Program-made: the position numbers and the translations under genes
Shown: positions 1-64,000 of the stretch, one piece after another
Numbering within the stretch: position 1 is the first letter of the stretch
How the letters are laid out: each line of letters begins with the position of its first letter
The notes under the pieces: generated by a model
What the model was told of the DNA's origin: nothing
The model's input: the letters and a program-made list of their open reading frames with translations, nothing else
Databases searched by the model: none
Source of the DNA: Apilactobacillus sp.
GTDB taxonomy: Bacteria; Bacillota; Bacilli; Lactobacillales; Lactobacillaceae
DNA: 64,000 bases
Assembly (NCBI RefSeq): GCF_025290035.1
Contig: NZ_JAMBKT010000001.1
Coordinates: 12,755 to 76,754, forward strand
Reading direction: 5' to 3'

Positions 1-342
1 GCAACCAATGGAACCATTTTTGATGGTATTTATGATCATGAAGTACAAGAAGCCGGATATGAAATTGTGAAACCCACTAAACATATCCAGGAAGAAACGA
101 TGGAATTGATTTATAAATATGTAAAAGAAAAAAATGAAGTTAATGCTGATTTATATCATCACATTTTAGATGAGATGCAAAATGAATTAGACAGTGACGT
201 TGTTATTCTTGGTTGTACTGAACTTTCTGTTGCAGAAGAAAGGGCATCTAATCATGATTTTAAAGTCATTGATGCCCAATCTGTATTAGTTGATCGTTCA
301 ATTGAAAAAGCATTAGAAAACAGAAAAAAAGCCATCGATTAA
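1..342 (+). CDS. Aspartate/glutamate racemase family protein, C-terminal part (5' end outside window)
   Basis: Open from base 1 without a start codon, so only about the last 113 residues are visible. The motif VILGCTELS near the end is the second catalytic-cysteine motif of the Asp/Glu racemase superfamily (aspartate racemase type), which uses two cysteines as acid/base pair; the first cysteine lies outside the window. The upstream text ATNGTIFDG also fits this family. It would interconvert L- and D-aspartate, or a related amino acid, in the cytosol for cell-wall use. Glutamate racemase is less likely by the look of the C-terminus, but the substrate cannot be settled from this fragment. Confidence 0.75.
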   Translation, partial: ATNGTIFDGIYDHEVQEAGYEIVKPTKHIQEETMELIYKYVKEKNEVNADLYHHILDEMQNELDSDVVILGCTELSVAEERASNHDFKVIDAQSVLVDRSIEKALENRKKAID

Positions 343-360
343 TTTCGATGACTTTTTTAT
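326..360. terminator. Bidirectional intrinsic terminator between racemase gene and minus-strand membrane protein gene
   Basis: A run of A, a stem built on CATCGA/TCGATG and a T-run form a hairpin. It overlaps the racemase stop codon and lies directly past the 3' end of the converging minus-strand gene, so it can serve both. Confidence 0.7.
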
Positions 361-695
361 TTTATATTAATGTTAGTGATGCAGATTAATACTACAACAT
401 TTGTTACTAACATTAGGATATTAAAGCTATATAAGTTATTTCGTTGTTTATTACTATAGTTCAATTCAGTTAATCCACCGAGAATTATTGACAACCCATC
501 AGTTATAAGACTTGATATTAAATGAGTATCAACAGTTCTAAATGTGATAACTATTTGAGTAACAATCACTACTATATATGACAAACGACTAGCAATTAGC
601 CATTGAATTACACGTTTAGCTGAATATCTAGTTAAACCAATTGTGGTAACAACAATGTATATAAATAGCATTGCAATAGTTAAAGAAGCCCACAT
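357..695 (-). CDS. Small multi-pass membrane protein, possibly YisL/DUF1516 family
   Basis: About 112 residues with four hydrophobic segments, so an integral membrane protein. The Met at 695 is chosen because GGGAGG lies just before it; the frame is open 12 codons further upstream, but no ribosome site serves that Met. The pattern of a second helix with RLSYIVVIVTQ and a basic loop after a helix ending LTELNYSNKQ resembles YisL/DUF1516 proteins of Firmicutes, whose role is unknown. That assignment is by eye and tentative. Confidence 0.5.
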   Translation of the reverse strand: MWASLTIAMLFIYIVVTTIGLTRYSAKRVIQWLIASRLSYIVVIVTQIVITFRTVDTHLISSLITDGLSIILGGLTELNYSNKQRNNLYSFNILMLVTNVVVLICITNINIK

Positions 696-858
696 AATAC
701 CGCCTCCCAAAATCAATTTTATCACAAACACTTTATTAACATTACTAATACTTTCTTTTTTAATTTATTTTTAAAATGACGTCATAAACAGCCTTTTAAA
801 GAGATTTTCATGAGAACAATTAATAATGAATGATAAATATAAAAAATATCTTGATATT

Positions 859-898
859 AATAACACCATTTGATATTATCAATATCGCGTTATTTTTT
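859..898 (+). promoter_or_regulatory. Terminator-like hairpin directly in front of the ribosome site of the next gene
   Basis: Nested inverted repeats AATAAC/GTTATT and GATATT/AATATC are followed by a T-run that leads straight into TAAGGAGG. The position suggests a leader attenuator or an mRNA 5' hairpin. No partner sequence is recognised. Confidence 0.4.
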
Positions 899-915
899 AT
901 TAAGGAGGCAAAAGG

Positions 916-1140
916 ATGGCTGAACCAAAAGAATTTGAAGTTGGCGACCACGTTTCTGCACCTAGATTTGGTTATTTAAAACATGACTTTGCTGGAACCG
1001 TAGAAAAGGTTTATGAAAACTCAGTAATGGTATTTATCGATGAACACCATGAAGAAGACGGCATTGTTGTTAATGAATATAATAAACGTGCGATTGTTAG
1101 CAAGAAAGCTGCTAAACCAGCTAAGAAAAAAACGGCTTAA
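916..1140 (+). CDS. DUF2187 family protein (YkvS-like) with lysine/alanine tail
   Basis: 74 residues. The core, with GTVEKVYENSVMV in the middle, matches the DUF2187/YkvS small-protein family of Firmicutes, which looks like a short SH3-like beta barrel; the function is unknown. The last 12 residues (KKAAKPAKKKTA) form a basic tail of the kind seen on nucleic-acid-binding proteins, so binding to RNA or DNA is a reasonable inference. AAGGAGG lies 8 bases before the ATG. The gene is transcribed alone, just ahead of tRNA-Gly. Confidence 0.7.
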   Translation: MAEPKEFEVGDHVSAPRFGYLKHDFAGTVEKVYENSVMVFIDEHHEEDGIVVNEYNKRAIVSKKAAKPAKKKTA

Positions 1141-1169
1141 CATTTATTACCAAAACTTAAATCGTGTGA

Positions 1170-1175
1170 TATAAT
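1170..1175 (+). promoter_or_regulatory. -10 box of the tRNA-Gly promoter
   Basis: TATAAT lies 13 bases before the mature tRNA 5' end. No clear -35 box is visible. Confidence 0.55.
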
Positions 1176-1188
1176 ATTGTTTGTATCT

Positions 1189-1259
1189 GCGGGTATAGTT
1201 TAGTGGTAAAATATGAGCTTCCCAAGCTTAAGTCGCGGGTCCGATTCCCGTTACCCGCT
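1189..1259 (+). tRNA. tRNA-Gly (anticodon CCC)
   Basis: 71 bases fold into a cloverleaf. The acceptor stem is GCGGGTA/TACCCGC, the anticodon stem TGAGC/GCTTA with loop TTCCCAA giving anticodon CCC (reads GGG), and the T-arm contains GGGTCCGATTCCCG. The discriminator base is T and no CCA is encoded. No terminator follows before the argS leader, so the tRNA and argS leader may share a transcript. Confidence 0.93.
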
Positions 1260-1274
1260 TACTAACAGATACAA

Positions 1275-1475
1275 TTCAATGATAAAAGACTAGTAAAAAT
1301 ATTCCATTTGAAGCGACATTGGGGCGGTGTAAGCCAATGACTAGGGTATTTTGAATCGCACTTTTTAGAATTAACAAGAATTAAATACTAAAGCGGATAT
1401 TTTATATCAAATAGAGTGGTACCGCGGGTTATTCCGTCTCTTACAATTAATTGGATTGTAAGGGATTTTTTTATA
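1275..1475 (+). ncRNA. T-box riboswitch controlling argS
   Basis: The T-box core AATAGAGTGGTACCGCGGG is at 1410-1428; its TGGT pairs with an uncharged ...ACCA tRNA end. A stem-I region precedes it, with an AGTA element near 1291 and GAATCGC at 1353-1359, where CGC (Arg) is the best specifier candidate. A terminator stem of about 11 pairs with a seven-T run occupies 1437-1473. Uncharged tRNA-Arg should favour the antiterminator and argS expression. Confidence 0.92.
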
Positions 1476-1493
1476 TTTTGGAGGTTTTGGATA

Positions 1494-3185
1494 ATGGATA
1501 ATAAAGATTTAGTTGCTAGTGCGTTAAGCAATGCATTGGATAATGAACTTTCAGTAGAAGATATTCTACCTAAAATTGAAAGACCAAAGGATTCAAAGAT
1601 GGGAGATTTAGCATTTCCTACTTTTATTTTAGCTAAACAATTTAGAAAAGCTCCGCAACAAATTGCGAGTGATATCGTAGAAAAAATTAATCAAGATGAA
1701 TTTGATCATATTGAAGCTGCAGGTCCATATGTTAACTTCTTCTTGAACAAATCTAATTTCAGTTCAGATGTTTTATCAGCTGTTTTAGAACAAAAAGAAA
1801 ATTATGGACAAAATGAAGACGGTAAGGGTGGCAATGTTACCATCGATATGTCTTCACCAAATATCGCTAAACCAATTTCTATGGGTCATTTAAGATCTAC
1901 AGTTATTGGTAATTCAGTTGCTGAAATTTTACGTAAAAATGGTTACAATCCAATTAAGGATAACCATTTAGGTGACTGGGGTACTCAATTTGGTAAGTTA
2001 ATTACTGCTTACTTAATGTGGGGAAATGAAGAAGACGTTAAGAAAGACCCTATCAACAACTTGGTTAAGTACTACGTTAAATTCCATAAGATTGATAAAG
2101 AACAACCTGAACTAGATGATGTTGCTAGAGATTGGTTCAGAAAACTTGAAAATGGTGATGAACAAGCTACCGCTCTATGGAAGTGGTTTAGAGAAGTTTC
2201 ACTTGAAGCATTTGGTGAAATTTATGACAAGCTAGGTATCACTTTTGATACTTATAATGGTGAAGCTTTCTACAATGATAAGCTTCAAGATGTCGTTGAT
2301 TCTCTACAAGAAAAGGGATTATTAAGCAAGTCACAAGGAGCAACTATTGTTGACCTTGAAAAATACGATTTAAACCCTGCTTTAATTCTTAAGAGTGATG
2401 GTGCATCACTATACATTACTAGAGATATCGCTACTGCAATTTACCGTGATCAAACATACCATCCAGCAATGAACTTATATGTTGTTGGTTCAGAACAAAC
2501 TTATTACTTTAAGCAACTTAAAGCTGTATTAATGGAAATGGGTATTCCTTCTGCTAAGGATTTACACCATATTCCATTTGGTTTAATCACTGTTGATGGT
2601 AAGAAGTTATCAACTCGTTCAGGAAGAATTATCTTACTTGACGAAGTTCTAAACGAATCAATTGATATTGCTAAGAAACAAATTGCTGAAAAGAATCCTG
2701 ACTTACCAAACAAGGATGAAGTCGCTAAAGAAGTTGGGGTTGGAGCAATTGTTTTCGGTGATTTAAAGAACGAAAAGATTAACAACATTGATTTCAACCT
2801 AGAAGATCAATTAAGATTTGAAGGTGAAACAGGTCCTTACGTACAATATGCTAGAGCTCGTGCTGAAAGTATTTTACGTAAAGCCGGAGATGTTGATTTA
2901 GAAAATGCAGATAAGACACTTAATGATGCTGAATCATGGAACGTAATTAAGTTACTAAATGATTTTCCAGCAAGAGTTAAGATGGCTTGTGATGAATTTG
3001 AACCTTCAGTAATTGCAAAATACTCATTAAGACTAGCTAAAGCCTTTAACAAGTACTATGCACATACTAAGATTTTACAAGATGACGAAGAACGTGATGC
3101 AAGACTAGCATTAGTTAAGTCTGTTTCAATTGTTCTAAAAGAATCACTAAGATTACTAGGTGTTAAAGCACCAGACGAAATGTAA
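1494..3185 (+). CDS. argS: Arginyl-tRNA synthetase
   Basis: Charges tRNA-Arg with arginine in the cytosol. 563 residues, the usual length for class I ArgRS. The N-terminal additional domain covers about residues 1-110. The HIGH-type signature sits at SPNIAKPISMGHLRST (His132), and the catalytic-core motif NHLGDWGTQFGKL is intact. The KMSK region reads KKLSTRSG, as expected for ArgRS, which often lacks a strict KMSK. The C-terminal helical anticodon domain ends in LLGVKAPDEM. The ATG at 1494 follows GGAGG; the frame is open further upstream, but that lies in the T-box terminator. Expression is controlled by the T-box leader. Confidence 0.97.
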   Translation: MDNKDLVASALSNALDNELSVEDILPKIERPKDSKMGDLAFPTFILAKQFRKAPQQIASDIVEKINQDEFDHIEAAGPYVNFFLNKSNFSSDVLSAVLEQKENYGQNEDGKGGNVTIDMSSPNIAKPISMGHLRSTVIGNSVAEILRKNGYNPIKDNHLGDWGTQFGKLITAYLMWGNEEDVKKDPINNLVKYYVKFHKIDKEQPELDDVARDWFRKLENGDEQATALWKWFREVSLEAFGEIYDKLGITFDTYNGEAFYNDKLQDVVDSLQEKGLLSKSQGATIVDLEKYDLNPALILKSDGASLYITRDIATAIYRDQTYHPAMNLYVVGSEQTYYFKQLKAVLMEMGIPSAKDLHHIPFGLITVDGKKLSTRSGRIILLDEVLNESIDIAKKQIAEKNPDLPNKDEVAKEVGVGAIVFGDLKNEKINNIDFNLEDQLRFEGETGPYVQYARARAESILRKAGDVDLENADKTLNDAESWNVIKLLNDFPARVKMACDEFEPSVIAKYSLRLAKAFNKYYAHTKILQDDEERDARLALVKSVSIVLKESLRLLGVKAPDEM

Positions 3186-3186
3186 T

Positions 3187-3225
3187 AAAAAAACAGATTT
3201 AACATTTAGTTAAATCTGTTTTTTA
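3187..3225 (+). terminator. Intrinsic terminator after argS
   Basis: A 13-pair stem AAACAGATTTAAC/GTTAAATCTGTTT with a five-base loop and a T-run lies directly after the argS stop. Confidence 0.9.
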
Positions 3226-3297
3226 TTTAAGCTTTTAAACCGATTTTGGGTTAAAATAGTATTAATATCATCATCGGTGAAGGAGTAATAAAACTAG

Positions 3298-5391
3298 ATG
3301 AAAATTGACAGAAATAAAAGTGCCCTAAAAATTTTCTGGCACCGTTACCAATTGACTAGATGGATAATCATCGCTGTATTAACGCTTATTTTTGTTATCA
3401 GCGCATACTGCACATTCATTGCTAAAACAACACATGTGCAAAATCTACAATCGTCATTGGAACAATCAACAGTTATATACGATTCTAAAAACCAAAAAGC
3501 TGGTAAAATTTATTCTCAAAAAGGAACCTACGTGGGATATAAAGATATATCATCCAATATTCCAAATGCGATTCTATCAACTGAAGATCGTAACTTTTAC
3601 AATGAACATGGATTCTCTATTAAGGGATTCGGTAGAGCTGTTCTATTAATGATTAAGAATAAGATTTTACATCGAGAATACATTAGTGGTGGTGGGAGTA
3701 CTTTAACCCAACAGCTAGTAAAAAATGCATATTTAACGCAACAACAAACCTTTAGCCGTAAGTTAAAAGAATTATTTTTATCAATTCAGGTTGAAAATGT
3801 ATATACTAAGCAACAAATATTAACTATGTACATGAATAATTCATATTTTGGTAATGGTGTTTATGGTGTTGAAGATGCTTCTAGAAGATATTTCGGTATG
3901 AACGCTAAAGACTTACCAGTGCAAGATGCTGCGGTAATTGCTGGAATGCTAACTAATCCTAGTGCATATAATCCAGTAGATCATCCTAAACTTGCGTTGA
4001 AACGTCGAAACGTTGTTCTCCAATTGATGGCTGATAATAATAAGATAAGCCAATCTGAAGCTAATCGTTTGAAGAAAACACCAATTGTCGTTAAAAACAC
4101 TTATCAATATAAGGATGGATATAAGTATCCATACTACTTTGATGCAGTTATTGATGAAGCGATTAATAAATACGGATTATCTGAATCTGATATTATGAAC
4201 CGTGGTTACAAGATTTATACAACATTAAATCAAAGCCAACAAAATAGCCTTCAAGATGACTTTAAAAACGATAGCATGTTTCCTAGTAATGCAGCTGATG
4301 GTACTAAAGTTCAAGCTGCTTCAATTGCATTAGATCCAACAACTGGTGGAGTAACAGCGGTTGTGGGTGGCCGTGGCCAACACGTGTTTAGAGGATATAA
4401 TCGTGCTACACAAATCAAGCGTCAACCTGGTTCTACAATTAAACCATTAGCGGTTTATGTACCAGCTTTGGAAAATGGTTATAGTTATAACGATATCTTA
4501 CAAAATAAAAAGATATCATATGGATCCAATAAATATACACCACAAAATTACAATAATGTATATACAGGGACAATCCCAATGTATACAGCTTTAGCTCAAA
4601 GTATGAATGCGCCTGCTGTTTGGCTATTGCATAAGATTGGTGTTGATAAGGGATATCAATCAGTTAAGTCATTCGGTTTGCCGGTGCAAAAGAAAGATAA
4701 GAATCTTGCTTTGGCACTTGGCGGCTTATCTAGCGGAGTATCTCCACAAGAAATGGCTGGAGCATACACTGCGTTTGCTAACGAAGGAAATATGACAACG
4801 CCTCACTACATTAGAAAAATTGTCGATTCATCAGGAAAAGTGATTGTTGATAATGACACCACAACTTCTAAAAATGTGATGTCGAAGAAGGTTGCTGATG
4901 AAATGACTAGTATGATGTTAGGTGTCTTTGATAATGGTACTGGGGTATCAGCAAAACCAAGTGGTTATCAAGTTGCTGGAAAGACTGGAAGTACTGAAGC
5001 AGATAATACTGGTGATTCTGATGCTACTAGAGATAAATGGATTATTGGTTATACACCTAAAGTGGTTGTTGCAACCTGGGAAGGATTCGATAATACCAAT
5101 GCTGGGCACCATTTAGAGAACCTAAGTGGAACTGGAGTAGGTCCGTTATTCAAGTCCGAAATGGAACAAATCTTGCCAACAACTGGTAATAATAGTTTCT
5201 CAGTTAAAGATGCTTCATATCTTGATTCACATCAAGGACAAGGATCTTCTAGCTCAAGTAGTTCTGATTTTTGGAACGATGTTAAAAATGGAGCTAACGA
5301 GGTATCTAAAGACCTTGGTAAAGGAATCGATAACTTAAAGAAAAACGCCAATAATTGGTGGAACCAAGCTAAAAAATATGTTGGTAAGTAA
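3298..5391 (+). CDS. Class A penicillin-binding protein (transglycosylase and transpeptidase)
   Basis: Polymerises and cross-links peptidoglycan on the outer face of the membrane. 697 residues. A cytoplasmic N-terminus leads to one membrane anchor at about 21-43. The GT51 glycosyltransferase domain contains Glu96 in STEDRNFYNEHG, then GGGSTLTQQLVKN and FGNGVYGVEDASRRYFG. The transpeptidase domain has S379-TIK, S435-MN and K562-TGS, so all three active-site motifs are intact. After about residue 640 there is a serine-rich linker and a charged, Trp-containing tail. Subtype (PBP1a, 1b or 2a) cannot be fixed by eye, though PBP2a-like is likely. Its own terminator follows. Confidence 0.93.
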   Translation: MKIDRNKSALKIFWHRYQLTRWIIIAVLTLIFVISAYCTFIAKTTHVQNLQSSLEQSTVIYDSKNQKAGKIYSQKGTYVGYKDISSNIPNAILSTEDRNFYNEHGFSIKGFGRAVLLMIKNKILHREYISGGGSTLTQQLVKNAYLTQQQTFSRKLKELFLSIQVENVYTKQQILTMYMNNSYFGNGVYGVEDASRRYFGMNAKDLPVQDAAVIAGMLTNPSAYNPVDHPKLALKRRNVVLQLMADNNKISQSEANRLKKTPIVVKNTYQYKDGYKYPYYFDAVIDEAINKYGLSESDIMNRGYKIYTTLNQSQQNSLQDDFKNDSMFPSNAADGTKVQAASIALDPTTGGVTAVVGGRGQHVFRGYNRATQIKRQPGSTIKPLAVYVPALENGYSYNDILQNKKISYGSNKYTPQNYNNVYTGTIPMYTALAQSMNAPAVWLLHKIGVDKGYQSVKSFGLPVQKKDKNLALALGGLSSGVSPQEMAGAYTAFANEGNMTTPHYIRKIVDSSGKVIVDNDTTTSKNVMSKKVADEMTSMMLGVFDNGTGVSAKPSGYQVAGKTGSTEADNTGDSDATRDKWIIGYTPKVVVATWEGFDNTNAGHHLENLSGTGVGPLFKSEMEQILPTTGNNSFSVKDASYLDSHQGQGSSSSSSSDFWNDVKNGANEVSKDLGKGIDNLKKNANNWWNQAKKYVGK

Positions 5392-5407
5392 ATTGACCAA
5401 CTAATAT

Positions 5408-5447
5408 AAAACGTCGTATCATAGTTGTATGTGATACGACGTTTTTT
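5408..5447 (+). terminator. Intrinsic terminator after the PBP gene
   Basis: AAAACGTCGTATCA/TGATACGACGTTTT stem with a ten-base loop and a T-run. Confidence 0.9.
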
Positions 5448-5469
5448 ACAAAAAAAGGGGAAATTATTA

Positions 5470-6657
5470 GTGAAATTTATTCATGCTGCAGATTTACATT
5501 TAGAGAGTCCTTTTCAAGGATTAAAAAACGATGAAACACCTAAAGAACTATGGGATGAAATATACAATTCAACTTTTATATCGTTTCAAAAGATTGTAAA
5601 TGATGCGATTAATGAACAAGTTGACTTTATTTTATTAGCGGGAGATTTATTTGATCGTGATAATCAAACCCCAAAAACATACGATTTTTTCCAAAAAGAA
5701 ATGGAAAAACTGAACGAAAATAATATCGATGTTTACATGATTTTTGGTAACCACGACTATTTTGATTTAAATAGAGACGTTATTAGTTTCCCTAAAAATG
5801 TTCATGTATTCTCTAATGATGTTGAAACTAAATCATTGACAGTAGATGGTAAAACAATTGCGATTACCGGATTTAGCTATGCCAGTAAATGGATAACTGA
5901 TAAAAAAATAGATGACTATCCAGTTAAAGGTAATGTAGATATGCATATTGGAATGTTACATGGTGGATTGGAACAAACAGGTGATCATTATGCACCCTTT
6001 AGTGTAAATGATTTAGTATCTAAGAATTATGATTATTGGGCATTAGGTCATATTCACAAAAGACAAACATTGAACCAAACACCGCCAATCATATATTCGG
6101 GTAATATACAGGGAAGACATAAAAATGAACCGGGTGATAAGGGTTACTTATTAATAACAGATAATCTAAATAAACTAGATATTGAATTCAAACCAACTTC
6201 AGTTATCGATTGGAGTAGTTTGAAAATGAATATTAAGTTTAATGACGTTGAATCAACATTAAATCAAGTTTTGGATAAATTAAAACAACAAGACTTTAAT
6301 AAAATGCAACTTATTAATCTGGAATTATCCTTGAATGAAGCAATTTCTGATAGTAAGCAACAAGACTTCATATATCGTTTAAATAACTTGTTGCGTAGTG
6401 AATATCGACAATTGAATGCATGGATTTATGAAGTTAAGTTCAAGCTAGATAGTGCTGTCAAATTATCTTCAATTGATCAAGAAATATGGGATGAAGCAGA
6501 GAATAATACTTTCTCAGAAGAAAAAATTAACGATATAGCTAAAACATTGAGAAAATATGACTTCATTGCTAATCATATTGATGAAAGCAATGACAATTTA
6601 AAATCGCTAGCAAAGATGAAACTGATAAGCGGAAGGGAAGATATTAATGAAGATTAA
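5470..6657 (+). CDS. yhaO: YhaO-type DNA repair metallophosphoesterase (SbcD/Mre11-like)
   Basis: 395 residues with calcineurin-like phosphoesterase motifs in order: AADLHLESPF, LAGDLFDRD, FGNHDYF, MLHGG and GHIHKRQ, which carry the metal-binding Asp, His and Asn residues. The family is a predicted nuclease that pairs with YhaN, by analogy with SbcC/SbcD. The GTG at 5470 is chosen because AAAGGGG lies eight bases upstream; the frame extends upstream into the preceding terminator. It overlaps yhaN by 11 bases, so the two are translationally coupled. A helical C-terminal part (about 290-395) probably contacts YhaN. Confidence 0.88.
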   Translation: MKFIHAADLHLESPFQGLKNDETPKELWDEIYNSTFISFQKIVNDAINEQVDFILLAGDLFDRDNQTPKTYDFFQKEMEKLNENNIDVYMIFGNHDYFDLNRDVISFPKNVHVFSNDVETKSLTVDGKTIAITGFSYASKWITDKKIDDYPVKGNVDMHIGMLHGGLEQTGDHYAPFSVNDLVSKNYDYWALGHIHKRQTLNQTPPIIYSGNIQGRHKNEPGDKGYLLITDNLNKLDIEFKPTSVIDWSSLKMNIKFNDVESTLNQVLDKLKQQDFNKMQLINLELSLNEAISDSKQQDFIYRLNNLLRSEYRQLNAWIYEVKFKLDSAVKLSSIDQEIWDEAENNTFSEEKINDIAKTLRKYDFIANHIDESNDNLKSLAKMKLISGREDINED

Positions 6658-9121
6658 TAAAGTTGATGTCCTAGGATATGGGAAATGGCATGATATTTCT
6701 TTTGATTTTAACCAGTCTAATCTTCAAGTTATCTTTGGAAATAATGAAGCAGGAAAAACAACATTATTAAGTTTAATTGAAGGAATATTATTTGGATTTG
6801 TAGACGGAAGAGCCGGTTCTTATGAACAATACAAGCCACGAGAAACTAAAGCATACGGTGGAAAATTAACGATTACAACTGAAGATAACCGTCATTTCAT
6901 CATTACCAGATTAGATGGTAAAAATGGTGGGGATGTTTCCGTCTATGATGTTGATAATGATATTGAAACTAATCCAAGTCTATTAGATAAGCTTTTAGGT
7001 CCAATTGATCGAAACACATTTGAACAATTATTTTATTTTGGAGATTTAGATATTAAATCTATTTCCAAATTAAGTAAGAATGAATTAGTAAACAGAATTC
7101 AAAAAGTTGGGTTTGTTGGTAGTAATCAATGGCTTGAATTGAGAGATAAAATTGAGAAGAAATCTAAAGAACTATATGCGCCAACCGGTAGAAAACCTGA
7201 ATTAAATCAAAAGCTAAAAGAATATGACGAATTAGTTGATAAGGTTCAATTAAGTAAAGGTAATTTAGATAATTACAATCAATTAACTGAAGAAAAAAAT
7301 GCAATCAGTAATAAAATTGATAAGCAAAAAGCAGAATTACAAAAGATTGATAAAGAATTAACCAACTTACTGCATTTAAGACAAGTATGGCCTGTATATT
7401 CTAGATTATCTCAAATAAACACTTCTAACGAAACGATTAGGGATGGATTTGATGAAGAAGATGTATCTAAGCTAAAAGAGCTAGAAAACGCATTATTTTT
7501 ATCTTCAGAGCAAATCAAAAATATTGATGAATCAATTAAAAGATTGACGGTACAAAGACAAGAAAATAAAGAACTTGAAGTATACAATCGTAACCGTAAT
7601 CAAATCGATCAATTAAGTCAGTCATTTTCGAAAGTAAACGAAATGATTAATGATTTAAAAATTAAAAAATCGATGATTGATGAAATTAATCACCAAAACG
7701 AACAAAAAACCGTTGTTAGCGAAGACGAGTTAAATAATGTTCAAAGTAAGTTAGATGAGCTTGATGATTCAAAAAATAAAAGCGCTTCGGCTAGCTTTAT
7801 GAACTTATTACCAACGCTTTTAATTGGAATCGTGGCGATTATTGCTTTAATAATTCCCGTAACTTTCTCTAGATTAGTGGGAATCCTGTTATTAATTGGT
7901 TTTGGATTTGTAAAATTCATGAAAAGTAAAACCAAAAAGGGTAATGATTCCAGCATTTTAGAATCTAAACTTAATGACTATGCAATTAGGAACAGCATCA
8001 CATTAAGTGAATTGCAGGGATGGATAAACGAACAAAGATACTTCATCAATCATCCCAATACTAATCAGGTAATTCAGTATGAAAATGACTATAAGAGTAT
8101 ATCTACTGATTTATCTAATTACTTTAAGCAATGGGATTCATATTTGAATGATTTTAATACTGACGATACATTCAATGTCCAATTGGATAAAGTCAGAACG
8201 TTTGTAAGTAAAATGAATGAAGAAAATAGCGTTAATATTCGTAATAATGAACAAATGAATGAACAATTAACGCAAAAAGCCCAATTAGTGGATAAGCAAA
8301 CAACTATTAAGAATTCACTAAATGATTTTCTTCGTTCGCGTAATATTGATAATGTAGAGTCATTCAAAGAGCTTGCTGAAAAACAAAAGCAACTTAAGAT
8401 TAATAAAGAACAACGAGATAGTATTAAGGATCAAATTACAGACGAAGACATTGAACTGTTAAAACAATACAATGATAATCGTGAAATTGATGATAAGGTT
8501 TCTAAATTCAAAAATAATAGTGATGCCTTAAAAAATGAAATTTTATCATTATCACAAGAATTTGAAACAGTTAACTTCAATATCAAGCAATATATATCAG
8601 ACGGAACTTACAGTGAACTAATTCAGCAACAAAGTAATCTTGAATCAGAGATTAATGAGTTAACAGATGAGTGGTTATCAATGAAATTGGCAGATGCGTG
8701 GATTGATGAATCATTAAATATTGCAACTGCTGATAGGGTTCCATCATTTGAAAAGAAAGCAGAGGAATTCTTTAAGTTACTAACTGATGATAAATATATT
8801 GGAATCAAGTATCTAAAAAATAATATAAAAGTTACTAGAAATGATAAAGAGCAGTTTGCTGCCGGGGAACTTTCTCGTGGAACGGTTGAACAACTTTATT
8901 TATCAATGATTTTGGCATTGTCAGTAGTGTTTGGAAGGGACTATCATATTCCAATGATTATTGATGATGGATTAACAGAATTTGACTTTGAAAGAACGCA
9001 AAATGCAATTAATCTTTTAAAGAAGATTAGTGATAGTATTCAAGTAATCTATGTAACCTGTGATAATAGAATTCAAGAATATGTTGATGAACAATACATT
9101 CTTAATTTAAATAATCGTTAA
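6647..9121 (+). CDS. yhaN: YhaN-type AAA ATPase, SMC/SbcC-like partner of YhaO
   Basis: 824 residues. Walker A is FGNNEAGKTT (G31-K37), the ABC signature is ELSRGTVEQL and Walker B is IPMIIDDGLTEFD near the C-terminus. Two long coiled-coil stretches lie between them. At about residues 385-425 there is a strongly hydrophobic hairpin starting LLPTLLIGIVAIIALI, as in other YhaN proteins, so the coiled-coil tip may sit in the membrane. There is no CxxC zinc hook, which separates it from canonical SbcC. The ATG is preceded by GGAAGGGAAG inside yhaO. In Bacillus yhaM lies in this neighbourhood; it is absent here. Confidence 0.87.
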   Translation: MKINKVDVLGYGKWHDISFDFNQSNLQVIFGNNEAGKTTLLSLIEGILFGFVDGRAGSYEQYKPRETKAYGGKLTITTEDNRHFIITRLDGKNGGDVSVYDVDNDIETNPSLLDKLLGPIDRNTFEQLFYFGDLDIKSISKLSKNELVNRIQKVGFVGSNQWLELRDKIEKKSKELYAPTGRKPELNQKLKEYDELVDKVQLSKGNLDNYNQLTEEKNAISNKIDKQKAELQKIDKELTNLLHLRQVWPVYSRLSQINTSNETIRDGFDEEDVSKLKELENALFLSSEQIKNIDESIKRLTVQRQENKELEVYNRNRNQIDQLSQSFSKVNEMINDLKIKKSMIDEINHQNEQKTVVSEDELNNVQSKLDELDDSKNKSASASFMNLLPTLLIGIVAIIALIIPVTFSRLVGILLLIGFGFVKFMKSKTKKGNDSSILESKLNDYAIRNSITLSELQGWINEQRYFINHPNTNQVIQYENDYKSISTDLSNYFKQWDSYLNDFNTDDTFNVQLDKVRTFVSKMNEENSVNIRNNEQMNEQLTQKAQLVDKQTTIKNSLNDFLRSRNIDNVESFKELAEKQKQLKINKEQRDSIKDQITDEDIELLKQYNDNREIDDKVSKFKNNSDALKNEILSLSQEFETVNFNIKQYISDGTYSELIQQQSNLESEINELTDEWLSMKLADAWIDESLNIATADRVPSFEKKAEEFFKLLTDDKYIGIKYLKNNIKVTRNDKEQFAAGELSRGTVEQLYLSMILALSVVFGRDYHIPMIIDDGLTEFDFERTQNAINLLKKISDSIQVIYVTCDNRIQEYVDEQYILNLNNR

Positions 9122-9124
9122 AAT

Positions 9125-9156
9125 AAAAGGCCTTCAAATTAATTGAAGGCTTTTTT
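9125..9156 (+). terminator. Intrinsic terminator after yhaN
   Basis: AAAAGGCCTTCAA/TTGAAGGC stem followed by six T. Confidence 0.88.
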
Positions 9157-9162
9157 GATTAC

Positions 9163-9199
9163 AAAAAAAGACGTGGAATAAAATATCCACGTCTTTTAT
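9163..9199 (-). terminator. Intrinsic terminator after prsA
   Basis: GACGTGGA/TCCACGTC stem. On the minus strand it ends in a T-run directly past the prsA stop. Confidence 0.87.
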
Positions 9200-9205
9200 T
9201 ATTAA

Positions 9206-10096
9206 TTATTTTTTGCTTGATGATGAACTGTCAGTTAGGTATGAAGATAAGATGTTTTGTAGGTCTTTATCTTTAATTTCAACTCCACCGTTCTTAAGAA
9301 CTTTTGATACAACGTTCTTTAGAGTAGTGCTATCGTTCAACTTAGAAGTAGCAATTTGATCCTTTAAGTCATTGATGTGGTCAGTGTATGAACCCTTCTT
9401 AGGGTGGTTAACCATTTGAATAACTTGGTATCCGTATTGAGTCTTAACAGGTGTCTTAGTGTATTCACCGTTTGATAACTTGTAAGCAGCTTTTCTGAAT
9501 GATGAATCGATGCTTGTATCAGTGTTATCAAATGCAGCTACACGGCCACCTTTGTTCTTGTTTGAAGTATCAGTTGAGTATTTCTTAGCTAAATCTGAGA
9601 ACTTCTTACCGTCTTTAAGTTCTGAGATAACTTTTTCAGCAGTCTTCTTGTCAGAAACTAAAATTTCGTTAACAGTAACTTTTGGTTGGTATGATTTGAA
9701 TTGCTTCTTTAGATCAGCAGTTGAGTAACTGATGTTTGCTCTAACAGCAGCCTTTAGAAGTAAGTTAGATTTTAGTTGGTTCTTGAAACTTGCAGTAGTT
9801 AAACCTTGTTGTTCAAGTAAAGTTTCAAATTCTGAACCATATTGAGTCTTGTATTGGTTGTATTGAGCATTAACTTCTGATTGAGAAACCTTATCTCCGT
9901 ATTCTTTGTTCAATACTTTGTCCAGAATCATTTGTTGAAGAACTTGCTTACCGTTTGATGTGTTCTTCATACTACTGTAGTATTGACTTTCTGTGATTTT
10001 ACCACCGTTTGTAACGGCAACAGTTTTATCTCCACAGGCAACAAGTGAAACACTTAATAGTGCACCTGCAAGACCAACTAGAACTTTCTTGTTCAT
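9206..10096 (-). CDS. prsA: Foldase lipoprotein PrsA (parvulin-type peptidyl-prolyl isomerase)
   Basis: Folds secreted proteins outside the membrane. 296 residues from the Met at 10096; a Met six codons upstream has a weaker ribosome site and would put Asp and Tyr in front of the signal peptide. [11 protein letters not shown] leads into the lipobox SLVAC with the acylated Cys at residue 21. N- and C-terminal helical regions flank the parvulin domain (about 135-230), which contains [24 protein letters not shown] and YGYQVIQMV. The protein ends in a serine/lysine-rich tail. The gene is monocistronic and converges on yhaN. Confidence 0.93.
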
Positions 10097-10204
10097 AAAA
10101 TAATACACATCCATTTCTTTTTTATTAAACCATCTAGGTTCGACGGTTATTAAGTTAACACAATTTAAATTCTATCACAAAATTTCTTAAGAAATTTTAA
10201 AATT

Positions 10205-10516
10205 TTATTTAGTCATGTTATTAATTCTTTGATTAATCAAGTCCAAATGAGGTTTGATTTTAAATTGATATTCAGAAATATCACGACTCATTGCTTCCAG
10301 AGTAGGTTTTGACTTACTTAGCTCATCTTGCATTTGAGTCAACTTTACTGAAAAATCGTTCTTATGATCTAAAACGTTGGAAAAAGATTGAATCTTATCC
10401 TTAGTTGAATCATAAGTTGTTTTGGCAAATTCACTGGGCTTTCTATCAGATAGATAAAGATACGCTGCTAATCCAGCAGCAGACAAACCAACTAATTTTA
10501 ACGCAGTTTTAATCAT
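10205..10516 (-). CDS. Small single-pass membrane protein, YtxH-like
   Basis: 103 residues. An N-terminal hydrophobic segment (about 4-22, LKLVGLSAAGLAAYLYL) is followed by a charged, helical, probably coiled-coil cytosolic part. This is the general layout of YtxH-type stress proteins, but there is no diagnostic motif. It starts two bases after the HIT gene stop, with GGAGG inside that gene's end, so it is translationally coupled to it. Confidence 0.65.
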   Translation of the reverse strand: MIKTALKLVGLSAAGLAAYLYLSDRKPSEFAKTTYDSTKDKIQSFSNVLDHKNDFSVKLTQMQDELSKSKPTLEAMSRDISEYQFKIKPHLDLINQRINNMTK

Positions 10517-10518
10517 GA

Positions 10519-10947
10519 TTATGCCTCCAATGAGTTAATAATCTTGCTTTTAATTTGCTCAAAAGCTTCTTGATTGTACTTTTCTGAGTTGTCTTGAAAA
10601 GTCATTGAGAAGCCATCTTTATTGCTATATCTTGGAATAAGGTGGAAATGAGAATGGAAAACAGATTGGTATGCCAATTCGCCATTGTTATTAACGATAT
10701 TCATCCCTAAGATATCTGGAGCAGATTGTTGAATTGCTCTTGCAATCTTTGGAATTCTTGAAAATACTTTTTCAGCAAGTTCTTCATCGTATTCATAAAT
10801 GTTGGCGACGTGCTTCTTAGGAATAACCAAAGTGTGACCAGGTGTAGCCTGGGAAATATCCAAAAATGCTTTTACATATTCATCTTCATAAATAGTATAG
10901 CTAGGAATTTGCCCATCAATTATTTTACAGAATACACAATCATTCAT
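10519..10947 (-). CDS. hit: HIT family nucleotide hydrolase
   Basis: 142 residues. The signature HSHFHLIPRY is the histidine triad (H-x-H-x-H) with the catalytic His. The N-terminal CVFCKIIDGQIPSYTIYED carries two cysteines typical of the Hit/HinT group in Firmicutes. It probably hydrolyses AMP-linked or dinucleotide substrates in the cytosol. It is the first gene of a two-gene operon with the YtxH-like gene, divergent from ecsA as in many Lactobacillales. GGAAG lies before the ATG. Confidence 0.93.
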   Translation of the reverse strand: MNDCVFCKIIDGQIPSYTIYEDEYVKAFLDISQATPGHTLVIPKKHVANIYEYDEELAEKVFSRIPKIARAIQQSAPDILGMNIVNNNGELAYQSVFHSHFHLIPRYSNKDGFSMTFQDNSEKYNQEAFEQIKSKIINSLEA

Positions 10948-11017
10948 ATTATTCTTCCTTTCTTTGATATTGCTGTAATTATATACATAGTAACATAAAT
11001 TTATCTTAAAAGACTTA

Positions 11018-11026
11018 TGATATAAT
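11018..11026 (+). promoter_or_regulatory. Extended -10 promoter for ecsAB
   Basis: TGATATAAT, an extended -10 box, lies about 30 bases before the ecsA start. The -35 region is weak. Confidence 0.6.
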
Positions 11027-11058
11027 GTGTTTTAAGAAAAAATAGAGAGGTGTTATCC

Positions 11059-11799
11059 GTGACTTTAGAAGTTAAAGATTTAGTAGGGGGATATTCAAGA
11101 ATTCCTGTCTTAAAAGAAGTTAACTTTAAGATTAACAACGGTGAATTAGTGGGATTAATCGGACTGAATGGGGCCGGTAAGTCTACTACAATCAACCACA
11201 TTATCGGATTACTAAAACCATTTTCTGGTGAAATTAAAATTAACGGTATTTCAATTGATGATGACGTCAATGAATACAAAAAACAAATTGCTTACATCCC
11301 TGAAGTTCCAATTCTATACAAAGAATTGACACTTAAGGAACATATCGCAACCACAATTTCAGCATATGATTTAGACGAAACAGAAGCTTGGAATAGTGCA
11401 GATCGATTATTGAAGATGTTTAGATTAGATAAAAAGCTAGACTGGTTCCCAACAAACTTTTCTAAAGGGATGCGTCAAAAAGTGATGATTTTATGTGCAT
11501 TTATTACAAATGCCAAATTATTTGTAATTGATGAACCATTTTTAGGCCTAGATCCAGTCGCGGTAAATGACTTATTGAATTTGATTGAGGAACAAAAGAA
11601 AAAGGGAAGCAGTATCTTAATGTCTACACACGTATTGGATACAGCAGAAAGATTTTGTGATGAATTTGTTCTAATTCATAATGGGGAAGTTAGAACACAA
11701 GGAACTATTGAAAAGTTGCAAAAAGAATTTGGCATGGATGACAGCTCATTAAACGATATTTATCTTGAATTAGCTGAGGAAGAAAACAGCCATGAATAA
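11059..11799 (+). CDS. ecsA: ABC transporter ATP-binding protein EcsA
   Basis: 246 residues. Walker A is GLNGAGKST, the signature loop FSKGMRQKV and Walker B LFVIDEPFLGLD, followed by a switch His in MSTHVLD. Gene order (hit divergent, ecsB downstream) identifies EcsA. In Bacillus, Ecs affects secretion, competence and regulated membrane proteolysis. The GTG at 11059 is preferred because GAGAGGTG lies just ahead; an earlier GTG at 11050 overlaps that site. The stop overlaps ecsB by eight bases. Confidence 0.92.
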   Translation: MTLEVKDLVGGYSRIPVLKEVNFKINNGELVGLIGLNGAGKSTTINHIIGLLKPFSGEIKINGISIDDDVNEYKKQIAYIPEVPILYKELTLKEHIATTISAYDLDETEAWNSADRLLKMFRLDKKLDWFPTNFSKGMRQKVMILCAFITNAKLFVIDEPFLGLDPVAVNDLLNLIEEQKKKGSSILMSTHVLDTAERFCDEFVLIHNGEVRTQGTIEKLQKEFGMDDSSLNDIYLELAEEENSHE

Positions 11800-12997
11800 T
11801 TTATTTAGTCAACGTTTGCAGTCCCATTTCACGCAAATGAGTAAATACTTAAAATATGTTTTTAATGATTTTTTCGTAATCGCATTAATGTTTATTATTG
11901 GTGGGTTAGGATATCAATATTCGCAATTTATTAAAGGACTTACTCCACAATTGTGGTGGGAAAAACCGATATTAATAATTGTGTTCTTGTTATCAATAAC
12001 TCTGATAAAGGTAACGACGTTTGCCAAACAAGCTGATTATATTTTTTGGATGCCTAAAGAAAAGGCCTTCTATAACTTCTTTAAAAAGGGGTTAATTTAT
12101 AGTTCAGTTATTGCGATTTTTGTTCAAGTGTTGATTTGGTTTGTAACGATTCCGTTCTTTGAAAAAAGTGTTGCTACAACCAGTGTATTAGACGTTATTG
12201 TGCTTTTGATTACACTTATTTTTCTTAAAATATATGTATTGAATAATCAATTCTTAAATAATTATCATTTCACGAAAAAGAACTTCAAAATTCTATATCA
12301 AGTGATTGTTCCCTTGATAACGTTAATTGTTTTTTTGTACTTAAACGTTTTTGTGAGCTTAATGATTGCACTTGTTATGTTTGTCTTTAGTCATTTTGAG
12401 TTAAGAAAGCTTAAAGAACATAGCATTGATTGGAAAACTGTAATCGCAAATGAAGAAAGTCATGAAAATAGTTTAAATCGATTCTTTAATATGTTTACTG
12501 ATGTCGATAATATGCAAGGAATCGTTAAGAGAAGAAAAGCACTTGATGGTATTTTTAAGTGGTTTAACAAAGATGTATATAGTCTGCTTTACTCCAGAGG
12601 ATTAATTCGTGATAAAGAAATCAGTGGATTAGTCTTTAGATTAACAATCTTAGGTGGGGTACTTATTGCTTTAATTGATAATCAAGTAGTTGCAATCATT
12701 GTTTCATTACTATTTGTGTACCTAATAGTATTTCAATTAATTCCATATTTTAATAACTTTAACGACAATGTGTTTATCGCAATATATCCAATTGATGGTG
12801 AACAAAGAATTAAATCTTTCATCAACGTTATTGCTAAAATTATGATCATTATAGTTATAATTTTCTTTATCGCATCGATAATATCAACTAACATTATTGA
12901 TTCAATTGAGTTGTTAGTTTTATTATTGATTGAATATTTTGTGTTAATTAAAATATATGTACCAAATAAAATAAAAAAAGCCCAATCAAATTACTAA
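11792..12997 (+). CDS. ecsB: ABC transporter permease EcsB
   Basis: 401 residues with several pairs of transmembrane helices (about 25-45, 55-75, 105-130, 135-150, 170-205, 285-325, 345-390), the EcsB layout. It forms the membrane part of the Ecs exporter with EcsA, and start overlap with ecsA shows coupling. The exported substrate is not known and nothing here indicates one. Confidence 0.88.
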   Translation: MNNLFSQRLQSHFTQMSKYLKYVFNDFFVIALMFIIGGLGYQYSQFIKGLTPQLWWEKPILIIVFLLSITLIKVTTFAKQADYIFWMPKEKAFYNFFKKGLIYSSVIAIFVQVLIWFVTIPFFEKSVATTSVLDVIVLLITLIFLKIYVLNNQFLNNYHFTKKNFKILYQVIVPLITLIVFLYLNVFVSLMIALVMFVFSHFELRKLKEHSIDWKTVIANEESHENSLNRFFNMFTDVDNMQGIVKRRKALDGIFKWFNKDVYSLLYSRGLIRDKEISGLVFRLTILGGVLIALIDNQVVAIIVSLLFVYLIVFQLIPYFNNFNDNVFIAIYPIDGEQRIKSFINVIAKIMIIIVIIFFIASIISTNIIDSIELLVLLLIEYFVLIKIYVPNKIKKAQSNY

Positions 12998-13002
12998 TAC
13001 GC

Positions 13003-13032
13003 TTGACGAAAGCATTGAAAACCCAGTAAAAT
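13003..13032 (+). promoter_or_regulatory. Promoter upstream of trmB
   Basis: TTGACG, an 18-base spacer and TAAAAT lie just after the ecsB stop. Confidence 0.65.
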
Positions 13033-13069
13033 AAGCTTTAGTAATTATGAACAATTGGCAAAAAATAAT

Positions 13070-13098
13070 TAGTCAAAACTTTGTTTTGGCTATTTTTT
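13070..13098 (+). terminator. Terminator or attenuator between ecsB and trmB
   Basis: TAGTCAAAAC/GTTTTGGCTA (one G-U pair) with a three-base loop and TTTTTT, ending three bases before the trmB site GAGGAGG. It lies downstream of the promoter at 13003, so it may attenuate trmB as well as end ecsAB transcripts. Confidence 0.7.
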
Positions 13099-13114
13099 AT
13101 GAGGAGGATAAATC

Positions 13115-13765
13115 ATGAGAGTTAGAAATAAACCTTGGGCTGATGATTTTATCAAAGAAAATGAAAAGTATATCGTGACTGAACCAGAAAATTGGATTGG
13201 CAAATGGTCACAACGTTTTGAAAAGGAACAACCAATTCACATTGAAATCGGTACTGGAAAAGGTCAATTTATTGTTGAAATGGCCAAAAGACATCCAGAA
13301 GTTAACTTCTTAGGAATTGAAATCCAAAAGACTGTTATCGCGATTGCTCTTAAGAAGGTAGTTGAAGCAGACTTACCAAACTTACAACTAGTTCATACTG
13401 ATGGAGCAGGGGTAGATACATTCTTTGGTAAACATGAAATTGACACTGTATACCTTAACTTCTCTGATCCATGGCCTAAATCTAGACATGCTAAAAGAAG
13501 ACTTACTTCTCCAACATTTTTAGATAGTTACAAGACCATCTTAAAAGAAGATGCTCCAGTTGTATTTAAGACTGATAATCGTGGATTATTCGAATATTCA
13601 GTAGTTACTTTTAACAACTACGGTATGTATTTTGATATGTTATCTCTAGATTTACACAATAGTGATTACATGGAAGATAACGTAGAAACTGAATATGAAC
13701 ACAAGTTTAGTAGTAAGGGTCCTATTTATAAGATTGTTGCTTACTTCAATAAAAAAGAAGACTAG
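13115..13765 (+). CDS. trmB: tRNA (guanine-N7)-methyltransferase
   Basis: Methylates G46 in the variable loop of tRNAs with S-adenosylmethionine. 216 residues. The SAM site is HIEIGTGKGQFIVEMA, and the family motif NFSDPWPKSRHAKRRLT, which carries the catalytic and tRNA-binding residues, is intact. GAGGAGG is nine bases before the ATG. A hairpin overlaps the stop, shared with the converging gene that ends one base later. Confidence 0.95.
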   Translation: MRVRNKPWADDFIKENEKYIVTEPENWIGKWSQRFEKEQPIHIEIGTGKGQFIVEMAKRHPEVNFLGIEIQKTVIAIALKKVVEADLPNLQLVHTDGAGVDTFFGKHEIDTVYLNFSDPWPKSRHAKRRLTSPTFLDSYKTILKEDAPVVFKTDNRGLFEYSVVTFNNYGMYFDMLSLDLHNSDYMEDNVETEYEHKFSSKGPIYKIVAYFNKKED

Positions 13766-13780
13766 TTTAGTAGTCTTCTT
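13755..13780 (-). terminator. Hairpin covering both stop codons of converging genes
   Basis: AAGAAGACTA/TAGTCTTCTT with a six-base loop. On the minus strand it is followed by a T-run, so it mainly ends the minus-strand gene; on the plus strand the T-tract is poor. Confidence 0.7.
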
Positions 13781-14081
13781 GAAGTTCTGAAACCCATTTA
13801 AACTTATAGTTTGAACTGATTTCAAAATAGTGATCTTTTATATTGTTGTTGTTATCTAAAACGTTAATCGCTCCGATATAATCGTTTTCATTATTCTTTT
13901 TCATAATCCAGCTTCCACATACGTTGTTGGATGCTAATGTATCCTTCGCATGCTTTACTTGTAAATTAATTTTTTTGAGGTGTTGTTCTTCTTTTAATTT
14001 TTTTGCAACGTAAATACTTGCCCCAACAATCCCAATAGTTAAACTAGACACAATTGCGTTATGCGCTCTAATATATACCAC
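13767..14081 (-). CDS. Small membrane-anchored protein of unknown function
   Basis: Up to 104 residues. One N-terminal hydrophobic segment (VSSLTIGIVGASIYVA) precedes a basic stretch and a polar C-terminal part containing two cysteine-free beta-like segments after NVCGSWIM. No family recognised. The start is unclear: GTG at 14081 abuts the AAGGAAGTGG site, GTG at 14051 is far from it, and an ATT at 14072 has the best spacing (8 bases). Conservation of this position next to trmB would help confirm it. Confidence 0.5.
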   Translation of the reverse strand: MVYIRAHNAIVSSLTIGIVGASIYVAKKLKEEQHLKKINLQVKHAKDTLASNNVCGSWIMKKNNENDYIGAINVLDNNNNIKDHYFEISSNYKFKWVSELQEDY

Positions 14082-14191
14082 TTCCTTTTTCTTAATGTAT
14101 ATTATATAACACTAAAATTTATAATCAAACTGCATTATAATTTTGCCTAAATACGTTATAATAAAGGAAAATGACAATAGGAGAGATAATT

Positions 14192-14509
14192 ATGGAACAA
14201 TTACCAACTATGAACTTAGAAGAACTAAAAACAAAATTAAGTGATGGAAAATACATGTTATTCTTCACTGCTGGATGGTGCCCAGATTGTGCATTCATCA
14301 AACCTGCAATGCCAGAAATCGAAGCAGAATACCCAGATTACACTTTTATTACTGTAGATCGTGATGAAAACATTGACTTAGCCGCAGATATGGCTATTTT
14401 TGGTATTCCTAGCTTTGTCGCTTTTGAAAACGGGGAAGAAATCGGCCGTTTCGTAAACAAAGATAGAAAGACTAAGAAACAAGTTGAAGAATTTATTGAT
14501 TCTCTATAA
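14192..14509 (+). CDS. ytpP: Thioredoxin-fold protein YtpP
   Basis: 105 residues with a thioredoxin-like active site, TAGWCPDCAFIKP (C-x-x-C), and the cis-Pro region IFGIPSFVAF. It is a small cytosolic thiol-disulfide protein; the physiological target is unknown. The Met at 14192 follows TAGGAGAG; the Met seven codons earlier lies upstream of that site. Position ahead of ytpR-sftA-murC matches the Bacillus ytpP-ytpQ-ytpR-ytpS order, with ytpQ missing. Confidence 0.88.
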   Translation: MEQLPTMNLEELKTKLSDGKYMLFFTAGWCPDCAFIKPAMPEIEAEYPDYTFITVDRDENIDLAADMAIFGIPSFVAFENGEEIGRFVNKDRKTKKQVEEFIDSL

Positions 14510-14533
14510 AACTAATTTGGAAGGTAAGATTTA

Positions 14534-15178
14534 ATGTTAATTGCAAGTTACAATCCTAAACAAACAGGTGACATCTTGGTCGTTATTTTAGGTGAAGATG
14601 CCAAAGAACAAAAAGTTGAATATAAAGATAGCGTGGTTAGAATTTCTGACGAAAGCTCCGACCGTGTTACTGGATTTAACTTTTTATCTGCTTCAGAAGC
14701 TTTACCAAGACTAAAAGATGTTGATGGTAAAGTTGATTTAACTCAAGATGATTTAAATTCATTAAATGAAGTATTAAAAAACAATGGTCTTTCAGATACA
14801 TTGGAATTAGATGAAGATCCTAAATTTGTTGTTGGGTATGTAAAATCTGTTAAAGAACATCCCAAGTCTGATCATTTGAAAATTACAGAAACTGAAATTG
14901 ACAATGGTAAAACTTTGCAAATTGTTAGTGGATCACCAAATATGCAAGAAAACATCAAGGTTGTTGTTGCTAAAGTTGGTGCAATGATGCCAGATGGACT
15001 TATTATTTGGCCAGGAGAATTAAAGGGTGAAGAAAGCATTGGTATGATTTGTTCAGGACGTGAATTATTAATTAAGAACGCCCCAAATCGTCCAGGAGCA
15101 CTTATCTTACCTAATGATTACCAAGAAGTAGGAGAAGCTTTTGATTTTGCTAAATCAGAAACTTTATTTACAAAATAA
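14534..15178 (+). CDS. ytpR: YtpR-like tRNA-binding domain protein
   Basis: 214 residues. The N-terminal part (about 1-90) matches the DUF4479 region of YtpR. The C-terminal OB-fold (about 95-205) is the EMAP/PheT-N-type tRNA-binding domain, with GYVKSVKEHPKSDHLKIT and VSGSPNMQENIKVVVAKVG. It presumably binds structured RNA; the cellular role is undetermined. It lies 24 bases after ytpP and 52 before sftA, probably one operon. Confidence 0.88.
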   Translation: MLIASYNPKQTGDILVVILGEDAKEQKVEYKDSVVRISDESSDRVTGFNFLSASEALPRLKDVDGKVDLTQDDLNSLNEVLKNNGLSDTLELDEDPKFVVGYVKSVKEHPKSDHLKITETEIDNGKTLQIVSGSPNMQENIKVVVAKVGAMMPDGLIIWPGELKGEESIGMICSGRELLIKNAPNRPGALILPNDYQEVGEAFDFAKSETLFTK

Positions 15179-15230
15179 GAGATAATCTCTCTTGTTATAC
15201 ATAAATTACAAAATTAAGGATGACGTTTGA

Positions 15231-17624
15231 ATGGAACACTATGATGGACCGGCTTTTTACAGAAAATATAATATAAAACATAATGCGATAGAACCAACAC
15301 ATGCTAATAAGTCTGAACAAAGTTCATCCCATCAAACTATAGATACCCCTAAAGAATCTAAACATAGCGTTGATGATGAAATATTGACCAGAACAGAAAA
15401 TCCAATTGCTAAAAGAGCAGCTGCATTTACTCCTACGCATAATAGTTCATCAGCAACAAAAGTACAGTTTTATGAAGCATCAAGTTCAAATAAGTACCAA
15501 AAACTAAAAGAGCAATTAACCAGAGACAATGAATCTTTGATATTGATTACTGACGATTCAACTGATGCAATTAACTTAGCTAATCCAACTATTCCAGTTG
15601 AGGTTGATGTACAAGAAGATAACTACGCAGTTGAAGAAGAAGCAAATGAAATTAGTCAATTCAATGATATAAAAGCAGATTCTTATGCAACTCCATACAT
15701 TGAAAGTATGGCAAAGAAAGATGCTGATATTGATGCTGCATCAGATATTGTTGAATCAGATAATACTACTTTCGAAAATAAAGCCAACTCTTCTTTTGAT
15801 GAATTTATTGATAGAAGCACTCATCAAGATGAAGCTGATGAAGATTTGAATAAAGACGTAGTTCAAGATAGTCATGATAATGTTGAAGAAAATGATGATG
15901 ATATCAAAGATGACTTGAACAATGATGATGAAGGCGATAGCTTCGTATCCATGAACGATGACGAAGAAGCTGGTGATTTATATAATAATCAACAATCCGA
16001 TAGTCAAAGCGATAATAGTCTTAGTCAATCTGTTGCAGCACGTAAACCGATTGAACAACATGGATTAGGTAACTCTTTATCATCAATCTTAAATCAAGAA
16101 CATAATGTTCAAAAAGATTTATCTATCTTTAATAATCAACCAGAGAAGGATCAAGAAGAAGCAGAATACAGTCATGATGAAAGTGTATCAGCCGATTACG
16201 ATGATAGGGGATATCGTTTCCCATCAATGAGTTTACTATCACCTGCAGACACTTTTGAAGATGATAGCATGGATGATTGGATTACATCACAAGCTGAAAT
16301 CCTAGATGAAACGCTACAAGCATTTAATGTAGATGCAAGTGTTGTTGACTGGACTAATGGTCCAACGGTTACACAGTTCCAAATTAAACTTCAACTCGGG
16401 GTTAAAGTAAGTAAGATTACTAACCTAACAGATGATTTAAAACTGGCATTGGCAGCAAAAGATATTAGAATTGAAGCGCCAATTCCTGGAAAAACCACGG
16501 TTGGTATAGAAATTCCAAATCCTAAACCAAGACCAGTTAAATTATCTGAGGTAATCAATACACCTCAATTCATGAATACCGATAAACCGCTAACTGTCGC
16601 GTTAGGGGTTGATTTAACGGGTAAGCCACAAATGGCAGACCTAAGTAAGATGCCACATGGATTGATTGCTGGGGCCACAGGTTCAGGTAAGAGTGTGTTC
16701 TTAAATAGTTTATTAATTTCATTACTATATAAGGCCACGCCTGCCCAATTAAAGATGATTTTAATTGATCCAAAAGCCGTAGAAATGGCTCCATATGATA
16801 AGTTACCTCATCTATTATCACCAGTAATATCAGATCCAAAACAAGCTTCTGCTGCATTAAAATGGTCTGTTAAAGAGATGGATGAGCGTTATGAAAAACT
16901 AGCCGCAGCAGGTGCTAGAAATATTGAGCAATTCAATGAAATGGCTGAGAATGCCGGTGAGTACACTAAAAAGATGCCTTATATCTTAATCGTAATTGAT
17001 GAGTTGGCTGATTTAATGATGGTTGCATCAAGTGAGGTTCAAGACTACATCGTTAGAATTACTCAAAAGGCACGAGCGGCTGGTATTCATTTAATCGTTG
17101 CAACCCAAAGACCTAGTGTTGATATTATTACAGGTACCATTAAAAATAATATTCCTACTCGTGTTGCTTTCATGGTTTCAAGTCAAGTTGATTCAAGAAC
17201 CATTATTGACACAGCAGGGGCGGAAAGACTATTAGGTAAGGGTGATATGTTATACCTTGGAAATGGGGCTAGTCAGTCTTCACGTTTACAAGGAACTTTC
17301 GTAACTAATGATGAAATTGAACGAATTACCAATGAAGTCAGAAAACAAGGACAACCTAAGTATGCTTTCCAACCAGAATCATTATTAAAATCAGTTAGTC
17401 AAGTTGAACAACAAGACGAATTGATGCCAGATGTTTTGGAATACATTTCTAGTGAAGAAACAGTTTCTACTTCTAAATTACAAAGAGTATTCTCCATTGG
17501 TTATAACCGAGCGGCTAGCTTGATTGATGACTTGGAACAACATAATTATGTATCTGGTCAACACGGTTCAAAACCAAGGGATGTTTATTTAACTGAAAGT
17601 GATTATCAAAAGTTAAATATTTAG
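15231..17624 (+). CDS. sftA: Soluble DNA translocase of the FtsK/SpoIIIE family (SftA-like)
   Basis: 797 residues. The FtsK motor is at the C-terminal half: Walker A GATGSGKS (G481-S488), Walker B IVIDELADLMM, and ATQRPSVDIITGTIKNNIPTR starting near 620 read in two parts. A gamma winged-helix domain for DNA-orienting sequences occupies about 735-797. The N-terminus has no transmembrane helices; instead about 310 residues are polar, with a very acidic stretch (about 195-255) of Asp, Glu and Asn, likely disordered. A soluble N-terminus and the ytpR-murC context point to SftA rather than membrane FtsK/SpoIIIE. It should clear DNA from the closing septum. Confidence 0.88.
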   Translation: MEHYDGPAFYRKYNIKHNAIEPTHANKSEQSSSHQTIDTPKESKHSVDDEILTRTENPIAKRAAAFTPTHNSSSATKVQFYEASSSNKYQKLKEQLTRDNESLILITDDSTDAINLANPTIPVEVDVQEDNYAVEEEANEISQFNDIKADSYATPYIESMAKKDADIDAASDIVESDNTTFENKANSSFDEFIDRSTHQDEADEDLNKDVVQDSHDNVEENDDDIKDDLNNDDEGDSFVSMNDDEEAGDLYNNQQSDSQSDNSLSQSVAARKPIEQHGLGNSLSSILNQEHNVQKDLSIFNNQPEKDQEEAEYSHDESVSADYDDRGYRFPSMSLLSPADTFEDDSMDDWITSQAEILDETLQAFNVDASVVDWTNGPTVTQFQIKLQLGVKVSKITNLTDDLKLALAAKDIRIEAPIPGKTTVGIEIPNPKPRPVKLSEVINTPQFMNTDKPLTVALGVDLTGKPQMADLSKMPHGLIAGATGSGKSVFLNSLLISLLYKATPAQLKMILIDPKAVEMAPYDKLPHLLSPVISDPKQASAALKWSVKEMDERYEKLAAAGARNIEQFNEMAENAGEYTKKMPYILIVIDELADLMMVASSEVQDYIVRITQKARAAGIHLIVATQRPSVDIITGTIKNNIPTRVAFMVSSQVDSRTIIDTAGAERLLGKGDMLYLGNGASQSSRLQGTFVTNDEIERITNEVRKQGQPKYAFQPESLLKSVSQVEQQDELMPDVLEYISSEETVSTSKLQRVFSIGYNRAASLIDDLEQHNYVSGQHGSKPRDVYLTESDYQKLNI

Positions 17625-17644
17625 AAAAAAAGAGAACATCTGTT

Positions 17645-17670
17645 GATAAATCTGCTATGATAGATTTATC
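17645..17670 (+). repeat. Perfect inverted repeat upstream of murC
   Basis: GATAAATCT/AGATTTATC with an eight-base spacer, 25 bases before the murC start and without a T-run. It is an operator or mRNA hairpin candidate. Confidence 0.5.
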
Positions 17671-17694
17671 GAGAGATAAAAGGAGCATTTAAAT

Positions 17695-19026
17695 ATGGAT
17701 GCAAAGAAGATATATCATTTTGTCGGCATTAAAGGTACTGGAATGGCGGCAATGGCAAGAATCCTAAAAGATAGAGGATATGAAGTACAAGGTTCTGACA
17801 TTGATAAATATACTTTTACTCAAGTGGGATTAGAACAAGCAGGAATTAAAGTTCTTCCTTTCAATGTTGATAATATTAAAGAAGGACTAACTGTAATTGC
17901 AGGAAATGCTTTTACAGATGATCAACCAGAAATCAAAAAATCAAGAGAAATGGGTCTAGAAGTATTTAGATATCATGAATTTCTTGGCGAAATGATTAAA
18001 GGACATACTAGTATTGGTGTGTGTGGTGCCCATGGTAAAACTAGTACTACAGGATTACTAGCACACGTATTATCTGGAATTGCTCCTACTGATTATTTAA
18101 TTGGTGATGGAACAGGTAAAGGTGTTCCTGAAGCAAGATTTTTTGCTTATGAAGCTGACGAATATCGTCGTCACTTCCTAGCTACTAGTCCTGATTACGC
18201 AATCATGACTAACATTGATTTTGATCATCCTGATTACTATACAGGTATTGATGATGTTAAAAGTGCATTCCAATCATTTGCTAACCAAACAAAGAAAGGT
18301 ATCTTTGCATGGGGCGATGATGAAAATCTAAGAGATATCAAAGCTGATGTTCCAATTTATTACTATGGAACTAGAGAAGATGATGATTTTAGAGCTGTTA
18401 ACGTTGTTAAGAGTACTTCTGGATCAGAATTTGATGTTGAATACAAAGGCGAAAAAATTGGTCACTTCCAAATTCACTCATACGGTGAACACAATGTGTT
18501 AAATGCTTTAGCAGTTATTGCTGTTTCATATTTTGAACATGATAATTTGGAAGAAGTCCAAAATGAATTTGATACATTTAAAGGTGTAAAGAGACGTTTT
18601 GCACAAAGAAAAGTAGCAGATATGACTATTATCGATGATTATGCACATCATCCATCAGAAATTGATGCAACTATTGATGCTGCGAGACAAGAATATCCAA
18701 ATAAAAAAATTATTGCAGTCTTCCAACCACATACATTTAGTAGAACTATCGCTTACTTAGATGATTTTGCTACTAGTTTGAATAAGGCGGATGACGTTTA
18801 CATCACTAAGATTTACAGTTCACCTCGAGAAAAATCTGGAAATGTTTCTAGTGCTGATTTAGCTGCAAAAATCACTAAAAATGGTGGCTTAATTGAAGCA
18901 GATAATATGTCTCCATTATTGGAATATCATGATGCAGTTGTTGTTTTCATGGGTGCTGGAGATATTCAAAACTATGAACGTATTTACGAAAATCTTTTAA
19001 ATGATGTTACAAATAATATGAATTAA
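17695..19026 (+). CDS. murC: UDP-N-acetylmuramate-L-alanine ligase
   Basis: Adds L-Ala to UDP-MurNAc in the cytosol, the first peptide step of peptidoglycan synthesis. 443 residues. The N-terminal Rossmann-type UDP-binding loop is [14 protein letters not shown], the ATP P-loop [10 protein letters not shown], and the central metal/substrate region contains [11 protein letters not shown] and [10 protein letters not shown]. The Mur C-terminal domain has [14 protein letters not shown] and [16 protein letters not shown] precedes the ATG. Order sftA-murC is conserved in Bacilli. Confidence 0.96.
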
Positions 19027-19030
19027 ATTC

Positions 19031-19058
19031 TTGTAGTTTTTATTTAATCTGTTAAAAT
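19031..19058 (+). promoter_or_regulatory. Promoter upstream of the Bax-inhibitor-like gene
   Basis: TTGTAG, a 16-base spacer and TAAAAT lie just after the murC stop. Confidence 0.45.
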
Positions 19059-19102
19059 GTTTTTAACCTATTAAAGGATTCTTAGGAGGATTATAAAAAA
19101 AT

Positions 19103-19798
19103 ATGAATAACTATGATCAATCAGAACGTAGATTAGTTAATGACGCATTTGGTATGAACCGTTTCTTAACTAAGACTTACGGATGGATGACCCTTTCAGT
19201 TTTAATTTCAGGACTTGTTGCTTACCTAATGGGTGGAATGTACCATGTTACATTCAACGCTGGTGCATCAATCGTTGGACTTATTCTTTGGATGGTATTA
19301 GCGTTCACAACACAAAATCTTGCATTGCGTAATGCTTTTGCAGGGTTCATTTCATTGATTGTTTTCTCTGCTTTAACAGGTGGATTGTTCTCATACATTT
19401 TTATGGCATACAGTTCAACTGCAATTGCAGAAGCCTTCCTAACAACAACAATTGATTTCGCTGTTATGGCATTAATTGGGGTTACTACAAAGAAGAGCTT
19501 GGATAAAGTTGGTACTCAAGCAATGGCAGCATTATTTGCGCTAATTATTGTAAGTATCATCAACATTTTCCTAGGCAACCCGCTATTTGATTTATTTATT
19601 TCATTTATCGCGGTTATTATTTTTACAGCCTTTACTGCATATGACAGTCAAAAGATTAAACAATCATTTAACGAATATGGTTCAGAAGTTTCTGAAAATG
19701 GTTTAGCAATAAGTGGGGCAATGATTCTATACATGGACTTCATTAACTTATTTATTCACTTACTAAGTATTTTTGGATTCGCAAATAACGATAGATAG
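19103..19798 (+). CDS. Bax inhibitor-1/YbhL family membrane protein
   Basis: 231 residues with seven hydrophobic helices. The family region MILYMDFINLFIHLLSIFG at the C-terminus and the Asp-containing segment FTAYDSQKIKQ match the BI-1/YbhL (UPF0005) group, whose bacterial member BsYetJ is a pH-dependent calcium leak channel. It is transcribed alone, with its own promoter and terminator. The role in this organism is not shown. Confidence 0.88.
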   Translation: MNNYDQSERRLVNDAFGMNRFLTKTYGWMTLSVLISGLVAYLMGGMYHVTFNAGASIVGLILWMVLAFTTQNLALRNAFAGFISLIVFSALTGGLFSYIFMAYSSTAIAEAFLTTTIDFAVMALIGVTTKKSLDKVGTQAMAALFALIIVSIINIFLGNPLFDLFISFIAVIIFTAFTAYDSQKIKQSFNEYGSEVSENGLAISGAMILYMDFINLFIHLLSIFGFANNDR

Positions 19799-19800
19799 TA

Positions 19801-19836
19801 AAAAAAGATGGTGTTTCTACAACACCATCTTTTTTA
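19801..19836 (+). terminator. Intrinsic terminator after the Bax-inhibitor-like gene
   Basis: A fifteen-pair stem AAAAAAGATGGTGTT/AACACCATCTTTTTT with a five-base loop. Confidence 0.92.
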
Positions 19837-19903
19837 TTTTTTATATAATAATAGTATATGTACATGTTAAAATTAAATTATCGAAAACGATAAGGAGAAT
19901 TAT

Positions 19904-22552
19904 ATGTCTGAGAAAAGATTATTATTGATCGACGGAAACAGTATAACCTATAAAGCATTCTTTGCTTTAATTAATCAGGTTAACAGTTTCGTTAATAACG
20001 AAGGTATACATACTAATGCAGTTTTTGGGTTTAACAATATGTTAAACATCATGCTAGATAAATTTAAACCAACTAATGTTTTGGTTGCTTTTGATGCTGG
20101 AAAAACTACATTTAGAACTGAAATGTATTCTGATTATAAAGCTGGACGTGATAAGACTCCGGATGAATTAAGAGAACAATTTGATTATGTAAAAAAATTA
20201 CTAAAAAATCGTGGAATTAAATATTATCAATTAAATAATTACGAAGCCGACGATATTATTGGAACTTTATCAAAGGAAGCAGATCAACTAGGATTTGAAA
20301 CAACGATCGTAACTGGTGATAATGATTTAACTCAATTATGTTCAGATAAAACAACTGTATCTATTTCAAATCGTGGAGTTTCTGGAGTTGTAAGATACGA
20401 CACTGATTATGTTAAAGAAACAATGGGGATTACACCTGCACAAATCATTGATTGGAAAGCGCTAAAGGGTGATTCTTCTGATAATTATTCCGGTGTAACT
20501 GGAGTTGGTGACAAGACTGCCTTAAAACTAGTTACTCAATTTGGTAGTGTTGAAAATCTATATGAACATTTAGATGAAGTTAGTGGTAAGAAGTTACTAG
20601 AACATTTAACTGAAGATAAAGAAAATGCATTTTTAGCAAAAAAATTAGCCACTATTAATCGGGATGCACCTATTGAAATAACTGTAGACGATACTGTTTA
20701 TGATGGTGACCATATTGAAGATTTGATTAATTTCTATCGTGAAATGAACTTTAGAAAGTTCTTAAGCGAAATGAGTGCTGATCAAGTTGAAACAATGGAT
20801 AAAGTTGAATTCGTTGAATTAAACTCGGATAATGCCAAAGAAATTGATGTTAAAGATGGTTCAAACGTAAGTTTTTACCTCGGAATTGATGGAGATAACT
20901 ATCATACGGCGGATTATATTGGATTTGCGATGAAAGTCGATGAAATTAACTACATTTCAAGAGACATCGAATTATTAATGGATGACAATTTAAAAGCTTT
21001 ACTTGAAAGTGATAAAATCAGTAAAAATGTGTTTGATGGTAAGCGAACATACGTCGGATTAAATAGGCTAGGTATTAAATTAAACAATGTCGATTTCGAT
21101 TTACTTTTAGCATCTTATCTATTAGATACTAACGATAATAGTTATGATTTAGGAAAAGTAGCTAATCGCCATGATTATTTTGATGTTCAATCTGACGAGG
21201 ATGTTTATGGAAAAGGTGCTAAGCGAGCAATTCCTGATGATGATATTTTGTTTGACCATTTCGCTCGAAAAGTTAATGCGATTAATAGCTTAAAAGATAA
21301 GTTGTTTGATGAATTGAAATCAAATGATCAATTAGACTTATATAGAGATGTTGAATTACCATTATCATTTGTTTTAGCACGAATGGAAATAGCGGGAGTT
21401 GTAATTAATAAAGACATCTTAATTTCAATGAAATCAAAAATTTCCGAAAAACTGTTGGAGATTAAGCAATCAATTTATAATGATGCAGGTGAAGAATTCA
21501 ACATTGCTTCTCCTAAACAATTAGGAGAAATTTTATTTGATAAGATGCAATTACCAGTAGTTAAGAAAACTAAAACTGGTTATTCTACTGCGGTAGGTGT
21601 TTTGGAACAATTAGCACCAGATTATCCAATTGTAGAAAAAGTATTGGAATACCGCAAATATTCTAAAATTTTATCCACTTATGTCGAAGGATTATTGTCA
21701 GATATTCACGTTGATAATAAAGTCCATACAAGATACTTGCAAACACTTACGCAAACAGGTAGATTATCTTCTGTTGATCCTAACTTGCAAAATATTCCAG
21801 TTAGAACAGAAGAAGGACGTAAGATTAGACAAGCTTTCATCCCTAGTGAAAGTAATTGGCAAATCTTTTCATCAGATTATTCCCAAATTGAGCTACGTGT
21901 ATTAGCTTCTATTTCTGGAGATAAGAATATGCAAGATGAATTTATCCATAATGATGATATTCATGCTTCTACTGCAAGAAGAATATTTGGATTATCCGAT
22001 AATAGTGAGGTTACTCCAGAATATAGAAGACAAGCAAAGGCTGTTAATTTTGGAATTGTCTACGGAATATCAGATTTTGGATTGGCCAAAAATACTGGAA
22101 TTAGTAGAAATGATGCTAAAGAATTCATTGAAAAGTATTTTGATGAATATCCAGGGGTTAAAAAATACATGGAAGATAGCGTCAACAGTGCAAGAGAAAA
22201 AGGGTATGTTGAAACTATCTTACATCGTCGTAGATATCTGCCAGATATTAATGCTAAGAACTTTAATTTAAGATCATTTGCAGAAAGAACTGCTATGAAT
22301 TCACCAATTCAAGGTAGTGCTGCTGATATTATCAAAATTGCGATGATTAAAATGGAACAAGAACTAGAAAAACGTAATTTAAAAGCTAAGATGTTACTTC
22401 AAGTTCATGATGAATTGATTTTTGAAGCACCTAGCGAAGAAATTGAAATTTTAGAAGAGTTAGTTCCTAAAGTAATGGACTCTGCTGTGAAATTAAACGT
22501 CCCATTAAACGTAAAAAGTCATTATGGGAATAGTTGGTACAGCTTGAAATAA
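19904..22552 (+). CDS. polA: DNA polymerase I
   Basis: 882 residues. The 5'-3' exonuclease (about 1-290) has LLLIDGNSITYKAF, ADDIIGTL and GDNDLTQL. The middle 3'-5' exonuclease-like domain lacks the first Asp-x-Glu motif (the region reads YLGIDGDNYH), so proofreading is probably absent, as is usual in Gram-positive PolA. The polymerase domain has motif A DYSQIELRVLA, the finger motif RRQAKAVNFGIVYG and motif C QVHDELIFE. It acts in Okazaki fragment maturation and repair. It heads the run polA-mutM-coaE-nrdR-dnaB-dnaI. Confidence 0.96.
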   Translation: MSEKRLLLIDGNSITYKAFFALINQVNSFVNNEGIHTNAVFGFNNMLNIMLDKFKPTNVLVAFDAGKTTFRTEMYSDYKAGRDKTPDELREQFDYVKKLLKNRGIKYYQLNNYEADDIIGTLSKEADQLGFETTIVTGDNDLTQLCSDKTTVSISNRGVSGVVRYDTDYVKETMGITPAQIIDWKALKGDSSDNYSGVTGVGDKTALKLVTQFGSVENLYEHLDEVSGKKLLEHLTEDKENAFLAKKLATINRDAPIEITVDDTVYDGDHIEDLINFYREMNFRKFLSEMSADQVETMDKVEFVELNSDNAKEIDVKDGSNVSFYLGIDGDNYHTADYIGFAMKVDEINYISRDIELLMDDNLKALLESDKISKNVFDGKRTYVGLNRLGIKLNNVDFDLLLASYLLDTNDNSYDLGKVANRHDYFDVQSDEDVYGKGAKRAIPDDDILFDHFARKVNAINSLKDKLFDELKSNDQLDLYRDVELPLSFVLARMEIAGVVINKDILISMKSKISEKLLEIKQSIYNDAGEEFNIASPKQLGEILFDKMQLPVVKKTKTGYSTAVGVLEQLAPDYPIVEKVLEYRKYSKILSTYVEGLLSDIHVDNKVHTRYLQTLTQTGRLSSVDPNLQNIPVRTEEGRKIRQAFIPSESNWQIFSSDYSQIELRVLASISGDKNMQDEFIHNDDIHASTARRIFGLSDNSEVTPEYRRQAKAVNFGIVYGISDFGLAKNTGISRNDAKEFIEKYFDEYPGVKKYMEDSVNSAREKGYVETILHRRRYLPDINAKNFNLRSFAERTAMNSPIQGSAADIIKIAMIKMEQELEKRNLKAKMLLQVHDELIFEAPSEEIEILEELVPKVMDSAVKLNVPLNVKSHYGNSWYSLK

Positions 22553-22571
22553 TTTAAGTGAGGTTAGAAAG

Positions 22572-23405
22572 ATGCCTGAATTACCTGAAGTTGAAACTGT
22601 TAGAAGAGGGCTTACCCAATTAGTAGAGGGTGCTAAAGTTAATACTATTGATGTTTTATATCCAAAAATGATTAATGTTTCTGAAAAGGAATTCAAAGAC
22701 GTACTACAAAAACATCAAATCATTCGAATTGATCGTCGTGGTAAATATCTATTGTTTAGATTTGATAATGATATGACCCTTGTTTCTCATTTGAGAATGG
22801 AAGGAAAGTATGATGTTGAACCAGATGGAACTGAACCAACCAAACACACTCATATTATTTTCCATTTAGATGATGATCGTGAACTAAGATATAAAGACAG
22901 TCGAAAATTTGGTCGTATGTACTTAGTAAAAAATGGGGATGAAAAGACATTATCCGGACTAGGTACTATTGGTCCAGAACCAACTGATGAAACTTTAACT
23001 TTTGATTACATGAAATCAATCATGAATAAAGCTAGAGGAAAAATTAAACCATTCCTATTAAATCAAAGTAATATTGCCGGATTAGGTAATATTTACTGTG
23101 ATGAAGTTCTTTGGTTAACATCAATTCATCCAGAAACACAAACGAACTTAATTACCGATGAAGAAATTGAAGCATTAAGAAAGAATATTATTGCTGAAAT
23201 TAAAATGGCTATTAAGGGACATGGAACTACTGTTCATTCATACTCCAATGCGTTTGGGGAAGCAGGACAGTTCCAAAACCATCTACATGTTTATGGACGT
23301 AAGGGCGAACCTTGTGAAAGATGTGATACACTATTGGAAAAGATAAAAGTTGCTCAAAGAGGAACAACTTATTGTCCAAATTGCCAAAGAAAAGTGGTTG
23401 AATAA
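22572..23405 (+). CDS. mutM: Formamidopyrimidine-DNA glycosylase
   Basis: Removes oxidised purines such as 8-oxoguanine and nicks the abasic site. 277 residues. It starts MPELPEVETVRRGL with catalytic Pro2 and Glu3, and the Lys in RRGKYLLF is the conserved beta-elimination-related residue. The C-terminal zinc finger is CERCDTLLEK...CPNCQRK. Nineteen bases separate it from polA and two from coaE, so it is part of one operon. Confidence 0.96.
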   Translation: MPELPEVETVRRGLTQLVEGAKVNTIDVLYPKMINVSEKEFKDVLQKHQIIRIDRRGKYLLFRFDNDMTLVSHLRMEGKYDVEPDGTEPTKHTHIIFHLDDDRELRYKDSRKFGRMYLVKNGDEKTLSGLGTIGPEPTDETLTFDYMKSIMNKARGKIKPFLLNQSNIAGLGNIYCDEVLWLTSIHPETQTNLITDEEIEALRKNIIAEIKMAIKGHGTTVHSYSNAFGEAGQFQNHLHVYGRKGEPCERCDTLLEKIKVAQRGTTYCPNCQRKVVE

Positions 23406-23407
23406 AT

Positions 23408-23992
23408 ATGACTAGAGTAATTGGATTAACTGGTGGGATTGCGACAGGCAAATCCACTGTTTCTCAATACTTATTAAGTTGCGGATATCAAATTATTGAT
23501 GCTGATTTAATTACTCACCATGTCCAATCAAAAGGCAGCGAAGGGCTAAAAGCTATTGCTGCCTTTTTTGGTCCAGATATTTTATTATCTAATGGTGAGT
23601 TAAATAGAACCAAATTAGCACAAATTGTTTTCTCAGATAAAAAGCAACTTGTAGAGTTAACCAGAATTATTGATCCGTTTATCCGTAGTGAAATATATAG
23701 TAAAATTAATTCGTCCAAAGAATCAATTGTGATTTTAGACGCACCCACTTTATTTGAAAATGGATATCATTTCGTTTGTGATAGAATAATCACCGTGTCA
23801 TGTGATCAAGATAAACAAATTGAGAGATTAATGAGTAGAGATAATTTAACCAAAGAAGAGGCGCTAAAAAGAATTAATAGTCAATGGCCTTTAAATATTA
23901 AAGAACAATTGTCTAACGATGTTATTGATAGTAACGGTAGTATTATGCAAACACGCTCTCAAGTGGTAAAATTATTTAATAATATAGATTAA
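23408..23992 (+). CDS. coaE: Dephospho-CoA kinase
   Basis: Final step of CoA synthesis: phosphorylates the ribose 3'-OH of dephospho-CoA. 194 residues. The P-loop is GLTGGIATGKSTVS. Other CoaE marks are DADLITHHV, the Asp/Pro motif LDAPTLFENG and the lid segment RLMSRDNLTKEEALKRI. The start lies two bases after mutM. Confidence 0.95.
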   Translation: MTRVIGLTGGIATGKSTVSQYLLSCGYQIIDADLITHHVQSKGSEGLKAIAAFFGPDILLSNGELNRTKLAQIVFSDKKQLVELTRIIDPFIRSEIYSKINSSKESIVILDAPTLFENGYHFVCDRIITVSCDQDKQIERLMSRDNLTKEEALKRINSQWPLNIKEQLSNDVIDSNGSIMQTRSQVVKLFNNID

Positions 23993-24009
23993 CTGAGGTG
24001 AACGATAAT

Positions 24010-24480
24010 ATGCAATGTCCTCATTGTCATAAAAACTCTTCCAGAGTTGTTGATAGTCGACCAGCAGAAAATGGCCAAGTGATTAGACGTCGACGCGAAT
24101 GCGAAAATTGTAATTACAGATATACAACATTTGAAAGAATCGAACAAACACCATTACTAGTAATTAAAAACAATGGTAATCGTGAAGAATTTAATCATGA
24201 AAAGATCCTCCGTGGGATAATCAGATCTGCTGAAAAACGTCCGGTACCTATGGATGCCATGACATCTATCGCTGATAAAGTAGAAAATCAAATTAGATCA
24301 TTGGGTGAAAACGAAGTATCAAGTCAATTAATTGGTGAATATGTGATGAAGGAACTAGTTAATGTTGATGACATTGCCTACATTAGATTTGCGAGTGTTT
24401 ATCGTCAATTTAAGGATATGACCGTTTTCTACAACGAATTAAAAGAAGTTTTAGATAAAGATCACAAAAATAAAAAGTAG
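24010..24480 (+). CDS. nrdR: Transcriptional repressor NrdR
   Basis: ATP/dATP-sensing repressor of ribonucleotide reductase genes. 156 residues. The N-terminal zinc ribbon is CPHCHKNSSRVVDSRP...CENCNYRYTTFER, followed by the ATP-cone domain (about 48-140). The ATG at 24010 directly precedes QCPHCH and follows GAGGTGA; the upstream in-frame GTG overlaps that site. The gene sits between coaE and dnaB, as in other Lactobacillales. Confidence 0.95.
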   Translation: MQCPHCHKNSSRVVDSRPAENGQVIRRRRECENCNYRYTTFERIEQTPLLVIKNNGNREEFNHEKILRGIIRSAEKRPVPMDAMTSIADKVENQIRSLGENEVSSQLIGEYVMKELVNVDDIAYIRFASVYRQFKDMTVFYNELKEVLDKDHKNKK

Positions 24481-24492
24481 TGGGGAATATGT

Positions 24493-25866
24493 ATGACCGA
24501 GAAATGGTTAGAAATTAATCCGCAATCCAAATTTATACTAACTAATGACTCACAATTATCTGATACACAAAGAGAATCTCTTGATATTTTGTACCAGCCA
24601 ATTGTGGGTTCTTTGGCGTACACATTAATTAATGTCTTATGGCGAATGAGCCAAGAAAAGAACCCGTTAAAAGAACATAACCATGTTGAACTACTTACGT
24701 ATTTAAATTCAGATATTAAATCGATTTTAGATGCTAGAACCAAACTCGAAGCCGTTGGATTAATAAAGACGTTTGTAAAAAGAAAAGATGACAACGAAAG
24801 TTTTGTTTATCAATTGGTTAGTCCATTAGAAGCTACCAAATTCTTCATGGATGATTTATTGAGTGTTTCACTATTACAAATTATTGGTGAGTACAGATAT
24901 TTAGATATCTTTGAACAATTAAAAACAGAAACAATAAATCTTGAAGATTACGAAGATATCTCACAAAACTTTCTTCAAGTGTTTAAAATTAAAGATAGTG
25001 AGATTAAAGATACACCTGATGTAATTAAAAATATCAAGAATAACTTATCATCAAATGTTGGTAGTAGTGAAGTTGTTGATTTACCTAAGAGTGACGATTT
25101 CGACTTTAACTTGTTACTAGATATTTTGAGCCAATCATTTGTAAATATTACTGACGTAAAGAAAAACATTAATTTAATTAATACAGAGCATGAATTGTTT
25201 GGTATTGATGAAATCACGACAGCTAGATTAATTGAACAATCTACTAATGTTGCTAATAACGTGTTTGATCCGAAGAAGTTTAAAGTAATTGTTTCTAGAA
25301 GATTCCAAAATACTACTTCCAATAGAAAACAAGAAAACTCCAGTAACAATGTTAATAACAAGCAAAATACTAATGTTAATTTAAACGAAATGGAAAATAA
25401 GCTTGTTAAATCAATGCGTCAATATTCACCAATGGAATTTTTAAATTCATTAAAACGAGCTAAGGGTGGATATGTTCACAGTAACGAAGAAAGAATCATT
25501 AGTAGTGTTGTTGAAAGACAAATCCTTAGTTCTGAAGTGATTAACATGATTACTTATCACATATTAATCGATTTAGGTAATTCAGGACTCAATAGGAACT
25601 TATTTGAAGCAATTGCTGATGATTGGTCACAAAATAAAATTAAGAGTGCTGAACAAGCATTACAATTTATTAAAGATCGTACTAAGACAAGTGCTGCGCC
25701 TAAGTCTAATAAGAGATATCAACGTAAAAATGTGGTAAAAGAAACATTACCTGATTGGGCAAAAGAAGATAATAAACCCAAGGATTATGGTAAAGTTAAT
25801 GCAGATAAGAAAAAAGCATTACAAGAAAGAATTAAGCAAATGCAAAACAATAGAAATGAGGGTTAA
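24493..25866 (+). CDS. dnaB: Replication initiation and membrane attachment protein DnaB
   Basis: 457 residues. Two DnaB/DnaD-type domains are present, the second ending with FIKDRTKTS after the motif YGYVHS-like GGYVHSNEERI. In Bacilli this protein helps load the replicative helicase at oriC and restart forks, together with DnaD and DnaI. A polar Asn-rich linker lies near residues 275-300 and a basic tail at the end. It is followed two bases later by dnaI. It is not the E. coli DnaB helicase. Confidence 0.9.
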   Translation: MTEKWLEINPQSKFILTNDSQLSDTQRESLDILYQPIVGSLAYTLINVLWRMSQEKNPLKEHNHVELLTYLNSDIKSILDARTKLEAVGLIKTFVKRKDDNESFVYQLVSPLEATKFFMDDLLSVSLLQIIGEYRYLDIFEQLKTETINLEDYEDISQNFLQVFKIKDSEIKDTPDVIKNIKNNLSSNVGSSEVVDLPKSDDFDFNLLLDILSQSFVNITDVKKNINLINTEHELFGIDEITTARLIEQSTNVANNVFDPKKFKVIVSRRFQNTTSNRKQENSSNNVNNKQNTNVNLNEMENKLVKSMRQYSPMEFLNSLKRAKGGYVHSNEERIISSVVERQILSSEVINMITYHILIDLGNSGLNRNLFEAIADDWSQNKIKSAEQALQFIKDRTKTSAAPKSNKRYQRKNVVKETLPDWAKEDNKPKDYGKVNADKKKALQERIKQMQNNRNEG

Positions 25867-25868
25867 TA

Positions 25869-26801
25869 ATGAGAAACTTAAGTGAAGAAATGAGTAATAA
25901 AATCAATGAACCTAAGTATCGTCAAAAATATGACCAATTAGTTTCTTTGGCTTTGCAGGATGACGAAGTAAAAGCATTTTTAGACGAAAATAAAGAAAAT
26001 TTAGCAGAAAATGCGGTTAGAAAATCAATTTCTAAACTTTATGAGTTTGTCCAACAAAAAAATAAGATTAACAACAATGAACCAACTAATGTTCCGGGAT
26101 ACACTCCCATATTAGTAGTTTCAAAGGGATTAATTGATATATCATACGTTCCTACTAAAGAAAAGATCGAAAGCATGAAACAAAATAAGATCTTGAAGAG
26201 AATTCATGCAGTGTCAATGCCTAAGAACATCAAAAATGTTAGTCTAAGTCAATTTGATTTGGATGAAAATGACTACCGTTTAGATGCGATGGCTAAAGTA
26301 ACTGATTTTATTAATGAATATAGTAACGACCCTAAGGGATGGCACCAAGGGATGTATCTATATGGAGAATTTGGTGTTGGAAAAACATTTCTAATTGCTG
26401 CAATGTCAAATGAATTAGCTAAAAACGGTACTGAGGTGACTTTAGTACATTTCCCAAGTTTTGCTGTTGAAATGAAGAGCGCAATTTCCAATAACATGGT
26501 ATCCGATAAACTAGATACAATTAAGAAAACACCAGTATTAATCTTGGATGATATTGGTGCTGATTCAATGTCATCATGGGTTAGGGATGATATTTTAGGA
26601 GTTATTCTTGAATATCGTATGCAAAATGCACTTAGCACATTCTTTACTTCAAACTTTTCAATGGATCAGTTCGAAAAAGAACATCTTGCTGTAAATAACA
26701 AGGGTGAAGAAGAACCATTGAAGGCGAAGAGAATCATGCAAAGAGTTCGTTTCTTATCGAAAGAGGTATCTTTATTTGGAAAAAATAGAAGACCTCAATA
26801 G
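25869..26801 (+). CDS. dnaI: Primosomal protein DnaI (helicase loader)
   Basis: 310 residues. The N-terminal helicase-binding domain (about 1-105) precedes an AAA+ domain with Walker A GEFGVGKTFLI, Walker B VLILDDIGAD, sensor TFFTSNFS and an arginine-finger region RIMQRVRFL. It loads the DnaC-type replicative helicase onto DNA. The ribosome site GAGGG overlaps the dnaB end, showing coupling. It is the last gene of the operon. Confidence 0.94.
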   Translation: MRNLSEEMSNKINEPKYRQKYDQLVSLALQDDEVKAFLDENKENLAENAVRKSISKLYEFVQQKNKINNNEPTNVPGYTPILVVSKGLIDISYVPTKEKIESMKQNKILKRIHAVSMPKNIKNVSLSQFDLDENDYRLDAMAKVTDFINEYSNDPKGWHQGMYLYGEFGVGKTFLIAAMSNELAKNGTEVTLVHFPSFAVEMKSAISNNMVSDKLDTIKKTPVLILDDIGADSMSSWVRDDILGVILEYRMQNALSTFFTSNFSMDQFEKEHLAVNNKGEEEPLKAKRIMQRVRFLSKEVSLFGKNRRPQ

Positions 26802-26818
26802 AAATTAGTAATTTATTC

Positions 26819-26847
26819 TTGACAATTGTGGTTACAATATTGATAAT
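26819..26847 (+). promoter_or_regulatory. Promoter of the thrS leader
   Basis: CTGACA, a 17-base spacer and GATAAT lie after dnaI. Confidence 0.55.
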
Positions 26848-26854
26848 AAAGACA

Positions 26855-27098
26855 GTTAATAAAAGACATGATTTTAATAATTAACATTCAGGGAGGAAGC
26901 ACATTTGCTGGAAGTGTTTCTATGATTATTATTGAAGTTACCACTTTTATTTATTAGGCAGAGGAAAATTCTGACACGGGTTGTTTCGTTATCAACTATT
27001 ATGAGGCTCACGTATTTATATATGTGAGTAGAATTCGGGTGGAACCACGTTTATTTAGACGTCCCTAGTATCTTAAGATACTGGGGGCGTTTTTTGTT
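26855..27098 (+). ncRNA. T-box riboswitch controlling thrS
   Basis: The T-box core GGGTGGAACCACG is at 27037-27049, with TGGA to pair with a tRNA ending ...UCCA. The specifier candidate is ACC (Thr) at 26940-26942, after GAAGTT. The terminator stem (27059-27090, arms ACGTCCCTAGTATC/GATACTGGGGGCGT) is followed by six T. It occupies most of the gap between dnaI and thrS. Confidence 0.94.
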
Positions 27099-27132
27099 TT
27101 CATTCGAAAATTAGACAAGGGAGTGCATAATA

Positions 27133-29076
27133 ATGGCAAAAATTTCATTTGAGTTTCCTGACGGAAGCATTAAAGAATTTGATCAAGGTGTAACTACAGA
27201 AGATATCGCTAAATCAATTTCAATTAGTTTAGCTAAAAAATCTGTAGCAGGTAAAATCGACGGAGAAATGGTTGATATTGATTTACCTTTAGAAAAAGGT
27301 GGAAAAATTGAAATCGTTACAAAAGATTCTGAAGATGGTTTGAAGGTACTACGTCAAACTGCTGCTCAATTATTAAAAGCTGCATTAGCAGATCAATTTA
27401 ATAACATTCAATTTGGTGAAAGTACTGCAAATGACGATGGCTTCTTTGTTGATACAGATAAACGCGATAGCCAAGTTAGTGCTGACGAATTACCATTAGC
27501 AGAAGAACGTATTAACAAAATGGTAAAAGACGACGTTAAAATTGAAAGAAAAGTATTATCACTAGATGATGCACTAAAACAAGTTGATGGCGATCCATAC
27601 CAAGCTAAGTTAGTTAACGAAATGGCTAAAGATGGTGAAGTTGTATTCTACCAAATCGGAGATTACCTTGGTCTAGGTGAAGGTGTTGTATTACCTTCAG
27701 CTAAGGCAGTTAAAGAATACAAACTTCTTTCAGTTGCTGGTGCATACTGGGAAGGTAAATCTTCTAACCCAATGCTACAAAGAATTTTTGCAACTGCATT
27801 CTTTAAGAAAGCTGATTTAGAAGAAGACTTAAACAGACGTCAAGAAGCTAAAGAAAGAGATCACAGAGTTATTGGTAACAAACTTGACCTATTCTTTGTT
27901 GATCCTAAAGTTGGTGCCGGTTTAGCTTACTGGATGCCAAATGGTGCTACTATCAGACGTGTTGTTGAAAGATACATCATTGATAAGGAATTAGCTAACG
28001 GATACCAACATGTTATTACACCAGTTCTAATGAACCTAGATGCATATAAGACTTCAGGTCACTGGCAACACTACCGTGAAGACATGTTCCCACCAATGGA
28101 CATGGGTGATGGTGAAGAACTTGAATTAAGACCAATGAACTGTCCAAGTCATATTCAAATCTTCAAACACCACATTCGTTCATACCGTGAACTACCAATG
28201 AGAATTGCGGAATTAGGAATGATGCACAGATATGAAAAATCAGGTGCTTTATCAGGACTACAACGTGTTCGTGAAATGACATTAAATGATGGTCACACTT
28301 TCTTAACTCTAGAACAAATTCAAGATGAATTTAAGAAGGTTTTAGGTTTAATGGTAGAAGTATACAAAGACTTCGATATTAAGAACTACCACTTCAGATT
28401 AAGTTACAGAGATCCTAAGAATACTGAAAAGTACTTTGATGATGAAGAAATGTGGAACAGATCACAATCAATGCTTAAAGGTGCTATGGATGATTTAGGA
28501 TTAGACTATGTTGAAGCTGAAGGTGAAGCTGCATTCTACGGTCCAAAGCTTGATGTTCAAACATACACTGCAATGGGTAATGAAGAAACACTATCAACTA
28601 TTCAATTAGATTTCATGTTACCTGAAAGATTTGGTCTAAGCTATGTTGGTGAAGATGGTCAAGAACACCGTCCAGTTATGATGCACCGTGGATTAGTTTC
28701 AACTATGGAAAGATTCATTGCTTACCTAATTGAAGTTTATAAGGGTGCATTCCCAACTTGGTTAGCTCCAAAACAAGTTAAAGTAATTCCTGTTAGCATG
28801 GAAAAATACGGTGATTACGCTAAAGAAGTTAATGACAAATTAGCTGCTCTAGGTATCCGTACTAGTGTTGATGATAGAAATGAAAAGATGGGTTACTTAA
28901 TTCGTGATGCCCAAACTAACAAGATTCCATACACAATCGTTGTTGGTGAAAACGAAAAGAATGCTAATGAAGTATCAGTTCGTAAGTATGGTGAACAAGA
29001 TACTGTAAACATGAGCATTGATGATTTCGTAAAAGAAATTCAAGCAGACATTAATAACTACTCAAGAGAAAAATAA
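27133..29076 (+). CDS. thrS: Threonyl-tRNA synthetase
   Basis: Charges tRNA-Thr. 647 residues, full length. The TGS domain covers about 1-62. The editing domain (about 63-240) has a degenerate-looking zinc/His region: the usual HxxxH motif reads [13 protein letters not shown] and the later Cys-His pair is not obvious, so editing activity may be weak or lost. The class II core has [11 protein letters not shown] (zinc Cys), [13 protein letters not shown] and [11 protein letters not shown], and the anticodon domain is at 545-647. AAGGGAG precedes the ATG. It is controlled by the T-box leader. Confidence 0.96.
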
Positions 29077-29086
29077 TTAAATGTTG

Positions 29087-29115
29087 TTGACAAGTATCAT
29101 ATATCTTGATACTAT
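29087..29115 (+). promoter_or_regulatory. Promoter of the infC-rpmI-rplT operon
   Basis: TTGACA, a 17-base spacer and TACTAT lie just after thrS. Confidence 0.75.
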
Positions 29116-29119
29116 ATAA

Positions 29120-29258
29120 ATAACGAAAAAGCAGAAGCATCCCGCTTCTCGCCTGAGTTATCGTTTAAAGATGGCTAGGCATGATATCGGTTTAACCCTT
29201 AAAATGTTTTTTAAGGGACCAAAAGCGGGTGCTCAATTGTGGGCTCCCGCTTTTTTCT
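29120..29258 (+). ncRNA. Ribosomal L20-type leader with terminator ahead of infC
   Basis: A structured leader ends in the strong hairpin AAAAGCGGG...CCCGCTTTTTT (29221-29257). In low-GC Gram-positives the infC-rpmI-rplT leader is bound by L20 and terminated when L20 is in excess. The position and terminator fit; the L20-binding fold was not modelled. Confidence 0.8.
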
Positions 29259-29288
29259 GCTTTTTAATAAACTTGGAGGTGAATTACC

Positions 29289-29810
29289 ATAGCAAACGAT
29301 ATGATGGTTAATGATGGAATTCGAGCTCGTGAACTTCGTTTAATCGGTGCAAACGGTGATCAATTAGGAGTTAAGACAAAGGACGAAGCAATGCAAATTG
29401 CTGAAGCTGCAGGTCTTGACTTAGTAGTTGTTGCTCCTAAGGCTAAGCCAATGGTAGCAAAAGTACTTGATTACGGAAAATACCGTTTTGAACAACAAAA
29501 GAAAGCTCGTCTATCTCGTAAGAAGCAAAAAGTAGTTAGTGTTAAGGAAATTAGATTGAGTCCTACTATCGATACTAATGACTTCAATACCAAACTAAAA
29601 AGAGCTAAGACTTTCATCGAAAAAGGTGAAAAAGTTAGGGTTTCAATTCGCTTTAAGGGACGTGCCATCACACATAAGGAAATTGGTCGTGATGTTTTAA
29701 ACAGAATGGCAGATTCTACATCAGATGTTGCTAGCGTTACTCAACGAGCAAAGATGGATGGAAGAAGTATGTTCCTAATGCTCGCACCTAAATCAAGCGA
29801 TAAAAATTAG
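29289..29810 (+). CDS. infC: Translation initiation factor IF-3, ATA start
   Basis: Binds the 30S subunit and checks the start codon and initiator tRNA. 173 residues from the ATA at 29289, which is in frame and seven bases after GGAGGTG; the first in-frame ATG (29301) is 19 bases from that site. IF3 genes classically use a rare start codon, so IF3 limits its own synthesis. The N-domain has [13 protein letters not shown], and the linker and C-domain have [15 protein letters not shown] and [13 protein letters not shown]. It is the first gene of the infC-rpmI-rplT operon. Confidence 0.93.
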
Positions 29811-29857
29811 ATAGTATTTTATAATACTTAAAGTTAAATTAAGGGAGGATTTTTTCA

Positions 29858-30046
29858 ATGCCAAAGACTAAATCAAATCGTGCAATTGCAAAGCGTTTCA
29901 AGAAGACTGCCAAAGGTGGTTTAAAGAGTGCTAACGCATTTACAAGTCACCGTTTCCACGGTAAGACTAAGAAACAACGTCGTAACCTACGTGGTACAAG
30001 CATGGTAAACGATACATTAGCAAGCAAATACACAAAGATGTTTTAA
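29858..30046 (+). CDS. rpmI: 50S ribosomal protein L35
   Basis: 62 residues, starting [17 protein letters not shown] and containing the basic [13 protein letters not shown] region typical of L35. GGGAGG precedes the ATG. It is the middle gene of the IF3 operon. Confidence 0.96.
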
Positions 30047-30088
30047 TTAAAACTTTTAAGTAAGACATACAATTAGGAGGATTTAAAT

Positions 30089-30445
30089 ATGCCAAGAGTT
30101 AAGGGTGGAACAGTTACTCACGCACGTCGTAAGCGTGTTTTAAAAGAAGCTAAAGGTTACCGTGAAGGTAAGCACAGTCTATTCAAGACTGCTAAAGATC
30201 AAGTTATGAAGTCACGTGAATATGCATTCCGTGATCGTAGAGCAAACAAGGGTAACTTCAGAAGATTATGGATTGCTCGTATCAATGCTGCTGCTCGTAT
30301 GAACGGTCTAAGTTACAGTAAATTAATGCACGGTTTGAAACTTTCAAACATTGAAATGAACCGTAAGATGTTAGCTGACTTAGCTGTTAACGACGAAAAA
30401 GCTTTTGCTTCATTAGCTGAAACTGCAAAGAAAGCTATTAAATAA
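30089..30445 (+). CDS. rplT: 50S ribosomal protein L20
   Basis: 118 residues, starting [19 protein letters not shown], a long basic N-terminal helix and a compact C-domain ([12 protein letters not shown]). It is an early assembly protein that binds 23S rRNA and, in related bacteria, its own operon leader. AGGAGG precedes the ATG. Confidence 0.97.
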
Positions 30446-30451
30446 TTTATA

Positions 30452-30492
30452 AAAACTTTCACCACTTAAGGTAAGTAGGTGGGAGTTTTTTT
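30452..30492 (+). terminator. Intrinsic terminator of the infC operon
   Basis: AAAACTTTCACC paired with GGTGGGAGTTTT, interrupted by a small internal loop, followed by a T-run. Confidence 0.82.
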
Positions 30493-30496
30493 CTTA

Positions 30497-30523
30497 TATG
30501 GGACACAACAATTGTGCCCCATA
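30497..30523 (+). repeat. Near-perfect 12-base inverted repeat upstream of yqeG
   Basis: TATGGGACACAA/TTGTGCCCCATA with a three-base spacer and one mismatch. It lies between the rplT terminator and the yqeG ribosome site and lacks a T-run. Confidence 0.5.
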
Positions 30524-30548
30524 ATACATAAATTTGAGGAGTGTTATG

Positions 30549-31085
30549 ATGATAACTAAATTTAAACCAACTTGGATGATTCCAGTTATATACAGTATTT
30601 CACCATCTAAATTGCAGGATATGGGCATTAAGGCTGTTTTTAGTGATTTAGATAATACATTGATTCCATGGAATAATCCAGATGGTACTCCTCAACTAAG
30701 AGATTGGATTGATCAATTAAAGAAATACAATATTGAATTGATTGTCATCTCTAATAATAAACATAATAGAGTGAAGAGAGCTTTAGAAAGTTTAAAGCTT
30801 AACTTCATCTCTAGAGCTTGCAAACCTCTTCCAAGAGGAATTAAGCAGGCTTTAAAAAAATATAATTTAGATTCAAAACAAGTTATCATGGTGGGTGACC
30901 AATTGTTAACTGACGTATGGGCTTCAAACAACGCAAATGTACGAAGCGTTTTGGTAAAACCACTAATCGAATCTGATGCATGGAACACAAAGCCTAATCG
31001 TATGATTGAATCAGTAATATGGAAAAAGTTAAGAAAGAAGTTCAGTGATTTAGACTGGCAGGAGGATATTAATGACAGAAATTAA
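30549..31085 (+). CDS. yqeG: YqeG family HAD-type phosphatase
   Basis: 178 residues of the HAD IIIA superfamily. Motif I is FSDLDNTLIPW (nucleophile and acid Asp), motif II VISNNKHN, the Lys CKPLPRG, and motif III MVGDQLLTDVWASN. It is a cytosolic phosphatase, with substrate unknown in most bacteria. Two adjacent ATG codons (30546, 30549) follow GAGGAG; the second has better spacing. It overlaps yqeH by 14 bases. Confidence 0.9.
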   Translation: MITKFKPTWMIPVIYSISPSKLQDMGIKAVFSDLDNTLIPWNNPDGTPQLRDWIDQLKKYNIELIVISNNKHNRVKRALESLKLNFISRACKPLPRGIKQALKKYNLDSKQVIMVGDQLLTDVWASNNANVRSVLVKPLIESDAWNTKPNRMIESVIWKKLRKKFSDLDWQEDINDRN

Positions 31086-32205
31086 TCAAATACAAGATGA
31101 AGAACTAAGATGTATAGGATGTGGAGCTGTAATTCAAACAGACGATCCAGAAGGCTTAGGATTTACACCTAATTCTGCTCTTGAAAAAGGTAAAGAAACA
31201 GGTGAAATTTACTGTCAACGTTGTTTTAGATTGAGACATTATAATGAAATTTCACCTGTTAGTTTAACTGATGATGATTTCTTAAGATTGTTAAATCAAA
31301 TTCGTGATGCCGATGCATTAATAGTTTACTTGGTTGATGTATTTGATTTTAATGGTAGTTTAATTCCTGGATTACACAGATTCGTAGGGGATAATCCAAT
31401 TATGTTAGTTGGTAACAAAGCTGATTTACTTCCAAATTCTCTTAAGAGAACTAAGCTAAAGGACTGGCTACGTCAAAGAGCTAATGAAGCCGGAATTAGA
31501 CCGATTGATGTTGAATTAGTATCAGCTAAGACAAATGAATCCGTTGATGATTTATTGGATAACATTAATAAGCTAAGAGAAGATCGAGACGTGTATGTTG
31601 TCGGGGTTACTAACGTTGGGAAGTCCACTTTAATTAATCAAATCATCCGTCAAAACACTGGAATTAAAGAGTTGATTACAACTTCAAGATTCCCAGGTAC
31701 TACTTTGGATAAAATAACAATTGATTTAGAAGATGGTCATGAGTTAGTTGATACACCAGGTATCATTCATAAGGAACAAATGGCACATTACTTAAATGGT
31801 AAGGACTTAAAAATTGTTCAACCACAAAAGCCAATTAAGCCTAAGGTATATCAACTTAATCCATCACAAACACTATTCTTCGGTGGTGTCGCTAGATTTG
31901 ATTATGTTCAAGGTGATAAAAAACATGGATTTACAGTTTATGTTGAAAACAACTTATTGATTCACCGTACCAAGTTAGAAAATGCAGATGCATTTTATGA
32001 AAAACATTTTGGTGAACTATTAACACCACCTAGTCCAGAATCAATTGAAGATTTCCCTGAACTAGTTAGATTTGAATTTAAAACTAATCAAAAATCTGAT
32101 TTAGTTTTTGAAGGGTTAGGTTGGATTACTGTTCCAGCTGATGTTGTAGTTGCTGGATGGGCACCAAAAGGTGTAGCAGTATTAATTAGAAAAGCAATGA
32201 TTTAA
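31072..32205 (+). CDS. yqeH: Ribosome biogenesis GTPase YqeH
   Basis: 377 residues, a circularly permuted GTPase needed for 30S assembly. An N-terminal zinc finger (CIGCGAVIQ...YCQRC) precedes G4 NKADLL and G5 SAKT, which come before G1 GVTNVGKST and G3 DTPGI, the order that defines the permuted family. The C-terminal domain probably binds RNA. The ribosome site GGAGG lies inside yqeG. Confidence 0.95.
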   Translation: MTEINQIQDEELRCIGCGAVIQTDDPEGLGFTPNSALEKGKETGEIYCQRCFRLRHYNEISPVSLTDDDFLRLLNQIRDADALIVYLVDVFDFNGSLIPGLHRFVGDNPIMLVGNKADLLPNSLKRTKLKDWLRQRANEAGIRPIDVELVSAKTNESVDDLLDNINKLREDRDVYVVGVTNVGKSTLINQIIRQNTGIKELITTSRFPGTTLDKITIDLEDGHELVDTPGIIHKEQMAHYLNGKDLKIVQPQKPIKPKVYQLNPSQTLFFGGVARFDYVQGDKKHGFTVYVENNLLIHRTKLENADAFYEKHFGELLTPPSPESIEDFPELVRFEFKTNQKSDLVFEGLGWITVPADVVVAGWAPKGVAVLIRKAMI

Positions 32206-32219
32206 AGAGGAGTAATAAT

Positions 32220-32531
32220 TTGAAACTTAGAGGAAAACAAAAAAGATATTTAAGATCTCAAGCTAATAGAATGAAACCACTTTTCTCAATTGGAAAAAAC
32301 GGTTTAAATGAAACATGGTTGGAACAAGTTACTGATGCTCTTCACAGAAGAGAATTAATTAAAGTTAACATCCAACAAAACTCAGACTTAGAAGTTGAAG
32401 ATGTTCAAGAATACATTGAAAGCAATAGTAATATTAATGTTGTTCAAACTATTGGTAAGACTTTGCTTCTATTCTTGCCTGCAAGTAAAGAAAAATTCCA
32501 AATTTATTCTGTCGAAGTTAGAAATATGTAG
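32220..32531 (+). CDS. yhbY: YhbY family RNA-binding protein (CRM domain)
   Basis: 103 residues. It begins at TTG with AGAGGAG eight bases before. [18 protein letters not shown] and the GKNGLNE loop (the CRM-domain GxxG-type surface) identify it. It associates with pre-50S ribosomal particles. Position between yqeH and nadD is the conserved order. Confidence 0.93.
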
Positions 32532-32545
32532 AGGTGTTTTTAACC

Positions 32546-33163
32546 ATGCATGATCAAAAAGTGCAAACAGTAAGTCAAGTGAACGTATCAAATCATAAAA
32601 GAAAAATTGGTATTATTGGTGGAACCTTTAATCCTATTCATAATGGTCATTTGTTTATTGCCGAACAAGTTCGCAGTCAATTAGGTTTAGAAAAGGTATA
32701 TTTCATGCCGGATTTTATTCCGCCACACATTGACCATAAAGAGGCAATTGATGCTACTGATAGAACAAACATGGTTAATGTTGCGATAAACGATAATGAT
32801 GATTTCGATATTGAAATGATTGAAATCATTAATCAAACAACCAGTTACACATATAACACTATGATAGAATTAAATAGGATACATCCCGATTATGAATATT
32901 ACTTTATAATTGGGGGTGACATGGTTGAATACTTACCTAAATGGTATAAAGTAGATGAGCTTTTTAAATTAACTCATTTTGTTGGTGTCAGAAGAGAAAA
33001 CTATCCAATGACTACTAAATATCCAGTAATTTGGGTGGATGTACCTAAGTTAGATATTTCTTCAACTATGATCCGTAAATTAGTTAAGAACCGTCAATCA
33101 ATTCGTTACTTGGTTCCGGATGTAGTCGCTAAATATATAAAGGAGCATGATTTATATGAATGA
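32546..33163 (+). CDS. nadD: Nicotinate-nucleotide adenylyltransferase
   Basis: Makes deamido-NAD from nicotinate mononucleotide and ATP. 205 residues. The nucleotidyltransferase motif is [12 protein letters not shown], the second motif [10 protein letters not shown]. The ATG at 32546 follows GAGGTG; an upstream in-frame GTG overlaps the site. An N-terminal extension of about 20 residues precedes the core. It overlaps yqeK by eight bases. Confidence 0.95.
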
Positions 33164-33767
33164 TATTGATTTAACATACACTGGTAAATATATTCCATTA
33201 TCAAGAGAAGAATTAATTCAAAAACTTGATGATGCATTAACCCAATCTAGATTTGAACATGTTTTACGTGTCGAACAAATGGCATTTGAGTTAGCTAAGC
33301 AAAATGGAGAAGATGTAGAAAAAGCTAGTGTTGCCGGATTATGTCATGATTATGCTAAACAAAGACCAGATGATGACTTTTTAGATGTCATCAAAAAATA
33401 TCATTTGGATGATTTACTATTGCATTATGGAAATGCCATCTGGCATGGAGAAGTAGGATATTTACTTGTTCAAGATGAATTGGGAGTAACCGATATCGAT
33501 ATTCTTAATTCAATTAAGCACCATACAACAGGTGCTAAGTATATGTCTAAACTAGAACAAATCGTTTACATGGCCGATTATATTGAAATGGGAAGAGATT
33601 TTCCCGGAGTAGAAGAAGCTAGAAAGATTACATTCAACGATTTAGCTGATGGTGTTGCTTATCAAACTAAACACACATTAGAATTTTTAATCAGTGAAAA
33701 TAAACCAGTTTATCCTAAAACAATTGATACTTATAATGCATGGGTAAACGGATCAAATATCAAATAA
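33156..33767 (+). CDS. yqeK: YqeK-type HD domain hydrolase (symmetrical Ap4A hydrolase)
   Basis: 203 residues. HD-domain residues are in [19 protein letters not shown] (His-Asp), [10 protein letters not shown] and IKHHTTG. Bacillus and Staphylococcus YqeK split Ap4A into two ADP, which fits. The ATG at 33156 is spaced correctly from AAGGAG; the in-frame ATG at 33147 is too close. It is coupled to nadD by overlap. Confidence 0.92.
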
Positions 33768-33781
33768 TAAGGAGTTCAATA

Positions 33782-34138
33782 ATGAACAGTAAAGAACAAT
33801 TAGAAGTACTTGTAAAAGCTGGAGACAGTAAAAGAGCACATAACATCGTAGCATTAGATGTACATGAAGTGAGTTTAATGGCAGATTACTTTGTAATCAT
33901 GGATGCTGCTTCAAATAGACAGGTAAAATCAATCTCAGAAGAAATTGCCGATAAAGCTGAAGAAGCTGGAATCAACGTTAAAGCTGTTGAAGGAAAAGAT
34001 ACAGCTAAATGGATCTTGTTGGATATGGGGGATGTTATTGTTCATGTATTCCAAGAAGATGAACGTGAATACTACAACCTAGAAAAATTATGGTCTGATG
34101 CAGACTACGTTGATATCGACAGTTGGGTAAACGACTAA
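33782..34138 (+). CDS. rsfS: Ribosomal silencing factor RsfS
   Basis: 118 residues. It binds L14 on the 50S subunit and blocks subunit joining when nutrients are short. Family motifs are ADYFVIMDAASNRQVKSI, EGKDTAKWILLDMGDVIVH (read in two parts) and REYYNLEKLW. The ATG at 33782 follows AAGGAG; the frame is open earlier only through the yqeK end. Confidence 0.95.
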   Translation: MNSKEQLEVLVKAGDSKRAHNIVALDVHEVSLMADYFVIMDAASNRQVKSISEEIADKAEEAGINVKAVEGKDTAKWILLDMGDVIVHVFQEDEREYYNLEKLWSDADYVDIDSWVND

Positions 34139-34139
34139 T

Positions 34140-34874
34140 ATGATTTATCAAAAGTTTGCTAAATTCTATGATGAGTTATTTGATGAAACAATGTATGATA
34201 AATGGTTATCATATGTTAAAAATAACGTAACTAAAGATGAATCCATCATGGACATGGCATGTGGTACAGGGAGACTATTATCATTCTTATCTGATGAAGG
34301 ATATCAGGTTAGTGGGATGGATTTATCCGACGACATGCTTACATTAGCTGATGAAAGACTTAGAGATAAAGAAAATAAAGTTGAATTAATTCAAGGTGAT
34401 ATGACTGACTTATCAGACTTGCCTAATTTCAACGTTATTACATGTTTCGACGATTCATTATGCTATTTATCAGATTTAGAAACATTACAGACTACATTCG
34501 AAAATGTTTTAAATCATTTAAGTGACAATGGAACATTTTTATTTGACGTGATTACACCATATCAAACTGATGTTGTGTATCCCGGTTATATGTATAACTA
34601 TCATGATGATGAAAATGCTTTTCAATGGCAATCATACATTGGTGAATATGACCATTCAGTTGAACATGATTTAGTTTTCTTCACCTACAATGAAGACATC
34701 GATGCATATGATCAGTTTAGTGAGACTCATTTCGAAAGAACATATGAATTACAAACATATTTAAATCTATTGAAAAAAGTTGGCTTTAGTTCAATTGAGG
34801 TATCTGCTAATTTTGGTAATGAAGAGATTAGTGAAGATACCACTAGATGGTTCTTTAAATGTAAGAAAGGATAG
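34140..34874 (+). CDS. Class I SAM-dependent methyltransferase (YqeM-like)
   Basis: 244 residues. The SAM loop MDMACGTGRLLSFL and the following SGMDLSDDMLTLA and GDMTDL are typical of class I small-molecule or tRNA methyltransferases. Its place between rsfS and tmcAL matches Bacillus yqeM. The target is unknown. It starts one base after the rsfS stop. Confidence 0.85.
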   Translation: MIYQKFAKFYDELFDETMYDKWLSYVKNNVTKDESIMDMACGTGRLLSFLSDEGYQVSGMDLSDDMLTLADERLRDKENKVELIQGDMTDLSDLPNFNVITCFDDSLCYLSDLETLQTTFENVLNHLSDNGTFLFDVITPYQTDVVYPGYMYNYHDDENAFQWQSYIGEYDHSVEHDLVFFTYNEDIDAYDQFSETHFERTYELQTYLNLLKKVGFSSIEVSANFGNEEISEDTTRWFFKCKKG

Positions 34875-34879
34875 TTACT

Positions 34880-36007
34880 ATGAAGGCAGTCGGAATTATA
34901 GCTGAATATAATCCATTTCATAATGGTCATAAATATCAGATTGAACAAGCTAAAAAAACGACTGGAGCCGATATAGTAATTATTGTCATGTCTGGAAACT
35001 GGGTCCAAAGAGGACAACCAGCGATAATTGATAAATGGCAAAGAGCTGAAATTGCATTAAATAATGGAGCCGATATAGTCCTTGAATTGCCTGTGCAATC
35101 AGCGGTTCAACCTGCCGATATATTTGCTCAAAAGGCAGTAGAAATTTTAGCTAATTTTAAATGCGAATGGTTAGCATTTGGTAGTGAACATCCAGAATTA
35201 GACTTCGAAGGATTAGCTAAAAAAGACTTGAGTAATTCAAAATTCGTAAATAATGATTACAAGCAATCCTATGCTGGTTTGATTCGAGAAGCTATTGATG
35301 GGGTAACTGGACAACGTATTAGTGATCCCAATGATGTGTTAGCGTTAAACTACGCAATTGCTAATAACAGTATGGAACATCATATGCAGTTAGTGCCGAT
35401 TCTCCGTAAAGGTTCAAATCATCACGATAAGGAATTGAATCACGACATTAAAATGGCAAGTGCTTCATCAATTAGGGATGCTATTGAAACTAATCGAATT
35501 GATGAAACTATTAAGTTTTTACCAACTGCATATGATAAAAGCGTATTTAACAAAATATGTTCATGGGCTGATTTTTGGCCATTGTTAAAGTATAAGGTTA
35601 CAACTAGTTCAATTCATGAGTTGGAAAATATTTATCAAATGAATGAGGGGTTAGAATATCGATTTAAGAAATTTATTTATCAATCAAATACTTTTGATGA
35701 GTTTATTTATTTAATTAAATCGAAAAGATATACCTATTCACGTCTTAGAAGGTTATGTGTTTACACATTACTAAATTGGAAAAAAGATGATGATTTAGGT
35801 AGTCAATACGCTCGTATACTAGCTTTTAACAAAGTTGGTAATGGTTATTTAAACCATATTAAAAAGGATATAAATCTACCTATTATTACTAAAATTGATA
35901 AGCATTTATCTGAAAATGAACTAAAATTTGATGTAAATGCTGGTAAAATTTACGAAAGTATTAATAATAGAAAACAAGATGTAGGGAAACACCCAATTAT
36001 TTATTAA
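34880..36007 (+). CDS. tmcAL: tRNA(Met) cytidine acetate ligase TmcAL
   Basis: 375 residues (formerly YlbM). It forms N4-acetylcytidine at the wobble base of elongator tRNA-Met, using acetate and ATP. The nucleotidyltransferase-like core has GIIAEYNPFHNGHKYQIE, MSGNWVQRGQPAI and ELPVQSAVQPADIFA. The C-terminal part is somewhat shorter than in Bacillus (about 415 residues). GAAAGGATAG precedes the ATG, overlapping the methyltransferase gene end. Confidence 0.92.
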   Translation: MKAVGIIAEYNPFHNGHKYQIEQAKKTTGADIVIIVMSGNWVQRGQPAIIDKWQRAEIALNNGADIVLELPVQSAVQPADIFAQKAVEILANFKCEWLAFGSEHPELDFEGLAKKDLSNSKFVNNDYKQSYAGLIREAIDGVTGQRISDPNDVLALNYAIANNSMEHHMQLVPILRKGSNHHDKELNHDIKMASASSIRDAIETNRIDETIKFLPTAYDKSVFNKICSWADFWPLLKYKVTTSSIHELENIYQMNEGLEYRFKKFIYQSNTFDEFIYLIKSKRYTYSRLRRLCVYTLLNWKKDDDLGSQYARILAFNKVGNGYLNHIKKDINLPIITKIDKHLSENELKFDVNAGKIYESINNRKQDVGKHPIIY

Positions 36008-36035
36008 TAAAAGGGATGGTATCAAGGAAATGACC

Positions 36036-36065
36036 TTGACAAACTAACGTCTTAATATGTATAAT
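36036..36065 (+). promoter_or_regulatory. Strong promoter for yceD-rpmF
   Basis: Consensus TTGACA and TATAAT with an 18-base spacer, about 30 bases before the yceD start. Confidence 0.88.
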
Positions 36066-36093
36066 AAACGCTGTTGCATTAGGAGGAATAGAC

Positions 36094-36648
36094 ATGAAAT
36101 GGTTCGTAAAAGAACTTTCCGAATACAAGAATCAACCACTATCAACTAGTGAAGACATTAATCTATCAGATGATATCATGAGTAGATATAGCAAGTACGT
36201 TATTTCTGCAGATGATGACATTCATGTTGAAGCACATGTCTTTTATGAAAAAGGTGATGTGATTGTTAACGCTCATGTAACAGGAAAGGTAGTTGTACCA
36301 TCTTCGCGTTCTTTAAAGCCTGTTGATTTACCACTAGACTTCACTATTGATGAAGTTTATGTAGATACACAAGCTAGACTTAAAGAACGCGAAAGAGAAG
36401 ATGATGTTGCTTTTCTAGTAGATGATGACGGTTTAATTGATTTTGATCAATCTGTAGCCGATAACATCATTCTACAAATTCCAATGCACATTTTGTCTCC
36501 GGATGAAATCGAAAGTAATGAAATGCCAGAAGGTAATGACTGGGCGGTAATTTCAGAAGACGACTTCGCTGAACAAGAGGCAAATGATAAAAAAGTAGAT
36601 CCACGTCTTGCTAAGTTAGAGAATTTCTTTAACGATAGTGATAACTAG
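36094..36648 (+). CDS. yceD: YceD/DUF177 family protein
   Basis: 184 residues, acidic. The family is almost always encoded just upstream of rpmF, as here, and is linked to 23S rRNA or 50S maturation. The DUF177 region holds FYEKGDVIVNAHVTGKVVVP, and the C-terminal segment has DPRLAKLENFF. In some members cysteines in the middle bind metal; none is seen here. Confidence 0.88.
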   Translation: MKWFVKELSEYKNQPLSTSEDINLSDDIMSRYSKYVISADDDIHVEAHVFYEKGDVIVNAHVTGKVVVPSSRSLKPVDLPLDFTIDEVYVDTQARLKEREREDDVAFLVDDDGLIDFDQSVADNIILQIPMHILSPDEIESNEMPEGNDWAVISEDDFAEQEANDKKVDPRLAKLENFFNDSDN

Positions 36649-36686
36649 TTGCAAGACTTAAAAATTTTTTTCACTAGTGGATATTT

Positions 36687-36692
36687 TATAAT
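36687..36692 (+). promoter_or_regulatory. -10 box candidate upstream of rpmF
   Basis: TATAAT lies 18 bases before the rpmF start. No clear -35 box is visible. Confidence 0.4.
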
Positions 36693-36710
36693 AAAAAGGG
36701 GGTTTTTGCA

Positions 36711-36890
36711 TTGGCTGTACCAGCAAGAAGAACTTCAAAAGCTAAGAAGGGTATGCGTCGTGGTCACATTAAGTTGGCTAACCCAGGTTTGAGTGCTTGC
36801 CCAAACTGTGGTGAATTACGTAAACCTCACATTGTATGTCCTAGTTGTGGATACTATGATGGAAAACAAGTTGTTAATGAAAACAACTAA
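36711..36890 (+). CDS. rpmF: 50S ribosomal protein L32 (TTG start)
   Basis: 59 residues. It begins at TTG, AAAAGGGGG being about 10 bases before: MAVPARRTSKAKKGMRRG. The zinc-binding pairs CPNC and CPSC are intact, so this is the zinc form. The yceD-rpmF order is widespread. Confidence 0.96.
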   Translation: MAVPARRTSKAKKGMRRGHIKLANPGLSACPNCGELRKPHIVCPSCGYYDGKQVVNENN

Positions 36891-36896
36891 TTAAAT

Positions 36897-36938
36897 AAAA
36901 GCTATCAGAACACCATGGGTTCTGATAGCTTTTTTTAT
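36897..36938 (+). terminator. Intrinsic terminator after rpmF
   Basis: AGCTATCAGAAC/GTTCTGATAGCT with a seven-base loop and a T-run. Confidence 0.93.
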
Positions 36939-37150
36939 TTTAAATATAAAATTATTTATTTATTATTAGTTTTATATTAAACTATAATCAATTAAACAAA
37001 TCGATTTTTTATTTTATCCGACAATAGAGTCATTTTGGTTGAGTTTTTAATAATAATATTCGGATTATGCTCTTCTATTATGAGAAAAATTGTGATAAAA
37101 TATACAAAGTAAGTTAAGATTTTCTAAAATAAATGGAGAGGTGTACTTAA

Positions 37151-37837
37151 ATGAGCCGAATTTTAATAATTGAAGACGAAAAAAGCTTAGCTAGATTTGT
37201 AGAGTTAGAATTAAAGCATGAAGGTTATGATACCGAAGTAGCTTTAGACGGTCGTGAAGGGCTAGAAGAAGCTCTTAATAACGATTATGACGTTATTCTT
37301 TTAGACTTAATGTTACCTAAGTTAAATGGTATGGAAGTTGCTAGAAGACTTCGTGAAAAGAAGACTACTCCTATCATTATGATGACTGCTAGAGATTCAG
37401 TTATTGACCGTGTTTCTGGCTTTGATCACGGTGCTGACGACTACATTGTTAAGCCATTTGCTATTGAAGAATTATTAGCACGTGTTAGAGCTTTACTTCG
37501 TCGTATTGATATCGAAGGTGACGAAAGTGCTGAAGATCAAAAAGTTGTTTACTTTAAGGATATTACAGTAGAAAAAGAAAGTCGCATTGTTAAACGCGGC
37601 GACGACATCATTGATTTAACTAAACGTGAATACGAATTACTATTAACATTAATGGAAAACGTTAATGTTGTATTAGCTAGAGATGTTTTATTAACTAAGG
37701 TATGGGGTTACGATTCAAGTGCAGAAACAAACGTTGTTGATGTTTACGTTCGTTACCTAAGAAACAAAATTGATAGACCAGATCAAAAGAGCTATATCCA
37801 AACTGTTAGAGGAACCGGTTACGTGATGAGATCATGA
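37151..37837 (+). CDS. OmpR-family response regulator (ArlR/CovR-like)
   Basis: 228 residues. The receiver domain has the acidic pocket IIEDE, phospho-acceptor Asp52 in VILLDLMLP, the Thr in MMTARDS and Lys in YIVKPFAIEELL. A winged-helix DNA-binding domain covers about 130-228. The receiver text is close to CovR/CsrR and ArlR. Upstream 260 bases hold a terminator and a TGATAAAAT extended -10 near 37093. It overlaps its sensor kinase by four bases (ATGA). Confidence 0.93.
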   Translation: MSRILIIEDEKSLARFVELELKHEGYDTEVALDGREGLEEALNNDYDVILLDLMLPKLNGMEVARRLREKKTTPIIMMTARDSVIDRVSGFDHGADDYIVKPFAIEELLARVRALLRRIDIEGDESAEDQKVVYFKDITVEKESRIVKRGDDIIDLTKREYELLLTLMENVNVVLARDVLLTKVWGYDSSAETNVVDVYVRYLRNKIDRPDQKSYIQTVRGTGYVMRS

Positions 37838-39393
37838 TACCCCTCAATGATGATAAAGTATCAAAGACAGTAAGTAGTAATCGAAGATGGTTTTCTCTAA
37901 AGTGGAAATGGTCAATTGGTTCAGCAATTATAATTTTTGTTATCCTATCAATTTTTTCTTTTTTAATCTATAATCGATTTTCTGATGTTTTATTACATCA
38001 GGAAAACGCACGTACAGTTGAATCAGATGTAACAATCTCTAGTAGATTAAGTCATGTTAATCAACCTTTAGATTTTGAAAAAGTTAATGACGTCTTAAGT
38101 CCTAACAATAATTTAAAGGGTGCTACTCCTAATAACGGAATGGCAATGAACGTATATTCTGATTCTATTTACACTAATTTATTCAGTAAAGATATCGTTG
38201 TTAGTGTATACAATAATCAATCAGAACCAATCTTTTCATCAAAGAAGTCACCAAAAAAGATTTATAAATTTCAGCCTGTAGAATCAAGAAAATCTGTAAT
38301 CACCAGAAGTGATGGTAAAACTGTTTTAGTTTTAGATTCACCAATTTATTCATCTGATAAGATGCACGCTCTAATTGGGTATTTAAGAGTTGTTGATTCA
38401 ATGTCAGATTATAATTTGTATATCAATAAATTAGCTGGAATCTTATTTGTTATTCTTATAATTGGTATCTTCTTCTCAGCTGCATTGTCATACTTTTTAT
38501 CATCGTATATGCTTCGACCAATTCGTATTATTTCTAACACTATTCATAGTGTTAAGGAATCTCCAGAAACGGATAGTCGTGTGCCTAAGTTAACTCAAAA
38601 TGATGAGTTAACCGATTTAGGTGATCTATTCAATGATATGATTGACACTATGCAAAGATATATTGATCAACAACAACAATTCGTTGAAGATGTATCTCAT
38701 GAATTAAGAACCCCAGTTGCCGTAATTCAAGGCCATTTAGATATGCTTTCTAGATGGGGGAAAGATGATCCAGAAGTTTTGGATGAATCTATTAAGTCTT
38801 CTATTTATGAAATTAATAGAATGAAGAGCTTAGTTCAAGAAATGTTAGATTTATCAAGAGCTGAACAAGTCGAAATAAACTATGGTAATAAGACTACGGA
38901 TGTACAAGACGTTGTTCATCAACAATACAATGATTTTAAGATGATTCATCCAGATTATGAGTTTATCTTAGATGATGATATTGATGACGAAACAATTGTA
39001 CAAATCTATCGAAATCATTTAGAACAAATATTGATTATCCTATTGGATAACGCAGTTAAGTACTCTAAACAACGAAAAGAAATTCATATTTCTCTTTCTA
39101 GAAAGTATCGATACGTAGATATTGCCGTTCAAGATTTTGGTGAAGGATTAAGCCAAGAAAGTATCAATAAGATATTTAACCGTTTTTACCGTGTAGATAA
39201 GGCTAGAAGCCGTAATCAAGGTGGGAATGGACTTGGATTATCAATCGCTAAACGTCTAGTGGAAGCATATAATGGGCAAATTAATGTTGAAAGCTCTGCG
39301 GGCTATGGTTCAATATTTACCATTTCATTCCCAATATTATCAAAAGATAAAGTAGAACATTTGAAACAATTAGATGCTAAAAATACCAAATAA
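37834..39393 (+). CDS. Sensor histidine kinase (ArlS-like)
   Basis: 519 residues. Two membrane helices (about 28-48 and 205-228) enclose an extracellular sensor region of about 155 residues. A HAMP linker, the HisKA box FVEDVSHELRTPVAV with His289, the N box DNAVKYS, and G boxes DFGEGLS and GGNGLGLSIAKRLVE follow. It phosphorylates the regulator encoded just upstream. In Staphylococcus ArlRS controls adhesion and autolysis; the signal here is unknown. Confidence 0.93.
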   Translation: MIPLNDDKVSKTVSSNRRWFSLKWKWSIGSAIIIFVILSIFSFLIYNRFSDVLLHQENARTVESDVTISSRLSHVNQPLDFEKVNDVLSPNNNLKGATPNNGMAMNVYSDSIYTNLFSKDIVVSVYNNQSEPIFSSKKSPKKIYKFQPVESRKSVITRSDGKTVLVLDSPIYSSDKMHALIGYLRVVDSMSDYNLYINKLAGILFVILIIGIFFSAALSYFLSSYMLRPIRIISNTIHSVKESPETDSRVPKLTQNDELTDLGDLFNDMIDTMQRYIDQQQQFVEDVSHELRTPVAVIQGHLDMLSRWGKDDPEVLDESIKSSIYEINRMKSLVQEMLDLSRAEQVEINYGNKTTDVQDVVHQQYNDFKMIHPDYEFILDDDIDDETIVQIYRNHLEQILIILLDNAVKYSKQRKEIHISLSRKYRYVDIAVQDFGEGLSQESINKIFNRFYRVDKARSRNQGGNGLGLSIAKRLVEAYNGQINVESSAGYGSIFTISFPILSKDKVEHLKQLDAKNTK

Positions 39394-39427
39394 AAAAAAG
39401 AGCTGTCATTGACAGCTCTTTTTTTAT
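39392..39427. terminator. Bidirectional terminator between kinase gene and plsY
   Basis: A-run, AGAGCTGTC/GACAGCTCT stem with a three-base loop, then T-run. It serves both converging genes. Confidence 0.92.
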
Positions 39428-40035
39428 TATTTATTACGATGTTTATATACAAGCCCAAATGGAACTAAGTTTTCGTTTCCATTTTTAATTCTTGTAATGT
39501 TACTGCGGTGTCTTACAAAGATGAAGACAGTTAATATGATTCCGATTAAACCTAACCAGTAATCACCATCCATTAATATTAAGATGGTAATAAGTGGGAA
39601 TGAGATCATACTAGCAAGACTAACCATACTTGTTAAGTAAGTAAAAATAATTTCAAAAGCAAATGCACATAAGAATAAAATAGGGTGAATTGCTAATAGC
39701 ATCCCTGCACTTGTTGCAACAGCTTTACCACCTTTAAAATGAGCAAAAACTGAGAAAGTGTGGCCTAATACAGCGAACAGACCAAATATAATTGGTGATA
39801 CGTGTGAGATATTGAAGAAAGCTGGAAGTAATGTAGCGATTGTTCCTTTTAGAATATCTAGAATCATTACAACCGCTCCAGCAGTCTTTCCTAATTCTCT
39901 AAACGTATTGGTGGTTCCCATGTTTCCGGAACCCAATTTAGTGATATCTTTATGGAAAAATAATTTTCCAACCCAGATTCCACTAGGTAGTGACCCTAAT
40001 AAGTAAGCCACTATTAATAATAGTATAAGTTTCAA
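39427..40035 (-). CDS. plsY: Glycerol-3-phosphate acyltransferase PlsY
   Basis: Transfers acyl from acyl-phosphate to glycerol-3-phosphate, the first step of phospholipid synthesis, in the membrane. 202 residues with several helices. Conserved motifs are LGSLPSGIWVGK, GSGNMGTTNTFR and GHTFSVFAHFKGGKAVATSAG. The start is TTG at 40035, after GGGGGAGG; the frame runs six codons further but through that site. It is divergent from parE, as is common in Firmicutes. Confidence 0.95.
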   Translation of the reverse strand: MKLILLLIVAYLLGSLPSGIWVGKLFFHKDITKLGSGNMGTTNTFRELGKTAGAVVMILDILKGTIATLLPAFFNISHVSPIIFGLFAVLGHTFSVFAHFKGGKAVATSAGMLLAIHPILFLCAFAFEIIFTYLTSMVSLASMISFPLITILILMDGDYWLGLIGIILTVFIFVRHRSNITRIKNGNENLVPFGLVYKHRNK

Positions 40036-40182
40036 AAAACGTTCCTCCCCCAAAATAACTATCTATTAATTCTACCATTTTTACGAATTTAGACAACCTA
40101 GTATCGCAATTCCTAAACTAAAGCCCTTTTAAAACGTTTTTAAATAATGTAATATATTATATTGTATGAAAGGGAGTGCGTA

Positions 40183-42156
40183 ATGATGGCTAATAAGTCA
40201 GAAAACTATAATGATGACTCCATTCAAGTTCTTAAAGGATTGGAAGCAGTTAGAAAACGTCCTGGTATGTACATCGGTTCTACCGATAGTAAAGGATTAC
40301 ATCATTTGGTATACGAAATTGTGGATAATGCGGTCGATGAAGCATTAGCCGGATATGGTGACGAAATTAACGTTACTATACATAATGATAATAGTATTAC
40401 AGTGGTGGATCATGGACGTGGAATGCCTGTAGGAATGCATTCATCTGGTAAACCCACTCCAGAAGTAATCTTAACTGTATTACATGCTGGTGGTAAGTTT
40501 ACAGAAAATGGTGGATACAAGACCTCCGGTGGTTTGCACGGGGTAGGTTCCAGTGTTGTTAATGCACTTTCAAACAGTTTAAGTGTAACTATTGTTAGAG
40601 ATGGTTACAAATATGAAGAAGATTTCGAAAATGGTGGTCAACCAATTGGCACCCTTAAGAAAATCGGTAAAACAAAAGAACATAGTGGAACTACTGTCAC
40701 TTTCAAGCCTGATAGTAGTATTTTTACAACCACTATTTATAACTACGATATTTTAAGACAACGTTTAAGAGAATCAGCATTTTTATTAAACGGCATAAAA
40801 ATCACTTTAACTGATGAACGAGTGGGTCAAGAACGTAGCGAAGAGTTCCATTTTAAAGATGGAATTAAAGAGTTTGTTCAATACTTGAACGAAGATAAGC
40901 ATACTCTTGGTAACATCATGTATTTTGATGGATCAAAAGATGGTGTTGAAGTTGAAGTAGCTGCTCAATACAATGACGGTTATACAGAAAACACACTTTC
41001 ATTCGTTAATAACGTTAGAACTAAAGATGGTGGAACTCACGAATCAGGTTTTAGAAGTGCCTGGACCAAGTCTTTTAATGATTTTGCGCGTCGAGTAAAA
41101 CTATTAAAGGATAAAGAAAAGAACTTAGACGGAACTGATGTTAGAGAAGGTCTATCTGCGGTTATTTCAATTAAAGTGCCTGAGGAAATGCTTCAATTCG
41201 AAGGTCAAACCAAAGAAAAACTAGGAAGTCCTGAAGTTCGTTCTATTGTTGATAATATTGTTTCAGAACAATTAGGTTACTTCCTATTGGAAAACAATGA
41301 TTTTGCTCAAGAATTAGTTCATAAGTCATTAAGAGCACGTAAGGCGAGAGAAGCTGCGCGTAAAGCTCGTGATGAAAGTCGTAATGGTAAGAAGAAACAC
41401 AAGAAGGAAAGATTACTATCTGGTAAATTAACACCAGCGCAATCTAAAGATGTTTCTAAAAATGAACTATTCCTAGTCGAAGGGGATTCTGCGGGTGGTT
41501 CTGCTAAACAAGGACGTGACCGTAAGCATCAAGCAATTTTGCCTTTACGTGGTAAGGTTTTAAATACTGAAAGAGCAAAACTAGATGATATCTTAAAAAA
41601 TGAAGAAATTAGTACCATGATTTATACAATTGGTGCTGGTGTTGGTGCGGACTTCAATATTGAAGATGCCAACTATGATAAAGTCATCATCATGACCGAT
41701 GCCGATGATGATGGTGCCCATATTCAAATTCTGTTATTAACATTCTTCTACAAGTACATGCGTCCAATGGTTGAACAAGGTAGAGTGTACATTGCGCTTC
41801 CACCTTTATATAAGATTCAACAAAAGTCTGGTAAGAAGAACCAAGTTGATTATGCTTGGACTAACGACGAATTAACAGACAAGTTAAAAGCGTTTGGCCA
41901 ACATCCTGCTTTACAAAGATTTAAAGGTCTTGGCGAAATGAACGCCGATCAATTATGGGAAACTACTATGGACCCGGATAACAGAACTTTAATTCAAGTT
42001 CAAATTGATGATGCTGCACTTGCTGAAAAGCGTGTAACTACTCTTATGGGTGACAAAGTTGAACCAAGACGTGAATGGATTGAAGAAAACGTTAAATTCA
42101 CACTAGAAGAAGACGGCAGTATTTTAGATACAACTAAAGAAACAGAAATTGAATAG
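40183..42156 (+). CDS. parE: DNA topoisomerase IV subunit B
   Basis: ATPase subunit of topoisomerase IV, which decatenates chromosomes. About 658 residues. GHKL motifs are EIVDNAVDEAL, GRGMPVG and GLHGVGSSVVNALS. The TOPRIM domain has LFLVEGDSAGGSAKQGRD and TDADDDGAH. The text QAILPLRGKVLNTE with a following ILKNEEI is the ParE type, and parC follows 15 bases later. Start at 40183 (or the adjacent ATG) after AAAGGGAG. Confidence 0.95.
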   Translation: MMANKSENYNDDSIQVLKGLEAVRKRPGMYIGSTDSKGLHHLVYEIVDNAVDEALAGYGDEINVTIHNDNSITVVDHGRGMPVGMHSSGKPTPEVILTVLHAGGKFTENGGYKTSGGLHGVGSSVVNALSNSLSVTIVRDGYKYEEDFENGGQPIGTLKKIGKTKEHSGTTVTFKPDSSIFTTTIYNYDILRQRLRESAFLLNGIKITLTDERVGQERSEEFHFKDGIKEFVQYLNEDKHTLGNIMYFDGSKDGVEVEVAAQYNDGYTENTLSFVNNVRTKDGGTHESGFRSAWTKSFNDFARRVKLLKDKEKNLDGTDVREGLSAVISIKVPEEMLQFEGQTKEKLGSPEVRSIVDNIVSEQLGYFLLENNDFAQELVHKSLRARKAREAARKARDESRNGKKKHKKERLLSGKLTPAQSKDVSKNELFLVEGDSAGGSAKQGRDRKHQAILPLRGKVLNTERAKLDDILKNEEISTMIYTIGAGVGADFNIEDANYDKVIIMTDADDDGAHIQILLLTFFYKYMRPMVEQGRVYIALPPLYKIQQKSGKKNQVDYAWTNDELTDKLKAFGQHPALQRFKGLGEMNADQLWETTMDPDNRTLIQVQIDDAALAEKRVTTLMGDKVEPRREWIEENVKFTLEEDGSILDTTKETEIE

Positions 42157-42171
42157 ATAGGAGGAAACGAA

Positions 42172-44637
42172 GTGGCTAATCATTCAGTGATTGAAAAACT
42201 AACGCTTGAACAAATCATGAGTGAAAGATTTAGTAGATACTCTAAATCAATCATTCAAGAAAGAGCGTTACCAGATGTTCGTGACGGACTAAAGCCTGTC
42301 CAACGAAGAATTCTATATGCAATGAACAAGGATGGAAATACCTTTGACAAAGGTTTCAGAAAGTCAGCTAAGTCAGTTGGTAATGTTATGGGTAATTTCC
42401 ATCCCCATGGTGATAGTTCTATCTATGAAGCATTAGTAAGAATGAGTCAAGAATGGAAAATCAGAGAACCATTAATTGAAATGCACGGTAACAATGGTTC
42501 AATGGATGGAGATCCAGCTGCGGCGATGCGTTATACCGAAGCTAGATTGAGTAAAATTGCATCTGAAATGCTAAGAGACATTGATAAAGATACAGTTGAT
42601 TGGGTGCCAAACTTTGATGACACTGAAAATGAACCAACTGTACTTCCATCACGTTTCCCTAACTTATTAGTAAACGGTGCAACAGGTATTTCTTCAGGAT
42701 ATGCAACTGAAATTCCACCTCACAACCTAACAGAAGTATTAGATGCTTTAATGCACTTACAAAAACATCCTGATGCTTCATTAGAAGAATTAATGGAATT
42801 CATCAAGGGTCCTGACTTCCCAACTGGAGGAATCGTACAAGGCCTTGATGGTATTAAGAAGGCATATGAAACTGGTCGTGGAAAGATTATTATTCGTTCT
42901 AAGACTAGTGTTGAAGAACTACGTGGTAATAAAACTTTAATTAGAGTAAGTGAACTACCATATGAAGTTAATAAGCTTCAATTGGTAAAACAAATTGATG
43001 AAATCAGAATCAATAAGAAAATTGATGGAATCGCTGAAGTTAGAGATGAAAGTGACCGTAATGGTTTATCTATTGCTATCGAATTAAAACGAGATGTAGA
43101 TGCTACCGGAATCTTAAATTACCTATTTAAAAACACCGATTTACAAATTAACTATCACTTTAACGTGGTCGCAATCAACAAAATGCGTCCAGAAAGATTA
43201 TCTTTAAAGGAAATCTTGGACTCATATCTTGATTATCAAAGATTAGTGGTTTCTAAACGTACTCAATACGATTTAGATAAAGCAATGGCTAGACAACATA
43301 TTGTTGATGGTTTAATTAAAGCTTTATCTATCCTAGATGATGTAATTAAGACAATTAGAGCAAGTGATAATCGTAAAGATGCATGTAATAATTTGATTAC
43401 TAAATTCGATTTCTCTGAAAAACAAGCAGATGCAATCGTTAAGTTACAACTATACCGTTTAACTAATACAGATGTGGTTGAACTAGAAACTGAAAAAGCC
43501 AAATTAACTGCTGATATTTTAGAATTCAATAAGATCTTAAACGATGATAGTGAATTGAATCGTGTTCTTACTAATGAATTTAAGGCAATTAAAAAAGCAT
43601 ATGGTAATGATCGTTTAACTAAGATTGAAGCCGAAGTCGAAGAACTAAAAATCAGTAAGACAATTACTGTTCCAGAAGAAGACGTTGTTGTGATGGTTAG
43701 TCATGATGGCTATCTAAAACGTAGTAGTGTTCGTTCATACAAAGCTTCAGATGTTGATGATGATGGTCTAAAAGAAGATGACTATCCAATTTTCTTAGAA
43801 GAACTAACCACACTACAACATTTGTTTATGTTTACTAATAAAGGTAACTTAATTTACCGTCCAGTTCATGAAATCACTGATGCTAAGTGGAAGGAAACTG
43901 GTGAACATATTTCTCAAACAATTGGTTTAAGTGATGATGAAGCGATCATTAAGGTCATGTCATTTAAGACTCTTAAAGAAACTGGTAAGTTTGTTATTTC
44001 AACTAGTGACGGCTATATCAAACAAACCGAATTTGATAAATTAGCACCTGGACGTAACTATCGTTCTAGACCAGCTGTTTATGAAAAGCTAAAAGATGAT
44101 AGTGCCTATGTATTAAATGTGGAATATGTAGAAAAACAAGACGATAATCCATTAGTGTTTATTGCTTCAAATGTCGGATTAGCAACATGTTTTGAATTAG
44201 ATGAAGTATCTTATTCAGGTGCTCGTTCAACTGGTGTTAGATCAATGGATATTAGGGATGATGAATTTGTCGCTAATGTCGCATTGGTAAGAGAAGATGA
44301 TGTTGTGGGGATGATTACCCAACGTGGATTCTACAAGAATATGAAAGTTAGTGAAGTTCCATTAGCAAGTCGTGCACGTAGAGGGGTTCAAGTTCTAAAA
44401 CCACTTAAGAAGAATCCACATGAATTAGTGGACTTGGTTAAGCTTGAAGAATCTAACGACAGTTACAATCCAATTCAAGTGGTTACTGATAGACGTCGTA
44501 CCCATGACATTATGCCTTCGGAACATCCAATTAACGATAGACAATCAAATGGTTCTGCTTTATTAGATGTTGATGCTGAAGGACAACCATTAAATATGAT
44601 GGTATTACATCCTGAAGTAGTGGCTAATATTAAGTAA
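42172..44637 (+). CDS. parC: DNA topoisomerase IV subunit A
   Basis: DNA-cleaving subunit of topoisomerase IV. 821 residues starting at GTG after AGGAGG. The catalytic Tyr121 is in AAMRYTEARLS; the quinolone-resistance region HPHGDSSIYEALVRM reads wild-type-like with Ser at the usual resistance site. The C-terminal beta-pinwheel (about 500-800) wraps DNA. It has no GyrA box like that of gyrase, supporting ParC. Confidence 0.95.
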   Translation: MANHSVIEKLTLEQIMSERFSRYSKSIIQERALPDVRDGLKPVQRRILYAMNKDGNTFDKGFRKSAKSVGNVMGNFHPHGDSSIYEALVRMSQEWKIREPLIEMHGNNGSMDGDPAAAMRYTEARLSKIASEMLRDIDKDTVDWVPNFDDTENEPTVLPSRFPNLLVNGATGISSGYATEIPPHNLTEVLDALMHLQKHPDASLEELMEFIKGPDFPTGGIVQGLDGIKKAYETGRGKIIIRSKTSVEELRGNKTLIRVSELPYEVNKLQLVKQIDEIRINKKIDGIAEVRDESDRNGLSIAIELKRDVDATGILNYLFKNTDLQINYHFNVVAINKMRPERLSLKEILDSYLDYQRLVVSKRTQYDLDKAMARQHIVDGLIKALSILDDVIKTIRASDNRKDACNNLITKFDFSEKQADAIVKLQLYRLTNTDVVELETEKAKLTADILEFNKILNDDSELNRVLTNEFKAIKKAYGNDRLTKIEAEVEELKISKTITVPEEDVVVMVSHDGYLKRSSVRSYKASDVDDDGLKEDDYPIFLEELTTLQHLFMFTNKGNLIYRPVHEITDAKWKETGEHISQTIGLSDDEAIIKVMSFKTLKETGKFVISTSDGYIKQTEFDKLAPGRNYRSRPAVYEKLKDDSAYVLNVEYVEKQDDNPLVFIASNVGLATCFELDEVSYSGARSTGVRSMDIRDDEFVANVALVREDDVVGMITQRGFYKNMKVSEVPLASRARRGVQVLKPLKKNPHELVDLVKLEESNDSYNPIQVVTDRRRTHDIMPSEHPINDRQSNGSALLDVDAEGQPLNMMVLHPEVVANIK

Positions 44638-44665
44638 TATTATCTATAGAATAATTATTATCAAA

Positions 44666-44693
44666 ATCATAAAATTTATTGTTATTTTATGAT
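44666..44693 (+). repeat. Perfect 10-base inverted repeat between parC and the LysR gene
   Basis: ATCATAAAAT/ATTTTATGAT with an eight-base spacer, without a T-run, 68 bases before the lysR-type start. Candidate operator of the regulator downstream, or a weak terminator for parC. Confidence 0.5.
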
Positions 44694-44761
44694 GATTAGG
44701 TTATTATATTCTAATGAAGAATTTATTATATGATAATTTTATGGATAAATAGGGGTAAAAA

Positions 44762-45730
44762 ATGAAAAAAACTAAGCAAGAAAATATTTTCTCTTCAAAA
44801 ACACTTTCATACTTTTTGCAATTAGCAGAAACTATGAATTACACTCAAGCAGCACAAATTTTGGGAATTACTCAACCAGCTCTTACTCAACAAATTAAAA
44901 AGCTTGAAAAGACTGTTGGGGCACCATTATTTTATTCAATTGGTAAAAAATTAAAGTTATCATCAGCTGGTAACATTATGCTAAAGTCTACAAAAGATAT
45001 TTATGAAATTTTAAACCAAACTGCTGACGAAATTGAACAATCAAACAGCGCTTCAACTGGTGATATTAACATTGGTGTTTTATCATCAATTCAAGTTAAA
45101 GTATTTGAAAAGTTCATCGCTGAATTATACAAAAAGAATCCTGAATTGAAGATTAACTTAAGAATGTTAACCCGTAAGGAAATTTGGGAAAGCTTGGAAA
45201 ACAACCGTATTGATTTAGCAATTATGTACTTACCAGATTCATCAATTAAGAACTGGAAGCCATATGAAGCACAAAAGATTATGAGTGATGACTTAATGTA
45301 CATTCACCATAATGAAAAATTTGCTGGAAAAGATAAAATTAAATTTAAGGACACATTGGATAGACCATGGGTTACTTATCCAGAAGATTACTTCTTAGAT
45401 TCAATTCTAAAAACTGAATACAAGGATCAACTACTAGATAGTCCTAAGAGTGGTGCTTGTTTCTCAACTCCAGAACAAATCTTACGCTTTGCAGTTAACA
45501 CTGGATTAAATACTGCACTTCCAAGTTCATTTATGATTGACAAAGATGTTAAAAAATTGGAAGATAATAATACATGGGTTGCCCGTTTGAATCCAAACAT
45601 TAATTTTGATCTAGCATTCGTCTACAGAACAAATAAGAAAATGATTCCTCGTGTGGGTTCATTCCTAGAAGAATTTGATAAATTCTTAGATGAAAGAGAC
45701 TACCTAACAAGATTAAAGGACAACTACTAA
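44762..45730 (+). CDS. LysR family transcriptional regulator
   Basis: 322 residues. The winged helix-turn-helix is at about 12-72 (SYFLQLAETMNYTQAAQ, ITQPALTQQIKKLEK) and a periplasmic-binding-like effector domain at about 100-310. The effector is unknown. It lies 21 bases before ppaC, close enough for co-transcription. The inverted repeat at 44666-44693 may be its site. Confidence 0.9.
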   Translation: MKKTKQENIFSSKTLSYFLQLAETMNYTQAAQILGITQPALTQQIKKLEKTVGAPLFYSIGKKLKLSSAGNIMLKSTKDIYEILNQTADEIEQSNSASTGDINIGVLSSIQVKVFEKFIAELYKKNPELKINLRMLTRKEIWESLENNRIDLAIMYLPDSSIKNWKPYEAQKIMSDDLMYIHHNEKFAGKDKIKFKDTLDRPWVTYPEDYFLDSILKTEYKDQLLDSPKSGACFSTPEQILRFAVNTGLNTALPSSFMIDKDVKKLEDNNTWVARLNPNINFDLAFVYRTNKKMIPRVGSFLEEFDKFLDERDYLTRLKDNY

Positions 45731-45751
45731 AAAGATAAAGGAAGTTTTATC

Positions 45752-46678
45752 ATGGCTAAAGAATTAGTTTTCGGACACCAAAGTCCAGATACTGATGCAA
45801 TTTGTGCAGCTATCGAATATGCATATCTACAAAACAAATTAGGTTACGATGTTGAAGCAGTTGCTTTAGGTACACCTAATGAAGAAACTAAATTTGTTTT
45901 AGACTACTTTAAACAAGATACACCTCGTGTAATTAGTGAAGCTTCATCTGAAGTTGAATCTGTTATGCTAGTGGATCATAATGAACCTCAACAAAGTGTT
46001 TCAGATATTGATAAATTAACTGTAACTCATGTTGTTGATCATCACAGAATTGCAGATTTTAATACTGAAAAACCAGTATTTTATCGCGCAGAACCAGTTG
46101 GTTGTGTAAGTACTGTAATTTTTGAAATGTTTAACGAAAAAAATGTTGAAATTCCTGAAAAATTAGCAGGACTAATGCTATCAGCAATCATTTCTGATAC
46201 ATTATTACTAAAATCACCAACAACTACAGATGTTGACAAGAAAGCAGTTGAAGCATTAGCTAAGATTGCTAATGTTGACTACGAAGAATACGGTATCAAG
46301 ATGCTAAAAGCTGGTACTAACGTTGATGCTAGATCTGATAAAGACCTAATTGACGGTGATGCTAAGTCATTCACTATGGGTGGTAAAGCTGTTCGTATCG
46401 ACCAAATTAACACTGTTGATGTTAACGACGTCTTAAAACGTAAAGCTGATTTACTAAAAGCTATGGAAGAAGAAGCAAAAGCTGAAGGATATGATTTATT
46501 CTTAGTTATTGCTACTAATGTTTTAGACAGCAACTCAGAAGCCATTGTATATGGTGAACCTAAAGATGCTGTTGAAAAAGCATTTAACCAAACTATTTCT
46601 GACGACACAATTGCCTTACCAGGTGTTGTATCAAGAAAGAAACAAGTTGTTCCTCAATTAACTGATGTTTTAGATTAG
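45752..46678 (+). CDS. ppaC: Manganese-dependent inorganic pyrophosphatase
   Basis: Splits pyrophosphate, driving biosynthetic reactions in the cytosol. 308 residues of the DHH family II type. Metal ligands are in [17 protein letters not shown] and VVDHHRI; the C-terminal DHHA2 domain has the substrate motif [13 protein letters not shown] precedes the ATG. Confidence 0.96.
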
Positions 46679-46690
46679 TATTAGGACGGT

Positions 46691-46722
46691 AAAAAGCACA
46701 TCCTAGAGATGTGCTTTTTATT
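46691..46722 (+). terminator. Intrinsic terminator after ppaC
   Basis: AAAAAGCACATC/GATGTGCTTTTT with a five-base loop. Confidence 0.92.
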
Positions 46723-46734
46723 TATATAAAATAT

Positions 46735-46789
46735 CTGACAGCGTTGCATCCGGAATACGGCTGTCTCAAATAAAAACAATAGGAGATTT
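46735..46789 (+). promoter_or_regulatory. Structured 5' leader upstream of the pnuC-like gene, possible NAD+-type riboswitch
   Basis: GACAG/CTGTC (46737-46765 region) encloses a bulge and an inner CCG/CGG hairpin with loop GAATA, followed by an A-rich stretch and AGGAG. The compact hairpin plus A-rich linker plus ribosome site is the layout of small pseudoknot riboswitches. The class cannot be assigned by eye. Confidence 0.4.
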
Positions 46790-46794
46790 TCAAA

Positions 46795-47511
46795 ATGGTA
46801 AAAGTATTAAGAAATTTAGCAACTTCAAGAGTGATGGATTTATTAGGAATTGTAATTATATTTATTTGTGCATTTCTATCAGGATATCTATTTGAATCAC
46901 TTAATGATGTGACTCATTGGGGACACTGGGCAATTTTTGTTCCATTTGGTTTAATTAGTGCATTTGATGCTTGTATGTCTATTATGTCTACTAGATTAGT
47001 TGGTCGATTTAGTAATTGGGGTAATTGGATAGGAGTTCCTGAGATTATCTTGGGTTGTATTATTGATTACTTACTTGGTAATCATGGTGCAATTTTAACT
47101 TACCCAATTAGTTTTATTATCCAGATCTGGGCAATTAAGACATGGACTAATTCTGATAAATTTAAGAAATCAAACTTAATGAATACTGCTAAGGGAAAAA
47201 TACTTTTTGTCATTTTATCTCTATTATCATTGTTATTTAGTTTTGGTATCAATTACATTGGATACGGTCAACTAAATTCATCTGATTCTGTCCTATATGT
47301 ATTAACTAGTTTTGTATTTGGAATCTCATTAATCGCAAATATTATGAATGCCATGAAGATTTCAACACAATGGAAATTCTGGCTATTATACGACTTTATT
47401 CAATTAGCTAAGGCATTTAGTCAATTTAATTTTGCAAACGTTGGAAAATACATTTATTACATTCTAATGGCACTTGCTGGTAATGCATATTGGGGTAAGG
47501 ATGCCGAATAA
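46795..47511 (+). CDS. pnuC: PnuC-like nicotinamide (riboside) transporter
   Basis: 238 residues with seven to eight hydrophobic helices. The C-terminal region QWKFWLLYDFIQLAKAF, with an aromatic-rich start, and the N-terminal part with GHWAIFVPFG resemble PnuC family vitamin transporters, which carry nicotinamide riboside by facilitated diffusion. Gene context gives no other substrate. Relatives carry thiamine or riboflavin, so the substrate remains an inference. TAGGAG precedes the ATG. Confidence 0.75.
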   Translation: MVKVLRNLATSRVMDLLGIVIIFICAFLSGYLFESLNDVTHWGHWAIFVPFGLISAFDACMSIMSTRLVGRFSNWGNWIGVPEIILGCIIDYLLGNHGAILTYPISFIIQIWAIKTWTNSDKFKKSNLMNTAKGKILFVILSLLSLLFSFGINYIGYGQLNSSDSVLYVLTSFVFGISLIANIMNAMKISTQWKFWLLYDFIQLAKAFSQFNFANVGKYIYYILMALAGNAYWGKDAE

Positions 47512-47560
47512 TATATTGTGCTAATGAGTTGCAATATTTTCAATATTCGTTATCATTATA

Positions 47561-47597
47561 GATATGTCGTGTACGATATATCAGCATTTGATATGTC
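47561..47597 (+). repeat. Three GATAT(G/A)TC repeats upstream of msrB
   Basis: GATATGTC at 47561 and 47590, with GATATATC between them at 47575; start-to-start spacing is 14 and 15 bases. Possible binding sites of a regulator of msrBA. Confidence 0.45.
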
Positions 47598-47623
47598 ATA
47601 ATTAAGCAAAGGAGCTGTTAATT

Positions 47624-48061
47624 ATGAAAAAATACAGTGAAGAAGAATTAAGAAGTCGTTTAACAGACGAACAATATGAAGTTACTCAAAACGCTGGTAC
47701 TGAAAGACCATTTACAAATGAATTCGATGATTTTTTTGAAGATGGATTATATGTAGATATTGTTTCAGGTGAACCATTGTTTACATCAAAAGATAAGTAC
47801 AACTCAGGATGTGGATGGCCAGCATTCACTAAACCAATCGAACAAAGCAGTATTAAGAGCAATCTAGATACTTCTCACGGAATGATTAGAAATGAAGTTA
47901 GAAGTAGTGAAGCAAACTCACATTTAGGACATGTTTTCCCAGATGGACCACAAGATAAGGGTGGATTGAGATACTGCATTAACTCAGCTTCATTAAGATT
48001 TATTCCAGTTGATAAATTAGAAGAAGAAGGCTACGGTAAATACGCAGCTGAATTTAAATAA
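47624..48061 (+). CDS. msrB: Peptide methionine-(R)-sulfoxide reductase
   Basis: Reduces the R form of methionine sulfoxide in proteins. 145 residues. Catalytic Cys118 is in [24 protein letters not shown] and [10 protein letters not shown] are the other family motifs. The CxxC zinc site is replaced (the region reads [13 protein letters not shown]), so it is the zinc-free type. AAAGGAG precedes the ATG; msrA follows after 15 bases. Confidence 0.95.
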
Positions 48062-48076
48062 AAGGGGGATTTTATA

Positions 48077-48598
48077 ATGAGTAAAGAAACAGCAATTTTT
48101 GCGGGTGGTTGTTTCTGGTGTATGGTTGAACCATTTGATCAACAACCAGGAATTGAAAGTGTAATCTCAGGTTATACTGGAGGACACGTTGCCAACCCAA
48201 CATACGAACAAGTATGTAGCCATACTACTGGTCATACTGAAGCAGTTGAAATCACATTTGATCCAGAAATTATTTCATACAAAGAACTTGTTGAAATTTA
48301 CTGGAGACAAACTGATCCAACTGATGCTGCTGGTCAATTCCAAGACCGTGGTGACAGCTACCGTCCAGTAATCTTCGTAAATAGCGAAGAACAAAGAGAA
48401 GTGGCAGAAGCTTCTAAAAAAGCTTTAGCTGAAAGTGGCATGTTTGATGATCCAATTGTTACTTCAATTGAAGATGCAAAACCATTCTATCCAGCTGAAG
48501 ATTATCACCAAGACTTCTACAAAAAGAACCCATTACGAGCACAAATAGAAGAATTAGGTGGTCGTCAACAATTTAAAGATACAAAATGGGCTAGATAA
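48077..48598 (+). CDS. msrA: Peptide methionine-(S)-sulfoxide reductase
   Basis: 173 residues. The active site [12 protein letters not shown] has catalytic Cys12, and [15 protein letters not shown] follows. With MsrB it repairs oxidised methionine in the cytosol. AAGGGGG precedes the ATG. Confidence 0.96.
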
Positions 48599-48600
48599 CA

Positions 48601-48630
48601 AAAAAAGATTGCCAATCGGCAATCTTTTTT
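48601..48630. terminator. Bidirectional terminator between msrA and rqcH
   Basis: AAAAAAGATTGCC/GGCAATCTTTTTT with a four-base loop. Confidence 0.92.
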
Positions 48631-50340
48631 TTATTTGTTCTTTCTTAAGTTATCAACGAATTCTTTGCTAGGAGTGACATAAATTGTTTGTTGACCTTCA
48701 TATATAACGAAGCCAGGTTTTGATCCGTTAGGTTTTCTAATTTTTTTAACCTGAACATAGTCAACTGGAACGGTTGCTGAATCACGTGCTTTAGAGAAAT
48801 ATGCTGCAAGCATAGCAGCGTCTTCAATCGTTTTATCATCCGGATTAAAGTCTTTAATAATAACGTGTGATCCATGAATCTTTTGAGTATGCAACCAAGT
48901 GTCACGTTTATCAGCATCTTTCATTGTTAACTTATCGTTTTGCAAATTATTTTTACCAACAAGAATATGAACACCTTCATCAGTAATAAATTCTTCAGGC
49001 TTACTAATTTTAGTATTGGTAGTTTTTTTGTTTGAATGATTATTATGATGTTTTAAATAACCTTCATTTTCAAATTCAACTTTTATGTCATCTAAGTCAG
49101 ATGGATTAGCAAGTTCAATTTGAGATAAGATATTATCAAAATAATTGATTTCATTATTCGTCTTTTCAAGTTGATCAGTAACATAAGATACAGCATTCTT
49201 TTCTTTTTGATATCTTTTGAAATACTTTTGTGCATTTTCTGATGGAGAAATTTGGTTAGAAATACTAATTTCAATCGGATTACCATTATCATAAAAGTTA
49301 GGAAGGGTGATTTTAGTCATCCCTTTTTTAATTTCATGTAGATAGGTCGTTAAAATTTCTCCTTTAATTCTATAATCATCAGCGTATTTCGTGTTTTCTA
49401 AAGTCTTTTCCAACTTTTTCTTTTTAGTTTTGTTTTTCTTAAGTTCAGATTTAGCCACTTTGATTAAAACACTACCTTGTTGCTTAACGCGATCTAATCT
49501 AGCTTTAGTTTCATAAAAATGATCAAGAAGTTCACTTAAAGAGTTAAAGGTTGTAGCTTTTTCTTCAAAAGGATAAACTGTAAAAATTGCTGATCCATTA
49601 TGTTCAATCAGTGTAGGATTTGGATTATCAAAAAATGAAAAGAATTCACTGAATCCATCTCTATGATTTGTACTAACATGCATCATTTTTGCTAAAAATA
49701 GTGATGTATCCTTTCCTAAACCTTGAAATGTTTTACGAAATTCAGTAGATAAAACTTCTTGGTTAGGATAGTTAGAAAGCAATGTTTCCACTATGTTAAA
49801 GTCAAAGTCATCACTGAATGGATTAATCATATTTTGGTTTGGAGGGGTGATGTAGGTATCTCCTGGTAAAATGGTTCTATATCTATTCTTATCAGCACCA
49901 ATGCGTTTAATAGCGTCAATAATACGCATATCATCTTGAGTATCTACTAAAATAATATTACTATGACGAGCCATAATTTCTACAACTAACATCATTTCTT
50001 TGAGGTCACCAATTTCATTGCGTGTTGTAAAATGAAAAACCATTACTCGATCATTATCAATTTGAGTAACTTTTTTTAAAATTGATCCGCTTAGATGTTT
50101 TCTCAATGTCATTGTAAAATTAGTTGGAACCTTGGGATTAACATATGAAGTTCTTGAAACTTGTACACGTGCATAGTTAGGGTTCGCAGAAATTAAAATA
50201 GGGTAATTTTCATGGTTAGATCTAATTGTGATAACGACTTCATTATCATAAGGTTGATTAATTTTTGAAATTCGACCACCAGTAACTAGGTTATTTAATT
50301 CAGCGACCATAGCATGTGTGAATGAACCATCAAATGACAT
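48631..50340 (-). CDS. rqcH: Ribosome quality control protein RqcH (NFACT family; also called fibronectin-binding FbpA)
   Basis: 569 residues. NFACT-N domain at the start (MSFDGSFTHAMVAELNNL), helix-hairpin-helix and coiled-coil middle (about 280-430) and NFACT-R domain with DTWLHTQKIHGSHVII at the end. In Bacillus RqcH adds C-terminal alanine tails to nascent chains on obstructed 50S subunits; homologues are also annotated as fibronectin-binding proteins. GAGAGATG precedes the start. Monocistronic, divergent from degV. Confidence 0.93.
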   Translation of the reverse strand: MSFDGSFTHAMVAELNNLVTGGRISKINQPYDNEVVITIRSNHENYPILISANPNYARVQVSRTSYVNPKVPTNFTMTLRKHLSGSILKKVTQIDNDRVMVFHFTTRNEIGDLKEMMLVVEIMARHSNIILVDTQDDMRIIDAIKRIGADKNRYRTILPGDTYITPPNQNMINPFSDDFDFNIVETLLSNYPNQEVLSTEFRKTFQGLGKDTSLFLAKMMHVSTNHRDGFSEFFSFFDNPNPTLIEHNGSAIFTVYPFEEKATTFNSLSELLDHFYETKARLDRVKQQGSVLIKVAKSELKKNKTKKKKLEKTLENTKYADDYRIKGEILTTYLHEIKKGMTKITLPNFYDNGNPIEISISNQISPSENAQKYFKRYQKEKNAVSYVTDQLEKTNNEINYFDNILSQIELANPSDLDDIKVEFENEGYLKHHNNHSNKKTTNTKISKPEEFITDEGVHILVGKNNLQNDKLTMKDADKRDTWLHTQKIHGSHVIIKDFNPDDKTIEDAAMLAAYFSKARDSATVPVDYVQVKKIRKPNGSKPGFVIYEGQQTIYVTPSKEFVDNLRKNK

Positions 50341-50442
50341 TTTATCATCTCTCTTTCGTTAAAAATCTTATAATATAGTATAACTTAAATAAGCTATACT
50401 TAGCAAAAATAACAGAGTTCTCATGATATAAAACTGGTTTAA

Positions 50443-50451
50443 TGTTATAAT
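50443..50451 (+). promoter_or_regulatory. Extended -10 promoter for degV
   Basis: TGTTATAAT, about 50 bases before the start. Confidence 0.55.
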
Positions 50452-50499
50452 TTTTATATAAATTAAAAGATCGTATTAAGATTAAAAGGATGATAAATA

Positions 50500-51366
50500 A
50501 TGAAAATTGCAATCGTAACAGATAGTACTTCTTACTTATCAAAAGAAGAGCAAGAAAAATATGGCATTCATATTATTCCAATGCCTGTCATGATTGATGG
50601 TAAGAGTTATGAAGAAGAGGTAAATATCTCAACCGAGGAATTCTATGAAAAATTGAAGAATTCGCAATCATTCCCAAGTACTTCTCAACCTGCTATGGGA
50701 GAATTAATCAATATGTACAATAGTCTAGCTGAAGAGGGATACGATGCAGTTATCAGTATTCATTTAGCAAGTACTATTTCTGGGTTCTTTAATTCACTAT
50801 CCGCGTTAGCACCCACTATTGAAAATATTAAAGTAATTCCTTACAATTCAAAAATTACAGTAAAATTAATGGGGAACTTGGTAATTGAAGCTGCTAAACA
50901 GGTTGAAGCAGGTAAATCAATTGAAGAAGTTATTGAACACTTAGATATGGTTAGAGATACCATTGATGAAATTTTTGTTGTAGATGATTTGCAAAACCTA
51001 GTTAGAGGTGGAAGACTGTCAAATGCTTCAGCGTTTTTAGGTAGTTTGTTAAAAATTAAACCTCTTCTAACATTTGATAAGCAATCAAACGAAATTGTAG
51101 CTTTTGAAAAAGTTCGTTCTCGTAAAAAAGCATTAAAGAGAACTGAAGAACTATTTAAAGAAGCAATTGATAAAGTTGATTATCCAGTAAAAGCCATCGT
51201 TATTAATGGAAATGATCCTGAAGCTGGACACGAATGGAAAGAAAGTATTCAGTCTATTTATCCTGATATGAAGATTGAAGAAAGTTATTTTGGTCCAGTT
51301 ATTGGAACTCATTTAGGAAATAAATCATTAGCATTAGCCTGGATGATTGATACAGAAACCAAATAA
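50500..51366 (+). CDS. DegV family fatty-acid-binding protein
   Basis: 288 residues. The DegV fold is shown by IVTDSTSYLSKEE, FPSTSQPAMGE (fatty-acid head-group Thr/Ser), SIHLASTISGFFNS and the C-terminal GPVIGTHLG. Such proteins (FakB type) hold a fatty acid for phosphorylation by FakA. One DegV-type paralogue of several is usual. AAAGGATG precedes the ATG. Confidence 0.92.
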   Translation: MKIAIVTDSTSYLSKEEQEKYGIHIIPMPVMIDGKSYEEEVNISTEEFYEKLKNSQSFPSTSQPAMGELINMYNSLAEEGYDAVISIHLASTISGFFNSLSALAPTIENIKVIPYNSKITVKLMGNLVIEAAKQVEAGKSIEEVIEHLDMVRDTIDEIFVVDDLQNLVRGGRLSNASAFLGSLLKIKPLLTFDKQSNEIVAFEKVRSRKKALKRTEELFKEAIDKVDYPVKAIVINGNDPEAGHEWKESIQSIYPDMKIEESYFGPVIGTHLGNKSLALAWMIDTETK

Positions 51367-51465
51367 GTTAATATTTTACATTAAATAAACGTACTTAATT
51401 AGAATTTTAGGGTTATTATTCACCAAAACACAAACATTAATTGAACAAAAAGTATAAAATGTTAG

Positions 51466-51494
51466 TTGTTTTATGTTTTTATAAATGATAATAT
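51466..51494 (+). promoter_or_regulatory. Promoter upstream of the folate riboswitch
   Basis: TTGTTT, a 17-base spacer and TAATAT, about 35 bases before the riboswitch. Confidence 0.5.
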
Positions 51495-51525
51495 AGATGT
51501 TGCAAGTTATTTTGCAAAAAAATTT

Positions 51526-51616
51526 AGGAGTAGGGTTATATGCGTAAAGTGCTAGTGGAACGGAATGTGAACGCTAGACGAAAACTACGGTTGCGATGTA
51601 TATCCCGCATTCGCCA
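51526..51616 (+). ncRNA. Tetrahydrofolate riboswitch
   Basis: The block from GGAGTAGGGTTATATGCG to CCCGCATTCGCC, with internal AGTG, CGGAATGTG, ACGAAAAC and GGTTGCGATG segments in the family's order, matches the THF riboswitch (folT type) of Firmicutes. Binding of reduced folates should lower expression of the transporter gene downstream. Confidence 0.87.
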
Positions 51617-51670
51617 CAACGTTTTTATAATATCGTTTTTATAATGATTTAGTGGCAGCTCCACTAGGAG
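51617..51670 (+). promoter_or_regulatory. Expression platform of the folate riboswitch
   Basis: A duplicated CGTTTTTATAAT is followed by the hairpin AGTGG/CCACT, which ends one base before AGGAG. Control at translation or early termination is possible. Confidence 0.5.
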
Positions 51671-51683
51671 ATGTCTTGTTTTT

Positions 51684-52229
51684 ATGAATGCTTCAACTTT
51701 ATTTAGAGTTCCACGTATTAACGTTAGGGACGCATCAACAATTGCTATTTTAATGGCATTGTCATATGTATTAGGAAAATTTGGAATACACACTCCAATC
51801 GTTGTATTTACTTTCTCATTCCTAGTTACAGCTGTAATGGCATCCATGTATGGACCAATCATTTCAGCAGTAGTAGCAGGGGTCTGTGATGTAATGTTTA
51901 CACTATTGAGTGGACAAATGTACTTACCAGGTTTTACTCTATCAGCAATGACAGCAGCATTTATCTTTGGACTATTTTTATACAAAAATGAAAAATTCAG
52001 CCCATGGAAAGCAATTGTAGCTCAATTAATTATTACCTTATTGGTAAACACATTTATGAATACTTTATTCTTAACTTTATCACCATTAACATCAGGATAC
52101 AGTTTTAAAGTATTTATCATGACTAGACTAGTAAAACAAGTTATTACAACACCAATTCAAATGGTATTACTTGTTGTTGTTCTAGGTAACCCAATCATGC
52201 AAAAACTAATTAAGTCTCGTTGGAAATAA
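51684..52229 (+). CDS. folT: ECF transporter S component, folate (FolT-like)
   Basis: 181 residues, six hydrophobic helices. The start IAILMALSYVLGKFGI and later MASMYGPIISAVVAGVCD (an S-component helix with the small-residue face that binds EcfT) fit the FolT/ECF-S group. The THF riboswitch in front supports folate as substrate. It needs the shared EcfA-EcfA'-EcfT module, which is not in this window. The ATG is 13 bases from AGGAG, a long spacing; no better in-frame start is seen. Confidence 0.85.
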   Translation: MNASTLFRVPRINVRDASTIAILMALSYVLGKFGIHTPIVVFTFSFLVTAVMASMYGPIISAVVAGVCDVMFTLLSGQMYLPGFTLSAMTAAFIFGLFLYKNEKFSPWKAIVAQLIITLLVNTFMNTLFLTLSPLTSGYSFKVFIMTRLVKQVITTPIQMVLLVVVLGNPIMQKLIKSRWK

Positions 52230-52254
52230 TAAATTCGATTGAGAGTGAAGTTAT

Positions 52255-52728
52255 ATGATTAAAAATTTTTACGATTTTAAGTTAACTGAAATGAATGGAT
52301 CAAACATTGATTTTAATGATTTAAAAGGTAAGGTAGTACTTGTTGTTAATACAGCAAGTAAGTGTGGTCTTGCAGGACAATTAAAAGATCTACAATACTT
52401 ATACGATAAATATAAAGACGATAATTTTGTTATCATTGGCGTTCCATCAAATCAATTCCACATGGAGTTAAAAGATGATCAAAAAACCAGTGAATATTGC
52501 CAATTACACTACGGTGTAACTTTCCCAATGAGCAAACAAGTGAAAGTTAACGGTAAAGATGAATTACCATTATTTACTTACTTGAAAAATGCTTCAGGTA
52601 AAGGCCGTATAAAGTTTAACTATACTAAATTTTTAATTAATAAGAATGGTGAATTTATTAAAAGATATTCACCATTAAAGAATCCTCGTAAGTTCGAACA
52701 AGATATTATTAGTGAACTTAATCAATAA
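52255..52728 (+). CDS. Glutathione peroxidase family protein (thiol peroxidase) with altered active site
   Basis: 157 residues. The peroxidatic Cys37 is in NTASKCGLAGQ, the Gln in SNQF (Gln67) and a second Cys82 in a YGVTFP context are present. The usual tryptophan of the WNFTKFL motif is Phe121 (FNYTKFL), and the loop after NQF reads HMELKDDQ rather than the common GGQEP. It probably reduces peroxides using thioredoxin; the changed tetrad may alter activity. It follows folT by 25 bases. Confidence 0.88.
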   Translation: MIKNFYDFKLTEMNGSNIDFNDLKGKVVLVVNTASKCGLAGQLKDLQYLYDKYKDDNFVIIGVPSNQFHMELKDDQKTSEYCQLHYGVTFPMSKQVKVNGKDELPLFTYLKNASGKGRIKFNYTKFLINKNGEFIKRYSPLKNPRKFEQDIISELNQ

Positions 52729-52730
52729 TT

Positions 52731-52762
52731 AAAAGCATCCATTAAATTGGATGCTTTTTTAT
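52731..52762 (+). terminator. Intrinsic terminator after the peroxidase gene
   Basis: AAAAGCATCCA/TGGATGCTTTTTT stem with a short AT loop. Confidence 0.88.
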
Positions 52763-52810
52763 TTTTACTATTAATTAATTGCAAATATATAAAGGGGGAA
52801 TATGTGAAAT

Positions 52811-52912
52811 ATGTCTCTGTTTAATTTTATTTATCTACTTTACATAATATATATTATGCGAAGTAACCTAAAAAGTAAGAAAGAAACAGCATTTTTAATT
52901 TTATTACTGTAA
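52811..52912 (+). CDS. Possible 33-residue hydrophobic peptide
   Basis: An open frame starts at ATG 52811, twelve bases after AAAGGGGG. The product has a hydrophobic N-terminal stretch (FNFIYLLYIIYIM), a basic middle (RSNLKSKK) and a hydrophobic end. Nothing else coding is seen in the 240-base gap here. It could be chance in AT-rich DNA. Confidence 0.25.
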   Translation: MSLFNFIYLLYIIYIMRSNLKSKKETAFLILLL

Positions 52913-52969
52913 TTATTGATTTCGTAAATAATATGTTAAACTTGTATAAAATGTTGAAAGGATTTTTAT

Positions 52970-53497
52970 ATGATTTCATTTTCCGAAATTAAAGATTTAA
53001 ACGAGTCAAATTATTGGCATCAGTTATATAATGACTCTTTTCCAGATTATGAAAAAATTTCATTTGATGATTTAATACAGCTTGCTGATTCTGATCATCG
53101 TATTAAAATGTATTTGATTAAGCATAACAATAAACATGCTGGTATCTTATATCTAGTTGATTTAAATGATAAGGCCTTTATTTTATACTTTGCTATTGAT
53201 TCTAGTATTCGTGGCCAAGGACTTGGTAAATTGGTTCTTAATGCTTTAAATAGCAAATTTAAGGATGGTTTTATATTAGAATGTGAATCTACAATTGGTA
53301 GCTTTGCTAATTCTAAACAACGTGATGCTAGATATCGTTTTTATATCAAGAATGGACTAATTGACACAAACTTATTTTCAATTGATTCTGGCGAAAAGTT
53401 CCACCTACTTACTTCTAATAAAGATTGTACTAAGGATGATTATCTTTATGCGAATAAGTTACTTGGAATATCTGTAGATGTGATTAATCATAAATAA
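52970..53497 (+). CDS. GNAT family N-acetyltransferase
   Basis: 175 residues. The acetyl-CoA loop is SIRGQGLGKLVLNAL, with the preceding beta strand AFILYFAID. It is a small cytosolic acetyltransferase with unknown substrate. TATAAA near 52947 and AAAGGA before the ATG suggest independent transcription. Confidence 0.85.
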   Translation: MISFSEIKDLNESNYWHQLYNDSFPDYEKISFDDLIQLADSDHRIKMYLIKHNNKHAGILYLVDLNDKAFILYFAIDSSIRGQGLGKLVLNALNSKFKDGFILECESTIGSFANSKQRDARYRFYIKNGLIDTNLFSIDSGEKFHLLTSNKDCTKDDYLYANKLLGISVDVINHK

Positions 53498-53507
53498 GGT
53501 GAAATTT

Positions 53508-53590
53508 AGGGAGCTCTGTGCTGCGAGTTTTTATATTAATGTGTATAGTTATACATTAAATTGCAGTGTAATGCGCCCTTTTATTTTTAT
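53508..53590 (+). ncRNA. Long nested hairpin region after the GNAT gene
   Basis: Three nested paired blocks AGGG/CCCT, CTGC/GCAG and TTAATGT/ACATTAA are separated by symmetrical unpaired parts and end in a T-rich tract. It may be a complex terminator or a structured small RNA. No known family is recognised. Confidence 0.35.
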
Positions 53591-53671
53591 TTAATTTTTG
53601 AAGGCAAATTAATCTTAGTTTTAAGGTTCATATGATAGAATGCATACATATTATGGAATTGGAGAGTTATT

Positions 53672-54157
53672 ATGAAAATATTTAAACGAAGCAGAAAATT
53701 TTATCTGTTTGCTTTTGTAGTGATTGTTTTAATTGGATTGGGAATTAGAAACACGATTGATAATGGTAAGTTCTATCAATTTACCAATAATAATGCTAGC
53801 TTGCTAGTTAAGGCTGATCAAAAAGGAAAAGTTATTTGGAAGCTTAGAAGCAGCGACTCAAACGTTACATATTTATTCTTTAATAAGGATAATCAAGTTT
53901 TAATTGCTGAAGATAAATCAGATTTAAATGGAATATACAAGAATCCTAATAATTACAGTGATGACGTTGGAACATATCAAAATAATGGTGGCGAAATCAC
54001 GTTTAACATCAAGTATGATGAAGAACAAGTCAACATTAAGATATATAACTTGAAGAAGGTTAACAATAACAAATTTAAAGGAGTTATTGAAACTGATTCT
54101 GAAAGTACATCCTTTAAACAAAATGCGACAATCAGCAAGGATGGATATATTAAATAA
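53672..54157 (+). CDS. Membrane-anchored protein of unknown family, paralogue 1 of 3
   Basis: 161 residues. An N-terminal basic segment (FKRSRKF) and one hydrophobic helix (about 11-28) lead into GIRNTIDNG and a polar, probably beta-rich extracytoplasmic domain with IWKLRSSDSNV and YLFFNKDNQ. The same layout recurs in the next two genes: FK-x-[AS]-[HR]-K, a helix, G[IV][KR]N, then W[KT]. There is no lipobox or signal-cleavage site, so it is likely anchored outward by the helix. Function unknown. Confidence 0.65.
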   Translation: MKIFKRSRKFYLFAFVVIVLIGLGIRNTIDNGKFYQFTNNNASLLVKADQKGKVIWKLRSSDSNVTYLFFNKDNQVLIAEDKSDLNGIYKNPNNYSDDVGTYQNNGGEITFNIKYDEEQVNIKIYNLKKVNNNKFKGVIETDSESTSFKQNATISKDGYIK

Positions 54158-54165
54158 ATTATTGA

Positions 54166-54205
54166 TTAAAGACCCCTTTTTATATAAAGGTGGTCTTTTT
54201 ATTTT
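54166..54205 (+). terminator. Intrinsic terminator after paralogue 1
   Basis: AAAGACC/GGTCTTT stem, extended by CC/GG with a bulge, followed by T. Confidence 0.75.
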
Positions 54206-54303
54206 GCATACATCTATACATTAAAACTAATGGATATATATTATTCACCTTTATTATGATATACTTATAGATAGATTATATATAAAAACAGGGGGATTCA
54301 TAT

Positions 54304-54744
54304 ATGTCTAATATTACAAACTTTAAGAAATCACATAAAAATGCTTTTTATGCGATAATTGCAGTTATCGTTATTTTAATTTTGCTCGGAGTAAAAAATG
54401 TTATTACGAGTGGAAATGTTTTTAGCGCATCAGAAGCACCTACATCTTTAATTAAGCAATCTATTAAAGATCACACTTTATGGAAAGTTACATATAAAGA
54501 TGAAGATAACGAAGACGCCACTATCTACTTCTATTTGGATTCAGATGAAGCTCATTATAAAGATGATGAATACCATATTGCAATGGTTTCAAACTCAACT
54601 GATTATAAATTAACAGATGATAGCTTTAGTCTTTCTTCTTTAAAGTTCACTGATTTAGAGACCAACGGTAAAAACATCGACGCTACTTTAGGTAATCAAA
54701 GAGTAACCATTAAAAATACCGGTGATAAAATTTCTGACGATTAG
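54304..54744 (+). CDS. Membrane-anchored protein of unknown family, paralogue 2 of 3
   Basis: 146 residues. FKKSHKNAFYAI, a hydrophobic helix to about residue 31, GVKNVITSG, then APTSLIKQSIKDHTLWKVTYKD and a segment TIYFYLDSD. Layout and spacing match paralogues 1 and 3, being closest to 3 in SHKN and AxxLI/AKII. GGGGG precedes the ATG. It has its own upstream region after the terminator of paralogue 1. Function unknown. Confidence 0.68.
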   Translation: MSNITNFKKSHKNAFYAIIAVIVILILLGVKNVITSGNVFSASEAPTSLIKQSIKDHTLWKVTYKDEDNEDATIYFYLDSDEAHYKDDEYHIAMVSNSTDYKLTDDSFSLSSLKFTDLETNGKNIDATLGNQRVTIKNTGDKISDD

Positions 54745-54755
54745 GAGTGAACATT

Positions 54756-55313
54756 ATGGGATTTATTTCAGCATTTAAAGAAGCACATAAAAACCTTTTT
54801 TATTTAATTACTGTCTTGATTTCAGTTACAGTTGTTGTTGGTGTTAGAAATCAAGTTGTTAACGGTAGTCCTACACAACTGGGACCTACCCCAGCTAAAA
54901 TCATTCAAGAAACTACTGAAAAGAAAACCATTTGGACATTTTCTTACAATGATAATAACTTTTATTTATACTTTCTTAATGATAAAGACGTTTTATATTC
55001 AGATGACTTAAGTAATTTCTCAATGGCTTATAAATATCCAGAATATGATAAGTGGACTAATGGTGAAAAATGTTCATACAGTTTAAGTAATAACCAATTA
55101 ATTATCAATCAACCCAGTGATGGTGATGATACAAATGGTGAATCCTTAACAATAACATTCTCTAACTTACAATTAGATAGTCATAATAACATTCAAGCTC
55201 AGGTATCAGCTAAACCAACAAATGATAGCGATAACAGATCCGTTAATGGTATTAGTGTCGTATTAAATAACACTGGGCGAACACCTGATGATAAATATTT
55301 TGAAAACAATTAA
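54756..55313 (+). CDS. Membrane-anchored protein of unknown family, paralogue 3 of 3
   Basis: 185 residues. FKEAHKNLFYLI, a hydrophobic helix, GVRNQVVNG, then TPAKIIQETTEKKTIWTFSYND and FYLYFLNDKD. The ATG at 54756 is used because AGGAG, which overlaps the stop of paralogue 2, is eight bases upstream; an earlier in-frame GTG overlaps that site. Co-transcribed with paralogue 2. The C-terminal part is longer than in the others and rich in Asn and Asp. Function unknown. Confidence 0.68.
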   Translation: MGFISAFKEAHKNLFYLITVLISVTVVVGVRNQVVNGSPTQLGPTPAKIIQETTEKKTIWTFSYNDNNFYLYFLNDKDVLYSDDLSNFSMAYKYPEYDKWTNGEKCSYSLSNNQLIINQPSDGDDTNGESLTITFSNLQLDSHNNIQAQVSAKPTNDSDNRSVNGISVVLNNTGRTPDDKYFENN

Positions 55314-55314
55314 T

Positions 55315-55349
55315 AAAAAAGACATTTCAAAAATGAAATGTCTTTTTTA
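55315..55349. terminator. Bidirectional terminator between paralogue 3 and carB
   Basis: A-run, GACATTTCA/TGAAATGTC stem and T-run, just past the ends of both converging genes. Confidence 0.93.
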
Positions 55350-57842
55350 ATCTTCAATTTTAAATTTTATTCTAGCCCCTACTTCTTGAGAACTATTCGC
55401 ATGATCAACTTTGACGTTTAATTGTTTAAATGGGAATGTTGCTTGCATTTGCGTGGTTCTATTTGAAACATCAGGCATAGAAGCCATAAGGGCGTCTATA
55501 TCTAATTTCTTAGTATAGAATCTGACAAGGGCACGTACCCAATTAATTCCTGTCGCCCTGCTTAGGAAAATGGTTTCAGTAAGTCTTAGTGGCCTGATTC
55601 CAACGTATTCAGATTTGCCATTTTTAGTTTGATTAAACAAGATTTGAACTAAACCAATCCAATTAGAACTAGCGATATGCTCTTTAGATAGCTTAATATC
55701 TTGCTCCAAAGTACTATCATCTAAGACATACGGAGTTTCATATGCAGTAACATAGTCTAAGTCACTCTTATTATTACTAATAAGCTTTTCAGTAGATATG
55801 AAGTAACTATCTTCTTTAGTAACAAAGAAATTTAATGCATAAGTAACGTCTTTGGGTAAAACAACCCCTGTTTCTTGATCAGGTGGAAGTACTTGAACGT
55901 TTAAATTGGTATATTGCTTTAATTGTTTTAATAAGAAGTGACGATTTCCAGGAATAAATACCCTAACCGGTTTTTCCAGTTCAATTATATTAAGAATAGC
56001 TCCTAATTGAATTGGTTCAATGTATTGTTTATCACTGATTTGAGGGCTTAATGATAAAGCATTCGGGTTATTGTTCATTACAATTGTCTTGTAACCAATT
56101 CTATGAAGTTGAATTAACATCTCAGCTGTATAATAGTCAGCTGCAGTATTTGGACCAAGTTTATTTCCCCCACGTCCAATTACCAAAGCTGTCTTTTCAG
56201 ATTCTTGATGCGATTCGTTTTCAACTTCATAACTACTGTAAAATGATCTAATATTTTGATCAAACTCTCCAGCTGAAGGTTCAATTGTTTTGTAAGTTGG
56301 ATATTCATTTTCAGCATGATATAAAGATCTTACTGATTCAATCGGTTCTTGCCATGTTTCAGCCATCATACCATCACCAAAACCGAAATCATGTGCTACT
56401 TCGATAGTGCTAAGCTTCATTGGTTCTTTAATAATGAGCTCTTCCACATCAAGTAAAGCTCTTAACTTATAGAAATAGAATTGGTCAATCTTTGTTAACT
56501 CTTCTAATTCATCAATTTGATATCCACGTCTAAGGGCTTCAATTAACACTAGTAAACGATCAGACTTTGGATGAATTAATTGACTAATCAATTCGTCATT
56601 ACTGATTTCTTTCATACTTGGTAATACATCTCTAGGAGAAAATTGAGAGCTTCTAAGAGCCTTTAGTAACGCTTCTTCAACAGTTCTTCCCACACCAATT
56701 GTAGAACCGACAGATTTCATCTTTGTACCAAGATGTTGATCAGCTTCTTGAATATTATCAAATGGCCAAACCGGCATTTTAACAACAACGTGATCTAAAG
56801 TTGGTTCCATAATTGGAGTTAAATGATGGTAATTATTATGCAACTTAATTTCATTTAATGAGTTACCCAATAATAAATTAGTACATACATAAACCAACGG
56901 ATACCCTGTAGAACGAGCCGCTAAAGCAGTGTTACTGTTAATAATCGGGTTAATTTTAGTTACGTAGTAATTTGATCCATCATTGGTATCTAAAGCAAAT
57001 TGAATATGACAAGGTCCAATAATGTTTAAGTAATCCATAATCTTGAAGGTCGCAGTTCTAATATTTTGATATTCAATATCATTTAAAGTTTGAACTGGAG
57101 TGATAATCATTGAATCTCCAGAATGGACTCCAACAGCATCAATATTTTCAAGTCCAGCAATTAGTATTTTAGTGTTGGTTTGATCTCTAACCCCTACTGT
57201 TTCGACCTGTTTGTATCCAACAATGCTCTTCTCAATTACGCATACACTGTCGTCTTTAAACTCATCTTCAAGTAAATCGGATAAATCTTCAGCATTATTA
57301 CAAATGATTCTTTCAGTGCTTTCTCTTTGGTTAACTTTCTTGATGTTAACCGGAAAACCAATATCTCTAACCACCGCAAAAGCTTCTGATTCACTGCGAA
57401 TTATTTTAGATGGAACTGCAGGTTCAGAAACGCGGTTAATTGCAGTTTTCATTTTATCTGGACTATTTAAAACTTTTAATGATTCCTTTGAAATACCTAA
57501 TACTTTTACATTTAGGTCATCCAGGATTCCTTGATTAATCAATTCTTGAGCAACATGAACAGCCCTTAGTCCACCTGTAATTGGAATAAGAGCGTCTGGT
57601 TGTTCTTTATTTAAAACGTCAATTACGTTTTTTACATTAATTTCTTTGATAAAAATGTTAGCTGGTTGAACTTCAGAAAGAGTTAATGAAAATGGATTGT
57701 TATCCATTACTAGAACTGATATGCCTAGTTTTTTTAAGGCTACCATCATTTGAAATGCTGATGCATCTAGTTCAGTTTCACTACCAATTTTAGAAGGTCC
57801 TCCACCTAGAATTAATACCTTTTTTATTTCATTATCGATCAT
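55347..57842 (-). CDS. carB: Degenerate carbamoyl-phosphate synthase large chain (CarB-like, predicted inactive)
   Basis: 831 residues; active CarB has about 1050-1070. The first half follows CarB throughout (GGGPSKIGSETELD, HSGDSMIITPVQTLND, FALDTNDGS). However, the Gly-rich ATP loop is gone: where CarB has RPSFTxGGxGGG, residues 167-179 read IKKVNQRESTERI. The metal ligand Glu of ExNPR is Lys296 (KINPI) and the Arg is Ile300. The oligomerisation region is present (HPKSDRLLVLIEALRRG). The second half keeps its first subdomain (550-650), but the ATP-grasp domain has shrunk and its ExNPR reads GIRPL (748-752). The MGS allosteric domain is missing. The frame is uninterrupted, and the gene starts four bases after carA. 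It should not make carbamoyl phosphate. Confidence 0.85.
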   Translation of the reverse strand: MIDNEIKKVLILGGGPSKIGSETELDASAFQMMVALKKLGISVLVMDNNPFSLTLSEVQPANIFIKEINVKNVIDVLNKEQPDALIPITGGLRAVHVAQELINQGILDDLNVKVLGISKESLKVLNSPDKMKTAINRVSEPAVPSKIIRSESEAFAVVRDIGFPVNIKKVNQRESTERIICNNAEDLSDLLEDEFKDDSVCVIEKSIVGYKQVETVGVRDQTNTKILIAGLENIDAVGVHSGDSMIITPVQTLNDIEYQNIRTATFKIMDYLNIIGPCHIQFALDTNDGSNYYVTKINPIINSNTALAARSTGYPLVYVCTNLLLGNSLNEIKLHNNYHHLTPIMEPTLDHVVVKMPVWPFDNIQEADQHLGTKMKSVGSTIGVGRTVEEALLKALRSSQFSPRDVLPSMKEISNDELISQLIHPKSDRLLVLIEALRRGYQIDELEELTKIDQFYFYKLRALLDVEELIIKEPMKLSTIEVAHDFGFGDGMMAETWQEPIESVRSLYHAENEYPTYKTIEPSAGEFDQNIRSFYSSYEVENESHQESEKTALVIGRGGNKLGPNTAADYYTAEMLIQLHRIGYKTIVMNNNPNALSLSPQISDKQYIEPIQLGAILNIIELEKPVRVFIPGNRHFLLKQLKQYTNLNVQVLPPDQETGVVLPKDVTYALNFFVTKEDSYFISTEKLISNNKSDLDYVTAYETPYVLDDSTLEQDIKLSKEHIASSNWIGLVQILFNQTKNGKSEYVGIRPLRLTETIFLSRATGINWVRALVRFYTKKLDIDALMASMPDVSNRTTQMQATFPFKQLNVKVDHANSSQEVGARIKFKIED

Positions 57843-57845
57843 GTG

Positions 57846-58919
57846 TTATCTCCTTTGTGAGCTAACGTTTTCTAGAAATTCTTCAAATGTATCCGCACTA
57901 TCTTGTGGTCCGGGACCTCCATCTGGAGAAAATTGTACTGAAAAAGCTGGATAATCACGATGTCTAATTCCTTGAACGGTTCCATTCACTAGGTCAACGT
58001 ATGTGATTAATAGTTGATCATGAATGATGGATTTAGGGTCAACAGCGTATCCCTCACTTTGTGAAGCATAAATAATTTGATTAGTAATAATTTGTCGAAT
58101 TGGATGATTACTACCATGGTGTTCACCATCTAGTTTATAGACATTAGCACCATTAGCTAGTGCGAACAATTCATGACCTAATCCCATTGAGAACATTGGA
58201 ATCTCTTTTTGGACATCCTTAATCATGTCTAAAACAGAACTAGGGAGGTCCAAAGGAGAACCTGGACCAGTAGATAAAACTACGCCATCCGGATCTAGGT
58301 CAAAAATGGCCTTACTAGATGTATCCCACGGCATCACAATCACATTACAGTCAAGGTCTGCTAACTTTCTTAAAATACCGTATTTTAGCCCAAAATCAAT
58401 CAAAACAATATTGTTTCCATCACCAGTATTTGGAAATGGTGATGTTGTAGAAACTTGTTTTACTTGTTGATTGGTTAAAACAGTCGCATGTAATTGATCA
58501 AACGCGTGCTCATCATCAATATCTACAATACTAGCCTTCATTGTTGGCTTTTTATTTAATCGACGGGTTAATTCACGGGTGTCAATGCCAGCAATTCCTG
58601 GGATATTATGTTGTTTCAAGAAAAGGTCTAGGTTAAGATTTCCTAATCTATTCGTAGAAACATTTGAATATTCCTTTACAACGATCCCTTTAGTATTAGT
58701 CACAATTGCTTCAAAGCTTTTGTGATTAATCCCAGTGTTACCAATTGATGGTTGGGTGAAAACGATGATTTGATTATGGTAAATTTGATTTGTTATAACT
58801 TCTTGATAGCCTAACATATTAGAATTTACAATAATTTCACCAGTTGTGGTAGCTTCTGCACCAAAGCCTTTTCCCTTATATGATGTTCCATCTTCTAATA
58901 TTAAATATCTAGTGGTCAT
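57846..58919 (-). CDS. carA: Degenerate carbamoyl-phosphate synthase small chain (CarA-like, predicted no glutaminase)
   Basis: 357 residues, normal CarA length and order. The N-terminal domain (GYQEVITN, QPSIGNTGIN, GIAGIDTRELTRRL) is well kept, with the class I amidotransferase fold after about 170. Active-site residues have changed: GICLGHQ reads SMGLGHE, so the nucleophile Cys is Gly246; QNHGYAV reads QSEGYAV; and the HPE of the triad reads SPD (Ser331, Asp333). Ammonia release from glutamine is therefore not expected. The intact reading frame and place between pyrR and carB suggest a kept, altered role, perhaps as partner of the CarB-like protein. Recent decay is the alternative. Confidence 0.87.
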   Translation of the reverse strand: MTTRYLILEDGTSYKGKGFGAEATTTGEIIVNSNMLGYQEVITNQIYHNQIIVFTQPSIGNTGINHKSFEAIVTNTKGIVVKEYSNVSTNRLGNLNLDLFLKQHNIPGIAGIDTRELTRRLNKKPTMKASIVDIDDEHAFDQLHATVLTNQQVKQVSTTSPFPNTGDGNNIVLIDFGLKYGILRKLADLDCNVIVMPWDTSSKAIFDLDPDGVVLSTGPGSPLDLPSSVLDMIKDVQKEIPMFSMGLGHELFALANGANVYKLDGEHHGSNHPIRQIITNQIIYASQSEGYAVDPKSIIHDQLLITYVDLVNGTVQGIRHRDYPAFSVQFSPDGGPGPQDSADTFEEFLENVSSQRR

Positions 58920-58951
58920 AACAATGTCTCCTTAAATGAATTATTTAAGAG

Positions 58952-59479
58952 TTACTTTTCATCAATTTCTACTGAATCTTGATCATCAATTTCGTCTACT
59001 TGAACTTGAATGATTTCTTGCTTAGAAGTTGGAATGTTCTTACCAACAAAATCAGCTCTAATTGGTAATTCACGATGACCTCTGTCAACTAAAACAGCTA
59101 AACGGATGTTATTAGGTCTTCCTAGTTCGGCAATTGCAGATAGAGCAGCATTAATAGTTCTTCCAGTAAATAATACGTCATCTACTAAAATAATATTTTT
59201 ATCTTTTAATGAAACTTCATTATCAGATAGAACTTCTGGTTCGTTGTTAGTGTGTTGGATATCATCACGATACTTAGTTACGTCAATTCCAACTACTGGC
59301 ACTTCTTTATTTTCTAACTTTTGTAATCGGTTAGCGATACGTTTAGCAAGATAAATACCACGTGTTTTAATACCAACTAATACTAAGTTGTTTACCCCTT
59401 TATTCTTTTCAATAATTTCATAAGTAATTCTGGTTAATGCTCTTTGCATTGCCATTTTATCTACGACGACTTTACTCAA
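58952..59479 (-). CDS. pyrR: PyrR, pyrimidine operon regulator / uracil phosphoribosyltransferase
   Basis: 175 residues. The PRPP loop is [15 protein letters not shown], with [11 protein letters not shown] and the RNA-binding-side motif [18 protein letters not shown]. PyrR binds UMP and the leader RNA of pyr genes to promote termination, and is a weak uracil phosphoribosyltransferase. No PyrR-binding attenuator is visible in the short gaps beside it, so it probably acts elsewhere. Order lspA-rluD-pyrR matches Bacillus. Confidence 0.95.
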
Positions 59480-59490
59480 GATGGTTCCTC

Positions 59491-60408
59491 CTATTGAATC
59501 TTATATTTATTTCTTAATTTAGTAATTGTTTGTTCAAAAATTTCAGGTAATGGTGTTTCAAAAACAAGTTGCTCATTAGTTACTGGATGAACGAATCCTA
59601 GCTTTTTAGCATGTAAGAATTGACCATTTCCTTGGATAGTATTTTTGGGACCATATAATGGATCTCCTACTAGTGGATGACCAATATATTTCATATGCAC
59701 TCTGATTTGATGAGTTCTACCAGTTTCTAGAATACAAGATACTAATGTGTACTCTCCACCGAATCTTTCTAAGACTTTAAAGTGAGTAACTGCATTCTTA
59801 CCGTCCTCAACAATCCCTTGTTTTTTACGATCTTTTTTAGATCTACCAATTGGTGCATTGATTACACCACTATTTTCTTTTATGTTTCCATGGACTAATG
59901 CAATGTATTCACGAATGTTTGATTTATCTTTTAGTTGTTGTGACAAACTCTCATGAGCATGATTGTTCTTTGCAATCATCAATAAACCAGAAGTATCCTT
60001 ATCAATTCGATGGACAATTCCTGGTCTATATGTACCATTGATTGTTGATAATGGGCTATGAAATAATAGCCCATTAACTAAAGTATGATTAGGATGACCG
60101 GCTGAGGGATGAACTACCATACCCTGTGGCTTGTTAACTACTAAGACATCGTCATCTTCGTAAACAATATCTAACGGAATATCTTCTGGCTCAACATTCA
60201 TAGTTTCTGGCTCGGGGATTTCAACCGTAATTTCGTCATCAATTTTGACATCATATTTAGGCTTCTTCTTTTCACCATTCACGAGTACAAGGCCATCTTC
60301 AATTAATGATTTCGCTCTTGCACGGCTTAAATCCTCAATGTTATCAGTAATGGACTTATCAAGTCTAACATTACCCTCTGTTACTGTATAAATTACTGTA
60401 TTACTAAT
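59491..60408 (-). CDS. rluD: 23S rRNA pseudouridine synthase RluD family, apparent ATT start
   Basis: About 305 residues from ATT at 60408. The S4 RNA-binding domain is encoded upstream of the first ordinary start: [31 protein letters not shown]. The first canonical start in frame is GTG at 60282, which lies inside the S4 domain. GGTGAT (60418-60413) lies just before the ATT, and the ATT overlaps the lspA stop by five bases. The catalytic domain has [15 protein letters not shown] (catalytic Asp) and [17 protein letters not shown]. It would modify helix 69 uridines of 23S rRNA or related sites. Confidence 0.85.
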
Positions 60409-60856
60409 CTAAATCACCATCTCTTAATATTGCAATGAATAGGATAACAATTCCAAAAGTGATACAAATGTCTGCAAAGTTAAAGATTGGGAAATTAATG
60501 AAATCAACTTGGAACATGTCTACTACATATCCGTCAAATAAGCGATTAATAAAATTACCAATAATTCCTGACAGTAAAATTGTTAAACTAACTACATATA
60601 ATTTTCTATTCTTTAATTTTATCATAAAGTAGATAACCGCAACGACAGCAACAAATGTAATGATTGAGAACAACCATTGTTGTCCCTGTAAAATACTCCA
60701 AGCAGCACCACTGTTATGGATGTTTGCAATGGATAATACTCCAGGGATGAACGGTTTTGCTGTATTTTCTATAATATTAGCAGAAATCCAAATTTTTATA
60801 ATTTGATCAATTCCTACTAAAGCGATAACACTTAAGATAATATATAAAATCGGCAT
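60404..60856 (-). CDS. lspA: Lipoprotein signal peptidase
   Basis: Cleaves the signal peptide from acylated prolipoproteins in the membrane. 150 residues, four helices. Catalytic Asps are in NRLFDGYVVDM and FNFADICIT; the helix-1 DQIIKIW and NSGAAWSIL motifs are present. TAGGAG precedes the ATG. Order lspA-rluD-pyrR is conserved. Confidence 0.95.
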   Translation of the reverse strand: MPILYIILSVIALVGIDQIIKIWISANIIENTAKPFIPGVLSIANIHNSGAAWSILQGQQWLFSIITFVAVVAVIYFMIKLKNRKLYVVSLTILLSGIIGNFINRLFDGYVVDMFQVDFINFPIFNFADICITFGIVILFIAILRDGDLD

Positions 60857-60866
60857 GCTTTAACTC

Positions 60867-62522
60867 CTAAAACAATCCTGTAATTTTTCCATCGTTATCA
60901 ATGTCCATATTTAAGGCAGCTGGATGAGATGGAAGACCAGGCATTGTAAGTATTTTTCCGGTTAATGCAACAATGAAACCAGCACCTAGTTTAGGTTGAA
61001 GTTCGCTTACGTTAATAGTGAAATCTTCAGGTGCACCTAATTGTTTTGCATCATCTGAGAATGAATATTGTGTTTTGGCGACACAGATTGGTAATTTATC
61101 CCAACCATATTTTTCCATTGTTTTTAATTGTCGTTTTGCTTTCGCGCTTAAAACAACGTTCTTACCATGATAAATCTTAGTAACAATGGATTCTAACTTA
61201 ACCATAAATTCATCATCATCTTCATATAATGGTTTGAATTCATCGTTATTTTCGCAAAGTTTAACTAATTCGTTTGCTAAATCGGTAGCACCTGCTCCAC
61301 CATTTTCCCAAACAGTTGTATTAAATGGCTTTACACCTTGTTTTGTAATGTAATCGTTCAATGCATTAATTTCTTTTTCGGTATCACTTGAGAATTCGTT
61401 AATTGCAACAACAACAGGTTTGTTATATTGCTTCATATTAGCAATATGTCTACCTAAGTTCTTAGCACCTGCTAATAAAGCATCAACATTTTCTTCGTCA
61501 AGATCGTTTTTATTAACTCCACCGTTTAGCTTTAATGCTCTTACAGTTGCAACAATTACAATTGCATCTGGACGATGACCTAGTTTCTTTGAAGTGATAT
61601 CTAGGAACTTTTCTCCACCTAAATCAGCACCAAAACCAGCTTCTGTAATTGCGTAATCAGCATGTTGCATTGCAGCTTTTGTTGCAAGAATACTGTTACA
61701 TCCATGTGCAATGTTGGCAAATGGTCCACCATGAATAAACGCTGGTGTATGTTCTAATGTTTGAACTAGGTTAGGTTTGATTGCGTCTTTTAATAGTAAA
61801 GCTAATGCCCCAGTAACACCTAAATCGTTTACTGTCACAGGTTCTCTATCATAGTTGTATCCAATCAAAATTTTACCCAGTTTATTTTTTAAATCTGCTA
61901 AATCTTCACTTAGACATAAAACAGCCATAATTTCACTTGCGACTGTAATGTCAAAACCGTCTTCTCTAGGAACACCCGATGTTCTACCACCTAATCCAAT
62001 AACGACCTTTCTTAGTTCACGGTCATTAATATCTACGACACGCTTCCATGTAATAGTTCTAGGATCAATATTTAGTTTGTTACCATGATGAATATGATTA
62101 TCAATTAATGCTGATAAAGTATCATGTGCTTCAGTAATTGCTGGAAAATCACCTGTAAAGAATAGATTGATATCTTCCATTGGTGCAACTTGTGAGTATC
62201 CACCACCTGTAGCACCACCCTTAATTCCCATAACAGGTCCTAATGATGGTTCTCTTAGTGCAATTGCACATGATTGATTAATACGATGGAATGCGTCTCC
62301 TAATCCAATTGTTAAAGTTGTCTTACCTTCTCCTGCAGCAGTTGGATTAATGGAAGTAACTAAAATTAGTTTTCCATTTTTTTCACCCTTAAAAGGTAAA
62401 TTTAATTTTGCTTTATATTTACCGTATGGTTCGTATTCGTTGATTCCAATGTTTAATTGTGAAGCAATATCATTAATGTTAACTAAATCGGCTGATTGTG
62501 AAATTTCAATATCTGTTTTCAT
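60867..62522 (-). CDS. fhs: Formate-tetrahydrofolate ligase
   Basis: Makes 10-formyl-THF from formate, ATP and THF for purine and formyl-Met supply. 551 residues. The P-loop is [15 protein letters not shown], with [18 protein letters not shown] and [14 protein letters not shown] as family motifs. It lies ten bases before lspA and 22 after ebsA, so it is probably in the same operon. Confidence 0.97.
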
Positions 62523-62544
62523 GGTAAGAACATCTCCTAGTTAA

Positions 62545-62928
62545 TTATTTATTAATTAAATTACTTAATTCAATTACAGAATTAGATGGTAATAATAAGT
62601 CAAATTTCCTATTATTAACTACTATAGTAGCACGATGCTTAGTGAAATTAATAGAGTCAATATCAGAAAGTTTAATATCTAACCATTTAGGATTTAATAC
62701 TTTGCTAATAATGATTCTGTCATCTACAACCGTTATTTTTCTAAATATAATTTGAAATAATGTGAATAGACAAAAAACTAAGAAGAAAAAGATTGTAATC
62801 CACTGGATAACAGTTACTTCTAGCCAAAAGATTATCGCGATAAATAACAATGCGAACGTCCATGTCCAGTTAATTACCGTATACAATGGTTCTGGTTGGT
62901 ATAAAAATGTTCGTTTTTGGGTTATCAT
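62545..62928 (-). CDS. ebsA: EbsA-like membrane protein
   Basis: 127 residues. KRTFLYQPEP at the start and two close hydrophobic helices (about 17-60) precede a cytosolic beta-rich domain (ITVVDDRIIISKVL, DIKLSDIDSINF) that looks like a bacterial PH-type domain. The N-terminal pattern and pairing with an RNase HI-like gene match the lactobacillal EbsA family, named after an enterococcal locus tied to surface aggregation; function unproven. AAAGGAAGG precedes the ATG. Confidence 0.78.
   Translation of the reverse strand: MITQKRTFLYQPEPLYTVINWTWTFALLFIAIIFWLEVTVIQWITIFFFLVFCLFTLFQIIFRKITVVDDRIIISKVLNPKWLDIKLSDIDSINFTKHRATIVVNNRKFDLLLPSNSVIELSNLINK
62897..62905 (+). promoter_or_regulatory. Extended -10 promoter for the RNase HI-like gene, inside ebsA
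   Basis: TGGTATAAA in the ebsA coding start; this gene pair has only 33 bases between ATGs, so the promoter must lie in the neighbour. Confidence 0.4.
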
Positions 62929-62961
62929 TAAGTAAAACCTTCCTTTGGAGAATTTGTGATT

Positions 62962-63351
62962 ATGTTTAAATTATACACTGATGCAGCCACTATGAACAAT
63001 TCCGGAAATAGTTCCTGTGGAATATTAATTGTTCATGATAATCAACAATACCAATACAAACTTAAACTTGAAGCTAAAAATAACCATGAAGCAGAATTTG
63101 AAGCTTGCTTATTAGGATTTAAGCAACTTGAAAAACTTGTCAAATCTGACGATATTGTTGTTTATTATACAGATAGCAAAATTGTTCATGAAAGTTTAGA
63201 AAAACAATATGCAAAGCATTTTCAAGATTACGTCGATAAAATTCTGTCAGAACAAAGTAAATATAGTTTAGTGATCAATAATTGGATTGAAGATACAAAA
63301 AATGAAGGTGCCCACAATCTTGCGACGCAGGCCCTTCACTTATTTTACTAG
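62962..63351 (+). CDS. RNase HI-like protein
   Basis: 129 residues. RNase H fold carboxylates: Asp7 in LYTDAAT, Glu45 in HEAEFEACL and Asp71 in YYTDSKIV. The last Asp of the DEDD set is His118 (EGAHNLATQAL), a substitution known to be tolerated in E. coli RNase HI and common in this short lactobacillal group. It would cut RNA in RNA-DNA hybrids. An in-frame GTG at 62956 is an alternative start. It overlaps the converging oxidoreductase by 12 bases. Confidence 0.82.
   Translation: MFKLYTDAATMNNSGNSSCGILIVHDNQQYQYKLKLEAKNNHEAEFEACLLGFKQLEKLVKSDDIVVYYTDSKIVHESLEKQYAKHFQDYVDKILSEQSKYSLVINNWIEDTKNEGAHNLATQALHLFY
62970..62999 (-). promoter_or_regulatory. Promoter for the ebsA-to-carB run, inside the RNase HI-like gene
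   Basis: On the minus strand TTGTTC, an 18-base spacer and TATAAT, about 40 bases upstream of ebsA. Confidence 0.55.
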
Positions 63352-64000
63352 TTTAATATAATTTTCGATTGGTTTTCGATATTTTTCAATATCCATCGAC
63401 AAGTTATCAATTGCCATTTCAGCTAAAATTTTTCCAACTAAAGGTCCAGTTGTTAACCCCGATGATCCTAGTCCACTACCGACTAGGATTTTTTCGTATC
63501 CAGGAATTTTACCGAAGAAAGGAGAAAAATCACTTGTATAAGCGCGTGTTCCGATTTTTACGCGGATTAGATTTTCAGCTGACAGGGATGGTAATAACGA
63601 TGTAGCGCTATTTAATAATTCATCTATTACATCAGCATCTGGATTTAAATCAAAGTCTTTATCATTTTCATGACTAGCCCCAACAATCAAACGACCATTT
63701 CCAAGGGGAATAAAATCAGATTCCCCTTCGGGCATTAAAACCGGCATGTCTTCATGTGATAAATTAATATCATTAATAGATAATTCAATTAATTGACCCT
63801 TTTGCGGTCTAATATCAACATCTAGAGGTAAATTAGACAATACGTTTTTTGTCCATGCTCCAGTCGCTAAAATAATTTTATCGAACTGCATTTCTTTTCT
63901 GTCACAGACCACATTAACATTTTCGTTAATTGAAATTTCTTTATTAATTACAGATACACCATTACTTTTAGCAATTTTTAAAAGATGATCAGTGTATTTA
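63340..64000 (-). CDS. FAD-dependent oxidoreductase of the DAO family, C-terminal part (5' end outside window)
   Basis: The frame runs to the window edge; about 219 residues are visible. ILATGAWTKNVL, RPQKGQLIEL, LIVGASHENDKDFD and the FAD-binding end GSGLGSSGLTTGPLVGKILAE are typical of D-amino acid oxidase or glycine oxidase-like flavoproteins. The N-terminal Rossmann motif is off the edge. It probably oxidises an amino or imino acid; substrate cannot be told. Confidence 0.85.
   Translation of the reverse strand, partial: KYTDHLLKIAKSNGVSVINKEISINENVNVVCDRKEMQFDKIILATGAWTKNVLSNLPLDVDIRPQKGQLIELSINDINLSHEDMPVLMPEGESDFIPLGNGRLIVGASHENDKDFDLNPDADVIDELLNSATSLLPSLSAENLIRVKIGTRAYTSDFSPFFGKIPGYEKILVGSGLGSSGLTTGPLVGKILAEMAIDNLSMDIEKYRKPIENYIKLVK

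Follow-up and report, generated by a model that had tools for sequence, protein, structure and literature searches.

What is a carbamoyl-phosphate synthase (CPS) retained for once it has lost the residues with which it would make carbamoyl phosphate? The question is raised by two adjacent genes in the window analysed here, a stretch of 64,000 nucleotides from a draft genome of Apilactobacillus sp. (contig NZ_JAMBKT010000001.1), where a carA-like and a carB-like frame follow pyrR. Here, the degenerate subunits and their relatives at the same locus will be written CarAd and CarBd, to distinguish them from the real CarA and CarB. Catalytic residues are missing from the glutaminase site and from each ATP-grasp site, the genes are under purifying selection, and they are linked to rluD and pyrR. 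Judging from the sequences, we propose with moderate confidence that this CPS paralogue has a regulatory role together with the PyrR encoded upstream, as a partner that binds a ligand and catalyses nothing.

Gene order and the sites lost in both subunits

The genes lspA, rluD, pyrR, carAd, and carBd form a tight run on one strand (Table 1), with gaps of 121, 11, 32, and 3 bp when the listed starts are used. The rluD-like and lspA-like labels are ones that we assume from gene order. Since rluD-like relatives are about 300 residues long, the listed start of this gene is probably too far downstream. The PyrR encoded here is the only one in the genome; it passes the NF003548 cut-off of 218 with 256.5 bits and retains the PRPP loop DDVLFTGRT. 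The carBd frame runs from ATG to stop over 831 residues with no break, and its product shares 87% identity with proteins that bear the name Apilactobacillus kunkeei.

Table 1. Features of the carAd-carBd locus, in positions of the window
Feature	Position	Strand	Basis
carBd, 831-residue pseudo large subunit of CPS	55347..57842	-	ORF, family scores, and predicted fold
carBd residues 167-179, in place of the Gly-rich loop of the first ATP-grasp domain	57306..57344	-	Alignment
carBd Lys296, where the metal-binding Glu299 (E. coli numbering) is expected	56955..56957	-	Alignment
carBd residues 748-752, GIRPL instead of ExNPR, second ATP-grasp domain	55587..55601	-	Alignment
carAd, 357-residue pseudo glutaminase (small) subunit	57846..58919	-	Family search, alignment, and predicted fold
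carAd Gly246, replacing catalytic Cys269	58182..58184	-	Alignment
carAd Ser331, replacing catalytic His353	57927..57929	-	Alignment
pyrR, attenuation regulator/uracil phosphoribosyltransferase	58952..59479	-	NF003548 and PRPP loop
rluD-like, presumed pseudouridine synthase	59491..60282	-	Start as ORF-listed; conserved neighbour
lspA-like, presumed signal peptidase II, upstream of rluD	60404..60856	-	Conserved neighbour

CarBd falls below the NCBIfam equivalog cut-offs, with 522.7 bits for TIGR01369 (cut-off 1027) and 500.1 bits for PRK05294 (cut-off 599). Pfam matches cover the pre-ATP-grasp, first ATP-grasp, and oligomerisation domains, and the predicted structure is a CPS fold with pre-ATP-grasp, ATP-grasp, and oligomerisation domains. 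The C-terminal allosteric (MGS-like) domain is absent: no MGS family is among the Pfam matches, and the model stops at the equivalent of E. coli CarB residue 925. The original prediction had described just such a protein, of 831 against about 1060 residues, with recognisable pre-ATP-grasp and oligomerisation regions in an unbroken frame and without the allosteric domain, and in each of these respects it is borne out.

Positions are numbered below as in E. coli K-12 CarB (L129), and their catalytic roles are those given in the E. coli structural literature. In the first half of the window protein, R129 has become Pro, E215 Gln, E299 Lys, and R303 Ile, and the Gly-rich loop has gone, with E/S/R there instead; the model has a pLDDT below 50 at residues 172-175, within this replacement. 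In the second half, R675 and R715 fall in gaps, and E841, N843, and R845 are replaced by Gly, Arg, and Leu, respectively. The missing loop, the lysine in place of the metal Glu, and the degraded second ATP-grasp domain had been read from the window sequence alone; all three are confirmed, and the alignment extends them to relatives of about 830 residues (hereafter, the 830-residue form), that is, 104 proteins besides the window's, one of which (L098) is a contig-end fragment. Residue 299 is Lys or Arg in 105/105 proteins of this form, Arg178 of the window protein (E. coli G179) is Arg in 104/105, R675 and R715 fall in gaps in 104/104 aligned, and E841, N843, and R845 are each retained in 0/105. 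The 15 long Lactobacillaceae CarB all have Glu at 299, and all retain R129, R169, E215, H243, Q285, N301, and R303, as well as R675, R715, E841, N843, and R845. Because the replacement residues (Lys/Arg at 299, Arg at 179) are themselves conserved, the first site of CarBd looks re-purposed more than merely broken; these residues could also serve only stability.

The small subunit, whose losses the original prediction did not cover, is by its sequence catalytically dead too. In E. coli, the hydrolysis of glutamine depends on Cys-269 and His-353 (PMC6245113), and in the window CarAd they have become Gly and Ser. Position 269 is Gly in all 102 distinct CarAd of the 830-residue form, and His353 is retained in none of them; the CarA partners of the long CarB retain both residues (15/15). 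New residues are also held elsewhere in CarAd, with Glu for Q273 in 98/102 and Ile for S47 in 91/102. The window CarAd passes its family score (NF009475, 405 bits, cut-off 221), and its predicted fold has a TM of 0.94 to E. coli CarA (1cs0_B). A linker motif (H138, A139, D141, Q142) was considered as a mark of the dead form and rejected, since a Cys-bearing CarA of Loigolactobacillus iwatensis (P0351) shares it.

Selection, spread, and descent of the locus

Selection was assessed as dN/dS by the method of Nei and Gojobori. For CarBd, the ratio is 0.012-0.048 in 12 of 14 within-genus pairs (the other two are saturated at synonymous sites) and 0.051-0.166 in four of five comparisons of the window protein with other Apilactobacillus (the fifth is saturated), though these ratios are rough where dS exceeds 1, that is, in 4 of the 12 pairs and in all of the window comparisons. 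CarAd gives at most 0.09 wherever the ratio is computable. In genus g16, CarBd from four genomes without real CarB gives 0.013 (L024-L025, dS 2.99) and 0.012 (L030-L031, dS 0.91). Among the longer or looser forms described below, the CarB ratio is 0.02-0.05 in g22, g15, and g37, with one g15 pair saturated, and other short forms give 0.097 (g9), 0.080 (g4), and 0.239 (g10). Four genome pairs possess both kinds of subunit; in all of these CarAd has fewer replacements per site than real CarA (0.045 against 0.074, 0.114 against 0.171, 0.115 against 0.174, and 0.055 against 0.143), and the replacements in CarBd are 1-2 times those in real CarB. With a CPS fold predicted and ratios of 0.012-0.17 for CarBd, the suggestion of a pseudo-synthetase kept by selection is supported, with a scaffold as its putative function, and the sequence of the dead CPS is, on these ratios, still held by natural selection.

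The survey covered 201 Lactobacillaceae genomes, in which CarB-type frames are bimodal in length (about 820-900 against about 1060 residues). The search for CarB relatives of 800-900 residues with the same losses found the 830-residue form in 105 of them, the window's genome counted, and two further genomes with the 830-residue form were found later (L301 and L303). Looser relatives lie behind rluD in other genera, with 791-806 residues in g4, g9, and g35, about 660 in g10, 643 in one g23 genome, and 1055-1084 in g11, g15, g18, g22, g27, and g37. Taking all forms together, the dead-CPS locus is present in at least 139/201 genomes (105 + 2 + 32) and 32/40 genera, a lower bound in that the rluD region was inspected in part of the genomes without the 830-residue form. 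No Cys-less carA lies beside rluD in g12, g13, g25, g30, g31, or g33 where rluD was inspected. Outside the family, a search of the order (246 genomes) gave no open frame below 1000 residues among the matches listed; in genus g43, the sole match of several genomes, at about 1e-43 to 1e-59, lies outside the matches listed.

A tree was built from 79 CarA proteins, a selection of those retrieved. All 44 that lack Cys269 fall together in it as a single clade (SH-aLRT 88, one label change); every one of them has Gly at this position and none has His353. The placement of the long-branch rows (L317 and the g10 group) is unsure in this tree. Three proteins (L189, L250, and L258) were excluded from it, as they belong to the dead group by the motif rule alone and branched with Cys-bearing CarA in an earlier tree. 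A single origin of the Cys-to-Gly small subunit has moderate support, and the dead complex belongs, by this phylogeny, to one ancient clade, which goes beyond what had been predicted from the window.

An operon for an intact CPS, in the order rluD-pyrR-(uraA)-pyrB-pyrC-carA-carB, is found in G116, G025, and G140; uraA and pyrC were identified by eye, and the CarB frame of G140 is cut by the stretch fetched. In six other genomes (G010, G021, G022, G058, G083, and G089), a uraA-like gene separates pyrR from a Cys-less carA, with no pyrB or pyrC at the locus. Across all forms, no pseudo-locus CarB in the alignment retains the second-site residue E841; that of g11 still has R675, R715, and N843, and the change of E299 to Lys is seen also in the seven g15 proteins aligned. 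A complete first site occurs only in g22 (G021, G058, and G089; 3/3 genomes), with R129, R169, the Gly loop, E215, H243, Q285, E299, N301, and R303 all retained, so that one genus combines a complete bicarbonate/ATP half-site with other sites that are dead.

The likely history is that a pyr operon behind rluD (pyrR-uraA-pyrB-pyrC-carA-carB) lost pyrB and pyrC, and that its CPS decayed in steps. Because the first site of g22 is intact while E841 and Cys269 are gone, the glutaminase and carbamate-phosphorylating (carbamate-kinase) functions would have been lost first and the bicarbonate/ATP half-site last. The lineages may be read as a natural series from a working enzyme to an apparent regulator.

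Linkage to PyrR and the roles open to a dead complex

If the complex is a regulatory partner of PyrR, CarAd and CarBd would still pair and would make no carbamoyl phosphate. The pocket with Arg178 and Lys296 may bind an anion (nucleotide, bicarbonate/phosphate, or PRPP) and no metal, and the occupied complex would alter the action of PyrR on attenuators that precede uptake and synthesis genes, for example, uraA and pyrF-pyrE. The PyrR-binding RNA (RF00515) was found in 27 of the 30 genomes of the 830-residue form tested, in 14 of them over the Rfam cut-off, and the genes that follow such elements, identified by eye at 30 loci, are uraA, pyrB, pyrR-pyrB, pyrE, a nucleoside deoxyribosyltransferase, and a permease. 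In the window's genome, PyrR elements lie before uraA and before pyrF-pyrE (by eye), and a third lies at a contig break before pyrB. The window locus itself and five further short-form loci (L034, L044, L045, L047, and L295) yielded no such element. Among six longer-form loci, three have an element before the pyrR-carAd run (G010 over the cut-off, G022 and G110 below it) and three have none. A match to the PyrR site at 54107-54203 (30.8 bits, E 0.44) is weak and was taken as chance.

At 91 of 103 loci of the 830-residue form, carAd is preceded by pyrR at a distance of at most 250 bp, and this linkage has persisted across many genera despite the departure of pyrB and pyrC; a uraA-like gene remains between the two in the six genomes named earlier. 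Both observations count against the best-surviving rival, in which the dead complex has a target other than PyrR (it might, for instance, buffer a metabolite or bring pyrimidine or arginine enzymes together as a scaffold) and its adjacency to pyrR is a mere remnant of the old pyr operon. We consider this possible, if on the whole somewhat unlikely. It draws strength from the existence of ancestral operons of the same order (G116, G025, and G140) and from the other 12 loci, all in genera g3 and g6, where carAd-carBd adjoins rluD with no adjacent pyrR; pyrR is also lacking from the locus behind rluD in the g37, g18, and g27 forms. Furthermore, PyrR is present in 105/105 genomes with the 830-residue form and in 88/96 others, and being near-universal in the family, its co-occurrence with the dead CPS says little.

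It is quite improbable that part of the old reaction, or a new one, is still catalysed, for instance by a first half that cleaves ATP in a bicarbonate-dependent manner. Such an activity would suit g22, where the first-site residues tabulated are all intact, and H243 and E215 are each kept in 96/104 proteins of the 830-residue form. However, not one of the 105 proteins keeps R129, R169, E215, Q285, E299, N301, and R303 together, and the window protein combines the loss of its Gly-rich loop with replacements at four of these positions.

Real CarB is also carried by 81 of the 105 genomes with the 830-residue form, and the oligomerisation region of CarBd has many invariant columns, as might be expected if CarBd entered mixed oligomers with the real CPS, either as its partner or to dampen it. 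We rate this as very improbable in view of the genomes that lack real CarB, which also weaken any notion of an obligate partner. Real CarB was not found in 24 of the 105, the window's included, on the criterion that no match with the C-terminal half of the E. coli protein reached an E of 1e-45; G165, a fragmented draft with 1.7e-47, was excluded from this group. The window's own draft genome should not be counted here. Neither PyrB nor real CarB was found in it, but it is 87% complete and its contig C14 starts at the 5' end of pyrB, which probably marks an assembly break; the genome was therefore left out (23, not 24), and the statement that it lacks de novo synthesis was dropped. The remaining 23 genomes are 91-99% complete, with G060, G013, and G034 in single contigs; 22 have one CarA-family gene, and G020 has a second match in a 249-residue frame. 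PyrB (E < 1e-80) is present in five of the 23 (G028, G094, G104, G177, and G197), and a match of that grade is absent from the other 18, whose weaker matches were taken for ornithine carbamoyltransferase.

A decaying pseudogene, as the lost domains and catalytic residues and the wide divergence between genera might suggest, is hardly credible and is rejected given the open frames, a dN/dS far below 1 in every computable pair, and the conserved replacement residues.

Known systems and PyrR2 of L. plantarum

The pair resembles the CarA-CarB synthases of the E. coli and Bacillus type in carA-carB order, in sequence homology, and in the predicted folds of both subunits, and differs from them in having no catalytic Cys/His, ATP-site residues, or allosteric domain. 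Human CPS1, which is ammonia-dependent, has likewise lost the catalytic Cys in its glutaminase-like part, with Ser294 in its place (PMC4655335). However, CPS1 has two catalytic phosphorylation domains, whereas the window form has lost both metal Glu residues and has Gly for Cys; a synthase of the CPS1 type was ruled out on the general lack of E841 in the pseudo-locus proteins aligned. Yeast Ura2, which is described as having an inactive dihydroorotase-like domain (PMC6245113), also retains a dead enzyme fold in a pyrimidine-pathway setting, although in lactobacilli an entire two-subunit complex is dead and it is separately encoded. Among the titles and starts of abstracts listed from the open literature, we found no report of a dead CPS paralogue in lactobacilli.

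According to the original study of PyrR2 in L. plantarum, a pyrR2 deletion reportedly requires high CO2, or arginine plus pyrimidine. The pyr cluster of this species spans lp_2697-2704 and includes pyrR1 (lp_2704), and pyrR2 (lp_1782) lies away from it (PMC7911632, PMC3014895). Two PyrR are encoded in 7/7 genomes of genus g38 (Lactiplantibacillus by source names); in the three examined, G149, G071, and G125, the pyr operon region contains one of them and the other is found beside carAd-carBd. A protein named L. plantarum CarA (P0262) has Gly for Cys. PyrR2 is therefore likely, by analogy, to be the PyrR of this locus. The window's genome has one PyrR only, and the feature of a second PyrR outside the pyr operon is inapplicable to it as it stands. 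By the same analogy, the dead CPS, derived from a bicarbonate enzyme, likely bears on the carbon signal of PyrR2; no link between the two was found in the literature searched. The complex would be a candidate protein partner for PyrR2, and might also help to address the long-standing problem of why L. plantarum shows CO2-dependent growth.

A bolder form of the regulatory reading, which we regard as unlikely, would make the dead CPS an inorganic-carbon sensor. Its former bicarbonate/ATP half-site would read HCO3- (with nucleotide) and signal to the adjacent PyrR (PyrR2 in L. plantarum), matching pyrimidine uptake and synthesis to the supply of CO2. Were this true, an ancestor inside one bacterial family would have turned a whole enzyme complex into a receptor for a signal, and lineages alive today would stand at several steps of that change.

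The names given in the source records are mostly "carbamoyl phosphate synthase", an annotation that is misleading for carBd, and metabolic models may consequently credit lactobacilli with an activity that is not to be expected from this locus.

The g22 complex and other forms of the pseudo-synthetase

At the pseudo-loci of genus g22 (L342, L352, L353), CarB keeps every tabulated first-site residue and has a dead second site, and CarA is without Cys269; from its sequence, the g22 complex is a candidate bicarbonate-dependent ATPase without carbamoyl-phosphate synthesis. The first site is intact in part (R129, R169, E299, and N301 retained) in the 643-aa pseudo-CarB of genome G022, which stops short of the second ATP-grasp domain. 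The g10 form (L346, L347) is very diverged, with a PyrR that has only 38-40% identity to the window's, a pseudo-CarA that has 29%, and a pseudo-CarB of about 660 aa, though the gene order is still rluD-pyrR-pseudo-carA-pseudo-carB. CarA of Loigolactobacillus iwatensis (P0351) has Cys269 and His353 intact, yet shares the HAFDQL linker motif common to the dead CarA proteins, and is perhaps near their ancestor.

Pyrimidine genes and carbamoyl phosphate

Contig C14 of the window genome (G000) starts at the 5' end of pyrB and carries a PyrR-binding element; the pyr operon is therefore probably present, but severed by an assembly break. Five genomes (G028, G094, G104, G177, and G197) possess PyrB, with no real CarB detected by match to the C-terminal half of E. 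coli CarB; one idea is that the arginine deiminase route may be their carbamoyl phosphate source.

Small proteins beside pseudo-carB

Tail to tail with pseudo-carB lies a tandem trio of small proteins (161, 146, and 188 aa), which resemble one another by eye and each possess an N-terminal hydrophobic anchor.

Coordinates of the features discussed
Feature	Sequence	Positions	Strand
Small-protein trio	window	53672-55313	+
pyrB 5' end contig	G000:C14 (L363)	1-613	
PyrR-binding element	G000:C14:1-613 (L363)	150-267	
G022 pseudo-CarB	L343	3575-5503
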